A stretch of 64,000 bases of DNA from an uncultured Butyricicoccus sp. Lineage in GTDB: Bacteria > Bacillota > Clostridia > Oscillospirales > Butyricicoccaceae. Below are positions 1-64,000 of this stretch, piece after piece. Made by a program: the position numbers and the translations under genes. The notes beneath the pieces are model-generated. The model was not told the DNA's origin. It did not search any database and was given only the letters and a program-made list of their open reading frames with translations. The DNA is taken from assembly GCA_944384745.1 (NCBI GenBank), contig CALWUO010000003.1:1-64000 (forward strand). Direction: 5' to 3'. The number at the start of each line of letters is the position of its first letter. Position 1 is the stretch's first letter.

Positions 1-943
1 TTCGACCAAGTACAGGGGCTTTTTTACCTTTTACGGATATATATACATTACCAGAACCACTGCGAAGATAACCGTCAGCATAACCTATTGAAATAACAGC
101 TTCTTTTATAGGGTGATTTACAAGATATGTGCGACCATAACTAACCGTTCTGCCTTCTTCAACATCACGAACTTGAACAACACGTGCTTTGATACGCATT
201 GCAGGACGTAAATCAAGTGTACGAGGCAAAGAAGGGTCAGGATAGTAACCATATAATATTATTCCTGCACGAACTATGTCATAATATCCTTCCCTATATT
301 GTAACACACCGCCACTATTTGTGCAATGTTTAACTGGAATATGTAAACCTGCTTGCTCAAGTTTTTGAGCAATGGCATGAAATTCTTTTATTTGTTGATG
401 TGTAAAGTCTGAACCATCAACAGTATCAGCTACGGCAAAATGAGTAAACATACCCTCAATAATAAGACCGTCGAGTTTGGAAAGCTTTAAAATCTCATTT
501 ACTGTTTCATCTATATGACGAGCTGCAAAACCTATACGGGTCATTCCAGTATCAAGTGCAAAATGTATACGTATTTGTTTGCCCTCTTTTTGTGCTGCAT
601 TTGAAAAAACTATTGCAGTTTCACTGTCATAAACAGGAACAGCTATATCATAACGTGCGATAAGATAAGCATCTTCATCACCAACATAGCCTAAAATCAT
701 AATAGGTAAAGTAACGCCTTGTTCTCTAAGTTCTATTGCTTCGCTTACAGTTGCTACTGCAAAATAAGAAACCCCAGCTTTAGCAAGACATTGTGCTACA
801 CGAAAACTGCCATGTCCATAAGCGTCAGCTTTTATTATACCCATTATAGGGCAATTACCGACATGTTTTTGAATTTCTTTAAAATTATGTTCAATAGCAC
901 TTAAATCAATTTCTGCCCATGTGCGATGGTTATTTTGTTGCAT
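1..943 (-). CDS. alr: Alanine racemase, C-terminus cut by window edge
   Basis: PLP-dependent racemase making D-alanine for peptidoglycan. Translating the minus strand from the ATG at 943 gives MQQNNHRTWAEIDLSAIEHN, then the PLP-lysine motif IKADAYGHG near residue 38. The frame stays open to base 1, where it reads GSGNVYISVKGKKAPVLGR, a stretch that in Alr lies shortly before the conserved RVCMD segment. About 314 of the usual 370-390 residues are present and the C-terminal catalytic Tyr region is missing. The start lies 24 nt after the stop of the upstream lipoprotein gene, with a weak AAAGG site, so it is the third gene of an nnrD-lipoprotein-alr operon. In C. difficile a gerS-alr2 pair has this arrangement, so a spore-linked racemase is possible. 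Identity is secure; whether it is the housekeeping enzyme is not known. Confidence 0.95.
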   Translation of the reverse strand, partial: MQQNNHRTWAEIDLSAIEHNFKEIQKHVGNCPIMGIIKADAYGHGSFRVAQCLAKAGVSYFAVATVSEAIELREQGVTLPIMILGYVGDEDAYLIARYDIAVPVYDSETAIVFSNAAQKEGKQIRIHFALDTGMTRIGFAARHIDETVNEILKLSKLDGLIIEGMFTHFAVADTVDGSDFTHQQIKEFHAIAQKLEQAGLHIPVKHCTNSGGVLQYREGYYDIVRAGIILYGYYPDPSLPRTLDLRPAMRIKARVVQVRDVEEGRTVSYGRTYLVNHPIKEAVISIGYADGYLRSGSGNVYISVKGKKAPVLGR

Positions 944-966
944 ATGATTTACACGACCTTTTTGGT

Positions 967-1551
967 TTAATTAGTTTTATTAAAAAATACTTGTAAAACT
1001 CTCTCACCATCTGTATAAACTTCAGAATATGCAGGCAAGAGAGATGTTTTATATAGCCAAACTTGAAGTGTTGTAACTGGGTTATCATCGGTTTTATCTT
1101 CATACCTTGCCACTAAAAGCTTTTGTCCAGATTGTGATTCCTCCCATATTTCAGCAGGCTCATTATTTATAAGGTTTGCTATAAGATTAGGCATAAAATC
1201 AGCGGGAGATGTGCCAAACGGTGCTGACACATTAAAGTCAAGCACAGTATCATTATAACTTATATTGATATTATCTTTAGAATTACCAGTGCTGTTTATT
1301 GTAATGCCTGACAAAGAATCTGGATTTTTAATAGTTAAAGTTTGACCATACTCCTTATTATACTCAAATTCGCAGTCATATTCTAGTATGGATTGACCTG
1401 AATCACAAAGAAATTTTATTTCCGTTTCAAAATCAGATAAACTTGAATAAGTCTGCTTGATTTTATCTGTGGATTTTTCAATATTATCTTGATTTATATT
1501 ACAGCCACAAAGCAAAATAATCAATGATAATACACATAAGCTCTTTTTCAA
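967..1551 (-). CDS. LolA-fold lipoprotein, GerS/YdcC-like
   Basis: Predicted secreted lipoprotein of 194 residues. The N-terminus MKKSLCVLSLIILLCGCN is a short signal peptide with lipobox LCGC (Cys16). The mature part is beta-rich with the pattern of LolA-like outer-membrane-lipoprotein-sorting folds (LDFNVSAPFG, then a C-terminal LLPAYSEVYTDGERVLQVFF). The start is TTG at 1551, preceded 8 nt upstream by GGAG; the ATG overlapping that site runs into a stop, so TTG is the only good start. It sits between nnrD (28 nt) and alr (24 nt). In B. subtilis a LolA-fold lipoprotein (ydcC) precedes alrA, and in C. difficile gerS precedes alr2, where GerS supports the cortex amidase CwlD. By that context a role in spore cortex or germination is inferred. 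Sequence similarity to GerS itself was not tested. Confidence 0.7.
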   Translation of the reverse strand: MKKSLCVLSLIILLCGCNINQDNIEKSTDKIKQTYSSLSDFETEIKFLCDSGQSILEYDCEFEYNKEYGQTLTIKNPDSLSGITINSTGNSKDNINISYNDTVLDFNVSAPFGTSPADFMPNLIANLINNEPAEIWEESQSGQKLLVARYEDKTDDNPVTTLQVWLYKTSLLPAYSEVYTDGERVLQVFFNKTN

Positions 1552-1578
1552 AAAATCATCTCCTTTTAAAGGAGAGAA

Positions 1579-2436
1579 TTAGCACCCTACAATATCAAGC
1601 ATAACTTTTGATATATTATCTAATATATCACTTGGAGTCATAGAATATTGCCCGAATTTTTTTGCACAAATGTCACCAGCTTTGCCATGTATCCATGCAC
1701 CAGCACAAGCAGCGTCAAAAGGGGATAAGCCTTGACCTATAAGTGATAAAATTATACCAGATAAAACATCTCCACTGCCACCTTTAGCCATTCCTGCATT
1801 GCCTGTTGTATTCTGAAAATGACATTTAAACGCATCAAGAACATTTGTTCGATGGCCCTTTAAAAGCACAATAGTATTTGTATTTTGTGAAAAATTCATT
1901 GCATTTTCTATTGATGGTTCTGACAAAGAAAGACGCTTAAACTCTCCATTATGTGGTGTTAAAACAATTTGAGCTTTAGCTTTGCTTAGTAAATCTATAT
2001 GCCCAGAAAATGCATTTATTCCATCTGCATCTAAAACAATGGGGCATGAGAGTGACAAAATCAGCTTATGAACCAGCTTATCAAGTTCATCTGAACGACC
2101 AAGTCCGCAGCCTATAAGCACACAATCAGAATGATTTGCAAGTTCATAAAGTTCATCAAAAGAATTAAGGCAGAATTTGCCGTTATTATCACATACAACA
2201 GGACGTATAACAGGTTCATTTAATTTATTTGCCAGTATTGAATATATAGAATTAGGAACAGCAAGAGTAACAACACCACTTCCAGTTTTAACAGCAGCTT
2301 GAGCAGCAAAATATGCAGCACCAGTATAACCCATACAGCCACATATAGCAAGCACACGTCCGTAATGATTTTTATTGGTTTCTTGTTGTCTAGGTTTTAT
2401 AAGATTTTGTACAAAAGACTTAGTTATATATTCCAT
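1579..2436 (-). CDS. nnrD: ADP/ATP-dependent (S)-NAD(P)H-hydrate dehydratase
   Basis: Repairs hydrated NADH and NADPH, using ADP or ATP to dehydrate the S-epimer; cytosolic. The 285 residues match the YjeF C-terminal (ribokinase-like) domain alone, with no epimerase (NnrE) domain fused. Visible signatures are GRVLAICGCMGYTGAAYFAAQ near residue 27, VLIGCGLGR near 105, LDADGINAF near 137, LTPHNGEF near 158 and the anion-hole motif AKGGSGDVLSGI near 217. The ATG at 2436 has a clean GGAGGT 8 nt upstream. A terminator separates it from the upstream cyclophilin gene, and it is followed after 28 nt by the LolA-like lipoprotein gene. Family assignment is firm. Confidence 0.93.
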   Translation of the reverse strand: MEYITKSFVQNLIKPRQQETNKNHYGRVLAICGCMGYTGAAYFAAQAAVKTGSGVVTLAVPNSIYSILANKLNEPVIRPVVCDNNGKFCLNSFDELYELANHSDCVLIGCGLGRSDELDKLVHKLILSLSCPIVLDADGINAFSGHIDLLSKAKAQIVLTPHNGEFKRLSLSEPSIENAMNFSQNTNTIVLLKGHRTNVLDAFKCHFQNTTGNAGMAKGGSGDVLSGIILSLIGQGLSPFDAACAGAWIHGKAGDICAKKFGQYSMTPSDILDNISKVMLDIVGC

Positions 2437-2450
2437 AGTTTATACCTCCA

Positions 2451-2486
2451 AAACAAAAAGCTGTACAGTAAAAATACCATACAGCT
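2451..2486 (-). terminator. Rho-independent terminator after cyclophilin gene
   Basis: On the minus strand AGCTGTA pairs with TACAGCT (2480-2486 with 2459-2465) and is followed by a T-rich run (TTTTTGTTT). It lies between the cyclophilin stop and the nnrD Shine-Dalgarno site, so it may act as a partial terminator or attenuator for nnrD. Confidence 0.75.
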
Positions 2487-2491
2487 AGATT

Positions 2492-3121
2492 TTACTCTAT
2501 AATTGTTATAGATTCAATAATAGGTTGATTTTCAGCGGGAATAGAGTCACTAAGACCAAGTTCTTTCATTTTTGCACAGATGGTATCAACTACTTCCATA
2601 CCCTCTGTAACATGACCAAATGCAGCATACTGTTTATCAAGATAAGTTGAGTCAGCTTGTACAATGAAAAATTGACTGCTTGCACTATCATAATCATATT
2701 GTGAACGAGCCATAGAAATTACACCACGCACATGAGATATATCATTTTTAATGCCATTGTCTTCAAATTCACCTTTTATTGTAGTATCAGAACCGCCAGT
2801 GCCATTGCCTAATGGGTCTCCGCCCTGTATCATAAAACCGTCTATAATTCTATGGAAAGTAAGACCATTATAAAAACCGTCTTTTGCAAGATTTACAAAG
2901 TTTGTAACAGTTATTGGTGCAGTATCTGCATCAAGTTCAAGTTTTATTGTACCATAATCTTTTACTACAATCTCAGCATTATACTTACCAGATAATAAAT
3001 TTTGTGTTTGCTGATTTGTTTGTTCATCTTGAACGTTATTATCATTTGTTTGTCCACAGCCAGCTAAAAGTGAAGTTGCCATAAAACAAACAAGAATAAG
3101 TGAAAGTATTTTCTTTTTCAT
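2492..3121 (-). CDS. Peptidyl-prolyl cis-trans isomerase, cyclophilin lipoprotein
   Basis: Extracytoplasmic proline isomerase of the cyclophilin type, 209 residues. The N-terminus MKKKILSLILVCFMATSLLAGCG carries a lipobox (LAGC, Cys22), followed by an Asn/Gln-rich spacer to about residue 45. The cyclophilin core then shows VTNFVNLAKDGFYNGLTFHR, the catalytic-region FMIQGGDPLGNGTGG and SQFFIVQ. Bacterial cyclophilins of this short class often lack the cyclosporin-binding Trp, and none is evident here. The start ATG at 3121 has GGAGG 7 nt upstream. It probably assists folding of exported proteins at the membrane-wall interface. The gene ends at the terminator at 2451-2486. Confidence 0.92.
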   Translation of the reverse strand: MKKKILSLILVCFMATSLLAGCGQTNDNNVQDEQTNQQTQNLLSGKYNAEIVVKDYGTIKLELDADTAPITVTNFVNLAKDGFYNGLTFHRIIDGFMIQGGDPLGNGTGGSDTTIKGEFEDNGIKNDISHVRGVISMARSQYDYDSASSQFFIVQADSTYLDKQYAAFGHVTEGMEVVDTICAKMKELGLSDSIPAENQPIIESITIIE

Positions 3122-3263
3122 AATTGTCCTCCAAAACGCATTTTATATAAATAATATCATAAAATATATTAAAAATAAATGTAGATTATATGTATTTTTA
3201 TTATGTGTAATAATCTTTAGAAAAAAACGTAATATAAAAATATGACTGAGCGGGAAAAACGTC

Positions 3264-3291
3264 TTGACAATATTGTTTATGTAAGTATAAT
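3264..3291 (+). promoter_or_regulatory. SigA-type promoter of the speD leader RNA
   Basis: TTGACA at 3264-3269 and TATAAT at 3286-3291 with a 16-nt spacer; both hexamers match consensus. The predicted start is about 3298. It drives the structured RNA at 3298-3656 and, by readthrough, the polyamine operon. Confidence 0.8.
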
Positions 3292-3297
3292 ATATTG

Positions 3298-3656
3298 TTA
3301 GTATGGTATGAGGTGCAGCAGTGCTGTTATCTTTCATGCAAATATTTTCTGACCACTCGCTAGAGAGTTAAGGCCATGCGGACAGCCGGGTCAACTGCCG
3401 AATGGCAACTTTTTCTGTTGCCTTTATTGATTGAGTAAAAACTCAAATTTTATAAGTTGGTTACTTTATAACCAGTGTGCAACGTGTGCACATAAGGCTT
3501 GTGAAAACGTCAATAAGAGTAGTAAAAGTGAAATATTTGCTATATAGACTCTGCTCCAACATTTCCCTCTATGAAATGATAATAACTTCATTTCCTTAAT
3601 TTGACGACATACGCAAGCAATGAAAATCACGTTGCTTGCGTTTTTTATTTTTTTTG
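3298..3656 (+). ncRNA. Structured leader or ncRNA upstream of speD, family not identified
   Basis: About 350 nt between a consensus promoter and a perfect terminator, with no convincing ORF. Pairings visible by eye: an outer closing stem 3312-3318 with 3551-3557 (one internal U-U); a perfect 10-bp long-range helix 3338-3347 with 3531-3540; hairpins 3355-3358/3365-3368, 3404-3409/3417-3422, 3431-3436/3441-3446, 3458-3463/3469-3474 and 3573-3579/3588-3594; and an alternative pairing 3373-3377/3402-3406 that excludes the 3404 hairpin. The stretch 3371-3406 (GGCCATGCGGACAGCC and following) is GC-rich in an AT-rich region, as expected of a conserved RNA core. The speD Shine-Dalgarno site begins right after the T-tract, so this could be a ligand-sensing attenuator of the polyamine operon, or an independent ncRNA with chance placement (the raiA motif is one known family worth testing). 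Confidence 0.7.
3612..3655 (+). terminator. Terminator or attenuator directly before speD
   Basis: CGCAAGCAA (3612-3620) pairs perfectly with TTGCTTGCG (3632-3640) and is followed by 15 bases that are T except one. GGAGGG of speD begins at 3658. All transcription of speD from the upstream promoter must read through it. Confidence 0.9.
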
Positions 3657-3670
3657 TGGAGGGAATCTGT

Positions 3671-4441
3671 GTGGAACAGAAACTTAAATTATATGGATTT
3701 AATAATTTAACAAAAGCTCTTAGTTTTAACATATACGATGTATGTTATGCTAAAACACCTAGAGAACAAATAGATTATATAGCTTATATTGATGAACAAT
3801 ATAACTCAGAACGTCTTACAAAGATTTTAACTAATCTTACAGATATGATTGGTGCTAATGTGCTTAATATCTCAAAACAGGATTTTGACCCACAGGGTGC
3901 ATCTGTTACTTTGCTTATCGCTGAACAAACAATGGTTCCAATAGGGGAGACTCAAGTAGCACATCTTGATAAAAGTCATGTCACAGTTCATACTTATCCA
4001 GAGTATCACCCAGAAACATGTCTTGCTACTTTTAGAGTTGATATAGATGTTGCAACATGTGGAGAAATTACCCCCCTTTCTACTCTTGATTATCTTATTG
4101 GTTCTTTTGACTCAGATATTATAACTATGGATTATCGTGTAAGAGGATTTACAAGAGATGTAAATGGTCAAAAACTATTTTTAGACCATAAAATAGCATC
4201 AATTCAGGATTATATTGACCCTAAAACTCTAAGAAAATATGATGCAGTAGATATAAATGTTTATAGTTCTAATCTATTCCACACAAGAATGATGGTTAAA
4301 GATATAGATTTACAAAATTATTTATTTAAAACAGATGTATATGAATTACCGCCTAAAACTCGTCTTGATATTATGCATAATCTTAGAAAAGAAATGATAG
4401 AGATTTTTAGTGGTAGGAATATTTATAGCCAAGGTGAATGA
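3671..4441 (+). CDS. speD: S-adenosylmethionine decarboxylase proenzyme
   Basis: Produces decarboxylated SAM, the aminopropyl donor for spermidine synthesis. It is the long bacterial (E. coli-like) class, 256 residues. The self-cleavage site is seen in LDKSHVTVHTYPE: cleavage between Lys and Ser would create the pyruvoyl cofactor. Further family motifs are ATCGEITPLSTLDYLIGSFD and DYRVRGFTRD. The start chosen is GTG at 3671, with GGAGGG at 3658-3663 (7-nt spacing); the upstream in-frame ATG at 3620 lies inside the terminator hairpin and is unsuitable. It is the first gene of the polyamine operon and its stop overlaps the region of the next start. Its usual partner SpeE, two genes downstream, carries a premature amber codon, so the fate of the product is uncertain. 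Confidence 0.95.
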   Translation: MEQKLKLYGFNNLTKALSFNIYDVCYAKTPREQIDYIAYIDEQYNSERLTKILTNLTDMIGANVLNISKQDFDPQGASVTLLIAEQTMVPIGETQVAHLDKSHVTVHTYPEYHPETCLATFRVDIDVATCGEITPLSTLDYLIGSFDSDIITMDYRVRGFTRDVNGQKLFLDHKIASIQDYIDPKTLRKYDAVDINVYSSNLFHTRMMVKDIDLQNYLFKTDVYELPPKTRLDIMHNLRKEMIEIFSGRNIYSQGE

Positions 4442-4443
4442 GT

Positions 4444-5901
4444 ATGAAAAAATTGACACAGGAACAAGCACCTATTTATGAAGCTTTAGAGCGTTTTCGT
4501 AAAATGCGTGTAGTTCCATTTGATGTCCCAGGACATAAAAGGGGTAGGGGAAACCCAGAGCTTGCAGCATTATTAGGTGAAACTTGTGTGCAAATGGACG
4601 TTAATTCTATGAAACCGCTTGATAATCTTTGTCACCCGATTTCGGTTATTAGAGATGCGGAGATACTAGCGGCTGAAGCTTTTGGGGCGGCACATGCTTT
4701 TTTAATGGTTGGAGGTACTACTTCTGCTGTTCAAAGTATGGTGCTTTCAGTTGTCGCTAGAGGTGAAAAAATTATTTTGCCTAGAAATGTACATCGTAGC
4801 GTTATGGGAGCATTAGTGCTTTGTGGTGCTATTCCTGTATATGTAAATCCAGCTTGTGATGAGCGTTTAGGCATACCTCTGGGTATGAGTGTTAAAGATG
4901 TGGAAAAAGCTATAAAAGAAAACCCAGATGCAAAGGCTGTGCTTGTAAACAATCCGACTTATTATGGTATTTGTTCAGATTTACGCTCTATTGTAAAATT
5001 AGCACATGATAATAATATGTTATGTCTTGCTGATGAGGCTCATGGTACACATTTTTACTTTGGTGAAAATCTACCTGTATCAGCTATGAAAGCGGGTGCA
5101 GATATGGCGGCTGTATCTATGCATAAATCTGGCGGTAGCCTTACACAGTCATCACTATTGCTTGCTAATAAATCTATGAGTGAGGGACATGTAAGACAGA
5201 TTATAAATTTAACTCAAACCACAAGTGGTTCATATTTGCTTTTAAGCTCGCTTGATATTTCAAGGAGAAATTTAGCACTTAGAGGTAAACAAGCTTTTGC
5301 CAGAGTTTCTCAACTTGCAGATTATGCACGAAATGAAATAAATGCAATCGGTGGATATTATGCTTTTTCAAAAGAGCTTATAAATGGCGATAGTATTTAT
5401 GATTTTGATACAACTAAATTGTCAGTTAATACCCTTGATATAGGTCTTGCAGGTATTGAAGTGTATGATTTATTAAGAGATGAATATGATATTCAAATTG
5501 AGTTTGGCGATTTAGGAAATATTCTTGCTTATTTATCAATAGGTGATAGAGAACGTGAGATAGAAAGACTTGTCGGTGCTTTGGCTGAAGTAAAACGTCG
5601 TTTTTCAAAGAAAGATAAAACAGGGCTTATGGAGCATGAATATATTGACCCAGAAGTTGCAGTCTCTCCACAAGAGGCATTCTATGCAAAACATGAGTCA
5701 TTGCCAATAGAGCAAACAGCGGGCAGAGTTTGCAGTGAGTTTGTTATGTGTTATCCTCCAGGGATACCAATTTTAACCCCAGGTGAAAAAATAACACAAC
5801 CTATTTTGGATTATATTAAATATGCAAAAGAAAAGGGCTGTTCTATGACAGGTCCAGAAGACGCACAAATAGAGCGATTAAACGTATTGAAAGAGGTGTA
5901 A
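4444..5901 (+). CDS. speA: Orn/Lys/Arg decarboxylase, PLP fold type I (probable arginine decarboxylase)
   Basis: PLP enzyme of the Bacillus SpeA/YaaO family, 485 residues. Motifs: VPFDVPGHKRGRG at the N-terminus, AFLMVGGTTSAVQ, LADEAHGTHFYFGE with the PLP-binding Asp, SMHKSGGSLTQSS with the Schiff-base Lys, and the C-terminal CYPPGIPILTPGE. Arginine is the likely substrate because agmatinase (speB) lies in the same operon; lysine or ornithine cannot be excluded by sequence. An ATG at 4438 overlaps the speD stop, but AAGGTG at 4431-4436 fits the ATG at 4444 better (7 nt). It lacks the N-terminal wing domain of the large enterobacterial biodegradative enzymes, as expected for this family. Confidence 0.92.
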   Translation: MKKLTQEQAPIYEALERFRKMRVVPFDVPGHKRGRGNPELAALLGETCVQMDVNSMKPLDNLCHPISVIRDAEILAAEAFGAAHAFLMVGGTTSAVQSMVLSVVARGEKIILPRNVHRSVMGALVLCGAIPVYVNPACDERLGIPLGMSVKDVEKAIKENPDAKAVLVNNPTYYGICSDLRSIVKLAHDNNMLCLADEAHGTHFYFGENLPVSAMKAGADMAAVSMHKSGGSLTQSSLLLANKSMSEGHVRQIINLTQTTSGSYLLLSSLDISRRNLALRGKQAFARVSQLADYARNEINAIGGYYAFSKELINGDSIYDFDTTKLSVNTLDIGLAGIEVYDLLRDEYDIQIEFGDLGNILAYLSIGDREREIERLVGALAEVKRRFSKKDKTGLMEHEYIDPEVAVSPQEAFYAKHESLPIEQTAGRVCSEFVMCYPPGIPILTPGEKITQPILDYIKYAKEKGCSMTGPEDAQIERLNVLKEV

Positions 5902-5903
5902 TA

Positions 5904-6764
5904 GTGGATTTTTGGTTTTCTGAGGCACATACGCCAAATGTAAAGTTATCTATTAAAGTAGACCGTCAGCTTTATAGCGGAAAAAGCGAATTTCAAAGAA
6001 TTGACGTTTTTGACTCCCCAGAGTTTGGCAGATTTTTAACCCTTGATGGCTATATGATGTTAACTGAAAAAGATGAGTTTATTTATCATGAGATGATAAC
6101 TCATGTGCCTATGGCAGTACACCCAAATGTTAAGAAGGTGCTTGTCATTGGTGCGGGCGATGGTGGTGTAGTGGGTTAGCTTACACAATATCAAAATATT
6201 GAAGATGTAGACATGGTGGAGATTGACCCGTTAGTAGTTGAAGTATGTAAAAAATACTTACCTAAAACCGCTTGTAGATTTCATGATGAAAGACTTACAA
6301 TACATTATGAAGATGGATTAAAGTTTGTGCGTTCTCGTGAAAATGAATATGATTTAATTATTGTTGACTCTACTGACCCATTTGGTCCAGGTGAGGGACT
6401 ATTTACAAGAGAATTTTATGGAAACTGTTATAAGGCATTAAAAGAAGACGGCATAATGGTAAATCAACATGAAAGTCCATTTTATGATGCAGATGCTAAT
6501 GCTATGCAAAGAGCACATAAACGTATAGTTGAGTCTTTCCCAATAAGTAGAGTATATCAAGCACATATTCCAACTTATCCATCTGGTCATTGGTTATTTG
6601 GTTTTGCTTCTAAAAAATATCACCCATTAAAAGATTTAAGAGAGACAGCATGGAATATGAATAGTATTCCTTGCAAATATTATACAACAACACTTCATAA
6701 GGGTGCTTTTTATTTACCAGCGTATGTAGAGGAGATGTTAAAAGATGTTGAGTCCGAATGTTGA
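5904..6764 (+). pseudogene. speE: Spermidine synthase interrupted by an in-frame TAG codon
   Basis: Aminopropyltransferase that joins decarboxylated SAM to putrescine. Read in one frame, the gene encodes about 286 residues from a GTG at 5904 (AGAGGTG 5 nt upstream) but has TAG at 6177-6179. The break falls just after the SAM-binding motif VLVIGAGDGGVVG; homologues usually continue with R/G-E-L. After it the same frame resumes as LTQYQNIEDVDMVEIDPLVV and keeps every later motif (DLIIVDSTDPFGPGEGLFT, HESPFY, HWLFGFASKK) to the normal C-terminus. Reversion of one base (TAG to GAG or CAG) would restore it. No frameshift and no other damage is visible, so this is a very recent lesion, a sequence error or a readthrough codon. 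The 3' end overlaps speB by 20 nt. Confidence 0.85.
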
Positions 6765-7599
6765 AACATTTTTATTATGTGATACACCATATGACAAAGC
6801 TGATATAGTGTTATTTGGTGCTCCATATGATTCCACAACTTCATTTAGACCAGGAACACGTTTTGGTCCTCATGCCATACGTTCTGAGTCATTTGGTCTT
6901 GAAAGTTATTCACCTTATCAAGATAAGGATTTAGAAGATTATTCAATTTTAGATGCTGGGGATTTAGAACTTCGTTTTGGTGGTCCAGAATATGCACTAG
7001 AACAAATTGAAAGCCAAACAGAGCAAATTCTATCAGATAATAAATTACCATTTCTTTTAGGTGGGGAACATCTTGTGACACTTGGTTCTTTTAGAGCTGT
7101 TGCGAAAAAATATCCAGATGTGCATATTATTCATTTTGATGCTCATACAGACCTTAGAGAAGATTATTTAGGTGAGCCACTTTCTCATGCTTGTGTTATT
7201 CGTCGTTGCTGGGATATTATAGGTGATAATAAAATTTATCAATTTGGCATTCGTTCAGGTGAGCGTGCAGAATGGCAATGGGCGAAAGACCATGTTACAA
7301 CCAATCGTTTTAATTTAGATGGTTTAAATGATGTTGTAGACAAGTTGGCTGGAAAACCTGTATATTTTACATTAGACCTTGATGTGTTAGACCCATCTGT
7401 TTTCTGTGGAACAGGTACACCAGAACCAGGTGGAGTTAGTTTTGATGAGCTTAGAAAAGCTGTAACGTTGGTTTGCAGTAAGCTTAATATTGTTGGTTGT
7501 GATGTAAATGAATTAAGTCCACATTATGATGCTAGTGGGGCATCTACTGCGGTTGCTTGCAAGATTGTGCGTGAAATGCTTTTAGCACTAAATAAATGA
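6745..7599 (+). CDS. speB: Agmatinase (ureohydrolase family)
   Basis: Hydrolyses agmatine to putrescine and urea using two Mn ions. The 284 residues carry the three ureohydrolase signatures: LLGGEHLVTLG, the metal ligands IIHFDAHTDLR, and the pair YFTLDLDVLDPSVFCGTGTPEPGG. The start ATG at 6745 lies inside the end of speE, with GAGGAGA 9 nt upstream, so translation is probably coupled to speE; the amber codon there could therefore have polar effects. Together with the decarboxylase gene it supplies putrescine from arginine to the two downstream spermidine routes. Arginase or formiminoglutamase activity is less likely given the operon. Confidence 0.94.
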   Translation: MLSPNVETFLLCDTPYDKADIVLFGAPYDSTTSFRPGTRFGPHAIRSESFGLESYSPYQDKDLEDYSILDAGDLELRFGGPEYALEQIESQTEQILSDNKLPFLLGGEHLVTLGSFRAVAKKYPDVHIIHFDAHTDLREDYLGEPLSHACVIRRCWDIIGDNKIYQFGIRSGERAEWQWAKDHVTTNRFNLDGLNDVVDKLAGKPVYFTLDLDVLDPSVFCGTGTPEPGGVSFDELRKAVTLVCSKLNIVGCDVNELSPHYDASGASTAVACKIVREMLLALNK

Positions 7600-7624
7600 T
7601 ATAAAAATTTAGGAGGAAATTCCA

Positions 7625-8884
7625 ATGAGCAAAGTTTTAATTATAGGCTGTGGCGGTGTTGCATCTGTTGCAATTCATAAATGTTGCCAAAATAGTGAAG
7701 TATTTGAAGAAATTTGTATTGCTAGTAGAACTAAGAGCAAATGTGATGCTTTAAAGGTAAAGTTAGAAGGTACAACAAAAACTAAAATTACAACTGAACA
7801 GGTAGATGCAGACCATGTTGAAGAAGTAGTTGCACTTATAAAAAAAGTACAGCCTGATTTAGTAATGAATATTGCTCTTCCATATCAAGATTTAACTATT
7901 ATGGACGCTTGTTTAGAATGTGGCGTAAACTATATGGATACTGCAAACTACGAGCCAGAAGACTTAAATGACCCAGAGTGGAGAGCAGTATATGATAAGC
8001 GTTGTAAAGAAGAAGGCTTTTCTGCTTATTTTGATTATACTTGGCAGTGGGCATATAAAGAAAAGTTTGAAAAGGCTGGTTTAACTGCTTTATTAGGTTC
8101 AGGCTTTGACCCAGGTGTAACTCAGGCTTATTGTGCATATGCTCAGAAACATTTGTTTGATACTATTGACACCATTGATATTTTAGACTGTAATGGTGGT
8201 GACCATGGTTATCCATTTGCTACAAACTTTAACCCAGAAATCAATTTAAGAGAGGTTTCCGCTCCAGGTTCTTATTGGGAAAATGGTCATTGGGTAGAAG
8301 TTCCTGCAATGAGTATTAAGCGTGAATATAACTTTGACCAAGTAGGTCAAAAGGATATGTATTTACTACATCATGAGGAAATTGAATCTTTAGCAAAAAA
8401 TATTCCTAATGTAAAAAGAATTCGTTTCTTTATGACTTTTGGTCAGAGCTATTTAACACATATGAATTGTTTAGAAAATGTAGGTATGTTATCTACTGAG
8501 CCGATTGAATTTGAAGGTCATAGCATTGTACCAATTCAATTTTTAAAAGCACTTTTACCAGACCCAGCAAGTCTTGGTCCTAGAACTGTGGGTAAAACCA
8601 ATATAGGTTGTATTTTCACTGGTAAAAAAGACGGTAAAGAAAAGACTGCTTATATTTATAATGTATGCGACCATCAAGAATGTTATAAAGAGGTAGAGTC
8701 ACAAGCAATTTCATATACTACTGGAGTTCCAGCAATGATTGGTGCTATGATGCTTTTAACTGGTAAGTGGAATAAAGCGGGTGTATATACTGTTGAAGAG
8801 TTTGACCCAGACCCATACATGGACGCTTTAAATAAGTGGGGCTTGCCATGGAATATTGATAATAATCCTGTATTGGTAGACTAA
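7625..8884 (+). CDS. Carboxynorspermidine/carboxyspermidine dehydrogenase (saccharopine dehydrogenase family)
   Basis: NAD(P)H-dependent reductive condensation of a diamine (putrescine, or diaminopropane) with aspartate semialdehyde, giving carboxyspermidine or carboxynorspermidine. Length 419 residues. The Rossmann motif VLIIGCGGVASVAIHKC opens the protein, followed by ADHVEEVVALIKKVQPDLV, a DTANYEPED segment and the LGSGFDPGVTQAYCAYA substrate-domain motif typical of this branch of the LYS9/Lys1 family. SD AGGAGGAAATTCC precedes the ATG. The decarboxylase nspC follows after 5 nt, which settles the pathway: true lysine saccharopine enzymes are not paired this way. Putrescine is the likely substrate because the operon makes putrescine. 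Confidence 0.92.
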   Translation: MSKVLIIGCGGVASVAIHKCCQNSEVFEEICIASRTKSKCDALKVKLEGTTKTKITTEQVDADHVEEVVALIKKVQPDLVMNIALPYQDLTIMDACLECGVNYMDTANYEPEDLNDPEWRAVYDKRCKEEGFSAYFDYTWQWAYKEKFEKAGLTALLGSGFDPGVTQAYCAYAQKHLFDTIDTIDILDCNGGDHGYPFATNFNPEINLREVSAPGSYWENGHWVEVPAMSIKREYNFDQVGQKDMYLLHHEEIESLAKNIPNVKRIRFFMTFGQSYLTHMNCLENVGMLSTEPIEFEGHSIVPIQFLKALLPDPASLGPRTVGKTNIGCIFTGKKDGKEKTAYIYNVCDHQECYKEVESQAISYTTGVPAMIGAMMLLTGKWNKAGVYTVEEFDPDPYMDALNKWGLPWNIDNNPVLVD

Positions 8885-8889
8885 TAATT

Positions 8890-10029
8890 ATGATGCAAAA
8901 ATTTAACGATGGTGGACTTCGCACACCTTATTATTTAATCGATGAAGAAAAGTTAATACAAAATCTTGAAGTATTAAAAGATGTATCTGAGCGGGCGGAA
9001 TGTAAAATTCTGCTTGCCCAGAAAGCATTTTCAATGTTTGCAGTATATCCGCTTATAAAAAAATATTTAGCAGGAACAACAGCAAGTGGTTTATATGAGG
9101 CTCGTTTGGGTTATGAAGAGTTTGGTGGAGAAACACATGTTTTTTCACCTGCATACCGTGAAGATGAATTTGAAGAAATTTTAAAATATGCAGATGATAT
9201 AGTTTTTAACTCAAGTTTGCAAGTTAAGAAATTTGCAAAAAGAGCAAAAGAAAAAGGTAAAAACATAGGGCTTAGAATAAATCCTGAATGTTCAACGCAA
9301 GGGGAGCATGCTATATATGACCCATGTGCTGTTGGTTCAAGACTCGGAACGACTCTTGAAAATCTTGATGAAAGCATTTTGCCTTTGCTTGATGGATTAC
9401 ACTTTCATACACTTTGTGAGCAAAATTCAGACGACCTTGAAACAACTGTTAAAGCATTTGAAGAAAAATTTGGGAAATATCTTTATAATATGAAATGGCT
9501 TAATATGGGCGGAGGTCATCATATTACACGAAAAGACTATGATATAGAACGTTTAATAAATATAATAAAACATATTCGTGAAAAATATGATGTGGAAGTT
9601 TATCTTGAGCCAGGAGAAGCCGTTGTGCTTAATGCAGGTTATCTTATCACAACTGTACTTGAAACAGTTAAAAATGGTATAAATATTGCTATTTTGGATA
9701 CATCAGCGGCTTGTCATATGCCAGATGTTTTGGAAATGCCGTATAGACCACCGTTAATGTTTAGTGGTCAGCCAAACGAAAAAGCCTATACATACCGTTT
9801 AAGTAGTGCTACATGTCTAGCAGGTGATATTATTGGTGATTACTCGTTTGATAAAGAGTTAAATGAGGGCGATAGATTAGCATTTGAAGACATGGCATTA
9901 TATACAATGGTTAAAAACAATACATTTAATGGCATGTCATTGCCAGCAATTGTTTTACGTCACAAAGATGATATGTTTGAAGTTATAAAGCGATTTGGTT
10001 ATGAAGATTTCAAAAATCGTTTATCATAA
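8890..10029 (+). CDS. nspC: Carboxynorspermidine/carboxyspermidine decarboxylase
   Basis: PLP decarboxylase (alanine racemase fold type III) that removes the carboxyl group from carboxyspermidine or carboxynorspermidine, yielding spermidine or norspermidine. Length 379 residues. Motifs: KILLAQKAFSMFAVYP with the PLP lysine, LGTTLENLDESILPLLDGLHFH, NMGGGHHITRKDYD, LEPGEAVVLNAGY and, at the dimer-interface active site, SSATCLAGDIIGDY. The start ATG at 8890 (or 8893) is only 5 nt after the dehydrogenase stop and has no strong SD, so translational coupling is likely. It is the last gene of the operon, followed by a good terminator. Confidence 0.94.
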   Translation: MMQKFNDGGLRTPYYLIDEEKLIQNLEVLKDVSERAECKILLAQKAFSMFAVYPLIKKYLAGTTASGLYEARLGYEEFGGETHVFSPAYREDEFEEILKYADDIVFNSSLQVKKFAKRAKEKGKNIGLRINPECSTQGEHAIYDPCAVGSRLGTTLENLDESILPLLDGLHFHTLCEQNSDDLETTVKAFEEKFGKYLYNMKWLNMGGGHHITRKDYDIERLINIIKHIREKYDVEVYLEPGEAVVLNAGYLITTVLETVKNGINIAILDTSAACHMPDVLEMPYRPPLMFSGQPNEKAYTYRLSSATCLAGDIIGDYSFDKELNEGDRLAFEDMALYTMVKNNTFNGMSLPAIVLRHKDDMFEVIKRFGYEDFKNRLS

Positions 10030-10038
10030 AGATATCAG

Positions 10039-10068
10039 ATGATGGGTGAAAGCCCATCATTTATTTTT
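10039..10068 (+). terminator. Terminator of the polyamine operon
   Basis: ATGATGGG pairs with CCCATCAT around a short GAAA-type loop (10039-10060), followed by TTATTTTTT. It lies 10 nt after the nspC stop. Confidence 0.9.
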
Positions 10069-10508
10069 TACATACATATATTATTTTGTATAATTCATAC
10101 CAAAATATAAATTAAAAACAAAAAATAATAAAATAGAAGATAAAACAAAAAATCTACAAATTTCAACATCTAAATATTAAAAACAATTTTTATAGATAAA
10201 TAACTATAAATCAGATTTTAGATTGCAACTCTTAATTTAAATACTCATTAACTTTAAATAAAGATAAATTATAATATTAAGTTTAAAATCTTATTAAAAT
10301 ATAGGTTTATTTTTTCAAATATTCTTTAATAAAAATATAAAATATATTAAAAACAAAGCAGAAGTATATAGTGATGATTTATAATTAATTTACATAAACT
10401 GGTATAATCAAACCATAAGTAAGCTTAAACTACCTTGGTTTGCTAAAATCTTCTTTTTAATTACACAAAATCTTTATTTTGCATAGTTATATATAAGCCT
10501 CTCTCCAA
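10069..10508. other. AT-rich intergenic region without genes
   Basis: About 440 bp with long A/T runs and no ORF that has a ribosome binding site. The only structure seen is an inverted repeat AAACCA (10410-10415) / TGGTTT (10436-10441) flanking a TAAGCTTA palindrome. It separates two convergent operons and no function can be supported. Confidence 0.5.
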
Positions 10509-10539
10509 TAAAAAAACACACTAAAAGAATTAGTGTGTT
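10509..10539 (-). terminator. Terminator of the spoIIIA/asp23 operon
   Basis: AACACACTAA (10515-10524) pairs with TTAGTGTGTT (10530-10539). On the minus strand the stem is followed by a run of T (bases 10509-10516). It lies about 30 nt beyond the asp23-family stop. Confidence 0.88.
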
Positions 10540-10570
10540 AGTAAAAAATATAAAATTAAAATTTATTCAA

Positions 10571-11008
10571 TTATTCAATAACTTTAACTTCATCAGATTT
10601 TATTTCTTGTGACTCAAGATTTTCTTCTTTATTATCAGAAGAAATAAATGTTACACCAGCAACATGAATATTTATATTACCAATATTAAGATTTGTCATA
10701 GACTCAACAGCTGATTTGACATTTTCCTGAACTTTTTTTGCAACATCATAAATATGAGTGCCAAAACATGCTAAATAACATATATCTATATCAACTGTAT
10801 TATCACCATGAAATGTAACTTTAACGCCTTTTGATGGTGTTTTTTTACCTAAAAAACTAACAATATCGTTTGTAAATGATGAATAAAGTCCGCTAACGCC
10901 TTCAGTTTCTGATGTGGCAACAGCTGCTATTGATGCAACAACATCTTCTGAGATTTTAATGCTTCCTTGGTCGTGAGTTGTCATCCAATATTCTTTTTGT
11001 TCAGACAT
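10571..11008 (-). CDS. Asp23/Gls24 family protein (YqhY-like)
   Basis: Small cytosolic protein of 145 residues with the Asp23/DUF322 fold. Visible family features are GSIKISEDVVASIAAVATSE at the N-terminus, GVSGLYSS, KGVKVTFHGDNTVDIDICYL, a conserved amphipathic helix (YDVAKKVQENVKSAVE) and the closing VNIHVAGV-type strand. The acidic C-terminal tail (about residues 122-145) is not conserved. It is placed right after spoIIIAH, as yqhY is found near the spoIIIA/acc region in B. subtilis, where YqhY has been linked to control of acetyl-CoA carboxylase; no acc genes are present here, so that role cannot be assumed. The SD is unremarkable (AAAGGAG 10 nt upstream). Confidence 0.88.
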   Translation of the reverse strand: MSEQKEYWMTTHDQGSIKISEDVVASIAAVATSETEGVSGLYSSFTNDIVSFLGKKTPSKGVKVTFHGDNTVDIDICYLACFGTHIYDVAKKVQENVKSAVESMTNLNIGNINIHVAGVTFISSDNKEENLESQEIKSDEVKVIE

Positions 11009-11088
11009 ATTAAAAACTCCTTTGCAGCAAATATATAAATAATATTGTGATTATTATATCATAAACATAATATTAAATCTATAATTTA

Positions 11089-11637
11089 TTAACCTGCTTC
11101 AACAATTTTTATCTGGTCTGGACGGAATGAAGTTTCTGCTACTACTATATCACTGATTTTAGATGCATCAGTTTCTGTAAAGCCTGCTTCTGGTGTAGAA
11201 ACAATTACATTGACACTATCAGAGCCAATAAATACCACTGCATCTTGATAACCTTTTGCTTTGATAAGACTTTCAATAGTTGCTTCTGTTACTGAGGCAT
11301 CAGCCATTTCTGAAATTTGTGCATTTGCAAGTTCTTTTGCTTGTTCATCGCTTGTATCACTTGCGATTGTATCTTTTAAAATACTAATTGCTTCATCTCT
11401 TGATTGCTCTCTTGACAATCTTGACTCAGAAAAATAATCAGATGTAGTTACTGTATTAGCGGTTTGTTCAGTATTTGACTTATCCCCCTCATTTTCCTGC
11501 TGCTCTGTTGTTGAGGTTTGCGAAGCACTTAATAAATCATCTGGCGTTTGTACATAACTCCAATTTAAGTATACAGCTACACAAAGCATAACCGCAATAA
11601 TTCCATAAACAGCACCTTTTTTTCTGGATTTACTCAT
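11089..11637 (-). CDS. spoIIIAH: Stage III sporulation protein AH
   Basis: Mother-cell membrane protein that forms a ring with forespore SpoIIQ in the feeding-tube (A-Q) complex. Length 182 residues: a short basic start MSKSRKKG, one membrane helix (about residues 9-26), a low-complexity linker rich in Ser/Thr/Gln/Glu (about 30-70), then the YscJ/FliF-like ring-building domain with EQSRDEAISILKDTIASD and the C-terminal VNVIVSTPEAGFTETDA. It starts 1 nt beyond the spoIIIAG stop, as expected for a coupled pair. Expression is expected from the mother-cell SigE regulon. A spoIIQ gene is not in this window, and many Clostridia use a LytM-type SpoIIQ. Confidence 0.93.
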   Translation of the reverse strand: MSKSRKKGAVYGIIAVMLCVAVYLNWSYVQTPDDLLSASQTSTTEQQENEGDKSNTEQTANTVTTSDYFSESRLSREQSRDEAISILKDTIASDTSDEQAKELANAQISEMADASVTEATIESLIKAKGYQDAVVFIGSDSVNVIVSTPEAGFTETDASKISDIVVAETSFRPDQIKIVEAG

Positions 11638-11638
11638 G

Positions 11639-12184
11639 TCATTTTTCCTCCTGTGTTGTGTCCATTTGTAAAACTGAAATTTTATCCATACTAAGTCCGC
11701 AAGCTGCGGAAACAGCTTGTGTCACTGAATATTTAACAGATATATCTGATGCACCCTCACAAAGCACAACAGCACCTCGAAATGTAGGCGAAATACTTTT
11801 AACTTTTACAGGTTCTTCCCCATAATTGCTATCAGATAATACAGAAAGGTCCTTTTCATATATATTATTGTTTTCACCTGATGTACTTTCACGAATGTTT
11901 GAAGCATAAACTGTTTCTTCTGTACCCTCTATACTTAATAAAAGACTTACCTGCCCTGCACCGCTTATTGAAGAAAGCTGTTTTTCAAGCGAGCTTTCAA
12001 AAGCAGATAAATCAAATGTATTTGTTGTATTTTCAGATTTATTATTTTCTTGTTTTGGTGCATCTCTTGGTGAGCCTAAACAAAGCATTATAATTCCTAC
12101 TAAAAAAATAAGTAAAACATATTTATATTTTTGTGCCATTGGTTGAAGTTTGGCTGTAAGTTCTGAAAAATTAAGTTTCCACAT
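11639..12184 (-). CDS. spoIIIAG: Stage III sporulation protein AG
   Basis: Ring-forming component of the SpoIIIA-SpoIIQ channel between mother cell and forespore. Length 181 residues: one membrane helix (YVLLIFLVGIIMLCLG, about residues 22-38), a polar spacer, then the ring domain beginning at SSISGAGQVSLLLSIEGTEE, with a middle insertion (NIYEKDLSVLSDSNYGEEPV) that in B. subtilis SpoIIIAG forms the beta-triangle, and the closing GAVVLCEGASDISVKYSVTQAVSAACGL. Its start overlaps spoIIIAF by 14 nt, indicating coupled translation within the operon. Confidence 0.93.
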   Translation of the reverse strand: MWKLNFSELTAKLQPMAQKYKYVLLIFLVGIIMLCLGSPRDAPKQENNKSENTTNTFDLSAFESSLEKQLSSISGAGQVSLLLSIEGTEETVYASNIRESTSGENNNIYEKDLSVLSDSNYGEEPVKVKSISPTFRGAVVLCEGASDISVKYSVTQAVSAACGLSMDKISVLQMDTTQEEK

Positions 12185-12650
12185 ATTTTATATGCTCCTT
12201 TGATATTTGGTAATTAGAACTTATAAATTCTGATATTTTATTATAATCATTTACATCAGAATAAATATAAATATTATCTATGTTTATATTATTATCTTCA
12301 GCTAAAGATAATTCCGCTTTAATATCGCATATATAACCTTGATTTTTCAAATTTTGCGTGATAGTATCACATAAATTTTGATTTGAAACTTCAAGTATAA
12401 TTTGATTACTTTGATTTTTAGCATTTTCTATTTCAGTTTGTATTTTATTATCATTTTTCATAAAAATACTCTCAATAGATGGAAGCCTAATTTGTGTTAT
12501 AGGTGTAAATAATGCATTAGCAATAAATAAACCAACAGTAAATTTTGCTATTTCTTTCATTACACCATTAGGCACAAGAGATAAAACAATACAGCCAAAT
12601 AGCGAAGATATTGTAACACTGATAATTATTGCTTTTAAAATTCCATTCAT
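12171..12650 (-). CDS. spoIIIAF: Stage III sporulation protein AF
   Basis: Membrane component of the SpoIIIA complex, 159 residues. Two N-terminal hydrophobic helices (about residues 5-26 and 31-52) are followed by a soluble region with a coiled-coil-like stretch (KIQTEIENAKNQSNQIILEVSN) and a ring-building-like C-terminal half. It is less conserved than its neighbours; identification depends on topology, size and position between spoIIIAE (4-nt overlap) and spoIIIAG (14-nt overlap). Confidence 0.88.
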   Translation of the reverse strand: MNGILKAIIISVTISSLFGCIVLSLVPNGVMKEIAKFTVGLFIANALFTPITQIRLPSIESIFMKNDNKIQTEIENAKNQSNQIILEVSNQNLCDTITQNLKNQGYICDIKAELSLAEDNNINIDNIYIYSDVNDYNKISEFISSNYQISKEHIKYVET

Positions 12651-13729
12651 AGCGGATTCACCATTAAAATTGAAAATACCAATTCAAAAAACAATATTGA
12701 ACTACAAGTGCCAAGCATTCCAAGCATAAGCCCTAAACTATCCCCTATTCCTGCCATAAGTTTTCTTATTGGCGGATTACATATAGGAGAGAATGCGGCT
12801 GTTCCCGCTTTAAAAATAAGATAATTTATGCCTACTTGCAAAAAAGGTATAATACATATTGCGGTAACGCCAAACATACCAATTATCCCAAGTGAATTTT
12901 TAATAGTTACCATACCAGCAAGCATTGATTCAGTTGCATCGGATATTATTCCGCCAACCACAGGCACTGAACCAGAAACAGCAAATTTAGCGGTTTTAAG
13001 TGCAACAGCATCAACACTTCCACTTATAGCACCAGATATAGATAAATAGGCTATGAAAATTGTAAGTATAAGTTTAAGACTACCTGTGGTTATCCATTTT
13101 ATAAATTGTGCTAAATTATCGAGTAAATCATGTGATAATGCAGCATTAACTGTTATTATTGCAATATATGCACAGATTGCAGGCACTAGAACAGAGCTTA
13201 TAAAATCTATAATAAGACTAAGTGCAAGCATTGTTATGGATTGTGTGGCACTAGCTGTAACAGGTGCACCAGATAATGTTATAGCTCCAGCCATAACAGG
13301 TAACATTGTATTAGAAAATATTGCTGTTTGTTCTAAAGTTTCAGTACAAAGTGATAACATTCCCTGTAAATCAGAAAATAAGACGCTTGTCATTGCAAGT
13401 GCAGTTGCTATTGTTACAACAGGTAAATCTGAATTTTTTTGAAAGCCTGCACAAATACCACCAAGCATAATAACAATAAGCATCTTAGATAAACTTCTTA
13501 TTGAGCTTGTTATAAATTTTTTTGTATTTATACCATTCAGAAGTTCTTGTAAACAGGTTTCAATATCATCTGTTTGACTGATAATATGTGCTGAATTATT
13601 TGGTAATGCATCAAGAATTTCAGATTTAGAGCTAGATAAAATATTAGAATAATCAAAAGCAAAAGAAATTTCCCAAAATACAGATATTAAAATTATTGCT
13701 GATATAATTGATAAAATTATTTTTTTCAT
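12647..13729 (-). CDS. spoIIIAE: Stage III sporulation protein AE
   Basis: Polytopic membrane protein of the SpoIIIA channel, 360 residues. An N-terminal signal-like segment (MKKIILSIISAIILISVFWE) is followed by a soluble stretch to about residue 80 and then seven or so hydrophobic helices. Highly characteristic stretches are SLSKMLIVIMLGGICAG, SGAPVTASATQSI, SGSVPVVGGIISDATESMLAG and the C-terminal NPPIRKLMAGIGDSLGLMLGMLG. Length is slightly below the B. subtilis protein (about 400). It overlaps both neighbours by 4 nt, so the whole operon is translated in a coupled way. Confidence 0.95.
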   Translation of the reverse strand: MKKIILSIISAIILISVFWEISFAFDYSNILSSSKSEILDALPNNSAHIISQTDDIETCLQELLNGINTKKFITSSIRSLSKMLIVIMLGGICAGFQKNSDLPVVTIATALAMTSVLFSDLQGMLSLCTETLEQTAIFSNTMLPVMAGAITLSGAPVTASATQSITMLALSLIIDFISSVLVPAICAYIAIITVNAALSHDLLDNLAQFIKWITTGSLKLILTIFIAYLSISGAISGSVDAVALKTAKFAVSGSVPVVGGIISDATESMLAGMVTIKNSLGIIGMFGVTAICIIPFLQVGINYLIFKAGTAAFSPICNPPIRKLMAGIGDSLGLMLGMLGTCSSILFFELVFSILMVNPL

Positions 13730-14121
13730 AATTTTAGACCTAATATATCACTTATAAGTGATATTAAATGCTCAATAAGTGGAAAACAAAGAATTATACA
13801 TGCAATAGAACCTATAAACTCTAACTTAGTCGAAAGAGCTTGTTGACCAGCATCTTTGCAAATTGCACAACCTATACGAATTACAAGTGATATTCCAACT
13901 ATTTTTATAACTGGTATATAAATTTCTGAAGATATATTTACACTGTTTATCAACATATTTATAGAGTGTATAAGTTCATATACAGGCTGTAAAGCCATTA
14001 AAAGTATGTATATACCAGCCGCAGCAGAAACAGCGAAAGCAAAAACGGGTTGATAAGGTTTTAAAGTAATACATAAAATACAAGCTACTATTGCAATTCC
14101 TACTAATGATATAATGTTCAT
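13726..14121 (-). CDS. spoIIIAD: Stage III sporulation protein AD
   Basis: Integral membrane protein of 131 residues with four predicted helices; SpoIIIAD belongs to the same SpoAC/SpoAD family as SpoIIIAC. The segment YIPVIKIVGISLVIRIGCAICKDAGQQALSTKLEF is the family signature. It follows spoIIIAC after 3 nt and overlaps spoIIIAE by 4 nt. Its exact role within the channel is not known. Confidence 0.93.
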   Translation of the reverse strand: MNIISLVGIAIVACILCITLKPYQPVFAFAVSAAAGIYILLMALQPVYELIHSINMLINSVNISSEIYIPVIKIVGISLVIRIGCAICKDAGQQALSTKLEFIGSIACIILCFPLIEHLISLISDILGLKL

Positions 14122-14124
14122 AGT

Positions 14125-14319
14125 TTAAAACCCAAAGACAGATTTCATCATTTGGAACAGATTGGCTATTTCTTGAACCAAAATCATCATTACAACTACA
14201 AGACCTGCAAGAGTTGTCATAAGAGCTTGCTCTTCCCTACCAGAACGGACTAAAAGCTGATTAAAAACCGCCACTAAAATTCCAACTGCTGCTATTTTAA
14301 AAATCAAATCTATTTGCAT
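14125..14319 (-). CDS. spoIIIAC: Stage III sporulation protein AC
   Basis: Very small integral membrane protein of 64 residues with two helices. The family signature is clear: DLIFKIAAVGILVAVFNQLL followed by RSGREEQALMTTLAGLVVVMM. An AAAGAGG site precedes the ATG. Placed 15 nt after spoIIIAB and 3 nt before spoIIIAD in the standard operon order. Confidence 0.94.
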   Translation of the reverse strand: MQIDLIFKIAAVGILVAVFNQLLVRSGREEQALMTTLAGLVVVMMILVQEIANLFQMMKSVFGF

Positions 14320-14334
14320 ATCATTAAAACCTCT

Positions 14335-14850
14335 TTAAACAATCATTAAAACGGTTATTATTCCAGCGGCAATACCACACATTCTATAAACATTTCCTTT
14401 GTTTTGAAGTGCTTGTACAGCAGAAGTCTGTATTGATACAAGTTTAGAACGTGTATGAAGTAAACCTGAAATTTGCATTTCTGCTTGATATCTACCCAAA
14501 TATGAAGCGGTGTTTCTAAGAGTTTCAATCTCATCATATTCCATGTTTAAAGAAAAAGCTAAATCTCTAATTGTAGTGTGCCAGTGATAACTAAATGATA
14601 ATTCATGCTGCATATTTATACGTTTTATCATTTCTGTGAAAACAGGCTTTAATAAATTATCTTGTTTTGAAAGCATATTTAATATATCTGGAATTGGTGT
14701 GTGATTTTGCTCAATTTCAGCAGTTATAAAATCAATAGCACAAATCCACTCACCTAAAATTTTGGTGCGTTTTACAAGCCTTTGTTTTCCTGCAATACCT
14801 AAAGCTGTACTTGAAAAAATAACAAGTATTGCTCCTAAAATCTGTAACAT
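14335..14850 (-). CDS. spoIIIAB: Stage III sporulation protein AB
   Basis: Membrane-anchored protein of 171 residues resembling the cytoplasmic-domain fold of GspF-type secretion proteins. It has one N-terminal helix (MLQILGAILVIFSSTALGIAG), a helical cytosolic domain containing GEWICAIDFITAEIEQNHTPIPDIL and a C-terminal helix from about residue 153. It starts 2 nt after the spoIIIAA stop. It probably cooperates with the AA ATPase. Confidence 0.93.
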   Translation of the reverse strand: MLQILGAILVIFSSTALGIAGKQRLVKRTKILGEWICAIDFITAEIEQNHTPIPDILNMLSKQDNLLKPVFTEMIKRINMQHELSFSYHWHTTIRDLAFSLNMEYDEIETLRNTASYLGRYQAEMQISGLLHTRSKLVSIQTSAVQALQNKGNVYRMCGIAAGIITVLMIV

Positions 14851-14852
14851 TT

Positions 14853-15749
14853 TTATATTCCTCCTTGTAATATATTTATTTTTCTTATATTTTCATGCTT
14901 TTCTATGCTTATAATAATGTCAAAAATATTCAGCTTCATCATTTCACTATATAGTGGTCGGTTTTTTAAATCGCTTATATTTATAGCATGTGCAGAGGCA
15001 AAAATACTAACACCACAGTTACCAGCATAATCTATTGCTTTTAAGTCATCAGGTGAAGTTATCTCATCAAGTGCAATAATCTTTGGTGACATAGTTTTCA
15101 AAAGGAGTAAAACAGCCTCAGCTTTTGGAGCTTCAATAATATCTGTATGTACTCCAATATCAAATTGAGCTATTCCATTATTTAATGCGGCAAGCTCTCC
15201 CCTTTCGTCTGCTACCGAAATACGAAAACCTTTGTTTGAAACCTGTCTTATAAGGTCTCTAAGTAATGTTGTTTTACCATATGCAGGAGGAGATAAAATT
15301 AAAACATTTTTAGGTCGTCCATTTTTAAAAAATATATGAGGTATTAGACTATCTGCACAGCCCATATGTTCTTGAGCAATTCTTAAATTAAGTGAAGATA
15401 TAGTTCTTATACCCGAAATTTTGCCGTTATTTATAACTGCTGTGCCACAAATACCAAGTCTATGCCCGCCATCTAGTGGTAAAAAACCCTGTGCAATATA
15501 TTCTGAATAACTGTGAACTGAATATCTAGCGGCACGGCTTAAAATCTCTTGTAAATTATTTTGAGTTATAATGTATTCCCCTAATTTATGTTCGGTGTCA
15601 TTCCATACAGCATATATAGGTTTGCCAGTTCTTAGTCTTATTTCTTCACAAATTTCACTTTCTTTTATATGTATTAAGATATTTTTTATTTGCGGTGTTA
15701 GACAATCACAAGCTTGTATAAAACGCTTTGTTTTATTAGTTTCACTCAT
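14853..15749 (-). CDS. spoIIIAA: Stage III sporulation protein AA, ATPase
   Basis: AAA-type ATPase thought to power the SpoIIIA-Q channel, about 298 residues. Walker A reads SPPAYGKTTLLRDLIRQ (near residue 150) and Walker B IIALDEI (near 210). Upstream conserved stretches are EIRLRTGKPIYA and GYIAQGFLPLDGGHRLGICG-type sequence. The GTG at 15758 is part of the Shine-Dalgarno site, so the ATG at 15749 (AGGTGA 6 nt upstream) is preferred. First gene of the operon, divergent from the T-box leader. A possible SigE-like -35 (TCATATT at 15789-15795, minus strand) is visible, but the matching -10 is poor and is not annotated. Confidence 0.94.
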   Translation of the reverse strand: MSETNKTKRFIQACDCLTPQIKNILIHIKESEICEEIRLRTGKPIYAVWNDTEHKLGEYIITQNNLQEILSRAARYSVHSYSEYIAQGFLPLDGGHRLGICGTAVINNGKISGIRTISSLNLRIAQEHMGCADSLIPHIFFKNGRPKNVLILSPPAYGKTTLLRDLIRQVSNKGFRISVADERGELAALNNGIAQFDIGVHTDIIEAPKAEAVLLLLKTMSPKIIALDEITSPDDLKAIDYAGNCGVSIFASAHAINISDLKNRPLYSEMMKLNIFDIIISIEKHENIRKINILQGGI

Positions 15750-15814
15750 ATTTATCACCTGTTTTATACATACTCACCTAAATGTGTAAATATGAAAGAA
15801 ATTTGCAAATTCGC

Positions 15815-15843
15815 TTGACAAAAATAGATAATATTCGTATAAT
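15815..15843 (+). promoter_or_regulatory. Promoter of the T-box/aro operon
   Basis: Perfect TTGACA (15815-15820), 17-nt spacer, perfect TATAAT (15838-15843). Transcription should start near 15850 and enter the T-box leader. Confidence 0.9.
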
Positions 15844-15849
15844 GGAAAC

Positions 15850-16132
15850 AAATATTGTAAATGCAATGAAAGAGAAAGTAGCAATGTCTTTTGTATTTTT
15901 CAGGGAGTGCTTGTCTTGACTGTAAACAAGTGCAAATACTGACTTTGTGAAGTTCCCTCTTGAGCAGTAAAGCTGAAACAAATTATTGCGTTAGGTTTTA
16001 ACGGTTTTCCCCCGTTATAGGGATACGGTATGTTTGTATCGGATTTAAAGTGCAGTTTTATACTGAATTTGGGTGGTACCGCGGAAGTTTTGGTCTTTCG
16101 TCCCTTGTTTTAAGGTGACGGGGGGCTTTTTT
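15850..16132 (+). promoter_or_regulatory. T-box leader, predicted tRNA-Phe specific
   Basis: The T-box core GGGTGGTACCGCGG lies at 16071-16084, followed by a terminator stem (CGTCCCTT paired with AAGG and GACG around TTTT) and a run of seven T near 16124-16130. Stem I contains the usual GA-rich kink region (AAAGAGAAAGTAG near 15867) and a specifier segment GTGAAGTTCCCTCTTGAG at 15947-15964. The codon in the usual position is TTC (15953-15955), phenylalanine. Smaller hairpins include GATAC/GTATC near 16020-16040. Uncharged tRNA-Phe would bind and stabilise the antiterminator, raising expression of aroF-aroB-aroC-pheA-aroA-aroEK. The Phe reading is consistent with pheA in the operon; the alternative frame reading (GTT) is less likely. 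Confidence 0.9.
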
Positions 16133-16192
16133 TGTACCATCTTACTTTAATATGCTAAAATTTATATTTTTATCATAAAAGGAGTTTAAACT

Positions 16193-17212
16193 ATGATTAT
16201 TGTAATGAAAAATGATGCAACAAAGGAACATATCACAGAGTTATCAAATTGGCTAAGTGAACGTTTTAATGTACAAGTAAATCCTATTTATGGTACAGGT
16301 ACAACCGTTCTTGCACTTGTAGGAGATACTGGTGCTGTTGATAAAGATGCTTTATTGTTAGATAAATATGTAGAGCGTATAACTAAAGTTCAAGAACCAT
16401 TTAAACTTGCAAACCGTAAAATGCACCCTCAAGACACTATTGTTAAAATTGCTGATGGTGTTGAAGTTGGTGGAAAAAAGATTGTTGTTATGGCAGGTCC
16501 TTGTTCAGTAGAAAGCAGAGAACAAATTATAGATGTTGCTAAAAATGTTAAAAAGAATGGTGCTACTGTGTTACGTGGTGGTGCATGGAAACCTCGTTCT
16601 TCCCCATACTCTTTCCAAGGTTTAAAGGCTGAAGGTCTGGATTTATTACATGAGGCACATAAAGAAACAGGTCTTCCAGTTGTAACTGAGATAACAAATC
16701 CTGCACATATTGAAATGTTTATGGAAAAGTGCGATTGTTTCCAAGTTGGTGCAAGAAATATGCAAAATTTCGAGCTTCTAAAGGAATTAGGTCAAACTGA
16801 TAAACCTGTACTTTTAAAGCGTGGTTTTGCAAATACTATTGAAGAATTTTTAATGTCTGCTGAATACTTAATGGCAGGCGGAAATAAAAATGTTATTCTT
16901 TGTGAACGTGGTATCCGTACATATGAAACCTATACAAGAAATACACTTGATATTTCTGCTGTACCAGTGTTAAAGCGTCTCAGCCATTTACCAGTAGTAG
17001 TTGACCCAAGCCATGCAGGCGGCATTTATTGGATGGTAGAACCACTTGCACGTGCCGCAGTTGCAGCGGGTGCTGATGGTCTTATGATTGAAGTTCACAA
17101 TGACCCAGCTCATGCACTTTCTGACGGTGCTCAGTCATTAACATATGAGTCATTTGAAGAAACTATGAATTCACTTCGTAGTATTGCAAAGGCTATGGGA
17201 CGTGAAATTTAA
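16193..17212 (+). CDS. aroF: 3-deoxy-7-phosphoheptulonate synthase (DAHP synthase, type I beta)
   Basis: First step of the shikimate pathway: condenses PEP and erythrose 4-phosphate. Length 339 residues. An N-terminal ferredoxin-like regulatory domain (about 1-75, starting MIIVMKNDATKEHITEL) precedes the TIM barrel, as in Thermotoga-type enzymes where it mediates Tyr/Phe feedback. Barrel motifs: VVMAGPCSVES, RGGAWKPRSSPYSFQG, GARNMQNFELL, CERGIRTYETYTRNTLD and VVDPSHAGG. SD AAAGGAG 8 nt before the ATG. It is the first gene after the Phe T-box. Confidence 0.96.
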   Translation: MIIVMKNDATKEHITELSNWLSERFNVQVNPIYGTGTTVLALVGDTGAVDKDALLLDKYVERITKVQEPFKLANRKMHPQDTIVKIADGVEVGGKKIVVMAGPCSVESREQIIDVAKNVKKNGATVLRGGAWKPRSSPYSFQGLKAEGLDLLHEAHKETGLPVVTEITNPAHIEMFMEKCDCFQVGARNMQNFELLKELGQTDKPVLLKRGFANTIEEFLMSAEYLMAGGNKNVILCERGIRTYETYTRNTLDISAVPVLKRLSHLPVVVDPSHAGGIYWMVEPLARAAVAAGADGLMIEVHNDPAHALSDGAQSLTYESFEETMNSLRSIAKAMGREI

Positions 17213-17223
17213 GAGGGCTTAAA

Positions 17224-18267
17224 ATGAAAAAGTTAACTCTTTCAGGTTCAAATGGAATTTCTGAAATTTTAATTGATGAAAACATTATAGATAATGTTGC
17301 AGATTTATGTGTTGATGTGTTCTCCCCTAGTAGAGTTCACATTGTAACAGATACAAATGTTGCACCATTATATTTGGAAAAAGTAACAAAACAATTTTCT
17401 ATTCCAGTTACTCATAGTATACTTCCCGCTGGTGAGGAATATAAACGACTGGAAACAATAAACACAATATATACAGATTTAATAAATGCAGATATTACAA
17501 GAAAGGATTTAGTAATTGCTTTAGGTGGTGGAGTAATTGGCGATATGACAGGTTTTGCAGCCGCTACTTTTTTAAGAGGCGTGTCACTTTGTCAAATACC
17601 AACTACACTTCTAGCACAAGTTGACTCATCTGTTGGTGGTAAAACTGCGGTTGATATGCCACAAGGTAAAAATCTAGTTGGTGCATTTTATCAACCTAGA
17701 TTGGTACTTATTGACCCTTGTGTTTTAAAATCTTTACCAAACGATATTTTTATAGATGGTATGGCTGAAGTTATAAAATATGGCTGTATACAAAACGCAG
17801 ATATTCTTGAAATGGTAAGTAAACCAAATTATAAAGATAATATATCTGATATTATTTATGAATGTGTAAAGATAAAGCGTGATGTTGTGGAAGTTGATGA
17901 GCATGACACGGGACTTCGTATGATTTTAAATTTTGGTCATACTATCGGTCACGCAATAGAAAAACTAGGTAATTATACTAAGTTTAGTCATGGCAATGCG
18001 GTGTCAATGGGCATGGTAGCGGCTATGAGATTATCTGATGTTATTGGAAATAATAATAGCTTAACAGAATATCTTTCTAATATACTAAAAAATATAGGTC
18101 TGCCTACTTCCCTACCATATGAAAAAGAAGATATTTTCAATGCTTTGCTTTCTGATAAAAAGAAAATGGGCGATACAATGAATTTTATTTTAGTACGCAC
18201 AATGGGAAAAGCAGAGATTGAAAAGATAGAAGTTGACAGACTGCATAAACTGATTAAAGCGATGTAA
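17224..18267 (+). CDS. aroB: 3-dehydroquinate synthase
   Basis: NAD- and divalent-metal-dependent cyclisation of DAHP to 3-dehydroquinate. Length 347 residues, standard for the family. Motifs: ALGGGVIGDMTGFAAATFLRG (NAD/substrate loop), PTTLLAQVDSSVGGKTAVDM, GMAEVIKYG, and metal ligands in NFGHTIGHAIE. It starts 11 nt after aroF with a short AGAGGG site and is followed by aroC after 23 nt. The next pathway enzyme, 3-dehydroquinase (aroD/aroQ), is absent from this operon. Confidence 0.96.
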   Translation: MKKLTLSGSNGISEILIDENIIDNVADLCVDVFSPSRVHIVTDTNVAPLYLEKVTKQFSIPVTHSILPAGEEYKRLETINTIYTDLINADITRKDLVIALGGGVIGDMTGFAAATFLRGVSLCQIPTTLLAQVDSSVGGKTAVDMPQGKNLVGAFYQPRLVLIDPCVLKSLPNDIFIDGMAEVIKYGCIQNADILEMVSKPNYKDNISDIIYECVKIKRDVVEVDEHDTGLRMILNFGHTIGHAIEKLGNYTKFSHGNAVSMGMVAAMRLSDVIGNNNSLTEYLSNILKNIGLPTSLPYEKEDIFNALLSDKKKMGDTMNFILVRTMGKAEIEKIEVDRLHKLIKAM

Positions 18268-18290
18268 TTTATTTAAGGAGGCAACCTGCC

Positions 18291-19394
18291 ATGGGTTCTG
18301 TATGGGGAAATACAATTAAAGTTTCCATATTTGGAGAATCTCACGGGGGCGGCATTGGTGTGGTGCTCGATGGTTTTCCATCGGGCATTGCTTTTGATGA
18401 AGCATTCGTGATAAGTGAAATGGAGCGAAGAGCTCCAGGCAAAAATAAACAATCCACAGCAAGAAAAGAAAAAGATACACCTAAAATTCTTTCTGGTATA
18501 TATCAAGGCTACACAACAGGTACACCTATCTGTGCTATGATTGAAAATACTGACACCCGCTCAGGTGATTATAAAGATTTTTCAACACAACCACGTCCCG
18601 CTCATGCGGATTACACAGGTCTAGTACGTTATGGCGGATATAATGACCCGAGAGGTGGCGGACATTTTTCAGGTAGACTTACAGCACCGTTAGTGTTTGC
18701 AGGTGCAATGTGTAAGCTGTTTTTAAAAAGCAAAGGAATAACTATTGGTTCACATATTCAATCTATTGCACAAATTCAAGATACTCCTTTTGATGATGTG
18801 GAAGTTACAGCAGAACAACTTGATAAAATCAGATTACAGGAATATCCTATAATCAATCCATTAGCTGAAAAAGCTATGTTATCAGCCATTGAAGATGCAA
18901 GACTTGACCAAGATTCAGTGGGTGGTGTTATTGAATGTGCTGCGGTAGGTATACCAGCAGGTTTAGGAAGTCCTATGTTTGATACCATTGAAAGTAAACT
19001 TTCTTCTATATTGTTCGCTGTACCTGCTGTAAAAGGCGTTGAATTTGGAGCGGGTTTTGGATTTGCTGATTTTAGAGGCTCACATGCAAATGATGCTTTT
19101 ATATTATCTGATGATGAAAAAGTAATAACCGAAACTAATAACAACGGTGGTGTATTAGGTGGAATTACAAGCGGTATGCCAATTATATTCCGTACAGTTA
19201 TAAAACCTACACCATCTATATCTAAAAAACAGCATACACTTAATTTATCTACTGGTGAAGTTGAAGACTTAGTTATAAAAGGTAGACATGACCCATGCAT
19301 TGTAACTCGTGCAGCACCAGTTATAGAAGCCGCAGCAGCCATTGCTCTTGCTAATATTTATGTGGAGGGTTATGGTTATGCGAATGCTGAATGA
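18291..19394 (+). CDS. aroC: Chorismate synthase
   Basis: FMN-dependent elimination converting EPSP to chorismate. Length 367 residues. Motifs: IFGESHGGGIGVVLDGFPSG at the N-terminus, RPAHADYTGLVRYG, DPRGGGHFSGRLTAPLVFAG, NNGGVLGGITSGMPI and GRHDPCIVTRAAPVIEAA. SD AAGGAGG lies 8 nt before the ATG. The last 17 nt overlap the start of pheA. Position before aroA, rather than after it, is common in Clostridia. Confidence 0.96.
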   Translation: MGSVWGNTIKVSIFGESHGGGIGVVLDGFPSGIAFDEAFVISEMERRAPGKNKQSTARKEKDTPKILSGIYQGYTTGTPICAMIENTDTRSGDYKDFSTQPRPAHADYTGLVRYGGYNDPRGGGHFSGRLTAPLVFAGAMCKLFLKSKGITIGSHIQSIAQIQDTPFDDVEVTAEQLDKIRLQEYPIINPLAEKAMLSAIEDARLDQDSVGGVIECAAVGIPAGLGSPMFDTIESKLSSILFAVPAVKGVEFGAGFGFADFRGSHANDAFILSDDEKVITETNNNGGVLGGITSGMPIIFRTVIKPTPSISKKQHTLNLSTGEVEDLVIKGRHDPCIVTRAAPVIEAAAAIALANIYVEGYGYANAE

Positions 19395-20526
19395 AATTAG
19401 AGAAGATATAAACCGAGTAGATAAAGAAATTCGTAAATTATTTGCTGAGAGAATGAAACTGGCTGAACAAGTAGCAGAATATAAACTTGAAACAAATGAT
19501 AAAGTTTTAAAACCTGACAGAGAAGCAGCACTTATTAAAATGATGAGTGATGATATGCCAGAAGATATAAAACATGAATATATAGCTATGCTTAAAACAT
19601 CTATTAGAGTAAGTCGTATGCACCAATATCAATATATGCTAAAGCAAAATCCTGAAAAGCTAAAATATCATTACTCAAAGCCAAATAATGAGCCTAAAAC
19701 TGTTGTTTATCAAGGGTTGCCAGCTTCTTATCAATCACAAGCGGCTAGAGCTATGTTTAAAAATGCGATTATTTCTCATGTAAATACTTTTGAAGATGTA
19801 TTTAAAGCTGTATCAGAAAATAAAGCAGAGATTGGCGTAGTACCTATTGAAAATTCATCTATTGGAACTATAAATGAAGTGTGTGATTTGCTAATGAAAT
19901 ATGATTTATATATATCAAGGTCACATATAAATGATATTCGTCATTGCCTTGCAGGGTGCAACGGTGCTACAATAGATGATGTTAAACAGGTTTATTCCAT
20001 AACTCCTGCACTTGACCAGTGTAAAATCTATCTCAAGGAAAAAGGTTTTGAACTATGCAAAACAACTAATACGGCAGTGGCTGCACAACAAGTACATGAT
20101 TTTAATGATATTACAAAAGCCGCTGTATGCTCAGAAGATGCTGCTAAACTCTATGGTCTTAAAATATTAGCCGCATGTATAAATGATGATAAAACAAATC
20201 AAACACGTTTTGTAGCGATTAGCAAAAATCTTTCAGCAAGTGAAAATGACAACCGTGTAAGTATTGCATTTACACTTCCACACGAACAAGGCACACTTGC
20301 GGCTGCCCTTTCTATGTTTTCTGATAGAAATATAAATCTTACAGAAATACATTCAAGACCACTTTCAGAAACCCCTTGGAATTATAGGTTTTATGCTGAT
20401 TTTGAAGGCAGTCTTGCAAATGAAGATACAAGGTCATTGATTTATCAGCTTTCTGAAGAACTGTCATCATTTAGACTTTTAGGTAGTTATCAAATAACAC
20501 AAAATGAGGTTTACTATGAAAATTAA
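19378..20526 (+). CDS. pheA: P-protein: chorismate mutase / prephenate dehydratase
   Basis: Bifunctional enzyme leading to phenylpyruvate. Residues about 1-85 are an AroQ chorismate mutase (MLNEIREDINRVDKEIRKLF, then RMKLAEQVAEYK). Residues about 110-285 are prephenate dehydratase: VYQGLPASYQSQAA, EIGVVPIENSSIGTI, and the TRF motif in NQTRFVAIS. The C-terminal ACT domain (VSIAFTLPHEQGTLAAALSMF, IHSRPLSETPWNYRFYADFEG) is expected to bind Phe for feedback; the usual ESRP is HSRP here. Start chosen at ATG 19378 because GGAGGG at 19364-19369 is 8-9 nt away; an earlier in-frame start would lie deep inside aroC. Its inclusion supports the Phe reading of the T-box. Confidence 0.94.
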   Translation: MRMLNEIREDINRVDKEIRKLFAERMKLAEQVAEYKLETNDKVLKPDREAALIKMMSDDMPEDIKHEYIAMLKTSIRVSRMHQYQYMLKQNPEKLKYHYSKPNNEPKTVVYQGLPASYQSQAARAMFKNAIISHVNTFEDVFKAVSENKAEIGVVPIENSSIGTINEVCDLLMKYDLYISRSHINDIRHCLAGCNGATIDDVKQVYSITPALDQCKIYLKEKGFELCKTTNTAVAAQQVHDFNDITKAAVCSEDAAKLYGLKILAACINDDKTNQTRFVAISKNLSASENDNRVSIAFTLPHEQGTLAAALSMFSDRNINLTEIHSRPLSETPWNYRFYADFEGSLANEDTRSLIYQLSEELSSFRLLGSYQITQNEVYYEN

Positions 20527-21799
20527 ACAGATAAATAACGGTTTAAAAGGAGTTATAACTGTACCAGGAGATAAATCTATCTCCCATCGTGCGGTTATGC
20601 TTGGTGCACTTGCAAAAGGTACTACACATATAACAGGTTTTTTAATGGGTGAAGATTGCCTTTCAACTATTGATTGCTTTAGAAAAATGGGTGTACAAAT
20701 AGAAGTATCAGACAAAGAAGTTATTGTTCATGGTGTGGGTATGCATGGTTTAAAATGTCCTGATGAACAACTTTACACTGGCAATTCTGGAACTACTACT
20801 CGCCTATTATGTGGCATTCTTGCAGGTCAAGATTTTGATGTTACTATGACTGGAGATGCTTCCATTCAAAAAAGACCTATGAAACGAGTTATAACACCAC
20901 TTAGTCAAATGGGTGCAAAAATTGATGGTGTAGATGGAAATTACTGTCCACTTACTTTGCATGGTGCTAATAATAAATTAACAGGTATTACTTACAAACT
21001 GCCTGTTGCATCAGCACAAATTAAAAGTGCTGTTTTACTTGCAGGCTTATATGCAGATGGCAAAACCACTGTTATTGAACCTGCATGTTCACGTGACCAT
21101 ACTGAACGCATGCTTAGAGCTTTAGGTGCTGACGTTAAAAGCGAAGACAGAACTATTGTTCTAACTCCTCCAGAAGATTTAAAAGCTAAAGATGTGGCTG
21201 TACCAGCAGATATTTCTTCCGCTGCATTTTTCCTTGTTGCAGGTGCTATTATTCCAAATTCTGAAATTACAATTAAAAATGTTGGGGTTAATCCAACTCG
21301 CACTGGTATTTTAGATGTATTAAAAGCTATGGGTGCAGATATAACAGAAAGTAACTTCAGAGATGAAGTTGAGCCAACTTGTGATTTAACTGTGAAATCA
21401 TCAAAACTTAAAGGAACTATTATAGGTGGTGAAGTTATTCCACGCCTTATTGATGAACTTCCTGTTCTTGCAGTTGCGGCTGCATTTGCTGAAGGTCAAA
21501 CTATTATCAAAGATGCTCAAGAACTAAAGGTTAAAGAGTCTAATAGAATTGCGGCAATGGTTTGTGAGCTCAGTAAAGCGGGTACAGATGTTAAAGAAAC
21601 CGATGACGGCATGATTATAAATGGTGGTAACAAGCTACATTCTGCAAGTTTTGAAACATATAATGACCATAGAATTGCTATGAGTATGGCTGTTTGTGCA
21701 TTAGGCTGTGAAGGCGAAAGTGAAATTTTAAATCCAGATGTGGTTGCTATTTCATACCCTGATTTCTTTGATACACTCAAAAAATTAGGAGGCATATAA
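20516..21799 (+). CDS. aroA: 3-phosphoshikimate 1-carboxyvinyltransferase (EPSP synthase)
   Basis: Transfers enolpyruvyl from PEP to shikimate 3-phosphate. Length 427 residues. Motifs: VPGDKSISHRAVMLGALAKG, LYTGNSGTTTRLLCGILAG, KRPMKRVITPLSQMGAKI, LKVKESNRIAAM and NDHRIAMSMAV. The ATG at 20516 has GAGG 6 nt upstream and is preferred over an in-frame ATG at 20504, which overlaps that site. It overlaps pheA by 11 nt and its TAA shares bases with the next ATG (TAATG). Confidence 0.96.
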   Translation: MKIKQINNGLKGVITVPGDKSISHRAVMLGALAKGTTHITGFLMGEDCLSTIDCFRKMGVQIEVSDKEVIVHGVGMHGLKCPDEQLYTGNSGTTTRLLCGILAGQDFDVTMTGDASIQKRPMKRVITPLSQMGAKIDGVDGNYCPLTLHGANNKLTGITYKLPVASAQIKSAVLLAGLYADGKTTVIEPACSRDHTERMLRALGADVKSEDRTIVLTPPEDLKAKDVAVPADISSAAFFLVAGAIIPNSEITIKNVGVNPTRTGILDVLKAMGADITESNFRDEVEPTCDLTVKSSKLKGTIIGGEVIPRLIDELPVLAVAAAFAEGQTIIKDAQELKVKESNRIAAMVCELSKAGTDVKETDDGMIINGGNKLHSASFETYNDHRIAMSMAVCALGCEGESEILNPDVVAISYPDFFDTLKKLGGI

Positions 21800-23184
21800 T
21801 GGTTTTAACACTTGATGATTTTAAAAAATTTGAGCCTGTTCGCCCTACATATGCCCTTTTTGGCTGGCCATTAGGTCACACAATGAGTCCAGAACTACAT
21901 ACACAGCTTTTTAATGCAGTAAATATGGACGCTGATTATTTAGCAATAGCAGTAAAACCAGAAGAACTTGAAACTGCAATGACCATTGCAAAGCAAAAAT
22001 TAAAAGGCATAAATTTAACTATACCACATAAAAAAGCGGTTATTGATTTATTAGATGCCATAGACCCAAGTGCAATGGACTTACATTCTGTAAATACAGT
22101 ACAGTTTAAAGATGGTCAAGCAATAGGTTATAATACAGATATTTTTGGTTTTGCCTCCACACTTGAAAAAGATGGTGTAGAGCTTAAAAATAAAAAAACT
22201 TTGGTTATAGGTTATGGCGGTGCATCAACTGTTATGGCATACCATTGTGCAAAATCAAAAGCTAATTTATATATCACTGGCAGGTCATTAGACAAGGCAT
22301 ATAAATTAAAAAATGAACTTAAATATTCCATACCAAATGCAAGAATAACTGTGTGTACAAGAAAACAAATACCAAAAGATATAGAAATAGTTATAAATGG
22401 AACTCCCCTTGGAATGTATCCAAAAGAGGAGAAAAAGCCACTTTATTTCTTGCCTAGAAAAACAAAATATGTGTTTGATGCTATATACAACCCTCCAAAA
22501 ACATCTACAATGAAACTTGCAAAACGTGATATTAAAACTAGAAATGGTATATATATGTTAGTTATGCAAGCCGCAGCCGCACAAACTATATGGAATAATA
22601 CACAGTTTGATGCAAGTGTTTTTGATAGCATAGCAAGAAGAGTTTTAGGACAGATGTCAGTTAAACGCTTGAAAGAAAAATATAATAAAAATAATCTTGT
22701 ACTTTGCGGATTTATGGGCAGTGGAAAAACAACTATTGGTAAAAAGCTTGCTAAACTTATGGGATTAAAACATATTGATGCTGATGTATATCTTGAAGAA
22801 AAAGAAAACAGAACAATAACTGATATATTTAATCAAGATGGTGAAAAAGCATTCCGTGAGCTTGAAACAAAATATTTAAAAGAGATTTGTCAGATAGACG
22901 GTGCTGTGATTTCTTTAGGTGGTGGTGCAGTGCTTAAACCAGAAAATGTTGAAATAGTTAAAAAGACAGGTTTTTTAATACACTTAGACACACCATTTTA
23001 CAGAATTGTTAAGAATTTAGAGAGTTCATCAAATCGCCCGCTTCTTGATAAACGCACAGACCGTGTGACAGAAATGCGTAAACTTTATAATGCAAGAAAA
23101 CATATTTATCGTCGTGTATCAGATAGGTCTGTTAGAAGTCCAAGACTTAGTGAACTTGTTGAAGATTTACTGCAAAGTATTTAA
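21799..23184 (+). CDS. aroE-aroK: Fused shikimate dehydrogenase / shikimate kinase
   Basis: Single polypeptide of 461 residues for two consecutive steps. Residues about 1-285 are AroE: ALFGWPLGHTMSPELHTQLF, the catalytic Lys in INLTIPHKKAV, the Asp in IGYNTDIFGF, the NADP loop VIGYGGASTVMA (the usual GAGG is GYGG), and VINGTPLGMYP. Residues about 295-461 are AroK: LCGFMGSGKTTIGKKLA (Walker A), HIDADVYLEE, FRELETKYL, ISLGGGAVLKPEN and the lid RPLLDKR. No internal stop or start with SD separates the domains, so fusion is real in the sequence. Start overlaps the aroA stop. Confidence 0.94.
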   Translation: MVLTLDDFKKFEPVRPTYALFGWPLGHTMSPELHTQLFNAVNMDADYLAIAVKPEELETAMTIAKQKLKGINLTIPHKKAVIDLLDAIDPSAMDLHSVNTVQFKDGQAIGYNTDIFGFASTLEKDGVELKNKKTLVIGYGGASTVMAYHCAKSKANLYITGRSLDKAYKLKNELKYSIPNARITVCTRKQIPKDIEIVINGTPLGMYPKEEKKPLYFLPRKTKYVFDAIYNPPKTSTMKLAKRDIKTRNGIYMLVMQAAAAQTIWNNTQFDASVFDSIARRVLGQMSVKRLKEKYNKNNLVLCGFMGSGKTTIGKKLAKLMGLKHIDADVYLEEKENRTITDIFNQDGEKAFRELETKYLKEICQIDGAVISLGGGAVLKPENVEIVKKTGFLIHLDTPFYRIVKNLESSSNRPLLDKRTDRVTEMRKLYNARKHIYRRVSDRSVRSPRLSELVEDLLQSI

Positions 23185-23198
23185 AAGAAAGGATTATT

Positions 23199-26162
23199 AT
23201 GAATTTTTCAAAAGTAAAACAAATTGTAGGTTCTGTGTTAGCATGTACAATGCTATTTAGTCAAAGTGCTTTTGCACTTACTGGCTGGACAGAATATTCA
23301 TATCCAATTGGTGTTGGTACTACATATACGAGACAAGAGGGTTATAATGAAAGTGGAATTCAAAAAGCTTCTATTATCACATATAAACCTAATTCATCTG
23401 TACAACCAATAGGTGTTAAATCTGGTGATGAATTTTATGGAAGCAGAAAATCAATTTCACAGATATCATCATCACTTGAAGCTCAAGGCTTAGATGTAAT
23501 AGGTGGAATAAATGCAGATTTCTTCTCGTTTTCTGATGGTGTTCCAACTGGTCTTTTTGTAGATAATGGCAGACTTATAGCCGCTACTGATTGGGAATCT
23601 GCAATAGGTTTTATGTCTGATGGTTCAGCCATAATAGGCGACCCTATAAGCAGCATAATAGTTTCTGGTGACAGTGGAAAAATAACAGTATTTGATTATA
23701 ATAAAACCAGAACAACAAGAGGCTTATATTTAATAGATAAATATTACTCAGATGAAACACATTTTGGTTCATCTGGTCAAAGTATAGTTATGCAGTATGA
23801 TGACCCATCAACTCTTAAAATCGGTCAGCCTATAACTTTAACAGTTGTTAATAAAGTTTCTGGAAATTATTCTTTCCCTATTGAAGATAATCAGATGATA
23901 CTTACAAGAAGAGATGATTGTACATCAATGCCTTGGATTGATTATCAAATAGGCGAAAAAATAACAATAACTTTTAACACAAATAACCCTAAATGGGGCG
24001 AAGTTATGTATGCAGTAGGCGGAAAAAAACTTATTACAGATGGAGTTGTTACCACTTCTAATATAGACTCTGCAACTTCGCTTGCTGCAAGGTCTGCGGC
24101 TGGAATTAAAGCAGATGGAACAGTTGTGATTTATGAAGTAGATGGAGCTCAATCTGGTTATAGTAAAGGCTTAACCGCAAAACAACTCGCTTCAGAGCTT
24201 CAACAGCTTGGTTGTGTGTCAGCTGTATGTCTTGATGGTGGTGGTTCATCTGCAATGACAATTAAAAATCCTGTAAATGATAAATCTACCACTATTACAA
24301 GTCCATCTGATGGCAGTGAAAGAAAATGCTCGACATATATTTTCTTTATAAATAATGCAGTATCAGATGGCATAGCTAAAAACATACATTTAGAGCCTGA
24401 AACACATTATATGCTTTTAGGTGGTAAAATGTCATTTACTACCACTGTGTTAGATAGTGCATTTAAAAAGACTTCTACTGATGAGCAAATAACATATGTT
24501 GTAAGTGATGGCTTTGTATCTGATGGAGTATATCATGCACCAACACAATCAGGTACTGTTACTATTACAGCGTCAACTCCAAGTGGTGCTACTGGTAGTA
24601 TGCAAATATATGTAACCGATGAACCAACTTCTATGTCACTTTATAAAGATGGTAAAGCAATATCATCTATATCTACAAAAGTAGGTGAACCTATACAAAT
24701 AGATGCAGTTATGTATAGAAATGCTATAAAAGTAGCAACTTCAAACGACCAGATAACATGGAGTGTAAGTAATAATTTAGGTACAATATCAGATGGTTTA
24801 TTTACCCCTACTAATTCAGGCACTGGAACTATAACTGCTTCACGTTATGGCGTTACAAAATCAATTTCAGTATCTGTTGGCATGGGTGCAGCTCAAGAAC
24901 TTCAAGTTATCGCTGATTTTGAAAATGAAGTTCAACCATTTACATCAAATAATGCTAATCTATCAATTATAGATGATAATGTTGCAAGAGGTTATAATGC
25001 ACTTAGTGTAAATTACAGCCAAACAGGTGCAGATTTATTTGTTTCCTCCCCTGTTGCTATAAATAGTGAAAAAGTAGTCACATTATGGGCAATGCTGGAC
25101 AAAAATCAAGGTGATATACAAGCAGTATTTACTGATTTAAACGGTGCAGAAATTGCCGCACCTTTTGATAAATCTGCACAATCTTATTATCGCCAGCTAA
25201 CAGCTAATGTGCCACAAAATGCGGCTTATTTTACAGGAATTAGACTATTAAATGCAAATCAAGATGGTATATTATATCTTGACCATATATTGCTTAGTGA
25301 ATTTGCTGCAAAAAATACAGATGCACCTAAAATTTCAGTAACAGATAGTAATATAAATATTTCAGCGGGTCAATCTGCTTCAATAACTGCTCAAATTTCA
25401 CAAAATGGTCAGTCCTCACCTGTTCGCACTGAAAATATAAAAATTTATATTGATGGTGTGCTTACAAAGACTAATTATAATGAAGCTAACTCACTATTAA
25501 ATATTACAACTGGTGCATTAGATGCAGGCACACATGTTATTATACTTGAAGTAGCAGATGATGCAGGCAATCTGTCAAGAAAAGTTTGGACAGTAAACGC
25601 TGGCACAAGCACAAACAGCAAATTTACAGATATCTCAAAATCATGGGCAGCGGGATATATAAATCTACTTTCTGATAGAGGGATTATGAATGGTTCTCAG
25701 TCTGCAAATGGAACATGGCAGTTTAAACCAAATGATAATTTAACTCGTGCAGAATTTGCAGTTTTAATGTCTAATGTGCTTCATTTAGATGTATCATCAA
25801 CAAATCTTCCATTTGATGATGCTGAAAAAATTCCATCGTGGGCTAAAGGTTCGGTGACTGCTGTATATAATGCAGGCATTATGACAGGTCAAGCCGCTTC
25901 TGGTGGAAAAACATATTTTAATGCAAATGCACCTATTACCCGTGTAGAGGTTATGGCTGTTATTGCTCGTGCATTACCTCAAGGTTATGTTGCTAAAAAT
26001 ATATCCTTTAAAGATGCAGCCGATATACCTTCATGGGCAACAGATGAAGTAAGTTATGTTACATCTGCCGAGATAATCAGTGGTAATGCTGACGGCTCAT
26101 TAAAACCTAAAGCAAATATAACAAGAGCAGAAATATCATCTGTTATATGCAAATTTAAATAA
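23199..26162 (+). CDS. Surface phosphodiester glycosidase (NAGPA domain) with Ig-like and SLH domains
   Basis: Secreted wall-anchored protein of 987 residues. Signal peptide about 1-26 (ends QSAFA). Residues about 110-385 form a phosphodiester glycosidase (NAGPA/DUF2233) domain: GGINADFFSFSDGVPTGLFV, ARSAAGIKADGTVVIYEVDG and VCLDGGGSSAMTI. Then come Ig-like BIG_2-type repeats (about 395-475 and 480-560), a jelly-roll-like stretch (about 570-705), another beta domain (about 715-800) and three SLH repeats (about 805-987), each with the F-x-D ... ITRAE pattern, for binding pyruvylated secondary wall polymer. NAGPA relatives cleave sugar-1-phosphodiesters, so a wall glycopolymer is a plausible substrate. 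It begins 15 nt after aroEK with no terminator between, so it may share the Phe T-box transcript. Substrate unknown. Confidence 0.88.
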   Translation: MNFSKVKQIVGSVLACTMLFSQSAFALTGWTEYSYPIGVGTTYTRQEGYNESGIQKASIITYKPNSSVQPIGVKSGDEFYGSRKSISQISSSLEAQGLDVIGGINADFFSFSDGVPTGLFVDNGRLIAATDWESAIGFMSDGSAIIGDPISSIIVSGDSGKITVFDYNKTRTTRGLYLIDKYYSDETHFGSSGQSIVMQYDDPSTLKIGQPITLTVVNKVSGNYSFPIEDNQMILTRRDDCTSMPWIDYQIGEKITITFNTNNPKWGEVMYAVGGKKLITDGVVTTSNIDSATSLAARSAAGIKADGTVVIYEVDGAQSGYSKGLTAKQLASELQQLGCVSAVCLDGGGSSAMTIKNPVNDKSTTITSPSDGSERKCSTYIFFINNAVSDGIAKNIHLEPETHYMLLGGKMSFTTTVLDSAFKKTSTDEQITYVVSDGFVSDGVYHAPTQSGTVTITASTPSGATGSMQIYVTDEPTSMSLYKDGKAISSISTKVGEPIQIDAVMYRNAIKVATSNDQITWSVSNNLGTISDGLFTPTNSGTGTITASRYGVTKSISVSVGMGAAQELQVIADFENEVQPFTSNNANLSIIDDNVARGYNALSVNYSQTGADLFVSSPVAINSEKVVTLWAMLDKNQGDIQAVFTDLNGAEIAAPFDKSAQSYYRQLTANVPQNAAYFTGIRLLNANQDGILYLDHILLSEFAAKNTDAPKISVTDSNINISAGQSASITAQISQNGQSSPVRTENIKIYIDGVLTKTNYNEANSLLNITTGALDAGTHVIILEVADDAGNLSRKVWTVNAGTSTNSKFTDISKSWAAGYINLLSDRGIMNGSQSANGTWQFKPNDNLTRAEFAVLMSNVLHLDVSSTNLPFDDAEKIPSWAKGSVTAVYNAGIMTGQAASGGKTYFNANAPITRVEVMAVIARALPQGYVAKNISFKDAADIPSWATDEVSYVTSAEIISGNADGSLKPKANITRAEISSVICKFK

Positions 26163-26168
26163 TGATAG

Positions 26169-26203
26169 ATACTCCTGTTTAAGCAAAAGCAGGAGTATTT
26201 TTA
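26169..26203 (+). terminator. Terminator after the SLH glycosidase gene
   Basis: ATACTCCTG (26169-26177) pairs with CAGGAGTAT (26190-26198), followed by a T-tract. It ends the long aro transcript. Confidence 0.92.
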
Positions 26204-26273
26204 TTGACTTTCAAAACAAAAATATGTTATCCTTTTTTAGTAATATTTGATTTTTAGAATGGAGTAATATAAT

Positions 26274-27035
26274 TTGACTTCGACAGAACTTATAGAGGTT
26301 TCAATGGATATAGGTCAAAGGCTTTTACAATGTGGAGCTGAAACATATAGAGTAGAAGATGCAATTTTTAGAATATGTAAATCATATGATGCAACAGAAA
26401 TAAATGTATACGCAGTACCTACTACTATAATTACATCATTTACAAGAAATAATGAAGCACCAATAACACGAGTAGCACGAATATATAAAAGAAGTACAAA
26501 TTTGGGATTATTAGACCAGTTAAACACATTATGTCGTGATATTTGCAGTAAAAAACTGGATTATCATGCCATAAAAGAACGTCTTCATTTAATAGATATA
26601 CACACAGGTTATCCTAAATTTATGCTTTGTTTAGCTACTGGTGGCGGTGCTGCATTTTTTACTTTTTTGTTTGGTGGTGGCATTGTTGAGGCTTTATGTT
26701 CATTTATAACATGTATCATTTTATGGTATATGATAGAATGTATGACACATATAAGAACAAATACACTATTTATAAATATTGTTGGTGGATTTTGGATTGC
26801 CTCCACTGCCCTTTTATGTTATAAACTAAAAATAATAAATGTTTATGAAAATATGGTAATCGGTTCTATAATGATACTTGTGCCAGGATTAGTTTTAACA
26901 AATGCAATTAGAGATTTAATAGCGGGTGATATAGTTGCAGGAATAACGAAATTCACAGAAGCACTTCTTGTTGCCGCAGGTATAGCTGTTGGGGCAGCCG
27001 TGCCATTTAGTTTTGCAGGTCTACTTGGAGGATAA
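26274..27035 (+). CDS. Threonine/serine exporter, ThrE N-terminal half (YjjP-like)
   Basis: Membrane protein of 253 residues of the DUF1212/YjjP family. The cytosolic N-terminal part (about 1-110) holds the signatures MDIGQRLLQCGAETYRVEDAI and VYAVPTTIITSF; the rest is about five membrane helices. Start is TTG at 26274 with GGAG 9 nt upstream; no ATG is available before the conserved MDIGQRL. It forms a two-gene exporter with the next gene; together they equal one full ThrE (as YjjP-YjjB in E. coli, reported for succinate export, or ThrE of Corynebacterium for Thr/Ser). Substrate not determinable here. Confidence 0.9.
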   Translation: MTSTELIEVSMDIGQRLLQCGAETYRVEDAIFRICKSYDATEINVYAVPTTIITSFTRNNEAPITRVARIYKRSTNLGLLDQLNTLCRDICSKKLDYHAIKERLHLIDIHTGYPKFMLCLATGGGAAFFTFLFGGGIVEALCSFITCIILWYMIECMTHIRTNTLFINIVGGFWIASTALLCYKLKIINVYENMVIGSIMILVPGLVLTNAIRDLIAGDIVAGITKFTEALLVAAGIAVGAAVPFSFAGLLGG

Positions 27036-27038
27036 TAA

Positions 27039-27482
27039 ATGGACAAGATTATTTATCAAAGCTTGATGAGTTTTTTTGCATGTATATGTTTTGCAGTTGT
27101 CTTTCAGGTTAAAGGTAGATATATATTTTTTGCAGGATTGGGCGGACTTATAAGCTGGCTTATCTATCTTTTAGCAGCAACTCCATTTCCTGATAGCGAA
27201 ATACCAAGATATTTTATTTCAACAGTTGTAATAACAATATATTCTGAAGTTTGTGCAAGAGTTTTAAGAAGTCCTGTAACCGTGTTTTTAGCAATATCAC
27301 TTTTACCGCTTGTTCCTGGCAATGGTATATATCAAACTATGGTTTATTGTATTGAGGGCGACACTGTTCGAGCATTAAGACAGTGTATTTTTACAGTTGG
27401 AATAGCTGGAGCACTTGCAATAGGTATAGTAGTTGTATCCTCTATTACACAACTTATTTTGAGGCATAATCGTATAAAATAA
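27039..27482 (+). CDS. Threonine/serine exporter, ThrE C-terminal half (YjjB-like)
   Basis: Integral membrane protein of 147 residues with four or five predicted helices, DUF3815/ThrE_2 family. Signatures: FFAGLGGLISWLIYLL, VVITIYSEVCARVLRSPVTVFL and the conserved LPLVPGNGIYQTMVY. It starts 3 nt after the YjjP-like gene and is the obligate partner half. Confidence 0.92.
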   Translation: MDKIIYQSLMSFFACICFAVVFQVKGRYIFFAGLGGLISWLIYLLAATPFPDSEIPRYFISTVVITIYSEVCARVLRSPVTVFLAISLLPLVPGNGIYQTMVYCIEGDTVRALRQCIFTVGIAGALAIGIVVVSSITQLILRHNRIK

Positions 27483-27505
27483 ACAGACATAATGTTAATA
27501 AAAAA

Positions 27506-27540
27506 ACAGCTCTCAATTATGAGAGCTGTAATATTTTTTA
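27506..27540. terminator. Bidirectional terminator between ThrE pair and HPr-like gene
   Basis: ACAGCTCTCA (27506-27515) pairs with TGAGAGCTGT (27520-27529) around ATTA. There is an A run on the left and a T run on the right, so it can end both convergent transcripts. Confidence 0.9.
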
Positions 27541-27774
27541 GTCTTCAATTTCAAGATATTCGCCAAGGTCTTTAAGTAGAGCGGAAGCATCAACATCATC
27601 ATCAACTACTAATTGTAGTGGCTCATTTAAAGAAAGTAAGAACATACCAAGTAAGCTCTTAGCGTCTACCATACCGCTTTTACCATGAATCCAGATATCA
27701 AAACCATAACGGGTTACGATTTGATTAATCTTTTGAATATCTTCTGTGTTTTTTACCTTAATTGCTCTGGTCAT
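27538..27774 (-). CDS. HPr-like protein lacking the phosphorylatable histidine
   Basis: Seventy-eight residues with the HPr fold. The Ser46 region is preserved (MVDAKSLLGMFLLSLNEPLQL, Ser in the AKSLLG motif), and the C-terminal helix DASALLKDLGEYLE fits. However, the active-site segment (G-[LI]-H-A-R-P-A in PTS HPr) is absent: the sequence goes from MTRAIKVKNTED straight to the first helix QKINQIVTRYG. It therefore cannot act in PEP-dependent phosphotransfer, but might be a regulatory target of HPr kinase, as Crh is in Bacillus. The start ATG at 27774 has GGGAGG about 10 nt upstream; a longer reading to 27798 would include that site and is rejected. Confidence 0.8.
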   Translation of the reverse strand: MTRAIKVKNTEDIQKINQIVTRYGFDIWIHGKSGMVDAKSLLGMFLLSLNEPLQLVVDDDVDASALLKDLGEYLEIED

Positions 27775-28024
27775 TTTAGAAATACCTCCCAAAATCAAAT
27801 GTTTGTTTGATTCCTGTGGTGAGTCGTTATTAATAATGTCGATAGTTAGGCAACACCAGAGGATTCACTTTACGAAATCATTATAGCATAGATAATGTAT
27901 AAAAGAAAAGAGTTTTTAGTTTTTTTTCTAAAATTAACAATTAGTTCTTAAAATTTGGGCGTTAAACAGTTATTTTGTTTTCAAAGCATATAGAAAAGAA
28001 AATATTTAAATTTAATTAAACCTC
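27775..28024. other. Divergent intergenic region
   Basis: Holds the upstream region of the HPr-like gene on the minus strand (TATAAT at 27880-27885 with only a weak -35, predicted 5' leader about 100 nt) and an A/T-rich stretch before the ABC promoter. No ORF and no strong hairpin was seen. Confidence 0.5.
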
Positions 28025-28053
28025 TTGACCAAAATGCTTTTAACTGCTAAAAT
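28025..28053 (+). promoter_or_regulatory. Promoter of the ABC transporter operon
   Basis: TTGACC (28025-28030), 17-nt spacer, TAAAAT (28048-28053). It lies 57 nt before the substrate-binding protein start. The short leader shows no T-box or riboswitch. Confidence 0.75.
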
Positions 28054-28109
28054 GTAAAACTATAGAGTGTTAAAAACTCTTGTGTAACTTTAGTAAAAGG
28101 GTGATTTAA

Positions 28110-29084
28110 ATGAAATTAACAAAGAAATTGTTTGCTGCTTTACTTGCTGGAACAATGGCAATTTCTATGACGGCTTGTGGTAGTTCTGATGGCAGTAGTG
28201 CTGATGATGTTTATAACATTGGCATATGTCAGTTAACTCAGCATGAAGCACTTGATGCGGCAACTCAAGGCTTTGAGGATTATTTAACCGAAAAACTTGG
28301 AGAAGATAAAGTAAAATTTGATTATCAGAATGCATCTGGTGATTCCAATACTTGTTCAACAATTATAAATGGTTTTGTTTCAAATGGTGTGGATTTAATT
28401 ATGGCAAACGCAACCGCATCTATTCAAGCAGCTCAATCTGGTACTTCTGATATTCCTATTTTAGGCACATCTATAACCGATTATGCAACTGCTTTATCTA
28501 TTGATGACTGGAATGGTGTAACAGGTTCTAATATTTCAGGTACAACTGACCTTGCTCCGCTTGATGGTCAGGCTGAGATGTTAAACGAACTATTTCCAAA
28601 TGCTAAAAAAGTAGGTTTAGTATACTGTTCTGCTGAACCTAACTCATCTTATCAGATTAGTGTTATCAAGCCTTTACTTGAAGCAATGGGCTATGAATGC
28701 ACAGAATTTTCTTTCACAGATACAAATGATGTTTCTGCTGTTGTAACAAGTGCGGTCGCTGCAAGTGATGTTCTTTACACTCCAACTGATAATACAGCAG
28801 CATCTTGTGCTGAAACTATTGGTAATATTGTAATCCCTGCAAAAATGCCTGTTATCGCTGGTGAAGAAAACTCTTGTAAGGGTTATGGCGTAGCTACACT
28901 TTCTGTGGATTACTATGAACTTGGTCAAATTACTGGCGAAATGGCTTATGATGTATTGGTAAATGGCGAAGATATTTCAAAAATGGAAGTTAAGTCTGCT
29001 CCAAACTTTACTAAGAAATACAATGCTGATATCTGTGAACAACTTGGAATAACTGTTCCAGATGATTATGAAGCAATAGCATAA
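28110..29084 (+). CDS. ABC transporter substrate-binding lipoprotein, TrpX/PF04392 family
   Basis: Lipoprotein of 324 residues with signal peptide and lipobox (MTACG, Cys23). The mature protein has the two-lobe periplasmic-binding fold of the PF04392 family: YNIGICQLTQHEALDAATQG, VSNGVDLIMANATASIQAAQ, IPILGTSITDY, VGLVYCSAEPNSSYQ, and the C-terminal YNADICEQLGITVPDDYEAI. Streptococcal TrpX of this family belongs to a tryptophan uptake system, and other relatives use other amino acids, so the ligand is not assigned. SD AAGGGTGA. First gene of a three-gene importer, separated from the permease by a hairpin. Confidence 0.9.
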   Translation: MKLTKKLFAALLAGTMAISMTACGSSDGSSADDVYNIGICQLTQHEALDAATQGFEDYLTEKLGEDKVKFDYQNASGDSNTCSTIINGFVSNGVDLIMANATASIQAAQSGTSDIPILGTSITDYATALSIDDWNGVTGSNISGTTDLAPLDGQAEMLNELFPNAKKVGLVYCSAEPNSSYQISVIKPLLEAMGYECTEFSFTDTNDVSAVVTSAVAASDVLYTPTDNTAASCAETIGNIVIPAKMPVIAGEENSCKGYGVATLSVDYYELGQITGEMAYDVLVNGEDISKMEVKSAPNFTKKYNADICEQLGITVPDDYEAIA

Positions 29085-29096
29085 AATTTAAGGTTT

Positions 29097-29128
29097 GATA
29101 GGGTGCAGTGTTTTTGCTGTATCCTATC
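29097..29128 (+). other. Intercistronic hairpin between binding protein and permease genes
   Basis: GATAGG (29097-29102) with CCTATC (29123-29128), extended by TGCAG/CTGTA, gives a stem of about 12 bp with an 8-nt loop but no T-tract. Such hairpins often stabilise the upstream mRNA, giving more binding protein than permease. Confidence 0.6.
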
Positions 29129-29148
29129 CCCTATTTTGGAGGAAAAAA

Positions 29149-30066
29149 ATGAATATTACAGCTCTTATTAATTCCCTACCTGGAGCAGTTGCACAAGGTT
29201 TAATCTGGGGGCTGATGGCGATTGGTGTATATATTACATACAAAGTGCTTGACCTCCCTGACCTTACGGTTGATGGTACAATGTGTACTGGTGGTGCTGT
29301 TTGTATTGTTATGATGACAAATGGTTATAATATTTGGATTGCTCTTTTGTGTTCGGTTATTGCTGGCATGCTTGCAGGACTTTTAACAGGTTTATTCCAT
29401 ACATTTATGGGTATTCCAGCAATTTTAGCAGGTATTTTAACTCAACTTGCATTATATTCTATAAATCTTAGGGCTTTAGGTGGTAAAGCTAATCAGGCAA
29501 TAAGCGTTGATAAATATGATTTACTTGTATCACTTAGAAATGTCCGTAAAATGACAATAGAAAATCCTATTTTTGTAGGAGTTATATTTACTGTTGTTTT
29601 AATTGTATTATTATATTGGTTCTTTGGTACAGAATTAGGTTGTTCACTTCGTGCAACTGGTTGTAATGCTGATATGGCTCGTGCACAAGGTATTAACACA
29701 AACTTTGTAAAGGTACTAGGTTTAATGGTATCCAATGGCGTTGTGGGACTTGCTTCTGCCCTACTTGCCCAATATCAAGGCTTTGCTGATGTAAATATGG
29801 GACGTGGTGCTATTGTTATTGGTCTTGCGGCTGTTATTATAGGCGAAGTCCTGTTTTCTAAGATATTTAGAAACTTTGCACTTAAACTTTTAAGCGTTTC
29901 CATTGGTGCTATTATTTATTATTTAGTTATTCAGATTGTACTTCAAACCCAGCTTATCAAGACAGATGATTTAAAACTTTTAACTGCACTTGTTGTTGCA
30001 GTATTCCTTGCTGTTCCATTCTGGAAAGCTAAGTATTTTTCTAAAAAGAAAAGAAAGGAGGGTTAA
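29149..30066 (+). CDS. ABC transporter permease (branched-chain type, TrpY-like)
   Basis: Integral membrane permease of 305 residues with about eight to nine helices, BPD_transp_2 family. Signatures: LPGAVAQGLIWGLMAIGVYITYKVLDLPDLTVDG at the start (the LTVDG motif is typical of this clade) and GCNADMARAQGINTNFVKVLGL, the EAA-like coupling loop. Start ATG at 29149 has TTGGAGG 8 nt upstream; an in-frame upstream start would lie in the hairpin. It pairs with the next gene's ATPase. Confidence 0.92.
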   Translation: MNITALINSLPGAVAQGLIWGLMAIGVYITYKVLDLPDLTVDGTMCTGGAVCIVMMTNGYNIWIALLCSVIAGMLAGLLTGLFHTFMGIPAILAGILTQLALYSINLRALGGKANQAISVDKYDLLVSLRNVRKMTIENPIFVGVIFTVVLIVLLYWFFGTELGCSLRATGCNADMARAQGINTNFVKVLGLMVSNGVVGLASALLAQYQGFADVNMGRGAIVIGLAAVIIGEVLFSKIFRNFALKLLSVSIGAIIYYLVIQIVLQTQLIKTDDLKLLTALVVAVFLAVPFWKAKYFSKKKRKEG

Positions 30067-30068
30067 TA

Positions 30069-30848
30069 ATGCTGGAGATTAAAAACGTATATAAAACATT
30101 TAATGCAAACACTGTAAATGAAAAACGTGCTATAAATGGTTTAAATTTAGCTCTTAATAATGGCGATTTTGTTACTGTAATAGGTGGCAACGGAGCGGGT
30201 AAATCAACCACACTTAATTTAATAGCTGGTGTATTCCCTCCTGATGAAGGAAGTATTCATCTTGATGCATATAATTTAACAAATTTACCAGAGCATAAAA
30301 GAGCTAGATTTTTAGGTAGAGTGTTTCAAGACCCTATGCGTGGAACAGCGGCTAACATGGGTATTGAGGAAAATTTAGCACTTGCATATAGACGTGGTCA
30401 GCATAGAGGTTTAAGAACAGGTATATCAAATGAGGAAAGAAAGATATATCGTGAACGCCTTGCAATGCTTGATTTAGGTCTTGAAGATAGAATGACAAGT
30501 AAAGTTGGTCTTTTATCTGGTGGTCAGCGTCAAGCCCTTACTCTGCTTATGGCTACACTTAAAAAGCCTAATTTGCTTTTGCTTGATGAGCATACAGCCG
30601 CACTTGACCCTAAAACTGCGGATAAGGTTTTGAAAATAACCAAAGATATTGTGGAAAGAGATAATCTTACAACCCTTATGGTAACTCATAATATGCGACA
30701 TGCTATTGAATATGGTAATAGACTGATTATGATGCATAATGGTAAAGTTGTTGTTGATATAAGTGGTGAAGAAAAGAAAAATCTCAAAGTTCAAGATTTA
30801 CTTGAAAAGTTTAATATTGACAATGACCGTATGCTTTTAAGTGAATAA
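30069..30848 (+). CDS. ABC transporter ATP-binding protein
   Basis: Nucleotide-binding subunit of 259 residues for the TrpX-type importer. Walker A GGNGAGKSTTLNLIAG, Q-loop in GRVFQDPMRGTA, signature LLSGGQRQALTLLM, Walker B LLLLDEHTAALDP, and switch His in VTHNMRHAIEYG. AGGAGGG site and 2-nt gap from the permease gene; terminator follows. Confidence 0.95.
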   Translation: MLEIKNVYKTFNANTVNEKRAINGLNLALNNGDFVTVIGGNGAGKSTTLNLIAGVFPPDEGSIHLDAYNLTNLPEHKRARFLGRVFQDPMRGTAANMGIEENLALAYRRGQHRGLRTGISNEERKIYRERLAMLDLGLEDRMTSKVGLLSGGQRQALTLLMATLKKPNLLLLDEHTAALDPKTADKVLKITKDIVERDNLTTLMVTHNMRHAIEYGNRLIMMHNGKVVVDISGEEKKNLKVQDLLEKFNIDNDRMLLSE

Positions 30849-30856
30849 TTTATACT

Positions 30857-30890
30857 GAGCGTTTATGTTTTTCATAGACGCTCTTTATTT
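30857..30890 (+). terminator. Terminator of the ABC transporter operon
   Basis: GAGCGTTTATG pairs with CATAGACGCTC (one G-T) around a T-rich loop, 30857-30883, followed by TTTATTT. Confidence 0.88.
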
Positions 30891-30942
30891 ATATGTTTGT
30901 AAATATGCCGTTAAGTTTTTTAAACTTTTGTCATGATAAACA

Positions 30943-30971
30943 TTGTCAAACATAGTCGAAAGTGCTATAAT
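30943..30971 (+). promoter_or_regulatory. Promoter of xpt
   Basis: TTGTCA (30943-30948), 17-nt spacer, TATAAT (30966-30971). The leader is only about 40 nt, so there is no room for a purine riboswitch. Confidence 0.8.
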
Positions 30972-31018
30972 GAATGAAATATTTATAATTTGAATGAATG
31001 CAGGGGGCAAAAGCATAT

Positions 31019-31591
31019 ATGAAGCTTTTAAAAGATGCTATCTTAGAACGTGGTCGTGTTAAAGACGGCGATGTTTTGAAAGTAGATGCGTTTTTAAATC
31101 ATCAGATGGACGTAGAACTGATAAATGAAATAGGTAGAGAATTTTATCGTCTATATAAAAATCAAGGTGTAAACAAAATTTTGACAATTGAGGCCTCCGG
31201 TATTGGTATAGCTTGTATTACCGCACAACATTTCGGTGTTCCAGTTGTGTTTGCTAAGAAAACCCAGTCAAGAAATATTGATGGCGAGGTTTACACAAGT
31301 AAGGTTACTTCTTTTACTCATCAAAGAGAATATGATGTTATTGTTTCAAAAAATTTCCTTGGAGAAAATGACAGAGTTTTACTTATTGATGACTTTTTAG
31401 CCAAAGGTAGTGCTCTTCTAGGTCTTATTGAATTGGTTCGTCAGTCTGGTGCTATTATTGTTGGTGCAGGCATTTGCATTGAAAAAGGATTTGATACAGG
31501 CGGAAAACTTGTCCGTAATGAAGGGGTTCATGTTGAATCACTTGCTATTATAAAAGAGCTTAAAGACGGAAAAATAGTGTTTGAAGACTAA
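31019..31591 (+). CDS. xpt: Xanthine phosphoribosyltransferase
   Basis: Purine salvage: xanthine plus PRPP to XMP. Length 190 residues. Motifs: MKLLKDAILERGRVKDGDVLKVDAFLNHQMD typical of the Xpt N-terminus, ILTIEASGIGIACI, and the PRPP loop VLLIDDFLAKGSALLGL. The GGGGG site at 31003-31007 fits the ATG at 31019; a start further upstream would overlap it. In many Firmicutes xpt is under a guanine riboswitch; here it is not. The gene stands alone, and the next promoter is 17 nt beyond its stop. Confidence 0.94.
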   Translation: MKLLKDAILERGRVKDGDVLKVDAFLNHQMDVELINEIGREFYRLYKNQGVNKILTIEASGIGIACITAQHFGVPVVFAKKTQSRNIDGEVYTSKVTSFTHQREYDVIVSKNFLGENDRVLLIDDFLAKGSALLGLIELVRQSGAIIVGAGICIEKGFDTGGKLVRNEGVHVESLAIIKELKDGKIVFED

Positions 31592-31607
31592 TTTTTGTCG
31601 TTTTCCC

Positions 31608-31636
31608 TTGATTATTGCTCTGAAAATGGATATAAT
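31608..31636 (+). promoter_or_regulatory. Promoter of aspS
   Basis: TTGATT (31608-31613), 17-nt spacer, TATAAT (31631-31636), 48 nt before the aspS start. Confidence 0.8.
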
Positions 31637-31683
31637 GAAAATCATGGAAAATAAAAAATAAGATAGAGAGGCGTTTGTGTTTC

Positions 31684-33006
31684 ATGGAATTTATAGGAAC
31701 TCCAAAACAGTATGTAGAAGCAATTTCTGACTGTAAAGCACATATGGGTCAGTCTGTAACATTTAGAGGTACAGTTCACCGTGTGCGTGATATGTCTGAT
31801 TTTGCATTTGTTGTAATTCGTACAGATTATGGTCTTATCCAGTGTATGTTCTCTGGTGAGATTGGCGGTTTAAATAAAGCTGATATCAAAGATGCTATGG
31901 TTGTTGAAGTTACTGGTGATGTTCGTGAAGAACCTCGTGCAGAACACGGCTTTGAAGTTGTTTTAACTGATATCAAGATTTTAGCTAAACCAGCAGAACA
32001 GCTTCCTGTTCCTCTGGGTAAAAAGTATATGGGACTATCTCTCGATGTTGATTTGCCACTTCGTCCTATCACCCTTCGTCACCCTCGTAAACGTGCTGTA
32101 TTCCGTATTCAAGCGGCTATTGCTGATGGTTTCTCTGAATATATGCTTAAACAAGGATTTACACGTATTCATACACCAAAAATCGTTTCTTCTGGTGCTG
32201 AAGGCGGTGCTAATATCTTTAAGCTTGATTATTTTGGTCAACAGGCTTATTTAGCACAATCACCACAGTTTTATAAACAATATACAGCGGGTATTTTTGG
32301 TCGTGTGTTTGAAGTTGGTAATGTATACCGTGCAGAACGCCATAACACTTCCCGTCACTTAAATGAATATATCGGTCTTGATTTTGAAATGGCTTATATC
32401 GACTCTATGTATGATGTAATGGCTATGGAAACTGGTATGCTCAAATATATGATGGAATATCTAAGCACACATGTTAAAGAAGAAATTGAGCTTTTAGGCG
32501 TTAACTTACCTGTTATTGACACTATCCCTACAATTACTTTTGCGGAAGCTAAGGAAATTATGCAGGAAAAGTATGGTCATAAGTCTAAAAACCGTTTTGA
32601 CCTAAATCCTGATGAAGAAGTTATGCTATGTAAATGGGCTAAAGAAGAACATAACAGTGAATTCTGTTTTGTTACCCACTTCCCTTCTGCAAAGCGTCCA
32701 TTTTATGCAATGGACGACAGAGAAAATCCAAAGTTGGCTCTTTCATTTGACTTATTGTTTAGAGGTCTTGAAATTACAACTGGTGGTCAGCGTATCAATG
32801 ACTATGATGAACAAATCAAGAAACTGCGTGACCGCAATATGGACGAAACACTGTTTGAGTCATTTACAATGATGCATAAGTATGGTATGCCACCTCATGG
32901 CGGTCTTGGCATTGGTCTGGAACGTCTAACTATGCAACTTTTAGGTCAGCAAAATGTGCGTGATGCGTCTATGTTCCCTCGTGATATGACACGTCTTGTT
33001 CCATAA
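31684..33006 (+). CDS. aspS: Aspartyl-tRNA synthetase, archaeal/eukaryotic type
   Basis: Class II synthetase of 440 residues. It has an N-terminal OB-fold anticodon domain (about 18-115; VTFRGTVHRVRDMSDFAFVV) and a catalytic domain with motif 2 (FEVGNVYRAERHNTSRHLNEY) and motif 3 (HGGLGIGLERLTMQLLG). The bacterial-type GAD insertion, which brings usual AspRS to about 590 residues, is absent, so this is the short archaeal-type enzyme. Such enzymes can be discriminating or can also charge tRNA-Asn for later amidation by GatCAB; sequence reading alone does not settle it. ATG 31684 is chosen over TTG 31675, which lies too close to the GAGAGG site. A strong terminator follows. Confidence 0.93.
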   Translation: MEFIGTPKQYVEAISDCKAHMGQSVTFRGTVHRVRDMSDFAFVVIRTDYGLIQCMFSGEIGGLNKADIKDAMVVEVTGDVREEPRAEHGFEVVLTDIKILAKPAEQLPVPLGKKYMGLSLDVDLPLRPITLRHPRKRAVFRIQAAIADGFSEYMLKQGFTRIHTPKIVSSGAEGGANIFKLDYFGQQAYLAQSPQFYKQYTAGIFGRVFEVGNVYRAERHNTSRHLNEYIGLDFEMAYIDSMYDVMAMETGMLKYMMEYLSTHVKEEIELLGVNLPVIDTIPTITFAEAKEIMQEKYGHKSKNRFDLNPDEEVMLCKWAKEEHNSEFCFVTHFPSAKRPFYAMDDRENPKLALSFDLLFRGLEITTGGQRINDYDEQIKKLRDRNMDETLFESFTMMHKYGMPPHGGLGIGLERLTMQLLGQQNVRDASMFPRDMTRLVP

Positions 33007-33020
33007 TTGATTATTTTTAT

Positions 33021-33061
33021 ATCAAGCTCTGAGGATAAAACTCCACAGGGCTTGATTTTTT
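33021..33061 (+). terminator. Terminator of aspS
   Basis: ATCAAGCTCTG (33021-33031) pairs with CAGGGCTTGAT (one U-G), ending at 33056 and followed by six T. It abuts the dus ribosome binding site, so some readthrough may express dus. Confidence 0.9.
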
Positions 33062-33072
33062 GGAGTTTAAAT

Positions 33073-34017
33073 ATGAAATATTATTTTGCCCCTCTTGAGG
33101 GATTGACAAATTATGTTTATAGAAATATACATGCAGAATATTTTGGTAAGCTTGATAAATATTTTACGCCATTTTTAAGCCCTAACCAGAATAAAAAGTT
33201 TTCAACTCGTGAAAAAAATGACATTTTACCCGAAAATAATATAGGTTTAAATGTTGTTCCACAGTTACTTACTAATAATTCAGAACATTTTATTTGGGCT
33301 TGTAATGAGATTGAAAAAATGGGATATACTGAAGTAAATTTAAATTTAGGTTGTCCGTCAGGTACAGTTGTAGCAAAGAAAAAGGGTTCTGGTTTTTTAA
33401 CTGAACTTGATAAACTGGATAATTTTTTAGATGATATATATAGTAAAACAGATATAAATATATCTATAAAAACTAGACTTGGTCGTTACTCCCCTGATGA
33501 ATTTGAAGAAATACTGAATATTTTTAATAAATACCCTATTTATGAACTTACAATACACCCTCGTGTGCAAACAGATTTTTATAGAAATCCTGTAAATAAA
33601 CAAGCTTTTTATAAATATTTTGAAAGTGTAAAAGCCCCAGTTTGTTATAATGGTGATATATTTAAAGCAAGTGATTGTAAAATAGAAAATGTAAATGCTG
33701 TTATGCTTGGACGAGGTTTAATTGCAAATCCATTTTTAGTATCATGTATTAAAGGTGAAAATGTTTTTGATAAGCAAATAGTAAAAGATTTTCATGATAA
33801 ACTGTATAGAGTGTATAAGGAAAAACTTTCAGGAGATATTCCTGTACTTCATAAAATGAAAGAAATCTGGTTTTATATGAATGTTTTATTTAGTGCAGAT
33901 GAAACTATATGGAAAAAACTTCGTAAAACCAAAAATCTTAAAGAATATGAGATGTTAATAAACTCTATATTTTCATATGATTTAAATGAAAATGCCGCTT
34001 ATATTGGCTTAAAATAA
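33073..34017 (+). CDS. dus: tRNA-dihydrouridine synthase
   Basis: FMN-dependent reduction of uridines in tRNA. Length 314 residues after choosing ATG 33073 (GGAG at 33062-33065); the longer frame from 33007 would run through the terminator. Motifs: YYFAPLEGLTNYVYRNIHAEYFG, TEVNLNLGCPSGTVVAKKKGSGFL with the catalytic Cys, ISIKTRLGR, LTIHPRVQTDFY, and APVCYNGDI with MLGRGLIANPFL for the FMN phosphate. It belongs to a divergent short Dus clade common in Clostridia; which uridine is modified is unknown. Confidence 0.92.
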   Translation: MKYYFAPLEGLTNYVYRNIHAEYFGKLDKYFTPFLSPNQNKKFSTREKNDILPENNIGLNVVPQLLTNNSEHFIWACNEIEKMGYTEVNLNLGCPSGTVVAKKKGSGFLTELDKLDNFLDDIYSKTDINISIKTRLGRYSPDEFEEILNIFNKYPIYELTIHPRVQTDFYRNPVNKQAFYKYFESVKAPVCYNGDIFKASDCKIENVNAVMLGRGLIANPFLVSCIKGENVFDKQIVKDFHDKLYRVYKEKLSGDIPVLHKMKEIWFYMNVLFSADETIWKKLRKTKNLKEYEMLINSIFSYDLNENAAYIGLK

Positions 34018-34019
34018 AC

Positions 34020-34055
34020 AAAAGGCATTGCAAATAAACCATTGCAACACCTTTT
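34020..34055. terminator. Bidirectional terminator between dus and the small membrane gene
   Basis: AAAAGG and TTGCAA (34020-34033) pair with TTGCAA and CCTTTT (34042-34055), with a 2x2 internal loop. A/T runs on both sides allow function in both directions. Confidence 0.75.
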
Positions 34056-34067
34056 ATATAAAAATTT

Positions 34068-34256
34068 TTATCCCATCATACTATTGCTAATGTCATGTGC
34101 GGCTTTTTTTGCGGCATGTGACATGCTTTTAGCTGAATTTTTAACAGCTTTTCTTGTTGATGGATTGCTCATTGCACCTGTTGCCATAGCTGAAACAACT
34201 GCACCTGCTACCATACCCGCCATACCTGTTATAATTGGTGTCATTCTCATTTTCAA
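34068..34256 (-). CDS. Small membrane-associated protein of unknown function
   Basis: Sixty-two residues, Met/Ala/Gly/Ser-rich. One hydrophobic helix with small-residue packing (GMAGMVAGAVVSAMATGAM, about residues 11-29) is followed by a basic amphipathic tail (STRKAVKNSAKSMSHAAKKAAHD). It has AGGAGG 9 nt before the ATG and its own terminator, so it is a real gene. Convergent with dus. The shape resembles small YtxH-like or glycine-zipper membrane proteins, but no family is assigned. Confidence 0.7.
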   Translation of the reverse strand: MKMRMTPIITGMAGMVAGAVVSAMATGAMSNPSTRKAVKNSAKSMSHAAKKAAHDISNSMMG

Positions 34257-34481
34257 TATCCTCCTTATATTTTTTAAGTCTTTTAATTGACTTTAAAATA
34301 AGTTTGCCCGCTAAATTAAAAAATTTGCATATCAATAAACACCAGTTTTTCGCTAATTTTCTATCCGCATTAGTAAAAAATAAATGCATATATAATATTT
34401 ATTTTATCTATAATATAACTATAACTGATAAAAATATCAAAAAACAATGTGTTGTAATTATATTTTTTATATATTTTATAC

Positions 34482-34510
34482 TTGCAATGTTTGAAAGTTT
34501 CAGTTATAAT
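34482..34510 (+). promoter_or_regulatory. Promoter of the pyr operon
   Basis: TTGCAA (34482-34487), 17-nt spacer, TATAAT (34505-34510). The predicted start is near 34517, leading into the pyr attenuator. Confidence 0.8.
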
Positions 34511-34516
34511 ACTAAC

Positions 34517-34660
34517 AATATAAACTACCTTTAAGTGAGGAACTGTGAGTCCTACAAGGTCGAAGTTAAGTTGATATTATTACGCTACTCTTGCGTCTAA
34601 AACTAAGGGTTTAGTGTGTCTTTTTAAAGCTTCTCGGTCTTGTTTCGGGGAGCTTTTTTT
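34517..34660 (+). promoter_or_regulatory. PyrR-type transcription attenuator leader
   Basis: A PyrR-binding-loop-like element lies at 34541-34567: AACT/AGTT stem ends flank AGTCCTACAAGGTC, which matches the consensus UCCNGNGAGGY except that two G are A. A possible antiterminator region with hairpin ACTAA/TTTAGT follows. The terminator AAAGCTTCTCG with CGGGGAGCTTT (34626-34654) is followed by seven T. High UMP would let PyrR bind and favour termination before pyrR-pyrF-carA-carB. Confidence 0.8.
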
Positions 34661-34681
34661 GATGAAAAAGAGGTGATGTGT

Positions 34682-35230
34682 TTGCAGAAAAAAGCAGAAA
34701 TTATGGATTCAAGTGCAATGCAGCGTGCTTTAACTCGTATAGCATTTCAAATTATTGAAAAAAATCACGGTGTCAAGGATATAGTTCTTGCAGGTGTTTT
34801 AACTCGTGGTGTTCCACTAGCTAAACGAATAGCAAATAAAATCGGTGAGCTTGAGGGTTTAACACCTGATGTTATTGAACTTGATATCTCTCAGCTTAGA
34901 GATGATTTGCCTCGTGAAGAAAATCAAAAAGCAATATCTTTCCCTGATATTCCAAGTTTACAAAATAAAATCGTTATATTAGTTGATGATGTATTGTATA
35001 CAGGTAGAACTGTAAGAGCTGGAATGGACGCAATACTTAAAATGGGTAGAGCCAGCCGCATTCAGCTTGCGGTTATGATTGATAGAGGTCATCGTGAACT
35101 TCCTATCCGTCCTGATTATGTAGGGAAAAATCTCCCTACTTCTCAATCCGAAAGAGTATGTGTAAATTTAAATGAGATTGATGGCTTTGATGCTGTTGTA
35201 ATATTAGAAAAACAAATAGGAGAAAAATAA
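34682..35230 (+). CDS. pyrR: PyrR bifunctional pyr regulator / uracil phosphoribosyltransferase
   Basis: RNA-binding attenuation protein that senses UMP/PRPP and has uracil PRTase activity. Length 182 residues. Motifs: QRALTRIAFQIIEKNHG, VLAGVLTRGVPLAKRIA, and the PRPP loop KIVILVDDVLYTGRTVRAGMDAI; the C-terminal RGHRELPIRPDYVGKNLPTS is diagnostic for PyrR. The start is taken as TTG 34682 with GAGGTG 6 nt upstream; an ATG at 34676 is too close to that site, though it cannot be excluded. It lies just after its own attenuator. Confidence 0.95.
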   Translation: MQKKAEIMDSSAMQRALTRIAFQIIEKNHGVKDIVLAGVLTRGVPLAKRIANKIGELEGLTPDVIELDISQLRDDLPREENQKAISFPDIPSLQNKIVILVDDVLYTGRTVRAGMDAILKMGRASRIQLAVMIDRGHRELPIRPDYVGKNLPTSQSERVCVNLNEIDGFDAVVILEKQIGEK

Positions 35231-35232
35231 TT

Positions 35233-36147
35233 ATGTCTATTCAAAAATTAGTTGAAAATATTAAAGCAAAAGGAAACCCAACTGTTGCAGGTCTTGATGC
35301 AAGACTTGAATATATTCCAGAGTGTCTTGTAGAGGATATTCGCAAAGAAAAAGGTGCAACTTTAGAAGCTGCTGCAATGGCTATGCTTCGTTTCAATAAA
35401 GGTCTTATTGATGCTCTTTATGATATTGTTCCAGCGATTAAGCCACAGGCTGCTTATTATGAGCTTTTAGGTCCTGCTGGTGCTAGTGTACTACGTGATA
35501 CAATCAGCTATGCACAAGAAAAAGGTATGTATGTAATTGCTGATATTAAACGTAATGATATTGGTGCAACTGCTTCTGCTTATGCTGAAGCTTATCTTGG
35601 AAAATCTAATGTCTGGGGCGAGGAACTGCCAGTATATAACTGTGAAAGTGCTACTGTAAACGCTTATCTTGGTACTGATGGCATTGAACCTTTCTTAAAA
35701 GAATGTCGTGCTAGAGAAAGAAGTATTTTTGTACTTGTTAAAACCTCTAATCCATCATCTGGCGAATTTCAAAACCGTGATATGGAAGGCAAACCTTTAT
35801 TTGTTCGTGTTGCTGAAAAAATGAATGAATGGGGTCAAGGTTTAGATACTCCTTGCGGATATAATCAAGTTGGTGCTGTTGTAGGTGCTACCTATCCAGA
35901 AGAACAAAAAATCGTTAGAAGTTTAATTCCTAAGTCTTATTTCTTAGTTCCTGGTTATGGTGCTCAGGGTGCTACTGCAAAAGATATTGCTAATGCATTT
36001 AATGATGATGGTTTGGGTGCTATTGTAAATTCTTCACGTGGTATTATGTGTGCATGGAAGAAAACTGGAAATAATGGTACAGACTATCAAGAAGCTGCTC
36101 GTGCTGAGGCTATCCGTATGCGTGATGATATTGTAAGTGCAATCTAA
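35233..36147 (+). CDS. pyrF: Orotidine 5'-phosphate decarboxylase, long (type 2) form
   Basis: Last step of UMP synthesis. Length 304 residues, the longer family found in many Clostridia and Actinobacteria rather than the 230-240-residue B. subtilis type. Motifs: NPTVAGLDARLEYIP, IKPQAAYYELLGPAG, the catalytic Asp-Lys-Asp set in VIADIKRNDIGATASAYAEAYLG, and FLVPGYGAQGATAKDI with IVNSSRGIM for phosphate. AGGAGAAAAAT precedes the ATG, 2 nt after pyrR. Confidence 0.96.
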   Translation: MSIQKLVENIKAKGNPTVAGLDARLEYIPECLVEDIRKEKGATLEAAAMAMLRFNKGLIDALYDIVPAIKPQAAYYELLGPAGASVLRDTISYAQEKGMYVIADIKRNDIGATASAYAEAYLGKSNVWGEELPVYNCESATVNAYLGTDGIEPFLKECRARERSIFVLVKTSNPSSGEFQNRDMEGKPLFVRVAEKMNEWGQGLDTPCGYNQVGAVVGATYPEEQKIVRSLIPKSYFLVPGYGAQGATAKDIANAFNDDGLGAIVNSSRGIMCAWKKTGNNGTDYQEAARAEAIRMRDDIVSAI

Positions 36148-36194
36148 AATACATTAAATCACATTAAATATAAAAACATAAAAGGAGTCCGATT

Positions 36195-37286
36195 ATGAAA
36201 AAAGCATTTTTACTCCTCGCAGATGGCACACTGTTTGAAGGCACAGCGTGTGGATATGAAGGTAAATCAATCGGTGAGGTTGTATTTAATACTGGTATGG
36301 CAGGTTATCAGGAAGTTTTAACAGACCCATCTTATTATGGTCAAATAGTTACTATGACATATCCTTTAATTGGTAACTATGGTATTAACTTTGAAGATTA
36401 TGAATCTCATAAAAGTTGGGTTTCAGGTTTTATTATGCGTGAAATGTGTCAGTACCCATCAAACTGGCGTTGCAAAAATACCCTCGATGACTATTTAAAA
36501 AGCCAGAAAGTAGTCGGACTACAAGGTATTGATACCCGTAGATTAACCCGAATTTTAAGAAATTCTGGTGTTATGAATGGTATTATTTATACTGAAGGTT
36601 ATGAACCAACAGAACAAGATATCACAGAAATGAAAAACTACATTGTAAAAGATGCTGTTAGCACTGTAACCTGTGAACAACCATCTATTTGTAAGGCTGA
36701 GGGCGAAACTAAATATCATGTTGCCCTTCTCGATTTTGGTGTTAAGTATAATATTGAACGTGAACTTCAAGCAAGAGGTTGTGAAGTTACTATTCTTCCA
36801 GGCAACACAAATCCAGATGAAATAATAAATGGTGGATATGATGGTGTTATGCTTACAAATGGCCCTGGAGACCCTGCTGAAAACACACAAATTATAAAAA
36901 ATATTAAGGCTTTAGTTGAATCTAATATTCCTATGTTTGGTATTTGTTTAGGTCATCAGCTTATGGCTTTAGCAATCGGTGCTAAAACTAAAAAAATGCG
37001 TTTTGGTCATCGTGGTGTAAATCACCCTGTTAAGGATTTACAGATTGATAGAACATATATAACAAGCCAAAATCATGGTTATGCGGTTGTTGCTGAAAGT
37101 GTAAACCCTGAAATAGCTACTGTCCGTTATGTAAACTTAAATGACGGTTCAGTAGAAGGCTTAGATTATATAAATCACCCTGTATTTACTGTTCAATTTC
37201 ACCCTGAAGTTTGCCCTGGTCCACAGGATACCTCTTTCCTATTTGACCGATTTTTAAGCAATATTGAAAATGGAGGAAACAAGTAA
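36195..37286 (+). CDS. carA: Carbamoyl-phosphate synthase small (glutaminase) subunit
   Basis: Hydrolyses glutamine and channels ammonia to CarB. Length 363 residues. N-terminal domain: LADGTLFEGTACGYEG, VVFNTGMAGYQEVLTDPSYYGQ, VGLQGIDTRRLTRILR. Class I amidotransferase C-terminal domain: GPGDPAE, nucleophile Cys in FGICLGHQLMALA, and catalytic His/Glu in VQFHPEVCPGPQDTS. AAAGGAG 8 nt upstream; carB follows at once. Serves both pyrimidine and arginine synthesis; its place here ties it to PyrR control. Confidence 0.97.
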   Translation: MKKAFLLLADGTLFEGTACGYEGKSIGEVVFNTGMAGYQEVLTDPSYYGQIVTMTYPLIGNYGINFEDYESHKSWVSGFIMREMCQYPSNWRCKNTLDDYLKSQKVVGLQGIDTRRLTRILRNSGVMNGIIYTEGYEPTEQDITEMKNYIVKDAVSTVTCEQPSICKAEGETKYHVALLDFGVKYNIERELQARGCEVTILPGNTNPDEIINGGYDGVMLTNGPGDPAENTQIIKNIKALVESNIPMFGICLGHQLMALAIGAKTKKMRFGHRGVNHPVKDLQIDRTYITSQNHGYAVVAESVNPEIATVRYVNLNDGSVEGLDYINHPVFTVQFHPEVCPGPQDTSFLFDRFLSNIENGGNK

Positions 37287-37287
37287 A

Positions 37288-40200
37288 ATGCCTTTAAGAA
37301 GTGATATTAAAAAAGTAATGGTACTTGGCTCTGGTCCAATTGTTATTGGTCAGGCTGCTGAATTTGACTATGCAGGTACACAGGCTTGTAGAGCATTACG
37401 TGAAGAAGGTCTGGAAGTTGTACTTGTAAACTCCAATCCCGCAACTATTATGACTGACAAAGCTATGGCGGATAAGGTTTATATTGAACCTATGACCATA
37501 GAAGCTGTTAAGGAGATTATCAAAAAAGAACGCCCTGATTCATTGCTTCCAAACCTTGGCGGTCAAACTGGTCTTAACCTTGCTATGGAGCTTTGTGAAG
37601 AAGGCTTTCTTGATGAAATGGGTGTAAAACTGCTTGGAGCTAATCCTACAACCATTGCCAAAGCTGAAGACCGTCAAATGTTTAAAGATACTATGGAAAA
37701 AATCGGTGAACCAGTTATAGCATCTAAAGTTGTACATACGGTTGAAGATGCGGTTTCATTTACTGAAGAAATTGGTTTACCTGTGATTATCCGTCCCGCT
37801 TATACTCTTGGTGGTACAGGTGGCGGCATTGCTTATACTTGGGAAGAATTGCGTGAAATTGCTGCTTCTGGCATTTTACATTCTCGTGTTGATGAAATTC
37901 TGGTTGAAAAATGTATCACTGGCTGGAAAGAAGTAGAATATGAAGTAATGCGTGATGGCAAAGGCAATGCAATAACCATTTGTAATATGGAAAACGTTGA
38001 CCCTGTTGGTGTTCATACTGGTGACTCAGTTGTAGTTGCACCTTCTCAAACTCTTTGTGATAAAGAATATCAAATGCTAAGAACTTCCGCACTTAATATC
38101 ATAACTGAACTTGGTATAGAGGGCGGTTGTAATGTACAGTTTGCTCTGCACCCTACTTCTTTTGAATATGCTGTAATTGAGGTTAATCCTCGTGTATCTC
38201 GTTCTTCTGCCCTAGCATCTAAAGCAACTGGTTATCCAATAGCTAAAGTAACCGCAAAAATCGCTGTTGGCTATGGTCTTGATGAAATTATGAATGCCGT
38301 TACAGGTAAAACTTATGCTTGTTTTGAACCTACAATCGACTATATTGTAGCAAAGTTCCCTCGCTGGCCATTTGATAAGTTTGTATATGCTGATAATTCT
38401 TTAGGCACTCAAATGAAAGCAACTGGTGAAGTTATGGCTATTGCTCCGTCTTTTGAACAAGCTATGATGAAATCCGTTCGTGGTGCAGAAATCAAGTTAG
38501 ATTCTCTTGTTATGCCACGACTACAAAAATTATCAGATGATGAGATAAAAGCAAAAGTTGCTAAAACAAATGATGAACGTCTGTTTGTTATTTGTGAGGC
38601 TTTCCGTAGAGATATTATGACCATTGAAGAAGTGTTTGAAATCACAAAAATTGATACATGGTTCTTACATGGCTTTATGAATATTGTAAATATGGAAAAG
38701 GAACTTGCAGCTTGTGAAACTTTAACCGAAGATATTTATTTAAGAGCTAAAAAACTAGGTTTCCTTGATAAAACCATTGAGCAAATGAGTGGAAAACAAA
38801 TAGGAAGTTTAAAACGTCTACCTGTTTATAAAACAGTTGACACTTGTGCGGCTGAATTTGACGCAGAAACCCCTTATTATTATTCTACTTTCGACGATGA
38901 AACCGAAGTTAAACAATCCGATGGACGCAAAAAAGTGCTTGTTCTTGGTTCTGGTCCTATTCGTATTGGTCAAGGTATAGAATTTGATTACTGTTCTGTT
39001 CATTCTGTATGGGCATTAAAAGAATTAGGCTGTGAAACTGTTATTATAAACAACAATCCAGAAACTGTTTCAACTGACTTTGATACAGCAGATAGATTAT
39101 ATTTTGAACCACTTACTCCAGAAGATGTTGAGGGTGTTATAAATGCTGAAAAACCAGATGCGGCTATTGTACAGTTTGGCGGTCAAACAGCAATTAACCT
39201 TGCTCAACATGTGGAAAAATTAGGTGTCCCTATTCTTGGCACTCCAGCTTGGTCTATTGATGCGGCTGAAGATAGAGAAAAATTTGATGTTATCCTTGAA
39301 AAATGTGGTATTCCTCGCCCTAAGGGTGATACAGTTATGACTGAAGATGAAGCAGTTGAAGTTGCTGACCGTCTTGGTTATCCTGTGCTTGTTCGTCCAT
39401 CTTATGTTTTAGGCGGTCAAGGTATGGAAATTGCATTTTCTGAAGATGATGTTCGTGAATTTATGAAAGTTATCACAAGAAATAAAGTCGAAAACCCTGT
39501 GCTTGTTGATAAATATATGATGGGCAGAGAGATTGAAGTTGACGCTATTTGTGATGGCGATGATATTTTAATTCCAGGTATTATGGAACATTTTGAACGT
39601 GCAGGTGTTCATTCTGGTGACTCCATTTCAATCTATCCTTCAATAAACATAGAACAAAAACATAAGGATACTATTATTAAGTATACAGAGTCATTAGCAA
39701 AAAATCTCGCTGTACTTGGTCTTGTAAATATTCAATTTGTTTTATACAATGATGAAATTTATGTAATTGAAGTAAATCCACGCTCTTCTCGTACTGTGCC
39801 TTATATTTCAAAGGTTACAGGTGTACCTATGGTAGACCTTGCAACACGTTGTATGTTTGGTGAGAAATTAAAAGATATGGGTTATGGTACTGGACTATAT
39901 CCAGAAAGTGATTATTATGCGGTAAAAGTTCCTGTGTTCTCATTCCAAAAATTGCGTGACCTTGATACTCAGCTTGGACCAGAAATGAAATCTACTGGTG
40001 AGGTTCTTGGTGTGTCTAAATCCTTTAAAGAAGCATTATATAAAGGTCTTGTTGGTGCTGGTTATAAAATGCAAAAGAAAACAGGTGCAGTAGTGCTTTC
40101 TGTCCGCCCTGCTGATAAACAAGAAGCTGTTTCTATTGCTAGCAGATTTGAAGCCCTTGGTTATGAATTGTATGCAACAAGTGGTACTGCAAATACATTC

Positions 40201-40485
40201 AACCGTCATATGGTTGCTACTAATATGGTTTATAATGCCTCTGAGCCAGATAAACACCCTAATATTTTGGATATGATACAAGATGGCGTTGTTGATTATG
40301 TTGTTTCTACATCTGCAAAAGGACGTCACCCAGAACGTGCTAGTGTAAAAATCCGTCGTGCAGCAGTAGAACATTCTATTCCATGTCTGACAGCTATTGA
40401 TACAGCTAATGCACTTTTAAGCTGTTTAGAGTCTGGTATGAAAATAGAAAACTGTGAAATGATTGATATTAATACAATTAGATAA
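37288..40485 (+). CDS. carB: Carbamoyl-phosphate synthase large subunit
   Basis: Makes carbamoyl phosphate from bicarbonate, ammonia and two ATP. Length 1065 residues, standard. Two homologous ATP-grasp halves: the first opens KVMVLGSGPIVIGQAAEFDYAGTQA, the second KVLVLGSGPIRIGQGIEFDYCSVH near residue 548. The allosteric MGS-like C-terminal domain (about 930-1065) contains ALGYELYATSGTANTF and DYVVSTSAKG. The ATG at 37288 lies 1 nt after the carA stop, with GGAGG 11 nt upstream inside carA; a start at 37264 would overlap that site. Aspartate transcarbamoylase and later genes are not in this operon. Confidence 0.97.
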   Translation: MPLRSDIKKVMVLGSGPIVIGQAAEFDYAGTQACRALREEGLEVVLVNSNPATIMTDKAMADKVYIEPMTIEAVKEIIKKERPDSLLPNLGGQTGLNLAMELCEEGFLDEMGVKLLGANPTTIAKAEDRQMFKDTMEKIGEPVIASKVVHTVEDAVSFTEEIGLPVIIRPAYTLGGTGGGIAYTWEELREIAASGILHSRVDEILVEKCITGWKEVEYEVMRDGKGNAITICNMENVDPVGVHTGDSVVVAPSQTLCDKEYQMLRTSALNIITELGIEGGCNVQFALHPTSFEYAVIEVNPRVSRSSALASKATGYPIAKVTAKIAVGYGLDEIMNAVTGKTYACFEPTIDYIVAKFPRWPFDKFVYADNSLGTQMKATGEVMAIAPSFEQAMMKSVRGAEIKLDSLVMPRLQKLSDDEIKAKVAKTNDERLFVICEAFRRDIMTIEEVFEITKIDTWFLHGFMNIVNMEKELAACETLTEDIYLRAKKLGFLDKTIEQMSGKQIGSLKRLPVYKTVDTCAAEFDAETPYYYSTFDDETEVKQSDGRKKVLVLGSGPIRIGQGIEFDYCSVHSVWALKELGCETVIINNNPETVSTDFDTADRLYFEPLTPEDVEGVINAEKPDAAIVQFGGQTAINLAQHVEKLGVPILGTPAWSIDAAEDREKFDVILEKCGIPRPKGDTVMTEDEAVEVADRLGYPVLVRPSYVLGGQGMEIAFSEDDVREFMKVITRNKVENPVLVDKYMMGREIEVDAICDGDDILIPGIMEHFERAGVHSGDSISIYPSINIEQKHKDTIIKYTESLAKNLAVLGLVNIQFVLYNDEIYVIEVNPRSSRTVPYISKVTGVPMVDLATRCMFGEKLKDMGYGTGLYPESDYYAVKVPVFSFQKLRDLDTQLGPEMKSTGEVLGVSKSFKEALYKGLVGAGYKMQKKTGAVVLSVRPADKQEAVSIASRFEALGYELYATSGTANTFNRHMVATNMVYNASEPDKHPNILDMIQDGVVDYVVSTSAKGRHPERASVKIRRAAVEHSIPCLTAIDTANALLSCLESGMKIENCEMIDINTIR

Positions 40486-40493
40486 TATATAAA

Positions 40494-40521
40494 AAGAGAG
40501 TTTCAAATACGAAACTCTCTT
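40494..40521. terminator. Bidirectional terminator between carB and bioY
   Basis: AAGAGAGTTTC (40494-40504) pairs perfectly with GAAACTCTCTT (40511-40521). T-rich on the right for carB; a run of A on the left serves bioY on the minus strand. Confidence 0.9.
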
Positions 40522-40526
40522 GCTTT

Positions 40527-41108
40527 TTATGCACTGACTTTTTTATTTGTTCCAGGGATAGCCCAAAAAGCGGAAATAGCGGGTGTTATACGTTTTAAAA
40601 TCATTGTACTAATTACGCAAAGTAAAATATCCCCTGGTAATGGTAAAACAGCACAAGCTATTATCATATCTATAATATTCTTTCCGCTTTGCAAGTAAAA
40701 ATTTGTAATCCAAACATAATAAATTGTGCCAAAGACAAAAACAATAACTAGATTTAACATACTAGCGGTGAACCATTGCCACTTCCCTGCTCCAAATTTT
40801 TCAACAAACCAACCAGCAGTATATGCACCAACAGCAAACATAACAAGAAAACCAAAGGTAGGTTGAAATATATATCCTATACCACCGCCACCAGTGAAAA
40901 TTGGTAGACCTAATAAACCTATAATCACATATGCACCTATTGACGCCCCGCCTAAACGTTTACCTAAAATCAATCCTGCTAGATTTGTAAATAAAAATTG
41001 TAAAGTTATAGGACATAGTGGCATTGGAATTTTAAGAAATGCTCCTACTGCGGCAAGTGCCGTAAATAAAGCACAGAGAGTTAATTGTTTGGTTGATATC
41101 TTTTGCAT
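40527..41108 (-). CDS. bioY: Biotin transporter BioY (ECF S component)
   Basis: Substrate-binding membrane subunit for biotin uptake, 193 residues with six predicted helices. Signatures: LTLCALFTALAAVGAFLKIPMP, PITLQFLFTNLAGLILG, GLLGLPIFTGGGGIGYIFQPTFGFL. The ECF ATPases and EcfT are not in this window, so it must use shared energising subunits encoded elsewhere. It has its own promoter, and an AGTAAA/TTTACT dyad covers the -10, suggesting repression, plausibly by biotin-responsive BirA. Confidence 0.94.
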   Translation of the reverse strand: MQKISTKQLTLCALFTALAAVGAFLKIPMPLCPITLQFLFTNLAGLILGKRLGGASIGAYVIIGLLGLPIFTGGGGIGYIFQPTFGFLVMFAVGAYTAGWFVEKFGAGKWQWFTASMLNLVIVFVFGTIYYVWITNFYLQSGKNIIDMIIACAVLPLPGDILLCVISTMILKRITPAISAFWAIPGTNKKVSA

Positions 41109-41131
41109 AATTGTAAACCCCTTTCATGAAT

Positions 41132-41160
41132 ATAGTAAACTATTTACTGTTTATTGTCAA
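41132..41160 (-). promoter_or_regulatory. bioY promoter with overlapping dyad
   Basis: Minus strand: TTGACA (41155-41160), 17-nt spacer, TACTAT (41132-41137). The palindrome AGTAAA-CTA-TTTACT at 41134-41148 overlaps the -10 and spacer, a position suited to a repressor. Confidence 0.7.
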
Positions 41161-41189
41161 CTATAAAATATAATTAAGTTTACAATGAT

Positions 41190-41219
41190 AAAAAATGACT
41201 CTCATTTAATGAGAATCAT
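41190..41219 (-). terminator. Terminator overlapping the yihY stop
   Basis: Minus strand ATGATTCTCA pairs with TGAGAGTCAT (one wobble) around TTAAA, followed by TTTTT. The stem includes the last codons of the yihY-like gene. Confidence 0.8.
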
Positions 41220-42027
41220 CTTTTGTAAGCAATATTTTATTTAAAAGAGGTCCTAAAAGTAAAGTAATACTTGTCATATAAAGCCATATCATAAGAATAA
41301 TAATTGCACCAAGTGAGCCATAAAGCAAAGAATATCTTGCAATATTATTCACATAAAAGGAAAATGCTCCAGAAATAATAAACCATGCAACAAAAGAAAA
41401 CAAAGCCCCTGGTAAAATTTGAGAAAATTTAAGTTTCATAGCAGGCATTAGTTTATTAACAAGCAATACAAAAATAAATATAATGCATACAGCAATAGGC
41501 ATTGACATATCAGCAAGTAAATCTGTTATATCATATGGTATTGGAAGCCATGTTCTTATAAAACCAAGTGCCATTCTTCCAAAAATCACAAGTAAAAGAG
41601 TGCCAATAATTGCAAGTAGAAAGCCACAAGTAAATACAAATGACATTATCCATCTATATAATATAGTTTTATGGTCTTCTATATTGTATATTTGATGAAT
41701 AGTGTACATCATAGACCTAACAGCTCTTGAGAGAAAATAAATTGTGAGTAATGTTCCAACAAGCATAGGTCTTATGCTAGGTTGATTAGATATATAATCT
41801 ATATATCCCTGAATCATAGTTTGAATACTTTTAGGCAATAACTGAGTAAAAGTATATATTGTTTCTTCAGATAAATTTATTCTAGCTAAAGCAGCTGTTA
41901 AAAACATTAAAATAGGGCAAAATGAAAATAAAAGAAAATATGACAGTTCCGCAGCAGATTGTGGTATTCCAAGCTTGAAATATTGTCTAACCACTTTTCT
42001 TACTATGCCATTATGTCCAAATAACAT
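41206..42027 (-). CDS. YihY/BrkB family membrane protein
   Basis: Polytopic membrane protein of 273 residues with six predicted helices. Family signatures: AAELSYFLLFSFCPILMFL, RPMLVGTLLTIYFLSRAVRSMMYTIHQIYNI and the C-terminal LYGSLGAIIILMIWLYMTSITLLLG. The family was once called RNase BN (rbn) in error; its function is still unknown. The ATG at 42027 has GAGGA 6 nt upstream; an in-frame ATG at 42033 touches that site. Monocistronic. Confidence 0.9.
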   Translation of the reverse strand: MLFGHNGIVRKVVRQYFKLGIPQSAAELSYFLLFSFCPILMFLTAALARINLSEETIYTFTQLLPKSIQTMIQGYIDYISNQPSIRPMLVGTLLTIYFLSRAVRSMMYTIHQIYNIEDHKTILYRWIMSFVFTCGFLLAIIGTLLLVIFGRMALGFIRTWLPIPYDITDLLADMSMPIAVCIIFIFVLLVNKLMPAMKLKFSQILPGALFSFVAWFIISGAFSFYVNNIARYSLLYGSLGAIIILMIWLYMTSITLLLGPLLNKILLTKDDSH

Positions 42028-42114
42028 TAACATTCCTCTTTTTTGATAAATATGATTATATTTTATCAGAAATCTATACTATTTACAATTATTTTTAACC
42101 ATATATAGTTCGAC

Positions 42115-42143
42115 TTGATTTTACATTTAAATATTGATATACT
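42115..42143 (+). promoter_or_regulatory. Promoter of the SLOG-family gene
   Basis: TTGATT (42115-42120), 17-nt spacer, TATACT (42138-42143), 43 nt before the start codon. Confidence 0.75.
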
Positions 42144-42185
42144 GGTTATAAGCAAAGGCTTTGTCAAATTAAAGGGTGAAAAAAC

Positions 42186-42701
42186 ATGTTAAATCCATTG
42201 CAAACCTGCTGTTTTGCGGGATATAGACCTGAAAAAGTTAAAGGCTGGGATTTGCCAAATGGCTTTCCACCTGATGAATTAGCAAATTCAATAGAAGAAG
42301 CTATAATAAGAGCGTATAATAGTGGTTATTTATTTTTTATAAGCGGAATGAGCAGAGGTTTTGACCTATGGGCAGCCCAAAAAGTGATAAAATTAAAAGA
42401 AATTTATCCGATAAAGTTATTTTGTGCATTGCCTTTTGATGGACAAACTACATATTGGCCAGATGATTTAAAAAAACAATATCAAAATATAATATTAAAT
42501 GCAGATTTTGTGTATTCCATATCAAGACAATATAAACCAGATTGTTTTTATATTAGAAATAGATTTATGGTTGATGGAAGTTCAAGACTAATTTGTTTTT
42601 TTGATGGAACAGAAGGCGGTACATCTTTTACTCTTAAATGTGCTAAACGGAAAGGACTTGAAATAGATAATTTATATGAGCAACAAATGAGAATATATTA
42701 A
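42186..42701 (+). CDS. SLOG-family (DUF1273/YpsA-like) protein
   Basis: One hundred seventy-one residues with a Rossmann-like SLOG fold predicted to bind a nucleotide-like ligand. Signatures: TCCFAGYRPEKV at the N-terminus, GYLFFISGMSRGFDLWAAQ, FCALPFDGQTTYWP, and the C-terminal RNRFMVDGSSRLICFFDGTEGGTSFTLKCAK. B. subtilis YpsA has this fold and affects cell division; the role here is not known. It has its own promoter and AAGGGTG site, followed by a tRNA gene. Confidence 0.85.
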   Translation: MLNPLQTCCFAGYRPEKVKGWDLPNGFPPDELANSIEEAIIRAYNSGYLFFISGMSRGFDLWAAQKVIKLKEIYPIKLFCALPFDGQTTYWPDDLKKQYQNIILNADFVYSISRQYKPDCFYIRNRFMVDGSSRLICFFDGTEGGTSFTLKCAKRKGLEIDNLYEQQMRIY

Positions 42702-42725
42702 ATTTTATATATTTTAAATTTGCTC

Positions 42726-42754
42726 TTGATTTTTTTAAATAAATGCTTTATAAT
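42726..42754 (+). promoter_or_regulatory. Promoter of tRNA-Leu
   Basis: TTGATT (42726-42731), 17-nt spacer, TATAAT (42749-42754), 15 nt before the mature tRNA 5' end. Confidence 0.8.
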
Positions 42755-42768
42755 ATATTTCGTTATAT

Positions 42769-42855
42769 GCCGGTGTGATGGAATTGGTAGACGTAGTGGA
42801 CTCAAAATCCACCGGTGGCGACACCGTACCGGTTCGAGTCCGGTCACCGGCACCA
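42769..42855 (+). tRNA. tRNA-Leu (anticodon CAA)
   Basis: Eighty-seven nt class II tRNA with encoded CCA. Acceptor GCCGGTG pairs with CACCGGC, discriminator A, then CCA at 42853-42855. Anticodon loop CTCAAAA gives CAA (reads UUG), with stem TGGA/TCCA; a long variable arm and the T arm with GGTTCGAGTCC are present. Own promoter and terminator. Confidence 0.97.
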
Positions 42856-42861
42856 TAAATT

Positions 42862-42892
42862 AAACCCTAGGTTAATCACCTAGGGTTTTTTG
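42862..42892 (+). terminator. Terminator of tRNA-Leu
   Basis: AAACCCTAGGT (42862-42872) pairs perfectly with ACCTAGGGTTT (42878-42888), followed by T-rich sequence; it may also serve the convergent SLH gene. Confidence 0.9.
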
Positions 42893-42894
42893 TT

Positions 42895-44178
42895 TTACAA
42901 ATTCTCAATAAAACGCATTAAAATAGTAGCAATTTGTGCACGTGATGCATTACCAAGCGGAGATATGGTACCATCACCCATACCAGAAATAATATTAGAT
43001 GCAACCGCCCATTTAATAGGAGTTAAAGCATAACTATTTATATTTGCTTCATCTGAAAAACTGGATAAGTCAGTTGTTTTATTAACTGTATAGCCCTTAT
43101 AAACTGCATAACGATATAATATAGTTGCCATTTGCTCTCTTGTGATATTATCATTAGGTGCAAAAGTTGTAGAGTTATACCCTGTTACTATATTATTTTG
43201 TTTTGCCCAGTAAATAGCGTTTCCATAATAATCTGATACTTTTACATCATTGAAAGAGTTATCAATATTTACATTTGGTTGATTTTCTAAACGATAAAGC
43301 ACAGTTACAATCATACCTCTGGTTGTGTTTGCATTAGGTGCAAAAGTTGTGTTTGATATACCAGACATAAGACCGTTATCATATACATATTTAACAGCAC
43401 TATAATACCAATCATTTTCATTCACATCTGTAAATGGTAAAGTAACTTGTGTACTTTCATCTGTATCATTGGAACTATTGTTGTTGTTATTACTATTGTT
43501 ACTGCTGTTATTATTGCTGTTAGTATTACTGCTAGTATTGTTACTGCTAGTATTGTTACTGCTAGTATTGTTATTGCTAGTATTGTTATTGCTAGTATTA
43601 CCACTGTTGTTACTATTATTATTGTTGCTGGTGTTACCACTACTATTATTATTGCCGCTATTACTGTTATTGTTTTGGTTATTATTATTGTTATTATTAC
43701 TATTGTTATTATCACCATTATTGGTGTTATCATTTGTATCATCTGATGGTGGAATTATATCTTCCCAAACACTAGATGTATTATCATCATTTACTAATTT
43801 AATATCAGTAGCACTTATAATATTAAAATTTTCATCGGCTGAAATATCACCAAGTTTGATAAAATCTGAATTTGTTAATGAATAAGTATTTGAAGTGATA
43901 TATATTGTAATGCTAGAACCTTGTGATTTATAACAAAATTCCACACCATCTTTATCTTTTATATCCTCATTTATAGAAAATTCATATTTTTGTTCTTTAG
44001 ATAGGTTAATAGTTACTTGTAAGTTTTTAACATCATTTGATATATTATTAAAAGTTACAGACTGTTGGGTGTTTTCAGTTGTTGGAATATTTAGACTAGG
44101 CGTACCCGCTGCAAATGCAACAGGTATCGCCATAATAGTCATAACTGAACCAATAATTGTTGAACGAAATTTATTCAT
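42895..44178 (-). CDS. SLH-domain cell-wall anchor with Asn-rich linker
   Basis: Secreted protein of 427 residues. Signal peptide about 1-23 (ends AFAAG). Residues about 25-145 form a beta-rich domain ending LGDISADENFNIISATDIKLVN, a pattern loosely like cohesin-type or adhesion modules but not assignable by eye. Residues about 150-245 are an Asn/Ser/Gly/Thr repeat linker. Three SLH repeats (about 248-427: FTDVNENDWYYSAVKYVYDN, FNDVKVSDYYGNAIYWAKQN, FSDEANINSYALTPIKWA) attach it to the wall. It overlaps the 3' end of the dockerin-M60 gene by 8 nt, so the two are co-translated and probably work together, the SLH protein perhaps displaying the peptidase. Function unproven. Confidence 0.87.
   Translation of the reverse strand: MNKFRSTIIGSVMTIMAIPVAFAAGTPSLNIPTTENTQQSVTFNNISNDVKNLQVTINLSKEQKYEFSINEDIKDKDGVEFCYKSQGSSITIYITSNTYSLTNSDFIKLGDISADENFNIISATDIKLVNDDNTSSVWEDIIPPSDDTNDNTNNGDNNNSNNNNNNNQNNNSNSGNNNSSGNTSNNNNSNNSGNTSNNNTSNNNTSSNNTSSNNTSSNTNSNNNSSNNSNNNNNSSNDTDESTQVTLPFTDVNENDWYYSAVKYVYDNGLMSGISNTTFAPNANTTRGMIVTVLYRLENQPNVNIDNSFNDVKVSDYYGNAIYWAKQNNIVTGYNSTTFAPNDNITREQMATILYRYAVYKGYTVNKTTDLSSFSDEANINSYALTPIKWAVASNIISGMGDGTISPLGNASRAQIATILMRFIENL
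43531..43602. repeat. 15-bp tandem repeat in the Asn-rich linker
   Basis: Four near-identical 15-mers (GCTAGTATTGTTACT, last two ending TATT) at 43531-43590, plus partial copies on both sides; the encoded repeat is five residues (N/S-rich). It sits in a larger Asn-codon-rich tract of about 43485-43735. The in-frame period makes length variation by slippage likely. Confidence 0.9.
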
Positions 44179-47100
44179 TATTTTCTCCTAAGTTGTTTGT
44201 AAACTCAATTTGTGGGAGTGATTCCTCATCTGGGAAACTGAGCCAGAGAGTTTCACTTGTAAGTCTTTTGCTATCTGTGCTATCAGCACTATCATTTCTA
44301 TACATTTTCAACTTGATTTCAAGTGGAAGTTTATCAGTTACATTATTAGCTGAGTTTAGTTTTTCTTCCTCTTCCAAATCAGGCACAAATATAAAGAAAC
44401 CATCACTTGTATCACTTACCGCACCATCTTGAGGTATTTCAGCTAACATCAATGTATATCCATTCATAGGACGTGTTATAGTTGTTACTTCTCCCGCTTC
44501 TGGTGTTGTGTTGTAAACTGCTTCTACTTCTATATGGTTATAAGCTGGGTCACCACGATATGTACCTATAATAACCATAGTACCTGCCTTTATTACACTA
44601 TCCTCATCATCACCATATTTATAATCATTTTTAAGCACACCAACAGTAGAACCTTGGTAGAAATCAACTTTATCTCCTGGATAGTCTAAAAGCTCAATAT
44701 TTGCATTTTTAGAAACTCCTGTGATTTGCATTATAGCTACATCATAAGTCCAAATACGAGTATCAGTATTATCTGTATTAGGTTTATTAAAGTAAATAAT
44801 ACTTTCATCTTCTGTTAACAGAGCATTTTCTTTGGCAGTAATCCAATCTTGAGTAACAGATGTATTTTCAATATCGTTTGAAATCTCATATACACTTTTA
44901 ACTAGAACAGATACTTTTTCACCATTAGCACCTGTAATTTTAAGTCCTGTAACTGGAACTGATGCACCATTTTTCATGTTAACAGTTATAGTGCCATCTT
45001 CATTTCTTACCATATCATATAGACTACTGTCTATTGTTTTATCATAAGAAATACGAATTTCCTCAGATTTAACAGACTTACCAACATTACCAAGGATATC
45101 TACTGGAACAACTGTATAAGTATAAGATAGATTATTTGCAGCACCTAAATTATCTTCATATGTGCCAGTGGTTGTAAATCCGATTGTTACACCATTTCTA
45201 ATAATTTCATAACCTTGAATAGTATCTTGTTCAGTATTAGAAATAGTAAGTGTTACAGTATTATCATTTACATTTGTTTTAACTAAAGTTGTACCAGCGT
45301 TAGCATTTACACCATCAAGACGAGCTTTTCTTGAATTATCATTTAAATACCAAATTGCACGGTTTTCATCTTGATAAGATTGAATTTTAGAAAGTGCATT
45401 TTGACCTAGTTTCATACCCCAATGAGTAAAGAATTCACTTAAATCACGGTTTGCAATTTCAGATGCAATAAGAGCAATTCTTTCATCTTTGGTATAGCCC
45501 GAATATTCATTATTTTTTAACTTGGTAAAGAATTGATTATAGAAATAAAGTGGATTTTCTGCATTATCATATGCGAGATGTAATTGCCAGTACATGCCTA
45601 ACTGTACAAACACATCATTTGCCATACCCTCTCTAGCTTGTGCAGTTTTTTCAAAAATCTTAGACCAACGTTTGTCAGTTGTAAGACGGGTTACATGACT
45701 TGTCATATCTGAACCGTCCCAAGCCTGCATTGCCATAGAATAGATATTGTTTGTTATTTCGGCATAACCTATTTTATCCATGTTATGACCTATCTCATGA
45801 GCTATACCCCAACCAAATAGACCATTTTCAGATTGTCCAGAAGTCATATTTGTTGGTTTACCTTGTACAAGTGCTGCACATGAGCCATATTCAACGCCTA
45901 TATGTTCACCCGCTGCATACATAAATGCACCTGCAAACATTCTCATATATCTAATATTTTGACGTGTTTCCATTGGGTACTGATAATCTTCAAAGTTTGT
46001 ATCTGATGGAATAATACCCTGAACCATATTTGCAACAAACATTTCTTCTTCCCATGCCAGTATGTTTTGATACATAGTTTCGGTCATAGCAGAAATGTCA
46101 TTAGTAGCACTTGAAGCTGAAAATACATTGGAATATATAGCTTGTATACCAGTTGAATTACTTGCAGTTTGTAAACCTTTTAAAATCTGGTCCGCTGGCA
46201 TAGATAATAAAATACTTGGAGTTGCAATCTCAGTTGAATTTCTAATTGATACTGGCAAGTCAGAAGAACTTACACCCATATTGTTTACATATGCTTGTAA
46301 ATCTGTTATATATGTATGAATTACCGATTTTCTATCTTCTATACTCATATTATACCAATCTGATAAATCAAGAATTGGAGTTCTAAATACTTCATTGCTA
46401 TTACCACGAACATGAATTTTAATTTTATCAGCATTTTTGCCAGAATAAGTTAGACATAAAGCACCACCTCTTGTATCAGATAAACTGCCAATTTTAGGGA
46501 TTGTAATGTAGTTTCTGCCACTTTCTAGTTTAATTGCACTGCCTTTCCAAACACCAGATTCGCCATAGTATTGAGTAGGTACAATATAAACATCTTCCCC
46601 TTCAGGAATTTCTGCATAAATAGCTATATTAGAATTTGCTTTTGCAGTAATGCCTATTGGTTGTAAAGCACTAGCAGATTGTCCAAACTTAGAATTATCA
46701 TTAGCAGTCGAGCGGGAAGTAAAATCATTTTTTACAAGACCAAGTGCAGAATTATCATTATTATATAGTGCTTTTGCAAGACTTATTTCATCTTTTAAAC
46801 GCTCAATATCCATATAATAACTACTAGACGCATTTAATTTGGTTTCAAGCTCAGTTATCTTATCTAAATCAACAGTAGACTTTAAACTTGTAAATGTATT
46901 GTCTGTAAATAGATTTGCAATATCATCTGCAAGTGTAGAGCTTTTATAAAATGCTATTTCAGAAATACTTACACGAGGACCACCAGTTTTTTCTCCTAAA
47001 GATATTGTAAGACTCTTAATATTTTTAGCCTGTGGGAATGTTAAAATAATATAATTATCCGATGTAAGTCTAGCTTGTCTGTTATAAACTTCACTTACAA

Positions 47101-49081
47101 TGTTACCATTTTCATCTTTTGCAACTATATTATAAGTATCAATTCTATTTTTATAATTATTATCTAAATATGGAACTAAAAGTGCATAGTTCATATCTTG
47201 AGGAGTATCAAAAGTGTAAGTTATATTACTATCATACCAGTAATTTTTAGCAATCCAATATGTACTTGTATCATTATCTATTAAATGTTTAGTATTAAAA
47301 TTCGGACAAAGACTCCAATTTACATTATTAGAATCAGCCATTTTAATAGATATACCAGAAGCATCAATTTTATCTTCTGTTGGAAGATTTGGCATTTCAA
47401 AGTCTTCTCTTTCAGGTTTACCAGTAGCTATTGCTGAATAATCACCATAACCGACTTTATTACCCGCTTTAATAGCGATTTCATATGTTACATTATTAGT
47501 AAGTCCTGTTATAACTGTGCTTGTAGATGATATATCATTTCCAAACTTAATAAATTCATTTGAACCCTGTTCACGATAATAAACTTGATAGAATAGAGCA
47601 TTTTTAGTATCTCCCCAACTTACACGAAGAGAACTATCTGCTGGTTTAATTTGAATATTTGATGGTTTGCCAGGTACTTCCAAAGATATAGGAGTTGCAG
47701 AAACAATATTTGATTGAGTGCCTTTCCAGTCACCATTTACAGCAACTACTCTAAAATAATAGGTTGTGTTATTTTTTAAACCATCTATAACTGCATTATT
47801 GGTTGGTACATTTATTGTATTATTTAAAGAATTTTTATCAGTGCCATAACTAATTTGGTATCCTGTCACATTATTAACAGCTTTCCAACTAAGTTTTACG
47901 GCTTCATCATCTGCTATTGCTGAAAGATTTTCGATTTTTGATGTATCTTCTGTGTTTATATCTACATTTTTTAAGAACTCAACCTTAGATACTGCTGCAT
48001 AACCAACATCGCCCTCAACCTTAGTAACTTTTATAGTAACTTTTTTAACTGCTACTTTTTGACCTAAGTTTATAGTGATTACATTATCAATAGAAGCTCT
48101 TGCCATTCTTGATTCATTAGCAAGTTGAGAAAACGGAATTTCTTGAGTAGTATCGTCAGAAAGTTCTACTATTGCAATACCTTCTTTTATTGCACCATTA
48201 GTTGCTGGACTTGTTATTTTGATTTCACTAAGCTCAACACTACTGTTTTCTTCAGAAGATAAAACAACAGGGATTTCAATTTCATCGCTATTTTCATCAA
48301 TAGGCTTAATATTTACAATATTTTCATTATTAACTTTAAATATATCTGCAATATTTTGACCTTCATCAGTTTTTATAGCTGATGTATCAACTGTAATATT
48401 AGCTATATAATTTGTTTCATTTATTATTGGTTTTTCAGCGTCAAGATTTTTATTTCTATTTATATAATATAAATCAGTGATATCAATTTTACCATCACCA
48501 TCTAAATCAAATTTTTCATCTGATGGTTTTTTACCACTAAGTATATCTTTCGTTTCATTTATATCATATGAATTTACAATGCCATCATTATTAATATCTC
48601 CAAGAGAAAATGTGCCATTATCAGTGCTTACTATAATATGTTTAGAAAATTGAGTTAAATCAATATTTTGAGATACATTGGTATAACCATCTCCAGTTAA
48701 TTCAAAATCATATTTTCCAAGTTCAAGACCTGATAAAACAACATTATATGAACCAAATTGATTATCAAATATTTCAAGTGGTGATATTGAAACTTGTTCT
48801 TTAAGTAAAAGATTTCCTGTTATATTACTGCTTGAAAGTTCAATAATACTTGAAGTTGAGCCGCTTGTTAAAGTTAGTTTAATATTTCGGCTTTCCACTT
48901 CTGCTTTTGTTTGTGGAAGTGCGAAATTTATAGTAAGTGAAATTTCACCTTGTGCATTAGTTGATTTAATAACTTGTGTATCTTGAGTATCTATTGCATG
49001 TGCACTAGGAAGCCAAGAAGTACAAATGCTACCCGTAATTGCTAAACTCAAAACACCAGAAATAAATTGTTTAGAATTCAT
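44171..49081 (-). CDS. Secreted dockerin-bearing M60-like (enhancin/mucinase) metallopeptidase
   Basis: Giant secreted protein of 1636 residues. Signal peptide 1-29. Residues about 35-155 are beta-rich; 158-214 form a type I dockerin with two Ca loops (DINNDGIVNSYD and DLDGDGKIDITD). There is a beta domain (about 225-375), two fibronectin III repeats (about 385-465 and 470-555) and a discoidin-like carbohydrate-binding module (about 570-725). The M60-like peptidase (about 820-1230) has zinc motif HEIGHNMDKIGYAE near residue 1091, with the second Glu. The C-terminal 400 residues contain a further FN3-like repeat and uncharacterised beta domains. M60 enzymes of gut bacteria cleave O-glycosylated mucins. 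Host mucin is a plausible substrate and the dockerin implies docking to a cohesin. No cell-wall anchor of its own; the overlapping SLH gene may supply one. Confidence 0.9.
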   Translation of the reverse strand: MNSKQFISGVLSLAITGSICTSWLPSAHAIDTQDTQVIKSTNAQGEISLTINFALPQTKAEVESRNIKLTLTSGSTSSIIELSSSNITGNLLLKEQVSISPLEIFDNQFGSYNVVLSGLELGKYDFELTGDGYTNVSQNIDLTQFSKHIIVSTDNGTFSLGDINNDGIVNSYDINETKDILSGKKPSDEKFDLDGDGKIDITDLYYINRNKNLDAEKPIINETNYIANITVDTSAIKTDEGQNIADIFKVNNENIVNIKPIDENSDEIEIPVVLSSEENSSVELSEIKITSPATNGAIKEGIAIVELSDDTTQEIPFSQLANESRMARASIDNVITINLGQKVAVKKVTIKVTKVEGDVGYAAVSKVEFLKNVDINTEDTSKIENLSAIADDEAVKLSWKAVNNVTGYQISYGTDKNSLNNTINVPTNNAVIDGLKNNTTYYFRVVAVNGDWKGTQSNIVSATPISLEVPGKPSNIQIKPADSSLRVSWGDTKNALFYQVYYREQGSNEFIKFGNDISSTSTVITGLTNNVTYEIAIKAGNKVGYGDYSAIATGKPEREDFEMPNLPTEDKIDASGISIKMADSNNVNWSLCPNFNTKHLIDNDTSTYWIAKNYWYDSNITYTFDTPQDMNYALLVPYLDNNYKNRIDTYNIVAKDENGNIVSEVYNRQARLTSDNYIILTFPQAKNIKSLTISLGEKTGGPRVSISEIAFYKSSTLADDIANLFTDNTFTSLKSTVDLDKITELETKLNASSSYYMDIERLKDEISLAKALYNNDNSALGLVKNDFTSRSTANDNSKFGQSASALQPIGITAKANSNIAIYAEIPEGEDVYIVPTQYYGESGVWKGSAIKLESGRNYITIPKIGSLSDTRGGALCLTYSGKNADKIKIHVRGNSNEVFRTPILDLSDWYNMSIEDRKSVIHTYITDLQAYVNNMGVSSSDLPVSIRNSTEIATPSILLSMPADQILKGLQTASNSTGIQAIYSNVFSASSATNDISAMTETMYQNILAWEEEMFVANMVQGIIPSDTNFEDYQYPMETRQNIRYMRMFAGAFMYAAGEHIGVEYGSCAALVQGKPTNMTSGQSENGLFGWGIAHEIGHNMDKIGYAEITNNIYSMAMQAWDGSDMTSHVTRLTTDKRWSKIFEKTAQAREGMANDVFVQLGMYWQLHLAYDNAENPLYFYNQFFTKLKNNEYSGYTKDERIALIASEIANRDLSEFFTHWGMKLGQNALSKIQSYQDENRAIWYLNDNSRKARLDGVNANAGTTLVKTNVNDNTVTLTISNTEQDTIQGYEIIRNGVTIGFTTTGTYEDNLGAANNLSYTYTVVPVDILGNVGKSVKSEEIRISYDKTIDSSLYDMVRNEDGTITVNMKNGASVPVTGLKITGANGEKVSVLVKSVYEISNDIENTSVTQDWITAKENALLTEDESIIYFNKPNTDNTDTRIWTYDVAIMQITGVSKNANIELLDYPGDKVDFYQGSTVGVLKNDYKYGDDEDSVIKAGTMVIIGTYRGDPAYNHIEVEAVYNTTPEAGEVTTITRPMNGYTLMLAEIPQDGAVSDTSDGFFIFVPDLEEEEKLNSANNVTDKLPLEIKLKMYRNDSADSTDSKRLTSETLWLSFPDEESLPQIEFTNNLGENNE

Positions 49082-49261
49082 AATTAAAAAACCCTCTATA
49101 ATCTAGTAATTTGCTATAAGATAATATAAATAAAAATATCTAATATGTCAACAAAATATGTAAAAATATTACATGGAAAAACGACGAAATTTTAACTAAA
49201 AATTATTGCCTTTTATAGGTATTTTTATAGTAAAAATTAGCTGTGTTTATAATAATTCATA

Positions 49262-49287
49262 AAAGTAAAGGTTTATAACTTTACTTT
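49262..49287. repeat. Perfect inverted repeat upstream of the Crp/Fnr gene
   Basis: AAAGTAAAG (49262-49270) and CTTTACTTT (49279-49287) are perfect 9-bp arms around 8 nt. It lies in the divergent region between the M60 gene and the regulator gene: an operator or hairpin. Confidence 0.65.
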
Positions 49288-49343
49288 GATATTTTTATAA
49301 TAATATGATACCATATAAATATTATATATCTAGTAGGTGTGAA

Positions 49344-50030
49344 ATGACAGATAAAGATTTAAATATATTGATTAAAAATTGCAGATTATTTGATAGTATG
49401 TCAATAACTGAAGTTAAAAGCTTAATAACTTGCAGTGGAGCCATTGTCCGTAAATATAAAAAAGGAAATACTATATTTTCACAAGATGATGAACCAGAAT
49501 TTATAAACATACTATTAAAAGGTAAAGTTATAATTGCAAATAGTACTGTCAATGGAAATCAACATATAATAAGTATATTTGATAATATTGGTGATATGTT
49601 TGGTGAAGTGTTTTTATTTTCATTTAATAGATTATATGAAAATTTTGCTTTTGCAGAAAAAGATTGCGATATACTTTGTATACCCAAACGCTTTTTATAT
49701 TCACCTTGTCACAATTCATGCAAAAAACACAATCAGATAATTGCTAATATGCTTGGTATTTTGGCAGATAAAGCATATTTTTTAAATCAAAGAGTTCAAA
49801 TTTTATCATGTAATTCTTTAAGAGCTAAGTTAATAAGACTTATTTTTCAATACACTAATGATAATATTGCAAATATACCCTTTGGGCGTGAACAACTAGC
49901 CTCTTTTTTAGGCTCTACTCGCCCATCTGTTTCCCGTGAACTTATGAAAATGCAATCAGATGGACTTATTGAAATTAAAAAAAATAATATAAAAATACTT
50001 GATTTAAAAATTTTTGATGAAATAAATTAA
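49344..50030 (+). CDS. Crp/Fnr-family regulator, probable HcpR-type
   Basis: Transcription factor of 228 residues. Cyclic-nucleotide-binding-like sensor domain about 10-130 (GNTIFSQDDEPEFINILLKGKV, FGEVFLF) and helix-turn-helix about 165-215 with recognition helix in GREQLASFLGSTRPSVSRELMKM. No N-terminal Fnr-type Cys cluster is seen; a CHNSCKKH segment near residue 123 might bind metal. The ATG at 49344 has AGGTG 4 nt before it; an upstream in-frame start at 49305 lacks an SD. It lies next to hcp, and a dyad fitting its family is at the activator position of the hcp promoter. By the HcpR paradigm it would respond to NO or nitrosative stress; the signal is inferred. Confidence 0.88.
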   Translation: MTDKDLNILIKNCRLFDSMSITEVKSLITCSGAIVRKYKKGNTIFSQDDEPEFINILLKGKVIIANSTVNGNQHIISIFDNIGDMFGEVFLFSFNRLYENFAFAEKDCDILCIPKRFLYSPCHNSCKKHNQIIANMLGILADKAYFLNQRVQILSCNSLRAKLIRLIFQYTNDNIANIPFGREQLASFLGSTRPSVSRELMKMQSDGLIEIKKNNIKILDLKIFDEIN

Positions 50031-50033
50031 AAA

Positions 50034-50076
50034 TGTAACATTTGTTACCGAAAATAAAAAAATTAGATGTTATACT
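50034..50076 (+). promoter_or_regulatory. hcp promoter with Crp/Fnr-type operator
   Basis: Dyad GTAAC-ATTT-GTTAC at 50035-50048. The -10 TATACT lies at 50071-50076, with no good -35 17 nt upstream. With transcription starting near 50083, the dyad centre is at about -41.5, the class II activator position. Confidence 0.75.
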
Positions 50077-50113
50077 TAGCTCATCAATAAAACAATAAAT
50101 GAGGTTTTAAACT

Positions 50114-51952
50114 ATGGAAAATAAAATGTTTTGTTATCAATGTCAAGAAACAGCAGGCTGCAAGGGCTGTACTCAATCTGGTGTTTGTGGTAAAAAACCA
50201 GATGTTGCGGCAATGCAAGACTTGTTAGTATATGTTACTAAAGGACTTTCTGCTATTACAGTTAAACTGCGTGAGCAAGGTCAAACCATTTCAAAAGAAA
50301 TCAATCATTTAATCACACTTAATCTATTTATCACTATCACAAATGCTAATTTTGATAAAGAGGCTATTATAAACCGTATCGAAAAAACATTAGATGTAAG
50401 CAAGGAGCTTTTAAATCAAGTTGAAGATAAAGCTTCATTGCCAAAAGCATCTGTTTGGGACGGTAATGGCAACTGGGAGGAAATAGCAAAGACTGTTGGT
50501 GTATTATCCACTGAAAATGAAGATATTCGCTCCTTGCGTGAACTTATAACATATGGTTTAAAAGGTCTTTCTGCATATTCAAAACATGCAAATGCACTTT
50601 TAAAAGATAATGAAGAAGTTGACGCATTTCTACAAAAGGCACTTGCAGCAACCCTTGATGACTCTAAGACCGTTGAAGAACTTATTGCATTAACCCTTGA
50701 AACTGGTAAATTCGGTGTTGATGGTATGCAGTTGTTAGATAGTGCAAATACAGGTGCATATGGTAATCCAGAAATCACAAAAGTAAATATTGGAGTTCGC
50801 AATAATCCTGCTATTTTGGTTTCTGGTCACGATTTAAGAGACCTTGAAATGTTATTAGAACAAACTAAGGGTACTGGAGTTGATGTATATACCCATTCTG
50901 AAATGTTGCCTGCTCATTACTACCCTGCATTCAAAAAATATGATAATTTTGTTGGTAACTATGGCAATGCATGGTGGTTACAGACAACAGAATTTGAAAG
51001 CTTTAATGGTCCAATTCTTATGACTACAAACTGTATTGTCCCACCTCGTGAAAGTTATAAAGATAGAATTTATACAACTGGTGCGGCTGGTTATGCTGGT
51101 TGTAAACATATAGCGGGTGAAATTGGAGAAAATAAGGATTTCTCTGCTATAATTGAACATGCAAAACGTTGTGCTCCTCCTACCGAGATTGAACAAGGCG
51201 AAATTATTGGCGGCTTTGCTCATTCACAGGTTTTGGCTCTCGCTGATAAAATTGTTGATGCCGTTAAATCTGGTGCAATTAAGAAGTTTGTTGTTATGGC
51301 AGGTTGTGATGGTCGTGCAAAGAGTCGTAACTATTACACTGATTTTGCAAAGGCTCTTCCAAAGGATACAGTTATTTTAACAGCAGGTTGTGCTAAATAT
51401 AAATATAACAAGTTAAATCTGGGTGATATTGGCGGTATTCCAAGAGTTCTTGATGCAGGTCAATGCAATGACTCTTACTCACTGGCTGTTATCGCTTTAA
51501 AACTTAAAGAAGTATTTGGACTTGATGATATCAATGATTTGCCAATTATTTATAATATCGCTTGGTATGAACAAAAGGCTGTTATTGTTCTGCTTTCATT
51601 GCTGTATTTAGGTGTTAAAAACATTCATCTAGGTCCAACTTTACCAGCATTTTTATCTGAAAATGTAGCAAAAGTGCTTGTTGATAACTTTGGTATTGCA
51701 GGAATTACAACTGTTGAAGATGATATGAAGCTGTTTTTTGGTGATGATGTAGTTATCAATAAGGTTTCTGCTGATATGCCTATGGGTGAAATTCTTCGTA
51801 AATATCCACAAGCGGCTGAAGTTTTGATGTCATGTGGTATGCATTGTTTAGGCTGCCCATCTGCACAGGCTGAAGCTTTAAGTGATGCATGTGCTGTTCA
51901 TGGTATTTCAATAGATGAAGTTATGCAGAAACTTCTTGAAGTTATAGATTAA
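50114..51952 (+). CDS. hcp: Hydroxylamine reductase / hybrid-cluster protein fused to DUF1858
   Basis: Fe-S protein of 612 residues. The N-terminus has the cluster ligands in [23 protein letters not shown] (Cys at about 7, 10, 16, 19, 25). Core motifs for the hybrid cluster follow: [39 protein letters not shown], the Cys of [36 protein letters not shown], and [16 protein letters not shown]. It is an NO reductase/S-nitrosylase-type enzyme in anaerobes. Residues about 555-612 are a DUF1858 domain ([25 protein letters not shown]) with a CxxxCxxC-like Cys set, usually separate or attached to hemerythrin/ScdA-like proteins. Next gene is a hemerythrin. SD GAGGTTTT 10 nt upstream. Confidence 0.94.
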
Positions 51953-51966
51953 AGGAGAAAAATTCA

Positions 51967-52512
51967 ATGTATTGTATTGATGTTCTGTTAGAAGAACACA
52001 ACCGCATAACAGAATTTATACAAGTTGCAAGGAATGTTTGTTGCAATATAATTGATGGAAACAGCATTTCTTTAGATGATTTAAATAAAATGCTCAGTTT
52101 TGGTAAGGTCTATGCTGATAACCTACACCACAAAAAAGAAGAAGATATTCTTTTTAATGCAATGGTTAATGAAGTTGGTGGACCAGCTCAAAAAATGATT
52201 AACAATGGTATGCTTGTTGAACACAATTTAGGAAGATTATATTTATCAGAGCTTGAAAAAGTATTGAATAACTATAATAATTCCACTCAAAACAAATTGC
52301 AAATTATAACAAATTTATCAGCATATTGCGATTTATTAGAAAGGCATATTGTAAAAGAAAATCAAGTTGCCTATCCATTTGGTCAAAGGACATTATCTGT
52401 TCAAACACTTGAAAGATTAGACAGTGAAACCAAGCAGTTTGAAGATAATACCCAAAATGATAGAGAGCATTATTTAATTATCTTAGATGAGTTAAAACAA
52501 AAATATTGCTAA
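51967..52512 (+). CDS. Hemerythrin-like HHE protein
   Basis: Predicted di-iron four-helix-bundle protein of 181 residues. Candidate ligands: His in LLEEHNRITEF, His-Glu in NLHHKKEEDILF, His in LVEHNLGRLYL, and His/Glu in LLERHIVKENQVAYP. It starts 14 nt after hcp with AAAGGAG and is thus co-transcribed with it. Related proteins bind O2 or NO, or act in Fe-S repair (the ScdA/YtfE group); the DUF1858 domain that often accompanies that group is fused to Hcp here instead, which links the two products functionally. Confidence 0.9.
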   Translation: MYCIDVLLEEHNRITEFIQVARNVCCNIIDGNSISLDDLNKMLSFGKVYADNLHHKKEEDILFNAMVNEVGGPAQKMINNGMLVEHNLGRLYLSELEKVLNNYNNSTQNKLQIITNLSAYCDLLERHIVKENQVAYPFGQRTLSVQTLERLDSETKQFEDNTQNDREHYLIILDELKQKYC

Positions 52513-52517
52513 TAAAA

Positions 52518-52558
52518 AAATCACCTGTGAAATTTTATCACGGGTGATTTCTCTTTTT
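52518..52558. terminator. Bidirectional terminator between hemerythrin gene and siderophore operon
   Basis: AAATCACCTGTG (52518-52529) pairs with CACGGGTGATTT (52539-52550, one G-T), followed by TCTCTTTTT; an A run on the left serves the minus-strand operon. Confidence 0.88.
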
Positions 52559-53549
52559 ATAGAAGTTCGTTTTCAAGGTCAGAAAGCATATAATCAAGTG
52601 CAGTAATACCGCCTTCAGCAGTATACCAAATAGATGGGTGTGCAAGATAAATTATATTATCATTTTTATAAGCATTGGTTTTTGCTACAAGTTCATTGTT
52701 CATAATTTCTTGAGCAAGTTTTGCACCCTCTGTTGAAATGGCTGCATCACGGTCAAGAATAAATATATATTCTGGGTTTAAATCAACAAGCAGTTCAAAG
52801 GAGGATTCATTTCCATGTGTGGAGGTTACATCATTAGATGCAATATTATTAAAACCTATTTCACGACCGATTATGGATAAACGTCCATCATTACCAAGTG
52901 TACTAAATGCCCCGCTTGTACACATTCCAATAACTGCATTTTTACCAGTTGCAAATTCATTTAATTTAGCAATTCTTTCATCAAAATCAGCCATTAAAGT
53001 TTCCACTTCTGCTTCTTTACCAAAAATAGATGCAATAGTTGTTGCATTTTTGCGAACACTTTCAATTACACCAAGTTCAGTATCAGTTGAAAGATATACA
53101 ACAGGTGCAATTTCACTTAATGCATCATAAGACTCTGCAAGTCTACCACCTATAAAAATAACATCAGGCTCTACGGACATAACAGCTTCAAGGTCGGCTT
53201 CTTTTATTGTGCCAAGGTTTTCTGTATTTTCAACATAGTCAGTTAAATATTCAATAGATGTATCAGCAGTACCAACTACACGATTACCCAAACCAAGATT
53301 ATCTATAATATCCAATGATGGCATATCTAAAATTGCAATACGCTTTGCATCATAAGGTACTTGAATTTGTATTTCTTCTTTCTTTGCATTTAAAGATGTA
53401 ATTGTAACTGTTCTATTTTCCTTAGTTGAAATACTACTATTTGCATCAGATGAAGTATTATTATTTACAGATGAGCAAGCAGAAATGGTCGCTGTTGTCG
53501 CAAGAGCAAGAGTTAAAGCAATAAATCTTTTTACTACATATTTCTTCAT
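52557..53549 (-). CDS. Siderophore ABC transporter substrate-binding lipoprotein (YclQ-like)
   Basis: Lipoprotein of 330 residues with lipobox ISAC (Cys25). Class III binding-protein fold (periplasmic helical backbone): PYDAKRIAILDMPSLDIIDNLGLGNRVVGTADT, LEAVMSVEPDVIFIGGR, and FELLVDLNPEYIFILDRDAA. The gene order permease-permease-ATPase-binding protein equals B. subtilis yclNOPQ (petrobactin); catecholate siderophores are therefore the likely cargo, though no siderophore synthesis genes are here. AAAGGAG before the ATG. Confidence 0.9.
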   Translation of the reverse strand: MKKYVVKRFIALTLALATTATISACSSVNNNTSSDANSSISTKENRTVTITSLNAKKEEIQIQVPYDAKRIAILDMPSLDIIDNLGLGNRVVGTADTSIEYLTDYVENTENLGTIKEADLEAVMSVEPDVIFIGGRLAESYDALSEIAPVVYLSTDTELGVIESVRKNATTIASIFGKEAEVETLMADFDERIAKLNEFATGKNAVIGMCTSGAFSTLGNDGRLSIIGREIGFNNIASNDVTSTHGNESSFELLVDLNPEYIFILDRDAAISTEGAKLAQEIMNNELVAKTNAYKNDNIIYLAHPSIWYTAEGGITALDYMLSDLENELL

Positions 53550-53588
53550 GATATAAAATCTCTCCTTTTATATAAGATACAATATTTT

Positions 53589-54344
53589 TTAATAATAAAT
53601 GGAAAGTGGTTTTCCATGGATATTCATAATTTCAAAATCAACTTTGTAAATATCAGAAAGTGTTTCTTTAGTCATAATTTCTTCTACTGTGCCAAATTTA
53701 GCGATTTCACCATTTACAAATGCACAGATATAATCAGAATAAAATGCCGCATAATTTATTTCATGTAAAACTAAAATTACGGTTTTACCAAGTTCATCAC
53801 AAAGTTTTCTAACAGTTTTCATTAAATTTGTTGCATGATAAATATCAAGATTGTTAGTAGGCTCATCTAAAAGCACATAGTCAGTATCTTGAGCGATTAC
53901 CATAGCAATATATGCCCTTTGACGTTGACCGCCTGAAAGCTCATCAATAAAACGGTCTTGAAATTCATCAAGCTCCATATAAGATATAGCTTTATCTATT
54001 ATTTGTTCATCTTCTATTGTTGTTCTACCGCCACAATAAGGAAAACGCCCGAATGTTACAAGTTCTCTAACTGTAAGTTTCATTTGAATGTTATTGCTTT
54101 GTGTTAAAATTGCAAGTTTTTTAGACAGTTCTTTGCTTTTCCATTTATGAAGTTTCTCACCATGAAATTCAACATGACCTATATCTGGTTCAATTAGTCT
54201 TGAAATCATACCCATAACGGTTGATTTACCTGCACCATTTGGACCAATCATAGATATTACTTTACCTTTTGGTATTTCAAAACTTACATCATTTACAACG
54301 GTTTTCTGACCGTATTTTTTTATAAGATTATTTATTTTCATCAT
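53589..54344 (-). CDS. Siderophore ABC transporter ATP-binding protein (YclP-like)
   Basis: FecE/FepC-type ATPase of 251 residues. Walker A GPNGAGKSTVMGMISRL, signature LSGGQRQRAYIAM, Walker B YVLLDEPTNNLD, and switch His in LVLHEINYAAFY. Starts 5 nt after the second permease gene. The first methionine is doubled (MMKINN); either ATG can serve. Confidence 0.94.
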   Translation of the reverse strand: MMKINNLIKKYGQKTVVNDVSFEIPKGKVISMIGPNGAGKSTVMGMISRLIEPDIGHVEFHGEKLHKWKSKELSKKLAILTQSNNIQMKLTVRELVTFGRFPYCGGRTTIEDEQIIDKAISYMELDEFQDRFIDELSGGQRQRAYIAMVIAQDTDYVLLDEPTNNLDIYHATNLMKTVRKLCDELGKTVILVLHEINYAAFYSDYICAFVNGEIAKFGTVEEIMTKETLSDIYKVDFEIMNIHGKPLSIYY

Positions 54345-54349
54345 TTTAT

Positions 54350-55324
54350 TTAAGCTCTCCTACTTTTTAAAAGTAAATAAAGGAAATAAAGTCCACCACC
54401 AACAGTTATAAATACACTGATTGGAACAGAATATGTAAATATATGTTCTACAATCATTTGACCGCCTACTAACACTATCATTCCGAAAAATGTAGAACCA
54501 AGTATAAGCTGTGAATGACGATAGGTTTTAAGTAGTTGTCTTGATAAGTTAGCTATGATTAACCCAAGGAAAGAAATAGGTCCAACCATAGCAGTTGCAA
54601 TGGCTATGCAAAGTGTTACCCCTAAAAGTAATCTTCTAATACATCTATCATAATCAACACCTAAGTTTATTGCTTGATGCTTGCCAAGAGTTATTACATC
54701 AAGCAAAGCTAAATCTTTTCTAAGCCAAAAAATAAGTGCTACAAGTAAAAAAACAGAAAAAACAATAATCTCTGAATTGATATTATTAAAGCTTGCAACT
54801 AAACTTGTAAGTAATGTATCATACTCATTGGGGTCCATAATCCTTGTTAAGGTTGTTTGTATACTTGTAAAAAATGCTGTTAAAACTGTTCCTATAAGCA
54901 GTACATAAAGTACATTGTGATTTGTTTTTTTAAATAAATAGCTATATATTATTGTTGCAATTATACCCATCAAAAGTAAATCAACAATAAATGAAAGATT
55001 GGCATTTACTACAAGTACACTTCCAGAGCCTACAAAAAACACAACTGCTGTATGTATTAAACTATAAAGTGAATTCATACCTAAAAGGCAAGGTGTAACA
55101 ATAGTGTTATTTATAATAGACTGAAAAACAATGGACGCACCTCCTATTGCAAATGCAGAGATAAGCATAACAATAAGTTTTGGATTACGGATTTTTATTG
55201 CATAATTAAATAATCTTTCGTTTGAAAAGTTAACTTCAACAAGCATATATAAAACCGATGCAATTAAAACCAATATAAAAAGCCCTAAAAGTTTTTTTCT
55301 ATTTGCATAAATTGCTTTATTCAT
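54350..55324 (-). CDS. Siderophore ABC transporter permease (YclO-like)
   Basis: FecCD-family permease, 324 residues and about nine or ten helices. Motifs: AIGGASIVFQSIINNTIVTPCLLGMNSLY and the coupling loop region TLCIAIATAMVGPISFLGLIIANLSRQLL. ATG at 55324 has GGAGG 7 nt upstream and overlaps the stop of the first permease gene (ATGA-like junction), so translation is coupled. Confidence 0.93.
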   Translation of the reverse strand: MNKAIYANRKKLLGLFILVLIASVLYMLVEVNFSNERLFNYAIKIRNPKLIVMLISAFAIGGASIVFQSIINNTIVTPCLLGMNSLYSLIHTAVVFFVGSGSVLVVNANLSFIVDLLLMGIIATIIYSYLFKKTNHNVLYVLLIGTVLTAFFTSIQTTLTRIMDPNEYDTLLTSLVASFNNINSEIIVFSVFLLVALIFWLRKDLALLDVITLGKHQAINLGVDYDRCIRRLLLGVTLCIAIATAMVGPISFLGLIIANLSRQLLKTYRHSQLILGSTFFGMIVLVGGQMIVEHIFTYSVPISVFITVGGGLYFLYLLLKSRRA

Positions 55325-56361
55325 CACTTTTCCTCCAATTTAGGTGTGCAATTACAACAGTTAGAATTATTATTTGTGACACCTAGACGAATACTTTTTC
55401 TACCATTTTTAAGACGATAAAACAGCAAACCAATAAATAAAATACTTCCCAAAATGCCGACTATAAGTTCTATTGGTAGTTCATAAGGTGCAATAATAGT
55501 TCTACCTATCATATCACATATAAGTACAAATAATGCACCAAAAAGAGCTGTATCAATAAGCGTTCCTTGAATTTTATCTCCCTTAAACATAGCGATAAGA
55601 TTTGGAACAATAAGACCTATATAAGAGATAGCACCAACAATAACAACTATACTTGCGGTTAAAATAGATGCAATGGTAAGCCCCATAAATAATACAGTAT
55701 TATATGATATACCAAGATTTTGTGAAAAATCCTTGCCCATGCCTACAATATTAAAGTGATTTGCAAAGATAAAAGCAATAATTACAAGAGGAACAGTTAA
55801 ATAAACAAGTTCATATTGTCCTCTTAGAATGGTTGAAAAGCTGCCAACAAGCCATGTTGAAAGAGCTTGTGTCATTTCATATTTATATGCTAAAAAACTT
55901 GTTATGCCGCCTATTACATTACCAAACATAATGCCTACTAAAGGCACCATTACTGCTTCTTTAAATGTGATTTTCTGAATAAACCATACAAAAAGCCATG
56001 TTCCAATAATTGCTGCAATAAATGCAAAAAATGCTCTACTCCAAAGGGTTGAATTTGGCATAAAAAGAAGTGCTATTAAAATACCAAATTGTGCAGAAGA
56101 AATTGTTGCACCAGTGGACGGAGAAACAAATTTATTCATACAAAGCTGTTGCATTATAAGACCTGCAACACTGAGCCCTATACCTGTACAAAGAATTGCA
56201 AGCAGTCTTGGAAGTCTTGATATTAAAAGGGTTTCTATATGTTCAAGATTACCAGAAAGCAAACCAGAAACATTCATTTCTAATACACCTAAAAATAAAG
56301 ATGTTAAAGATGCTATTAAAAGCAATATTGATAAAATTATAGTTGAAAGATATTTTTTCAT
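55324..56361 (-). CDS. Siderophore ABC transporter permease (YclN-like)
   Basis: FecCD-family permease of about 345 residues, partner of the YclO-like protein. Motifs: RLPRLLAILCTGIGLSVAGLIMQQL, NKFVSPSTGATISSAQFG and VIVGAISYIGLIVPNLIAMF. A Cys-containing tail (NNNSNCCNCTPKLEE) ends the protein, unusual for the family. ATG at 56361 with AAAGGGG is chosen; a longer frame to 56430 would include the upstream regulatory dyad. First gene of the operon. Confidence 0.92.
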   Translation of the reverse strand: MKKYLSTIILSILLLIASLTSLFLGVLEMNVSGLLSGNLEHIETLLISRLPRLLAILCTGIGLSVAGLIMQQLCMNKFVSPSTGATISSAQFGILIALLFMPNSTLWSRAFFAFIAAIIGTWLFVWFIQKITFKEAVMVPLVGIMFGNVIGGITSFLAYKYEMTQALSTWLVGSFSTILRGQYELVYLTVPLVIIAFIFANHFNIVGMGKDFSQNLGISYNTVLFMGLTIASILTASIVVIVGAISYIGLIVPNLIAMFKGDKIQGTLIDTALFGALFVLICDMIGRTIIAPYELPIELIVGILGSILFIGLLFYRLKNGRKSIRLGVTNNNSNCCNCTPKLEEK

Positions 56362-56380
56362 AAATCCCCTTTCCATTTGA

Positions 56381-56394
56381 TTAGCTGCTGCTAA
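56381..56394. promoter_or_regulatory. Dyad upstream of the siderophore operon, possible metal-regulator site
   Basis: TTAGC-TGCT-GCTAA at 56381-56394 is a perfect 5-bp dyad, and a GAGTTAGC half-like sequence recurs at 56445-56452. The arms resemble the half-sites of DtxR/IdeR-type operators (TTAGGTTAG..). It lies within 60 nt upstream of the first gene. Confidence 0.4.
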
Positions 56395-56515
56395 CTCATC
56401 TGTAAAAAAATTTCTTTTTCGTTGCCTCAATATAATAACATTTTGAGTTAGCCATAGACAACTGGTAAATTATATATTTATTTAAATCAAAATATATCTT
56501 TTTTTAGTAATAAAC

Positions 56516-56549
56516 ATAAAAAAACAGGCTACCAAATATTATGATAGCC
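56516..56549 (-). terminator. Terminator of the selenium-molybdenum hydroxylase operon
   Basis: Minus strand GGCTATC pairs with GGTAGCC (one U-G; 56543-56549 with 56527-56533), followed by TGTTTTTTT, about 12 nt beyond the stop of the xanthine dehydrogenase-like gene. Confidence 0.8.
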
Positions 56550-56560
56550 CATTTGTAAAA

Positions 56561-59128
56561 TTATTTACGACTATATGGAGTGTTTTCAAGTGGTAATTTA
56601 TTTCTAAATATTCCGTCCATCTTATAATAAGCTCCTTGAATAGCGGGTGCAGTTGGAATAGATGTTATTTCACCTATACCAACACTACCATATGATAATT
56701 TAGACGGGTTTTTCTCAACGATAACCGATTGTACATCAGGGGTTTTATTTGCCCTAAATAAACCTAAAGTGCCAAATTTAGCTGTTGGTTTGCCATCTTC
56801 AAGCGGAAATTGTTCAGTAAGTGCATATCCAAGACTCATTATAACACCGCCCTCAATTTGCCCTTCAACTGATAATGGATTTATAGCTTTTCCAACATCA
56901 TGAGCTGCGACAATCATTTCAACAGTCCCATCTTCATTTAAACATGCAACTTGTGTTGCATATCCATATGCTACATGTGAAACAGGGTTTTTCTTTGGTG
57001 CACCCATAGGGTCAGTTACAGCCAAATACTCTCCATAAAATTCTTTACCATTTAAACTTGATAAAGGTTTATCCCCTAGAGCTTCCATAAGTTTTACACA
57101 AGCTCTTCTACAAGCTTCACCTGTAATCAGTGTTTGACGTGAGCCAGATGTATCGCCAGAATTTGGAGCTGCATTTGTTTCTGATGCCATATAAATTATA
57201 TTATCAGAGTCAATGCCTGTTGTTTCACAAGCAATTTGAACTAAAACTGTGCCTAGACCTTGACCAATACAAGATGCACCTGCACGAATATGTATTTTTC
57301 CATCTTCTATTGTAAGTCTGCAACGTCCCCAGTCTTTTAGTCCAACGCCTACACCTGCGTTTTTCATAGCACAAGCAATTCCCACTCTAGGGTGTTTTTC
57401 ATAAATCTCTTTAACCGCTTCAAGCGTTTCTACAAGTGCAGTACCATCTTCAGCTATTTGACCATTTGGCAGTTCTTGCCCTGGTCTAATTGCATTTCTG
57501 TAACGTATTTCCCAAGGTGAAATTCCAACCATTTCAGCTAAAAGATTTAAATTACATTCGGTTGCAAAGCAACTTTGAGTAACTCCAAAACCACGAAAAG
57601 CACCAGCTGGCGGATTATTTGTATAAACCGCAGTACCCTCAATCCAAACATTTTGATAATTATAAGGACCTGCCGCATGTGTACAAGCTCTTTGAAGTAC
57701 AGGTCCGCCCAAAGACGCATAAGCACCTGTATCTGCAATTATAGTTGCTTTCATACCAGTTAAATATCCATTTTCATCACAAGCGGTTGTAAATTTCATC
57801 TTCATAGGGTGACGTTTTGGGTGAATTAGTATACTTTCTTGTCTTGTCAGCTTAACTTTAACAGGTCTAAGCGTTAACCATGCAAGTAATGCTGCATGGT
57901 GCTGAACGGTCATATCTTCTTTACCGCCAAATCCACCGCCCACAAGAGCATTTACAACATGTACTTTATCAGGTTCTAAACCAAGCATCATAGAACATTC
58001 ATGTTGAGTTGAATAAACTCCTTGGTCGGAAGAATATATTGTTACACCCTCTTCATGAGAGTTACAAGTGGCAATAGCACATTCAGGTTCTAAAAAAGCA
58101 TGTTCTGTAAATGGTGTTTCATATTCATTTGTTACAACATATGCGGAATTTTTAATAGCTTCATCAGCGTCACCACGTTTTAAACTTTCAAAAGCTAATA
58201 TATTGCCCTCTTTATGAACAAATGGTGAACCACGCTCCATGGCTTTTATAGGGTCAAATACAGCAGGTAAAACTTCATATTCAACTTTAATAAGTTTTTT
58301 AGCTTTTTCAACCGCTTCTAAATTTTCACCACAGACAAGAGCTATTGCATCGCCTAAATAGCGGGTTATATTTCCAACCTTTATAAGTGTTGCCCAATCG
58401 CTTTTTATATGACCGATTTTATTTTGTCCAGGGATATCTTTTTCAGTTGCAATACATACAATACCCTCTACCTTTTCAGCTAAACTTGTGTCAATAGATA
58501 ACACTCTTGCACGAGGATATGCAGAACGAAGTGCCGAACCATAAAGCATATTTGGAAAATCTTTTTCATCATAATCATCAACATATTTTCCACTGCCAAG
58601 CACTTTTTCTTTTACATCTATTCTTGCTGCACATTGACCAATACCAGTTATTTTTTCTGGTTTTGGTATAGCTTTGCCTGTGCGTTTAAGTTCAGCCGCA
58701 ATTTCAACAGCATCTATAATTTTTTTATAACCAGTGCAACGACAATAGTTATTTTTAAGGGCATCAGCTATTTCAGCCCTAGTTGGTGACGGGTTTATAT
58801 CTAAAAGTGCTTTTGTGCATATAACCATACCAGGAATACAAAAACCGCATTGAACTGCTCCCGCTGCACCATATGCATAAACATAAAGTTCTTTTTCATA
58901 ATCAGAAAAACCTTCAACTGTAAGGATTTTTTTACCTTCAAATCGGGAGATTTTCTGAACACATGCCTTAACTGGCTTTCCATCTACAAGAACAGTACAA
59001 GTACCGCAAGCACCCTCAGAACAACCGTCTTTAACTGATTTAATAGATAATTTATTACGTAAAACATCTAAAAGTTTATAATCTTGTTCAAAATTATAAT
59101 CTTTTCCATTTACTGTGATGGTATACAT
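56561..59128 (-). CDS. xdhD: Selenium-dependent xanthine dehydrogenase-like molybdenum hydroxylase
   Basis: Molybdopterin enzyme of 855 residues combining the 2Fe-2S and Mo subunits. Residues 1-155: plant-type 2Fe-2S (CSEGACGTCTVLVDGK) and the second 2Fe-2S (CGFCIPGMVICTKALLD, NNYCRCTGYKKI). Residues about 165-855: Mo domain with GGGFGGKEDMTVQHHAALLA, PAGAFRGFGVTQSCFATECN, AGASCIGQGLGTVLVQIA, and the catalytic Glu in YGSVGIGEITSIPTAPAI. No FAD subunit is fused or adjacent. Together with ssnA, ygfK and hydA this matches the cluster for Se-containing molybdenum cofactor (E. coli xdhD relatives; clostridial purine hydroxylase/XDH). Se would be a labile ligand, not selenocysteine; no in-frame TGA. 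ATG 59128 with GGGGTGA is preferred over TTG 59134. Overlaps hydA by 19 nt. Confidence 0.92.
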   Translation of the reverse strand: MYTITVNGKDYNFEQDYKLLDVLRNKLSIKSVKDGCSEGACGTCTVLVDGKPVKACVQKISRFEGKKILTVEGFSDYEKELYVYAYGAAGAVQCGFCIPGMVICTKALLDINPSPTRAEIADALKNNYCRCTGYKKIIDAVEIAAELKRTGKAIPKPEKITGIGQCAARIDVKEKVLGSGKYVDDYDEKDFPNMLYGSALRSAYPRARVLSIDTSLAEKVEGIVCIATEKDIPGQNKIGHIKSDWATLIKVGNITRYLGDAIALVCGENLEAVEKAKKLIKVEYEVLPAVFDPIKAMERGSPFVHKEGNILAFESLKRGDADEAIKNSAYVVTNEYETPFTEHAFLEPECAIATCNSHEEGVTIYSSDQGVYSTQHECSMMLGLEPDKVHVVNALVGGGFGGKEDMTVQHHAALLAWLTLRPVKVKLTRQESILIHPKRHPMKMKFTTACDENGYLTGMKATIIADTGAYASLGGPVLQRACTHAAGPYNYQNVWIEGTAVYTNNPPAGAFRGFGVTQSCFATECNLNLLAEMVGISPWEIRYRNAIRPGQELPNGQIAEDGTALVETLEAVKEIYEKHPRVGIACAMKNAGVGVGLKDWGRCRLTIEDGKIHIRAGASCIGQGLGTVLVQIACETTGIDSDNIIYMASETNAAPNSGDTSGSRQTLITGEACRRACVKLMEALGDKPLSSLNGKEFYGEYLAVTDPMGAPKKNPVSHVAYGYATQVACLNEDGTVEMIVAAHDVGKAINPLSVEGQIEGGVIMSLGYALTEQFPLEDGKPTAKFGTLGLFRANKTPDVQSVIVEKNPSKLSYGSVGIGEITSIPTAPAIQGAYYKMDGIFRNKLPLENTPYSRK

Positions 59129-60489
59129 TCGCAATCACCCCGATTTATATATAGTCCTAAATTGCGTTTTATTATTTTTCCGTTTTTTACTGCATAATGT
59201 CCTCTTAAAAAAACATCTTGTATACTTCCAACCGTTTTAAAACCCTCAAAAGGTGTATAATCACAGTTTTGTGTCTGATTTTTTGCAGTTATCGTTATAT
59301 TTTTGTTAGGGTTATAAATTACAATATCCGCATCACTACCAACTGAAAGACTACCTTTTCTAGGATATAAACCGAACATTTTAGCAGGATTTTCACTAAG
59401 CATTTTATGCATATCACAAACAGATATTTTTCCAGTGCTAACTGCTGATGTGTAAATAATAACTGGTCTGTGTTCTATTGTAGGCAAACCGTTTGGTATT
59501 TTTGTAAAGTTATTTAGTCCAAGCTCCTTTTGATTTTTAAAGTTAAAAGAACAATGATCGGTTGAAATAATATCAATTTCTTTATTTATTAGTGCATTCC
59601 AAAGTGCATTTTTGTCATTTTTACTTCTAACAGGTGGAGAACAAATATATTTTGCACTTTCAAATCCATCAAGATTATATACACTATCATCAAGTGTTAA
59701 ATACTGTGGACAGGTTTCAACATAGACTTTTTGACCATGTTTTCTTGCAAGACGTATTTCTTCAAGCCCATCTTCACTTGATAAATGCACAATCCAAGGT
59801 TTAGCACCCGCTAAATCTGCAAGTCTTAAAAATCTACTTACTGCTTCACCCTCCAAAAGAGTTGGACGTGTTTTAGGGTGATAATTTGGAGTTAAATGAC
59901 CATTATTTATAGCTTGCTGTTGCAAATAATTTATAACATCTCCATTTTCACAATGAACGCCTAAAACCCCATTTATTTCTTTCATTATGCATAACATTTC
60001 ATACATTTGACAGTCATCAAGTTTTAATGCATCATATGCATAATAGCACTTAAAAGATGTTATTCCATGTTCTTTCATTGTAAAAAGCTCTTGTTTTGTC
60101 TGTTCATTAAGGTCTGTAACCGCCATATGAAAACCATAGTCACAACTGCAATTACCATCGGCTCTTTTATGCCAAATATCCAATGCTTCTTTTAAAGTAT
60201 GCCCTCTATCTTGAGTTGCAAAATCTATAATCATTGTTGTTCCGCCAATAAGTGCCGCAGCAGTTCCAGTGGAAAAATCATCAGCAGTAACTGTTCCAGA
60301 TACAGGCATATCTAAATGTGTATGACCATCTATAAAACCAGCGAACACAAAACAATCTTTAGCATCTATAACTTCATCTGCCGTTAAATTGTCACCTATT
60401 TGAATGATTTTTTCTCCATCAATAAGTAAATCAGCTTTTTTAGTTTCATTTGAGAACACTAAAGTTCCATTTTTTATAACTTTACTCAT
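59110..60489 (-). CDS. hydA: Dihydropyrimidinase/hydantoinase-type amidohydrolase
   Basis: Cyclic-amide hydrolase of 459 residues. Dinuclear metal site seen in GFIDGHTHLDMPVSG, the carboxylated Lys in TSFKCYYAYDAL, His in GVLGVHCENGD, WIVHLSSEDG and Asp in IISTDHCSFNF. In E. coli the homologue HyuA/YgeZ lies in the same selenium-linked purine cluster; here it would act on ring-opened or dihydro products of the hydroxylase pathway. Its start overlaps the ygfK stop by 4 nt and has AGAGAGG; the true substrate is unproven. Confidence 0.92.
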   Translation of the reverse strand: MSKVIKNGTLVFSNETKKADLLIDGEKIIQIGDNLTADEVIDAKDCFVFAGFIDGHTHLDMPVSGTVTADDFSTGTAAALIGGTTMIIDFATQDRGHTLKEALDIWHKRADGNCSCDYGFHMAVTDLNEQTKQELFTMKEHGITSFKCYYAYDALKLDDCQMYEMLCIMKEINGVLGVHCENGDVINYLQQQAINNGHLTPNYHPKTRPTLLEGEAVSRFLRLADLAGAKPWIVHLSSEDGLEEIRLARKHGQKVYVETCPQYLTLDDSVYNLDGFESAKYICSPPVRSKNDKNALWNALINKEIDIISTDHCSFNFKNQKELGLNNFTKIPNGLPTIEHRPVIIYTSAVSTGKISVCDMHKMLSENPAKMFGLYPRKGSLSVGSDADIVIYNPNKNITITAKNQTQNCDYTPFEGFKTVGSIQDVFLRGHYAVKNGKIIKRNLGLYINRGDCECIPSQ

Positions 60490-62099
60490 ATTTTTTCGCC
60501 TCTCTGCATAAATCGCAAAACAACTTTTTGCAATTCATCAGGTAGTTTATTCAAATCATCGAATTCTTCACCTTTATAACGATATTTTTCATTATTTAAA
60601 AAACCGTCATTAGTTGAATTTTCAAAATCGGATAATGTCTCAAAATATGTAAATTTATCACGGTAAGGTACATAACCAAAAGGACACAAACAAGCACAGT
60701 TACCACATTCATTGCAATAAGAGTCAATATGAATACAAGCTTTAATATCTGTTAATGGGAAATTTGCACGATTTGGACAAACATCAACACAATTTCTGCA
60801 TTTAAAACAAGCATCTGGAGGTGTAGAAGGTTCTGGCTTTTGTCTAGCATTTTCCCTTTGATAATGTTTATCAAGTTTATCACATAGTTCAGATAATTTA
60901 TTTAAATCCACTTTATCAGGCACATTTTCAGGCACTAACTTTGCAAGTTTTGACAGATTTTTATAACCGCCTGTTTTAAGAAGTAAAGTTGCAACTGTAA
61001 CTGGAGAGATACCACAAGAAAGCACATCATTTATATTATGTGTATCTATACCACCAGAAAATGATATAGGAAGTGTGCCATTTGTGGCTTCTGATAGCAC
61101 CCTTACAACATTTATAGCAAGCAAAAATAAAGGTTTACCCGACATATACATAGTGTCGCCTGCAAGTTCATTGTTTTTAATATCAACTGGGAATGTATTA
61201 GTAAGTTTTACGCCAAAGATAAGATTTTTAGCTTTTGCAGTATCCATTAAACGATTTATCATATTTAATGCATCATCAAGTTTCATATCATGTTCAAAAT
61301 GTGAAGTGTCAAAACTGATATCATTATATCCATTATCATCTAATAGTTTTCTGACTTTTTCATATCCAATTAAAGTCGGATTGCATTTAATATATGTGTT
61401 ATATCCCTTTTCATTTATGAGATATATTGCTATTTTTTCAATTTCTTCTGGTGGGCAACCATGCATTGTGGAAAGTGTAACAAGTTCAGAAATTTTTGGT
61501 GAAATATTATTTACAAATTCAGCATTTACATTTTCAAATAAATCAATATTTGATAATACTGTGTTTATACATTCCCTCCAAATATTGCTATTACTTGCAT
61601 TTTTCATTGTATTTAAGAAGTTATCAATTTTAGGGCTTTGAATACCTGCAAGGTCATAACCTACACTTATATGAAATTGAAAATCAGATTTTAAATTAAA
61701 CTCTTTTGCTAAGATATGAAGTATAATATATGCTTTTATATACTCTTCTGTTGCCTGTGATACAGTAAGCTCGGTAGACCATTCAGTGTTATATGCCTCA
61801 TCTCTGACATAGATACAAGGTTTAACAATACCTAACTCTTCCCCTTCCATAATTTGAACAGTTTTGAGTTCAAAAATTCTAGCTCCAGCTATAAAACCAG
61901 CGATTATATTTTGTGCAAGCTGAGTATGTGGACCAGCAGCCGCACCAATAGGTAAACTTACAGGTTTGCCTGCAACTATATAATTATCCTGTTTAAATTC
62001 GCAAGCAGGAACATAATAACAAGTTTTGTTATTTTTATACTCGTTAACTGTATCAACAAGCAAGCGTCTAAAAGGTATTCCACGCATTAAATCACTCAT
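60486..62099 (-). CDS. ygfK: YgfK-like putative selenate reductase subunit, short form
   Basis: Fe-S protein of 537 residues. Residues about 1-400 are a dihydroorotate/dihydropyrimidine dehydrogenase-like barrel (PVSLPIGAAAGPHTQLAQNIIAGFI, FELKTVQIMEG, TLSTMHGCPPEEIEKIA, YIKCNPTLIGYEK, ISFSGGIDTHN). Residues about 425-480 are a ferredoxin-like pair of clusters (CFKCRNCVDVCPNRANFPL, CNECGNCACLCPFGYVPY). E. coli YgfK is about 1030 residues and carries a GltD-like FAD/NAD(P) domain in between; that domain is missing here, so electrons must come from another partner. Family function is unproven despite the selenate reductase name. Follows ssnA by 3 nt. Confidence 0.88.
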   Translation of the reverse strand: MSDLMRGIPFRRLLVDTVNEYKNNKTCYYVPACEFKQDNYIVAGKPVSLPIGAAAGPHTQLAQNIIAGFIAGARIFELKTVQIMEGEELGIVKPCIYVRDEAYNTEWSTELTVSQATEEYIKAYIILHILAKEFNLKSDFQFHISVGYDLAGIQSPKIDNFLNTMKNASNSNIWRECINTVLSNIDLFENVNAEFVNNISPKISELVTLSTMHGCPPEEIEKIAIYLINEKGYNTYIKCNPTLIGYEKVRKLLDDNGYNDISFDTSHFEHDMKLDDALNMINRLMDTAKAKNLIFGVKLTNTFPVDIKNNELAGDTMYMSGKPLFLLAINVVRVLSEATNGTLPISFSGGIDTHNINDVLSCGISPVTVATLLLKTGGYKNLSKLAKLVPENVPDKVDLNKLSELCDKLDKHYQRENARQKPEPSTPPDACFKCRNCVDVCPNRANFPLTDIKACIHIDSYCNECGNCACLCPFGYVPYRDKFTYFETLSDFENSTNDGFLNNEKYRYKGEEFDDLNKLPDELQKVVLRFMQRGEKI

Positions 62100-62102
62100 A
62101 GA

Positions 62103-63437
62103 TTATTCACCTCCGCAAAGTATATTCCAAAGCTCTTTTGATTGTTTTTGACATTCAAAACGTATTTTCTCTTCATCAACAGTTAAAAGCTCCCTATTTT
62201 TCATAAGAAGTTTGCCATTGCAGACAGTTGTTATTATATTTTTCCCATTCATACCGAATAACATATGACCTTGAAAGTTATTTGATGTAAGTGGTGTAAA
62301 AGGTTTATAGTCAGCAACTATAATGTCTGCATTAGCACCTTCTTTTAACTTGCCAAACTCACCACCAAAATGACGACTTGCAAGCAATGCATTATTAGTT
62401 AATGCCATATCAAAAGTTTCATTCCAACCAACAGATGGGTGTTTATTTTCATGCTTGATTAACACATTTGCATGTTTCATAGATTCAATCATATCACTTG
62501 TAAAACCATCTGTACCAAGTCCAACAGTTACACCTGCATTAAATAATTTTAAAACATCGGTTACACCAACAGCATTACCCATATTAGATTGCGGATTATG
62601 TACAACAGCAGTATTAGTTTCAGATAGCATCTGTCTATCTTCATCAGTTAAATATACACAATGACCACAGATTGTTTTTTCTCCAAGTATATCATGACGT
62701 TTTAAGCGGGAAACAACACTTTCATGATATAATCTCTCACAATCATCACGGTCATAACTGCCCTCACATACATGAATATGAAAACCATTATTCATTTGTT
62801 CTCTTGCGAAATCCATAGTTTTTTCTGAGATTGTAAAAGAGGCATGCATACCACAAAGAGCTGTTAAAAGTCCAGAATTATCATTTTCACATTCTTTTGC
62901 AAAACGCACATTTTCAAGCACAGATTGTTTGGATTTTTGCTCACCATCTCTATCTGATATTTCATAACATAGGCAAGACCTAACCCCAAGTTCAGTTGAA
63001 ACTTCAGCTATTTCTGATAAACTACCAGTAATTTCACCAAAAGATGCATGATGGTCAAAAACTGTTGTTACACCAGATTTTATGCATTCAATAAGTGTCA
63101 TATAAGCAGAATAACGTGTCATAGAACGTGTTAAATGCCTATCTATATTCCACCAAGTTCCCTCAAGCACTGCAAGAAAATTGGTTGGATTGTTATTTGG
63201 AATTGAAAGTCCACGGGCGAAGGCTGAATAAATATGATGATGTGCATTTATAAAAGCAGGAAAAATAATTCCACCGTTTGCATTTATTTTATCAGCATTA
63301 GGAAATTTATCTAAAAGCTTTTTTTCATCACCAACAGCAAGAATTTTATTGTTTTCCCAAACGATTGCACCATTTTCTATTATTTGATTTTGTTTTCCAC
63401 CAGTTACAACTGTGCCACCATGCAAAATATATTTCAT
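62103..63437 (-). CDS. ssnA: SsnA, amidohydrolase of the selenium cluster
   Basis: Amidohydrolase of 444 residues. Metal ligands in AFINAHHHIYSAFARGL, CGMHASFTIS, HIHVCEGSYDR, GHCVYLTDED and GLGTDGFTSDM. SsnA is named a putative selenium-metabolism protein because it co-occurs with Se-dependent Mo hydroxylases; the fold resembles guanine/chlorohydrolase deaminases, so purine or aminohydrolase activity is also possible. Good AGGAGGG 7 nt before ATG 63437. First gene of a four-gene operon (ssnA, ygfK, hydA, xdhD) with its own promoter. Confidence 0.92.
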   Translation of the reverse strand: MKYILHGGTVVTGGKQNQIIENGAIVWENNKILAVGDEKKLLDKFPNADKINANGGIIFPAFINAHHHIYSAFARGLSIPNNNPTNFLAVLEGTWWNIDRHLTRSMTRYSAYMTLIECIKSGVTTVFDHHASFGEITGSLSEIAEVSTELGVRSCLCYEISDRDGEQKSKQSVLENVRFAKECENDNSGLLTALCGMHASFTISEKTMDFAREQMNNGFHIHVCEGSYDRDDCERLYHESVVSRLKRHDILGEKTICGHCVYLTDEDRQMLSETNTAVVHNPQSNMGNAVGVTDVLKLFNAGVTVGLGTDGFTSDMIESMKHANVLIKHENKHPSVGWNETFDMALTNNALLASRHFGGEFGKLKEGANADIIVADYKPFTPLTSNNFQGHMLFGMNGKNIITTVCNGKLLMKNRELLTVDEEKIRFECQKQSKELWNILCGGE

Positions 63438-63493
63438 TTTATAGCCCTCCTGTTGTTCTTGCGTTGGTTAAACGGTAAAATGTTATTTTTTAC

Positions 63494-63522
63494 AGTATAA
63501 CACCTTTGTAATAATTAGTCAA
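63494..63522 (-). promoter_or_regulatory. Promoter of the ssnA operon
   Basis: Minus strand TTGACT (63517-63522), 17-nt spacer, TATACT (63494-63499), about 57 nt before the ssnA start. It makes expression at least partly independent of the carbamate kinase gene. Confidence 0.78.
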
Positions 63523-63557
63523 TATGATGAAATATATACAAATTAATATGCGTAAAT

Positions 63558-64000
63558 TTATGAATTATATATAATAGTGCCTGTTTTACCATCAATGCCA
63601 TCTTTAGCTTTTTCAAGAAGTGTTATTAAAGATTTTCTATCTTTTTTAGACTCAGCAAATTTTATTGCAGCTTGGACTTTAGGTAACATAGAACCAGTTG
63701 CAAAATGACCTTGTTTACAGTATTCTTTAGCTTGATTTACTGTTATATTGTCGAGCCATTTTTGATTAGGTTTACCAAAATTAATCGCACACTTTTCAAC
63801 TGCTGTTAAAATAATAAGCAAATCAGCATTTACAAGTTCAGCCATTAAACACGAACAAAAATCTTTATCAATAACTGCACTTGTGCCTTTTAAATGATTA
63901 CCTTGTGATATGACAGGTATGCCACCACCACCGCCAGCAATTACAACTTGACCCGCTTGAAAAAGAGAGCGAACAGTATCAATTTCCACTATATCAAGTG
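63558..64000 (-). CDS. Carbamate kinase, N-terminus cut by window edge
   Basis: Makes ATP from carbamoyl phosphate. The frame is open to the window edge (reads LDIVEIDTVRSLFQAGQ), so a GTG at 63989 is an internal Val, not a start. C-terminal motifs: VIAGGGGGIPVI, GTSAVIDKDFCSCLMAELVNADLLIILTAVE, FGKPNQKWLDNITVNQA, HFATGSMLPKVQAAIKF and GTIIY. About 147 of about 310 residues are present. In E. coli the carbamate kinase yqeA belongs to the same cluster with hydA, ygfK, ssnA and xdhD, suggesting that carbamoyl compounds from purine degradation are used for ATP. Confidence 0.93.
   Translation of the reverse strand, partial: LDIVEIDTVRSLFQAGQVVIAGGGGGIPVISQGNHLKGTSAVIDKDFCSCLMAELVNADLLIILTAVEKCAINFGKPNQKWLDNITVNQAKEYCKQGHFATGSMLPKVQAAIKFAESKKDRKSLITLLEKAKDGIDGKTGTIIYNS

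Follow-up and report, generated by a model that had tools for sequence, protein, structure and literature searches.

The literature searched, the coverage of which is incomplete, yielded a single validated spermidine riboswitch, a variant of the SAM-I riboswitch (Salvail et al. 2023, PMC10853860). It controls ldcC, speE, speB and speD, and turns expression OFF by transcription termination. The same paper describes these first spermidine riboswitches as rare variants, and states that more polyamine riboswitch classes surely await discovery. The potE and odc1 motifs are structured RNAs that have been proposed to control polyamine genes (PMC8632094). In Streptococcus pneumoniae, the small RNA SpF59 (F59, srn235, SN20 or Spd_sr49) lies between SP0915 and SP0916, in the same orientation as the latter. 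A later pneumococcal survey places it at 869478-869804 (327 nt), and transposon mutants of srn235/SN20 show a lung fitness of 0.05 (PMC3395615, Table 2). The pneumococcal literature searched attaches no mechanism to F59/srn235. The RNA reported here is nowhere described as a polyamine leader in the literature searched, which did not include subscription journals or preprints, and a text search of Weinberg 2010 found no polyamine motif.

The window, a stretch of 64,000 nucleotides from an uncultured Butyricicoccus sp. (contig CALWUO010000003.1), carries a polyamine operon with these genes:

3671..4441, + strand: speD, S-adenosylmethionine decarboxylase, GTG start (TIGR03331, 398 bits, scanned from 3680)
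4438..5901, + strand: speA-type Orn/Lys/Arg decarboxylase (PF01276, PF03711)
5904..6764, + strand: speE, spermidine synthase (PF01564, TIGR00417), with an in-frame TAG at 6177-6179
6745..7599, + strand: speB, agmatinase (TIGR01230)
7625..8884, + strand: carboxynorspermidine synthase, CANSDH (PF03435, PF16653; NF043000 at 429 bits, under its cut-off of 800)
8890..10029, + strand: nspC, carboxynorspermidine decarboxylase (TIGR01047, 482 bits, above cut-off)

The operon unites the aminopropyl and carboxyspermidine routes to spermidine. The TAG in speE, as it stands in the assembly, may be a nonsense mutation, a sequencing error or a real loss; the gene is interrupted though the operon also has the carboxynorspermidine route. 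The region before speD has the following layout:

3264..3291, + strand: sigma-70-type promoter, TTGACA-16-TATAAT, with transcription expected to start near 3298
3298..3656, + strand: whole leader RNA, aptamer plus expression platform
3611..3655, + strand: intrinsic terminator, with a 12-bp stem (3611-3622/3630-3641) and then a U-tract
3658..3663, + strand: speD Shine-Dalgarno site, GGAGGG, seen in the sequence

A sequence-only reading of this DNA had proposed a consensus promoter, about 350 nt of densely paired RNA, a 10-bp helix and a terminator immediately before the speD Shine-Dalgarno site, and each of these was borne out. The promoter matches the consensus at 12/12 positions, and the same promoter is seen in close relatives (L005, L009 and L012). 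The predicted fold of 3296-3653, at -99.6 kcal/mol, compares with -78.5 +/- 4.3 for dinucleotide shuffles (z = -4.9), none of 100 shuffles being as good. Three terminator-like sites were found in the region, where 0.2 +/- 0.4 are expected by chance; the U-tract that ends at 3655 is followed by the Shine-Dalgarno site and then by the GTG start of speD at 3671. The 10-bp helix recurs in relatives with altered sequence, its strands pairing at -7.3 kcal/mol within their own locus versus -5.0 across loci, a difference reached in 0/5000 permutations.

The only above-threshold Rfam match in the region by cmscan is to RF02440 (SpF59_sRNA, ldcC RNA), at 66.2 bits versus a gathering threshold of 37.2, which satisfies membership by score. 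The match covers only a 54-nt piece (3350-3401). Rfam types the family as 'Gene; sRNA', and an Rfam alias links SpF59 to ldcC, a decarboxylase gene. According to the sequence-only reading, an Rfam hit to a non-regulatory family without a link to polyamine genes would refute a riboswitch. A piece of the RNA is indeed already known, as an 'sRNA', but members of the family are linked to polyamine genes, so that refutation does not apply. The same reading recognised neither a SAM nor a T-box riboswitch, in agreement with the absence of any such match at 3200-3700. SAM-I gave no match in the window at gathering, nor in 3200-3700 at E 10, and identity with SAM-I or its spermidine variant was rejected because the SAM-I sequence and four-stem fold are lacking. 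A T-box leader does occur in the window, at 15857-16108 (RF00230, 113.7 bits); it is the only one, and T-box identity of the speD leader was rejected. Other Rfam riboswitches were rejected as none matched at 3200-3700, and sub-threshold matches there to Aar, MIR2119 and Esr41 are weak and were judged to be chance. The possibility that the leader is raiA/ModT RNA, raised in the sequence-only reading, or some other known large noncoding RNA has similar size and structure density in its favor. We give it almost no credence, as RF03072 has no match in 3200-3700 at E 10 and RF02440 stands alone above threshold. Nor was RF03072 found in the genome, though the controls of that genome search were also silent; raiA/ModT identity was rejected on an empty covariance-model search, within its sensitivity. 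Upstream ORFs with a Shine-Dalgarno site are present in just 32/149 leaders and at scattered positions, so none is conserved, and a leader-peptide attenuator was rejected on that ground.

Conservation extends over about 215 nt (3338-3552), roughly four times the length of the Rfam model. A structural consensus from a 61-sequence alignment consists of P1, the 5' core, the GGCAAC hairpin, P2 around P3 and P4 (with P5 and P6), and the 3' module, as follows:

3338..3347, + strand: P1, 5' strand, pairing with 3531-3540
3350..3401, + strand: 5' core domain, equal to Rfam RF02440 SpF59_sRNA, with covarying helices
3404..3422, + strand: hairpin GGCAAC/GUUGCC, with two-sided changes in all 5 counted pairs
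3424..3516, + strand: P2, 3424-3430 with 3510-3516, enclosing P3-P6 (RNAalifold consensus)
3433..3444, + strand: P3 hairpin, with A-U to C-G changes at pair 3434-3443
3448..3456, + strand: P4, 5' strand UUUUAUAAG, aptamer partner of the switch strand (consensus helix)
3459..3473, + strand: P5 hairpin GGUUA/UAACC, with covariation at pair 3461-3471
3476..3492, + strand: P6 hairpin, its 3' strand lengthening the antiterminator in many relatives
3497..3503, + strand: switch strand GCUUGUG, partner of the P4 5' strand or of the terminator 5' arm
3508..3552, + strand: 3' module GUCAAUAAGAGUAGUAAAAGU...UUUGCUAUAUAGACUCU, stem 3516-3520/3548-3552, nearly invariant
3531..3540, + strand: P1, 3' strand, pairing with 3338-3347, within the 3' module
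3612..3618, + strand: terminator 5' arm CGCAAGC, antiterminator partner of 3497-3503

Pair counting over the alignment finds 97.9% of cells paired, versus 35-46% in slid controls. Two-sided changes occur at 16 pairs and amount to 181 cells versus 52 in shuffles (0/500), which answers affirmatively the covariation test put forward in the sequence-only reading. Support is uneven among helices. P2 and P4 are both nearly invariant and rest on conservation and one-sided changes only: P2 shows little covariation as a result, and P4 has 99.3% of cells paired with one-sided changes U-G/U-A and A-U/G-U. P5 becomes GGCUA/UAGCC in two loci (L028 and L129), and three separate loci (L011, L177 and L206) carry C-G in place of U-A at pair 3520-3548 of the 3' module stem, a compensatory change. 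That stem and P1 overlap topologically, and must therefore form a pseudoknot or belong to two states. The 5' core contains a GACC...GGUC stem, an inner hairpin, invariant AAGGCCAU-CGGACAGCCG, and UGCCGA. Core positions 3375 and 3384 change in step from C-A to U-G in 3/93 sequences, which matches expectation for an isosteric wobble pair in an invariant core.

The sequence-only reading had placed two mutually exclusive pairings in the GC-rich core, at 3371-3406. These are not conserved; covariation and conservation instead support fixed local helices at 3350-3354/3389-3393, 3355-3358/3365-3368, 3379-3381/3386-3388 and 3404-3409/3417-3422. The switching strand sits in helix P4, outside the GC-rich core, where 3497-3503 pairs with 3612-3618 or else 3498-3506, the P4 3' strand, pairs with 3448-3456. 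Across loci the P4 3' strand CUUGUG complements terminator 5' arms of differing sequence, among them CGCAAG, ACACAAG, ACAAGUGAUG and GCAAGUGUGAUGCGC; arms such as the last complement GCACA(UC)AACUUG, extending into P6. When all 16-nt stretches of each leader were compared, the P6'/P4' strand was the best complement of the terminator 5' arm in 58/89 nonredundant loci, about 5% being expected, and another stretch did equally well or better in the other 31/89. The pairing averages -12.1 kcal/mol, versus -5.6 for shuffled arms and -5.1 for 279 other terminators of the same loci (p = 3e-37), and own pairs beat swapped pairs in 5000/5000 permutations. A simple finder detected no terminator in 45/150 loci, some of which have no recognised P4 strand and some of which have too little sequence or imperfect stems. 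Folding of the window's transcript to 3629 gives the antiterminator 3497-3503/3612-3618 a probability of 0.93 and P4 0.06, while the full-length transcript gives P4 0.94 and the terminator 0.98. Such predicted two-state folding is what one would expect of an attenuator that terminates transcription once its aptamer is stabilised.

RF02440 is present in 24/60 relatives and 18/398 genomes of the phylum. A 22-nt core pattern occurs in at least 118 stretches of species genomes, from Oscillospiraceae, Lachnospiraceae, Paenibacillus, Bacillus, Neobacillus, Acidaminococcus, Phascolarctobacterium, Erysipelotrichaceae and one Spirochaetes MAG; a Lactococcus lactis control genome also carries the core. 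Core-pattern or RF02440 matches with enough downstream DNA make up 142 loci, and in 138 of these the next gene downstream on the same strand is a polyamine gene: speD in 49, speA in 39, potA in 28 and CANSDH in 22. Where PotA loci were inspected, the genes were potABCD, including one for a PotD-like binding protein. The loci are related, so that the counts are not independent events, and a few are duplicated across two collections. For independence from the core used in selection, a covariance model (R1) was built from the 3' domain alone. It matches 24/398 phylum genomes and 78/295 genomes of the window's order, and every one of the 50 loci that could be oriented precedes SpeD (22), SpeA (18), CANSDH (8) or PotA (2), with partial overlap between these loci and the first set. 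Homologues thus recur before polyamine genes (138/142 and 50/50), as the sequence-only reading had suggested checking. Three criteria for a riboswitch are satisfied: the aptamer is conserved, with covariation in its helices and invariance in its core; the expression platform and that aptamer exclude each other; and the RNA is the 5' leader of metabolically related genes across lineages.

The loci without a polyamine gene next are L021, L052, L077 and L113. No P4 strand was found in L052. In the other three the RNA precedes a related secreted-peptidase-like gene, with a terminator between, and this gene may be another member of the regulon. Genomes were seen to carry only a single copy, which leaves control of any second polyamine operon within one genome undemonstrated. 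Viral contigs and phage records gave no match to the RNA, and one large Paenibacillus plasmid record matched; a mobile or phage origin was rejected on these results.

That the element is a cis-acting attenuator is close to certain. The contrary reading, a trans-acting small RNA (SpF59/srn235/SN20) that merely lies beside polyamine genes and ends in a constitutive terminator, seems to us highly improbable. It can draw on the Rfam type, on detection of a discrete RNA in S. pneumoniae, on the single copy per genome and on the lung fitness of transposon mutants. Yet a terminated leader would also appear as a discrete RNA, and insertions in a leader would be polar on the polyamine operon. Moreover, the neighbor is one of four different polyamine loci according to lineage while co-orientation stays constant, and the terminator 5' arm covaries with an aptamer strand, which a plain terminator would not need. 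Leader position and covarying switch argue for a role in cis, although a trans role of the released leader is not excluded. By inference, the 327-nt pneumococcal length fits a terminated leader; srn235/F59 is probably such a leader, with the full-length element in Streptococcus unverified, and the fitness loss of srn235/SN20 mutants likely arises in cis, through the polyamine operon downstream.

Compact variants (L176-L179) lack the SpF59 core and most of P2-P5, while the switch strand, the 3' module, a hairpin resembling a terminator and speD are all retained; two of them, L176 and L178, are about 95 nt long and precede speD. An Rfam search of these variants detected nothing. The SpF59 core therefore looks dispensable, an inference made from these variants, for which decay of the copies is not excluded. 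Because they drop the core, the ligand-sensing heart is inferred to lie more likely in P4 and the 3' module (3448-3552).

Our overall reading, which we consider probable, is that the RNA is a cis-acting transcription attenuator whose aptamer of about 215 nt (3338-3552) senses a polyamine, most likely spermidine, and turns the operon OFF; the polyamine signal, direct binding and OFF sign are inferences. Without ligand, P4 would be unstable and GCUUGUG (3497-3503) would pair with the emerging terminator arm CGCAAGC (3612-3618), so that the terminator would be blocked and speD-speA-speE-speB-CANSDH-nspC transcribed. With ligand, the aptamer (P1, P4 and 3' module) would be locked, P4 would keep the switch strand, the terminator at 3611-3655 would form, and a short leader RNA would be released. 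Computation has established that the RNA is conserved, that it covaries, that it is associated with polyamine genes and that the exclusive pairing recurs; on these grounds the sequence-only proposal of an attenuator or riboswitch leader for the polyamine operon stands, direct ligand binding remaining an inference.

The genes downstream make a response of the RNA to polyamine status very likely, again by inference. That the RNA itself binds the ligand is inferred as likely, without binding, probing or expression data. The same attenuator might be worked instead by an RNA-binding protein or other macromolecule (tRNA, ribosome) that reports polyamine status, since ligand binding by the RNA is not shown, and a protein could find its site in the long stretches of this large RNA that are invariant and unpaired. 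We regard this as unlikely, though still in play: Paenibacillus, Bacillus, Acidaminococcus, Lachnospiraceae, Oscillospiraceae, Erysipelotrichaceae and one Spirochaetes MAG share the RNA and would require an equally widespread unknown protein, and there is no conserved leader ORF and no T-box or ribosomal-leader match.

The genes speA, speD, CANSDH and potABCD differ in substrates and chemistry, and the only outcome they have in common is spermidine supply. For that reason an OFF switch that senses spermidine is the simplest reading of a direct riboswitch, and we infer with modest confidence that spermidine is the main ligand, with the caveat that spermidine is a small ligand for an element of this size. 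Agmatine, made by speA, and S-adenosylmethionine, used by speD, are conceivable ligands, as are decarboxylated SAM, putrescine, norspermidine and carboxyspermidine, and the only validated spermidine riboswitch is itself a SAM-I variant (PMC10853860). A ligand other than spermidine is nonetheless doubtful: putrescine is a substrate of speE and CANSDH, not a product, whereas spermidine is the end product in common, and SAM and decarboxylated SAM fit neither CANSDH nor potABCD. The SAM-sensing option of the sequence-only reading is unlikely for this last reason, carboxynorspermidine synthase and potABCD being targets as well.

If direct binding is confirmed, the RNA reported here would be a new and common class of spermidine riboswitch. 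The candidate is easily testable and is present in many gut and soil Bacillota. If the reading is true, it would explain how these bacteria set their spermidine supply, would recast the pneumococcal "virulence sRNA" srn235/SN20 as a polyamine operon leader, and would give structural biologists working on RNA a large aptamer whose ligand is a small, flexible polycation.

Among described RNAs, raiA/ModT (RF03072) is likewise a large structured RNA of Gram-positive bacteria, without a sequence-structure match to the present one. The remaining polyamine leaders were compared through their publications and not at the sequence level. The potE motif is confined to Veillonella and has no clear platform, and the odc1 motif is alphaproteobacterial and has an upstream ORF (PMC8632094). 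The ABC-leader, like the present RNA at potA loci, is a predicted attenuator before potABCD, in Haemophilus somnus and Pasteurella multocida; it belongs to Gammaproteobacteria and rests on prediction only (PMC2965389). With SpF59 the relation is one of part to whole. Positions 3350-3401 of the window belong to RF02440 (66 bits), but Rfam models 54 nt only, as an sRNA gene, without the antiterminator/terminator platform, and does not detect the compact relatives that lack the RF02440 core. The SAM-I-variant spermidine riboswitch resembles the present RNA in OFF control by termination and in presumed ligand; it is rare and has a four-stem fold, whereas the present RNA has a different, larger fold and occurs in more than a quarter of the genomes searched in the window's order. 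We rate the present RNA a candidate new riboswitch class, one part of which Rfam already listed as an sRNA. On balance we lean toward its being a second, unrelated and far more widespread spermidine riboswitch class in Bacillota, providing feedback on aminopropyl and carboxyspermidine biosynthesis and on import, with its sensing heart in P4 and the 3' module, and hidden until now by an Rfam entry that covers just its 5' 54 nt and calls them an 'sRNA'.
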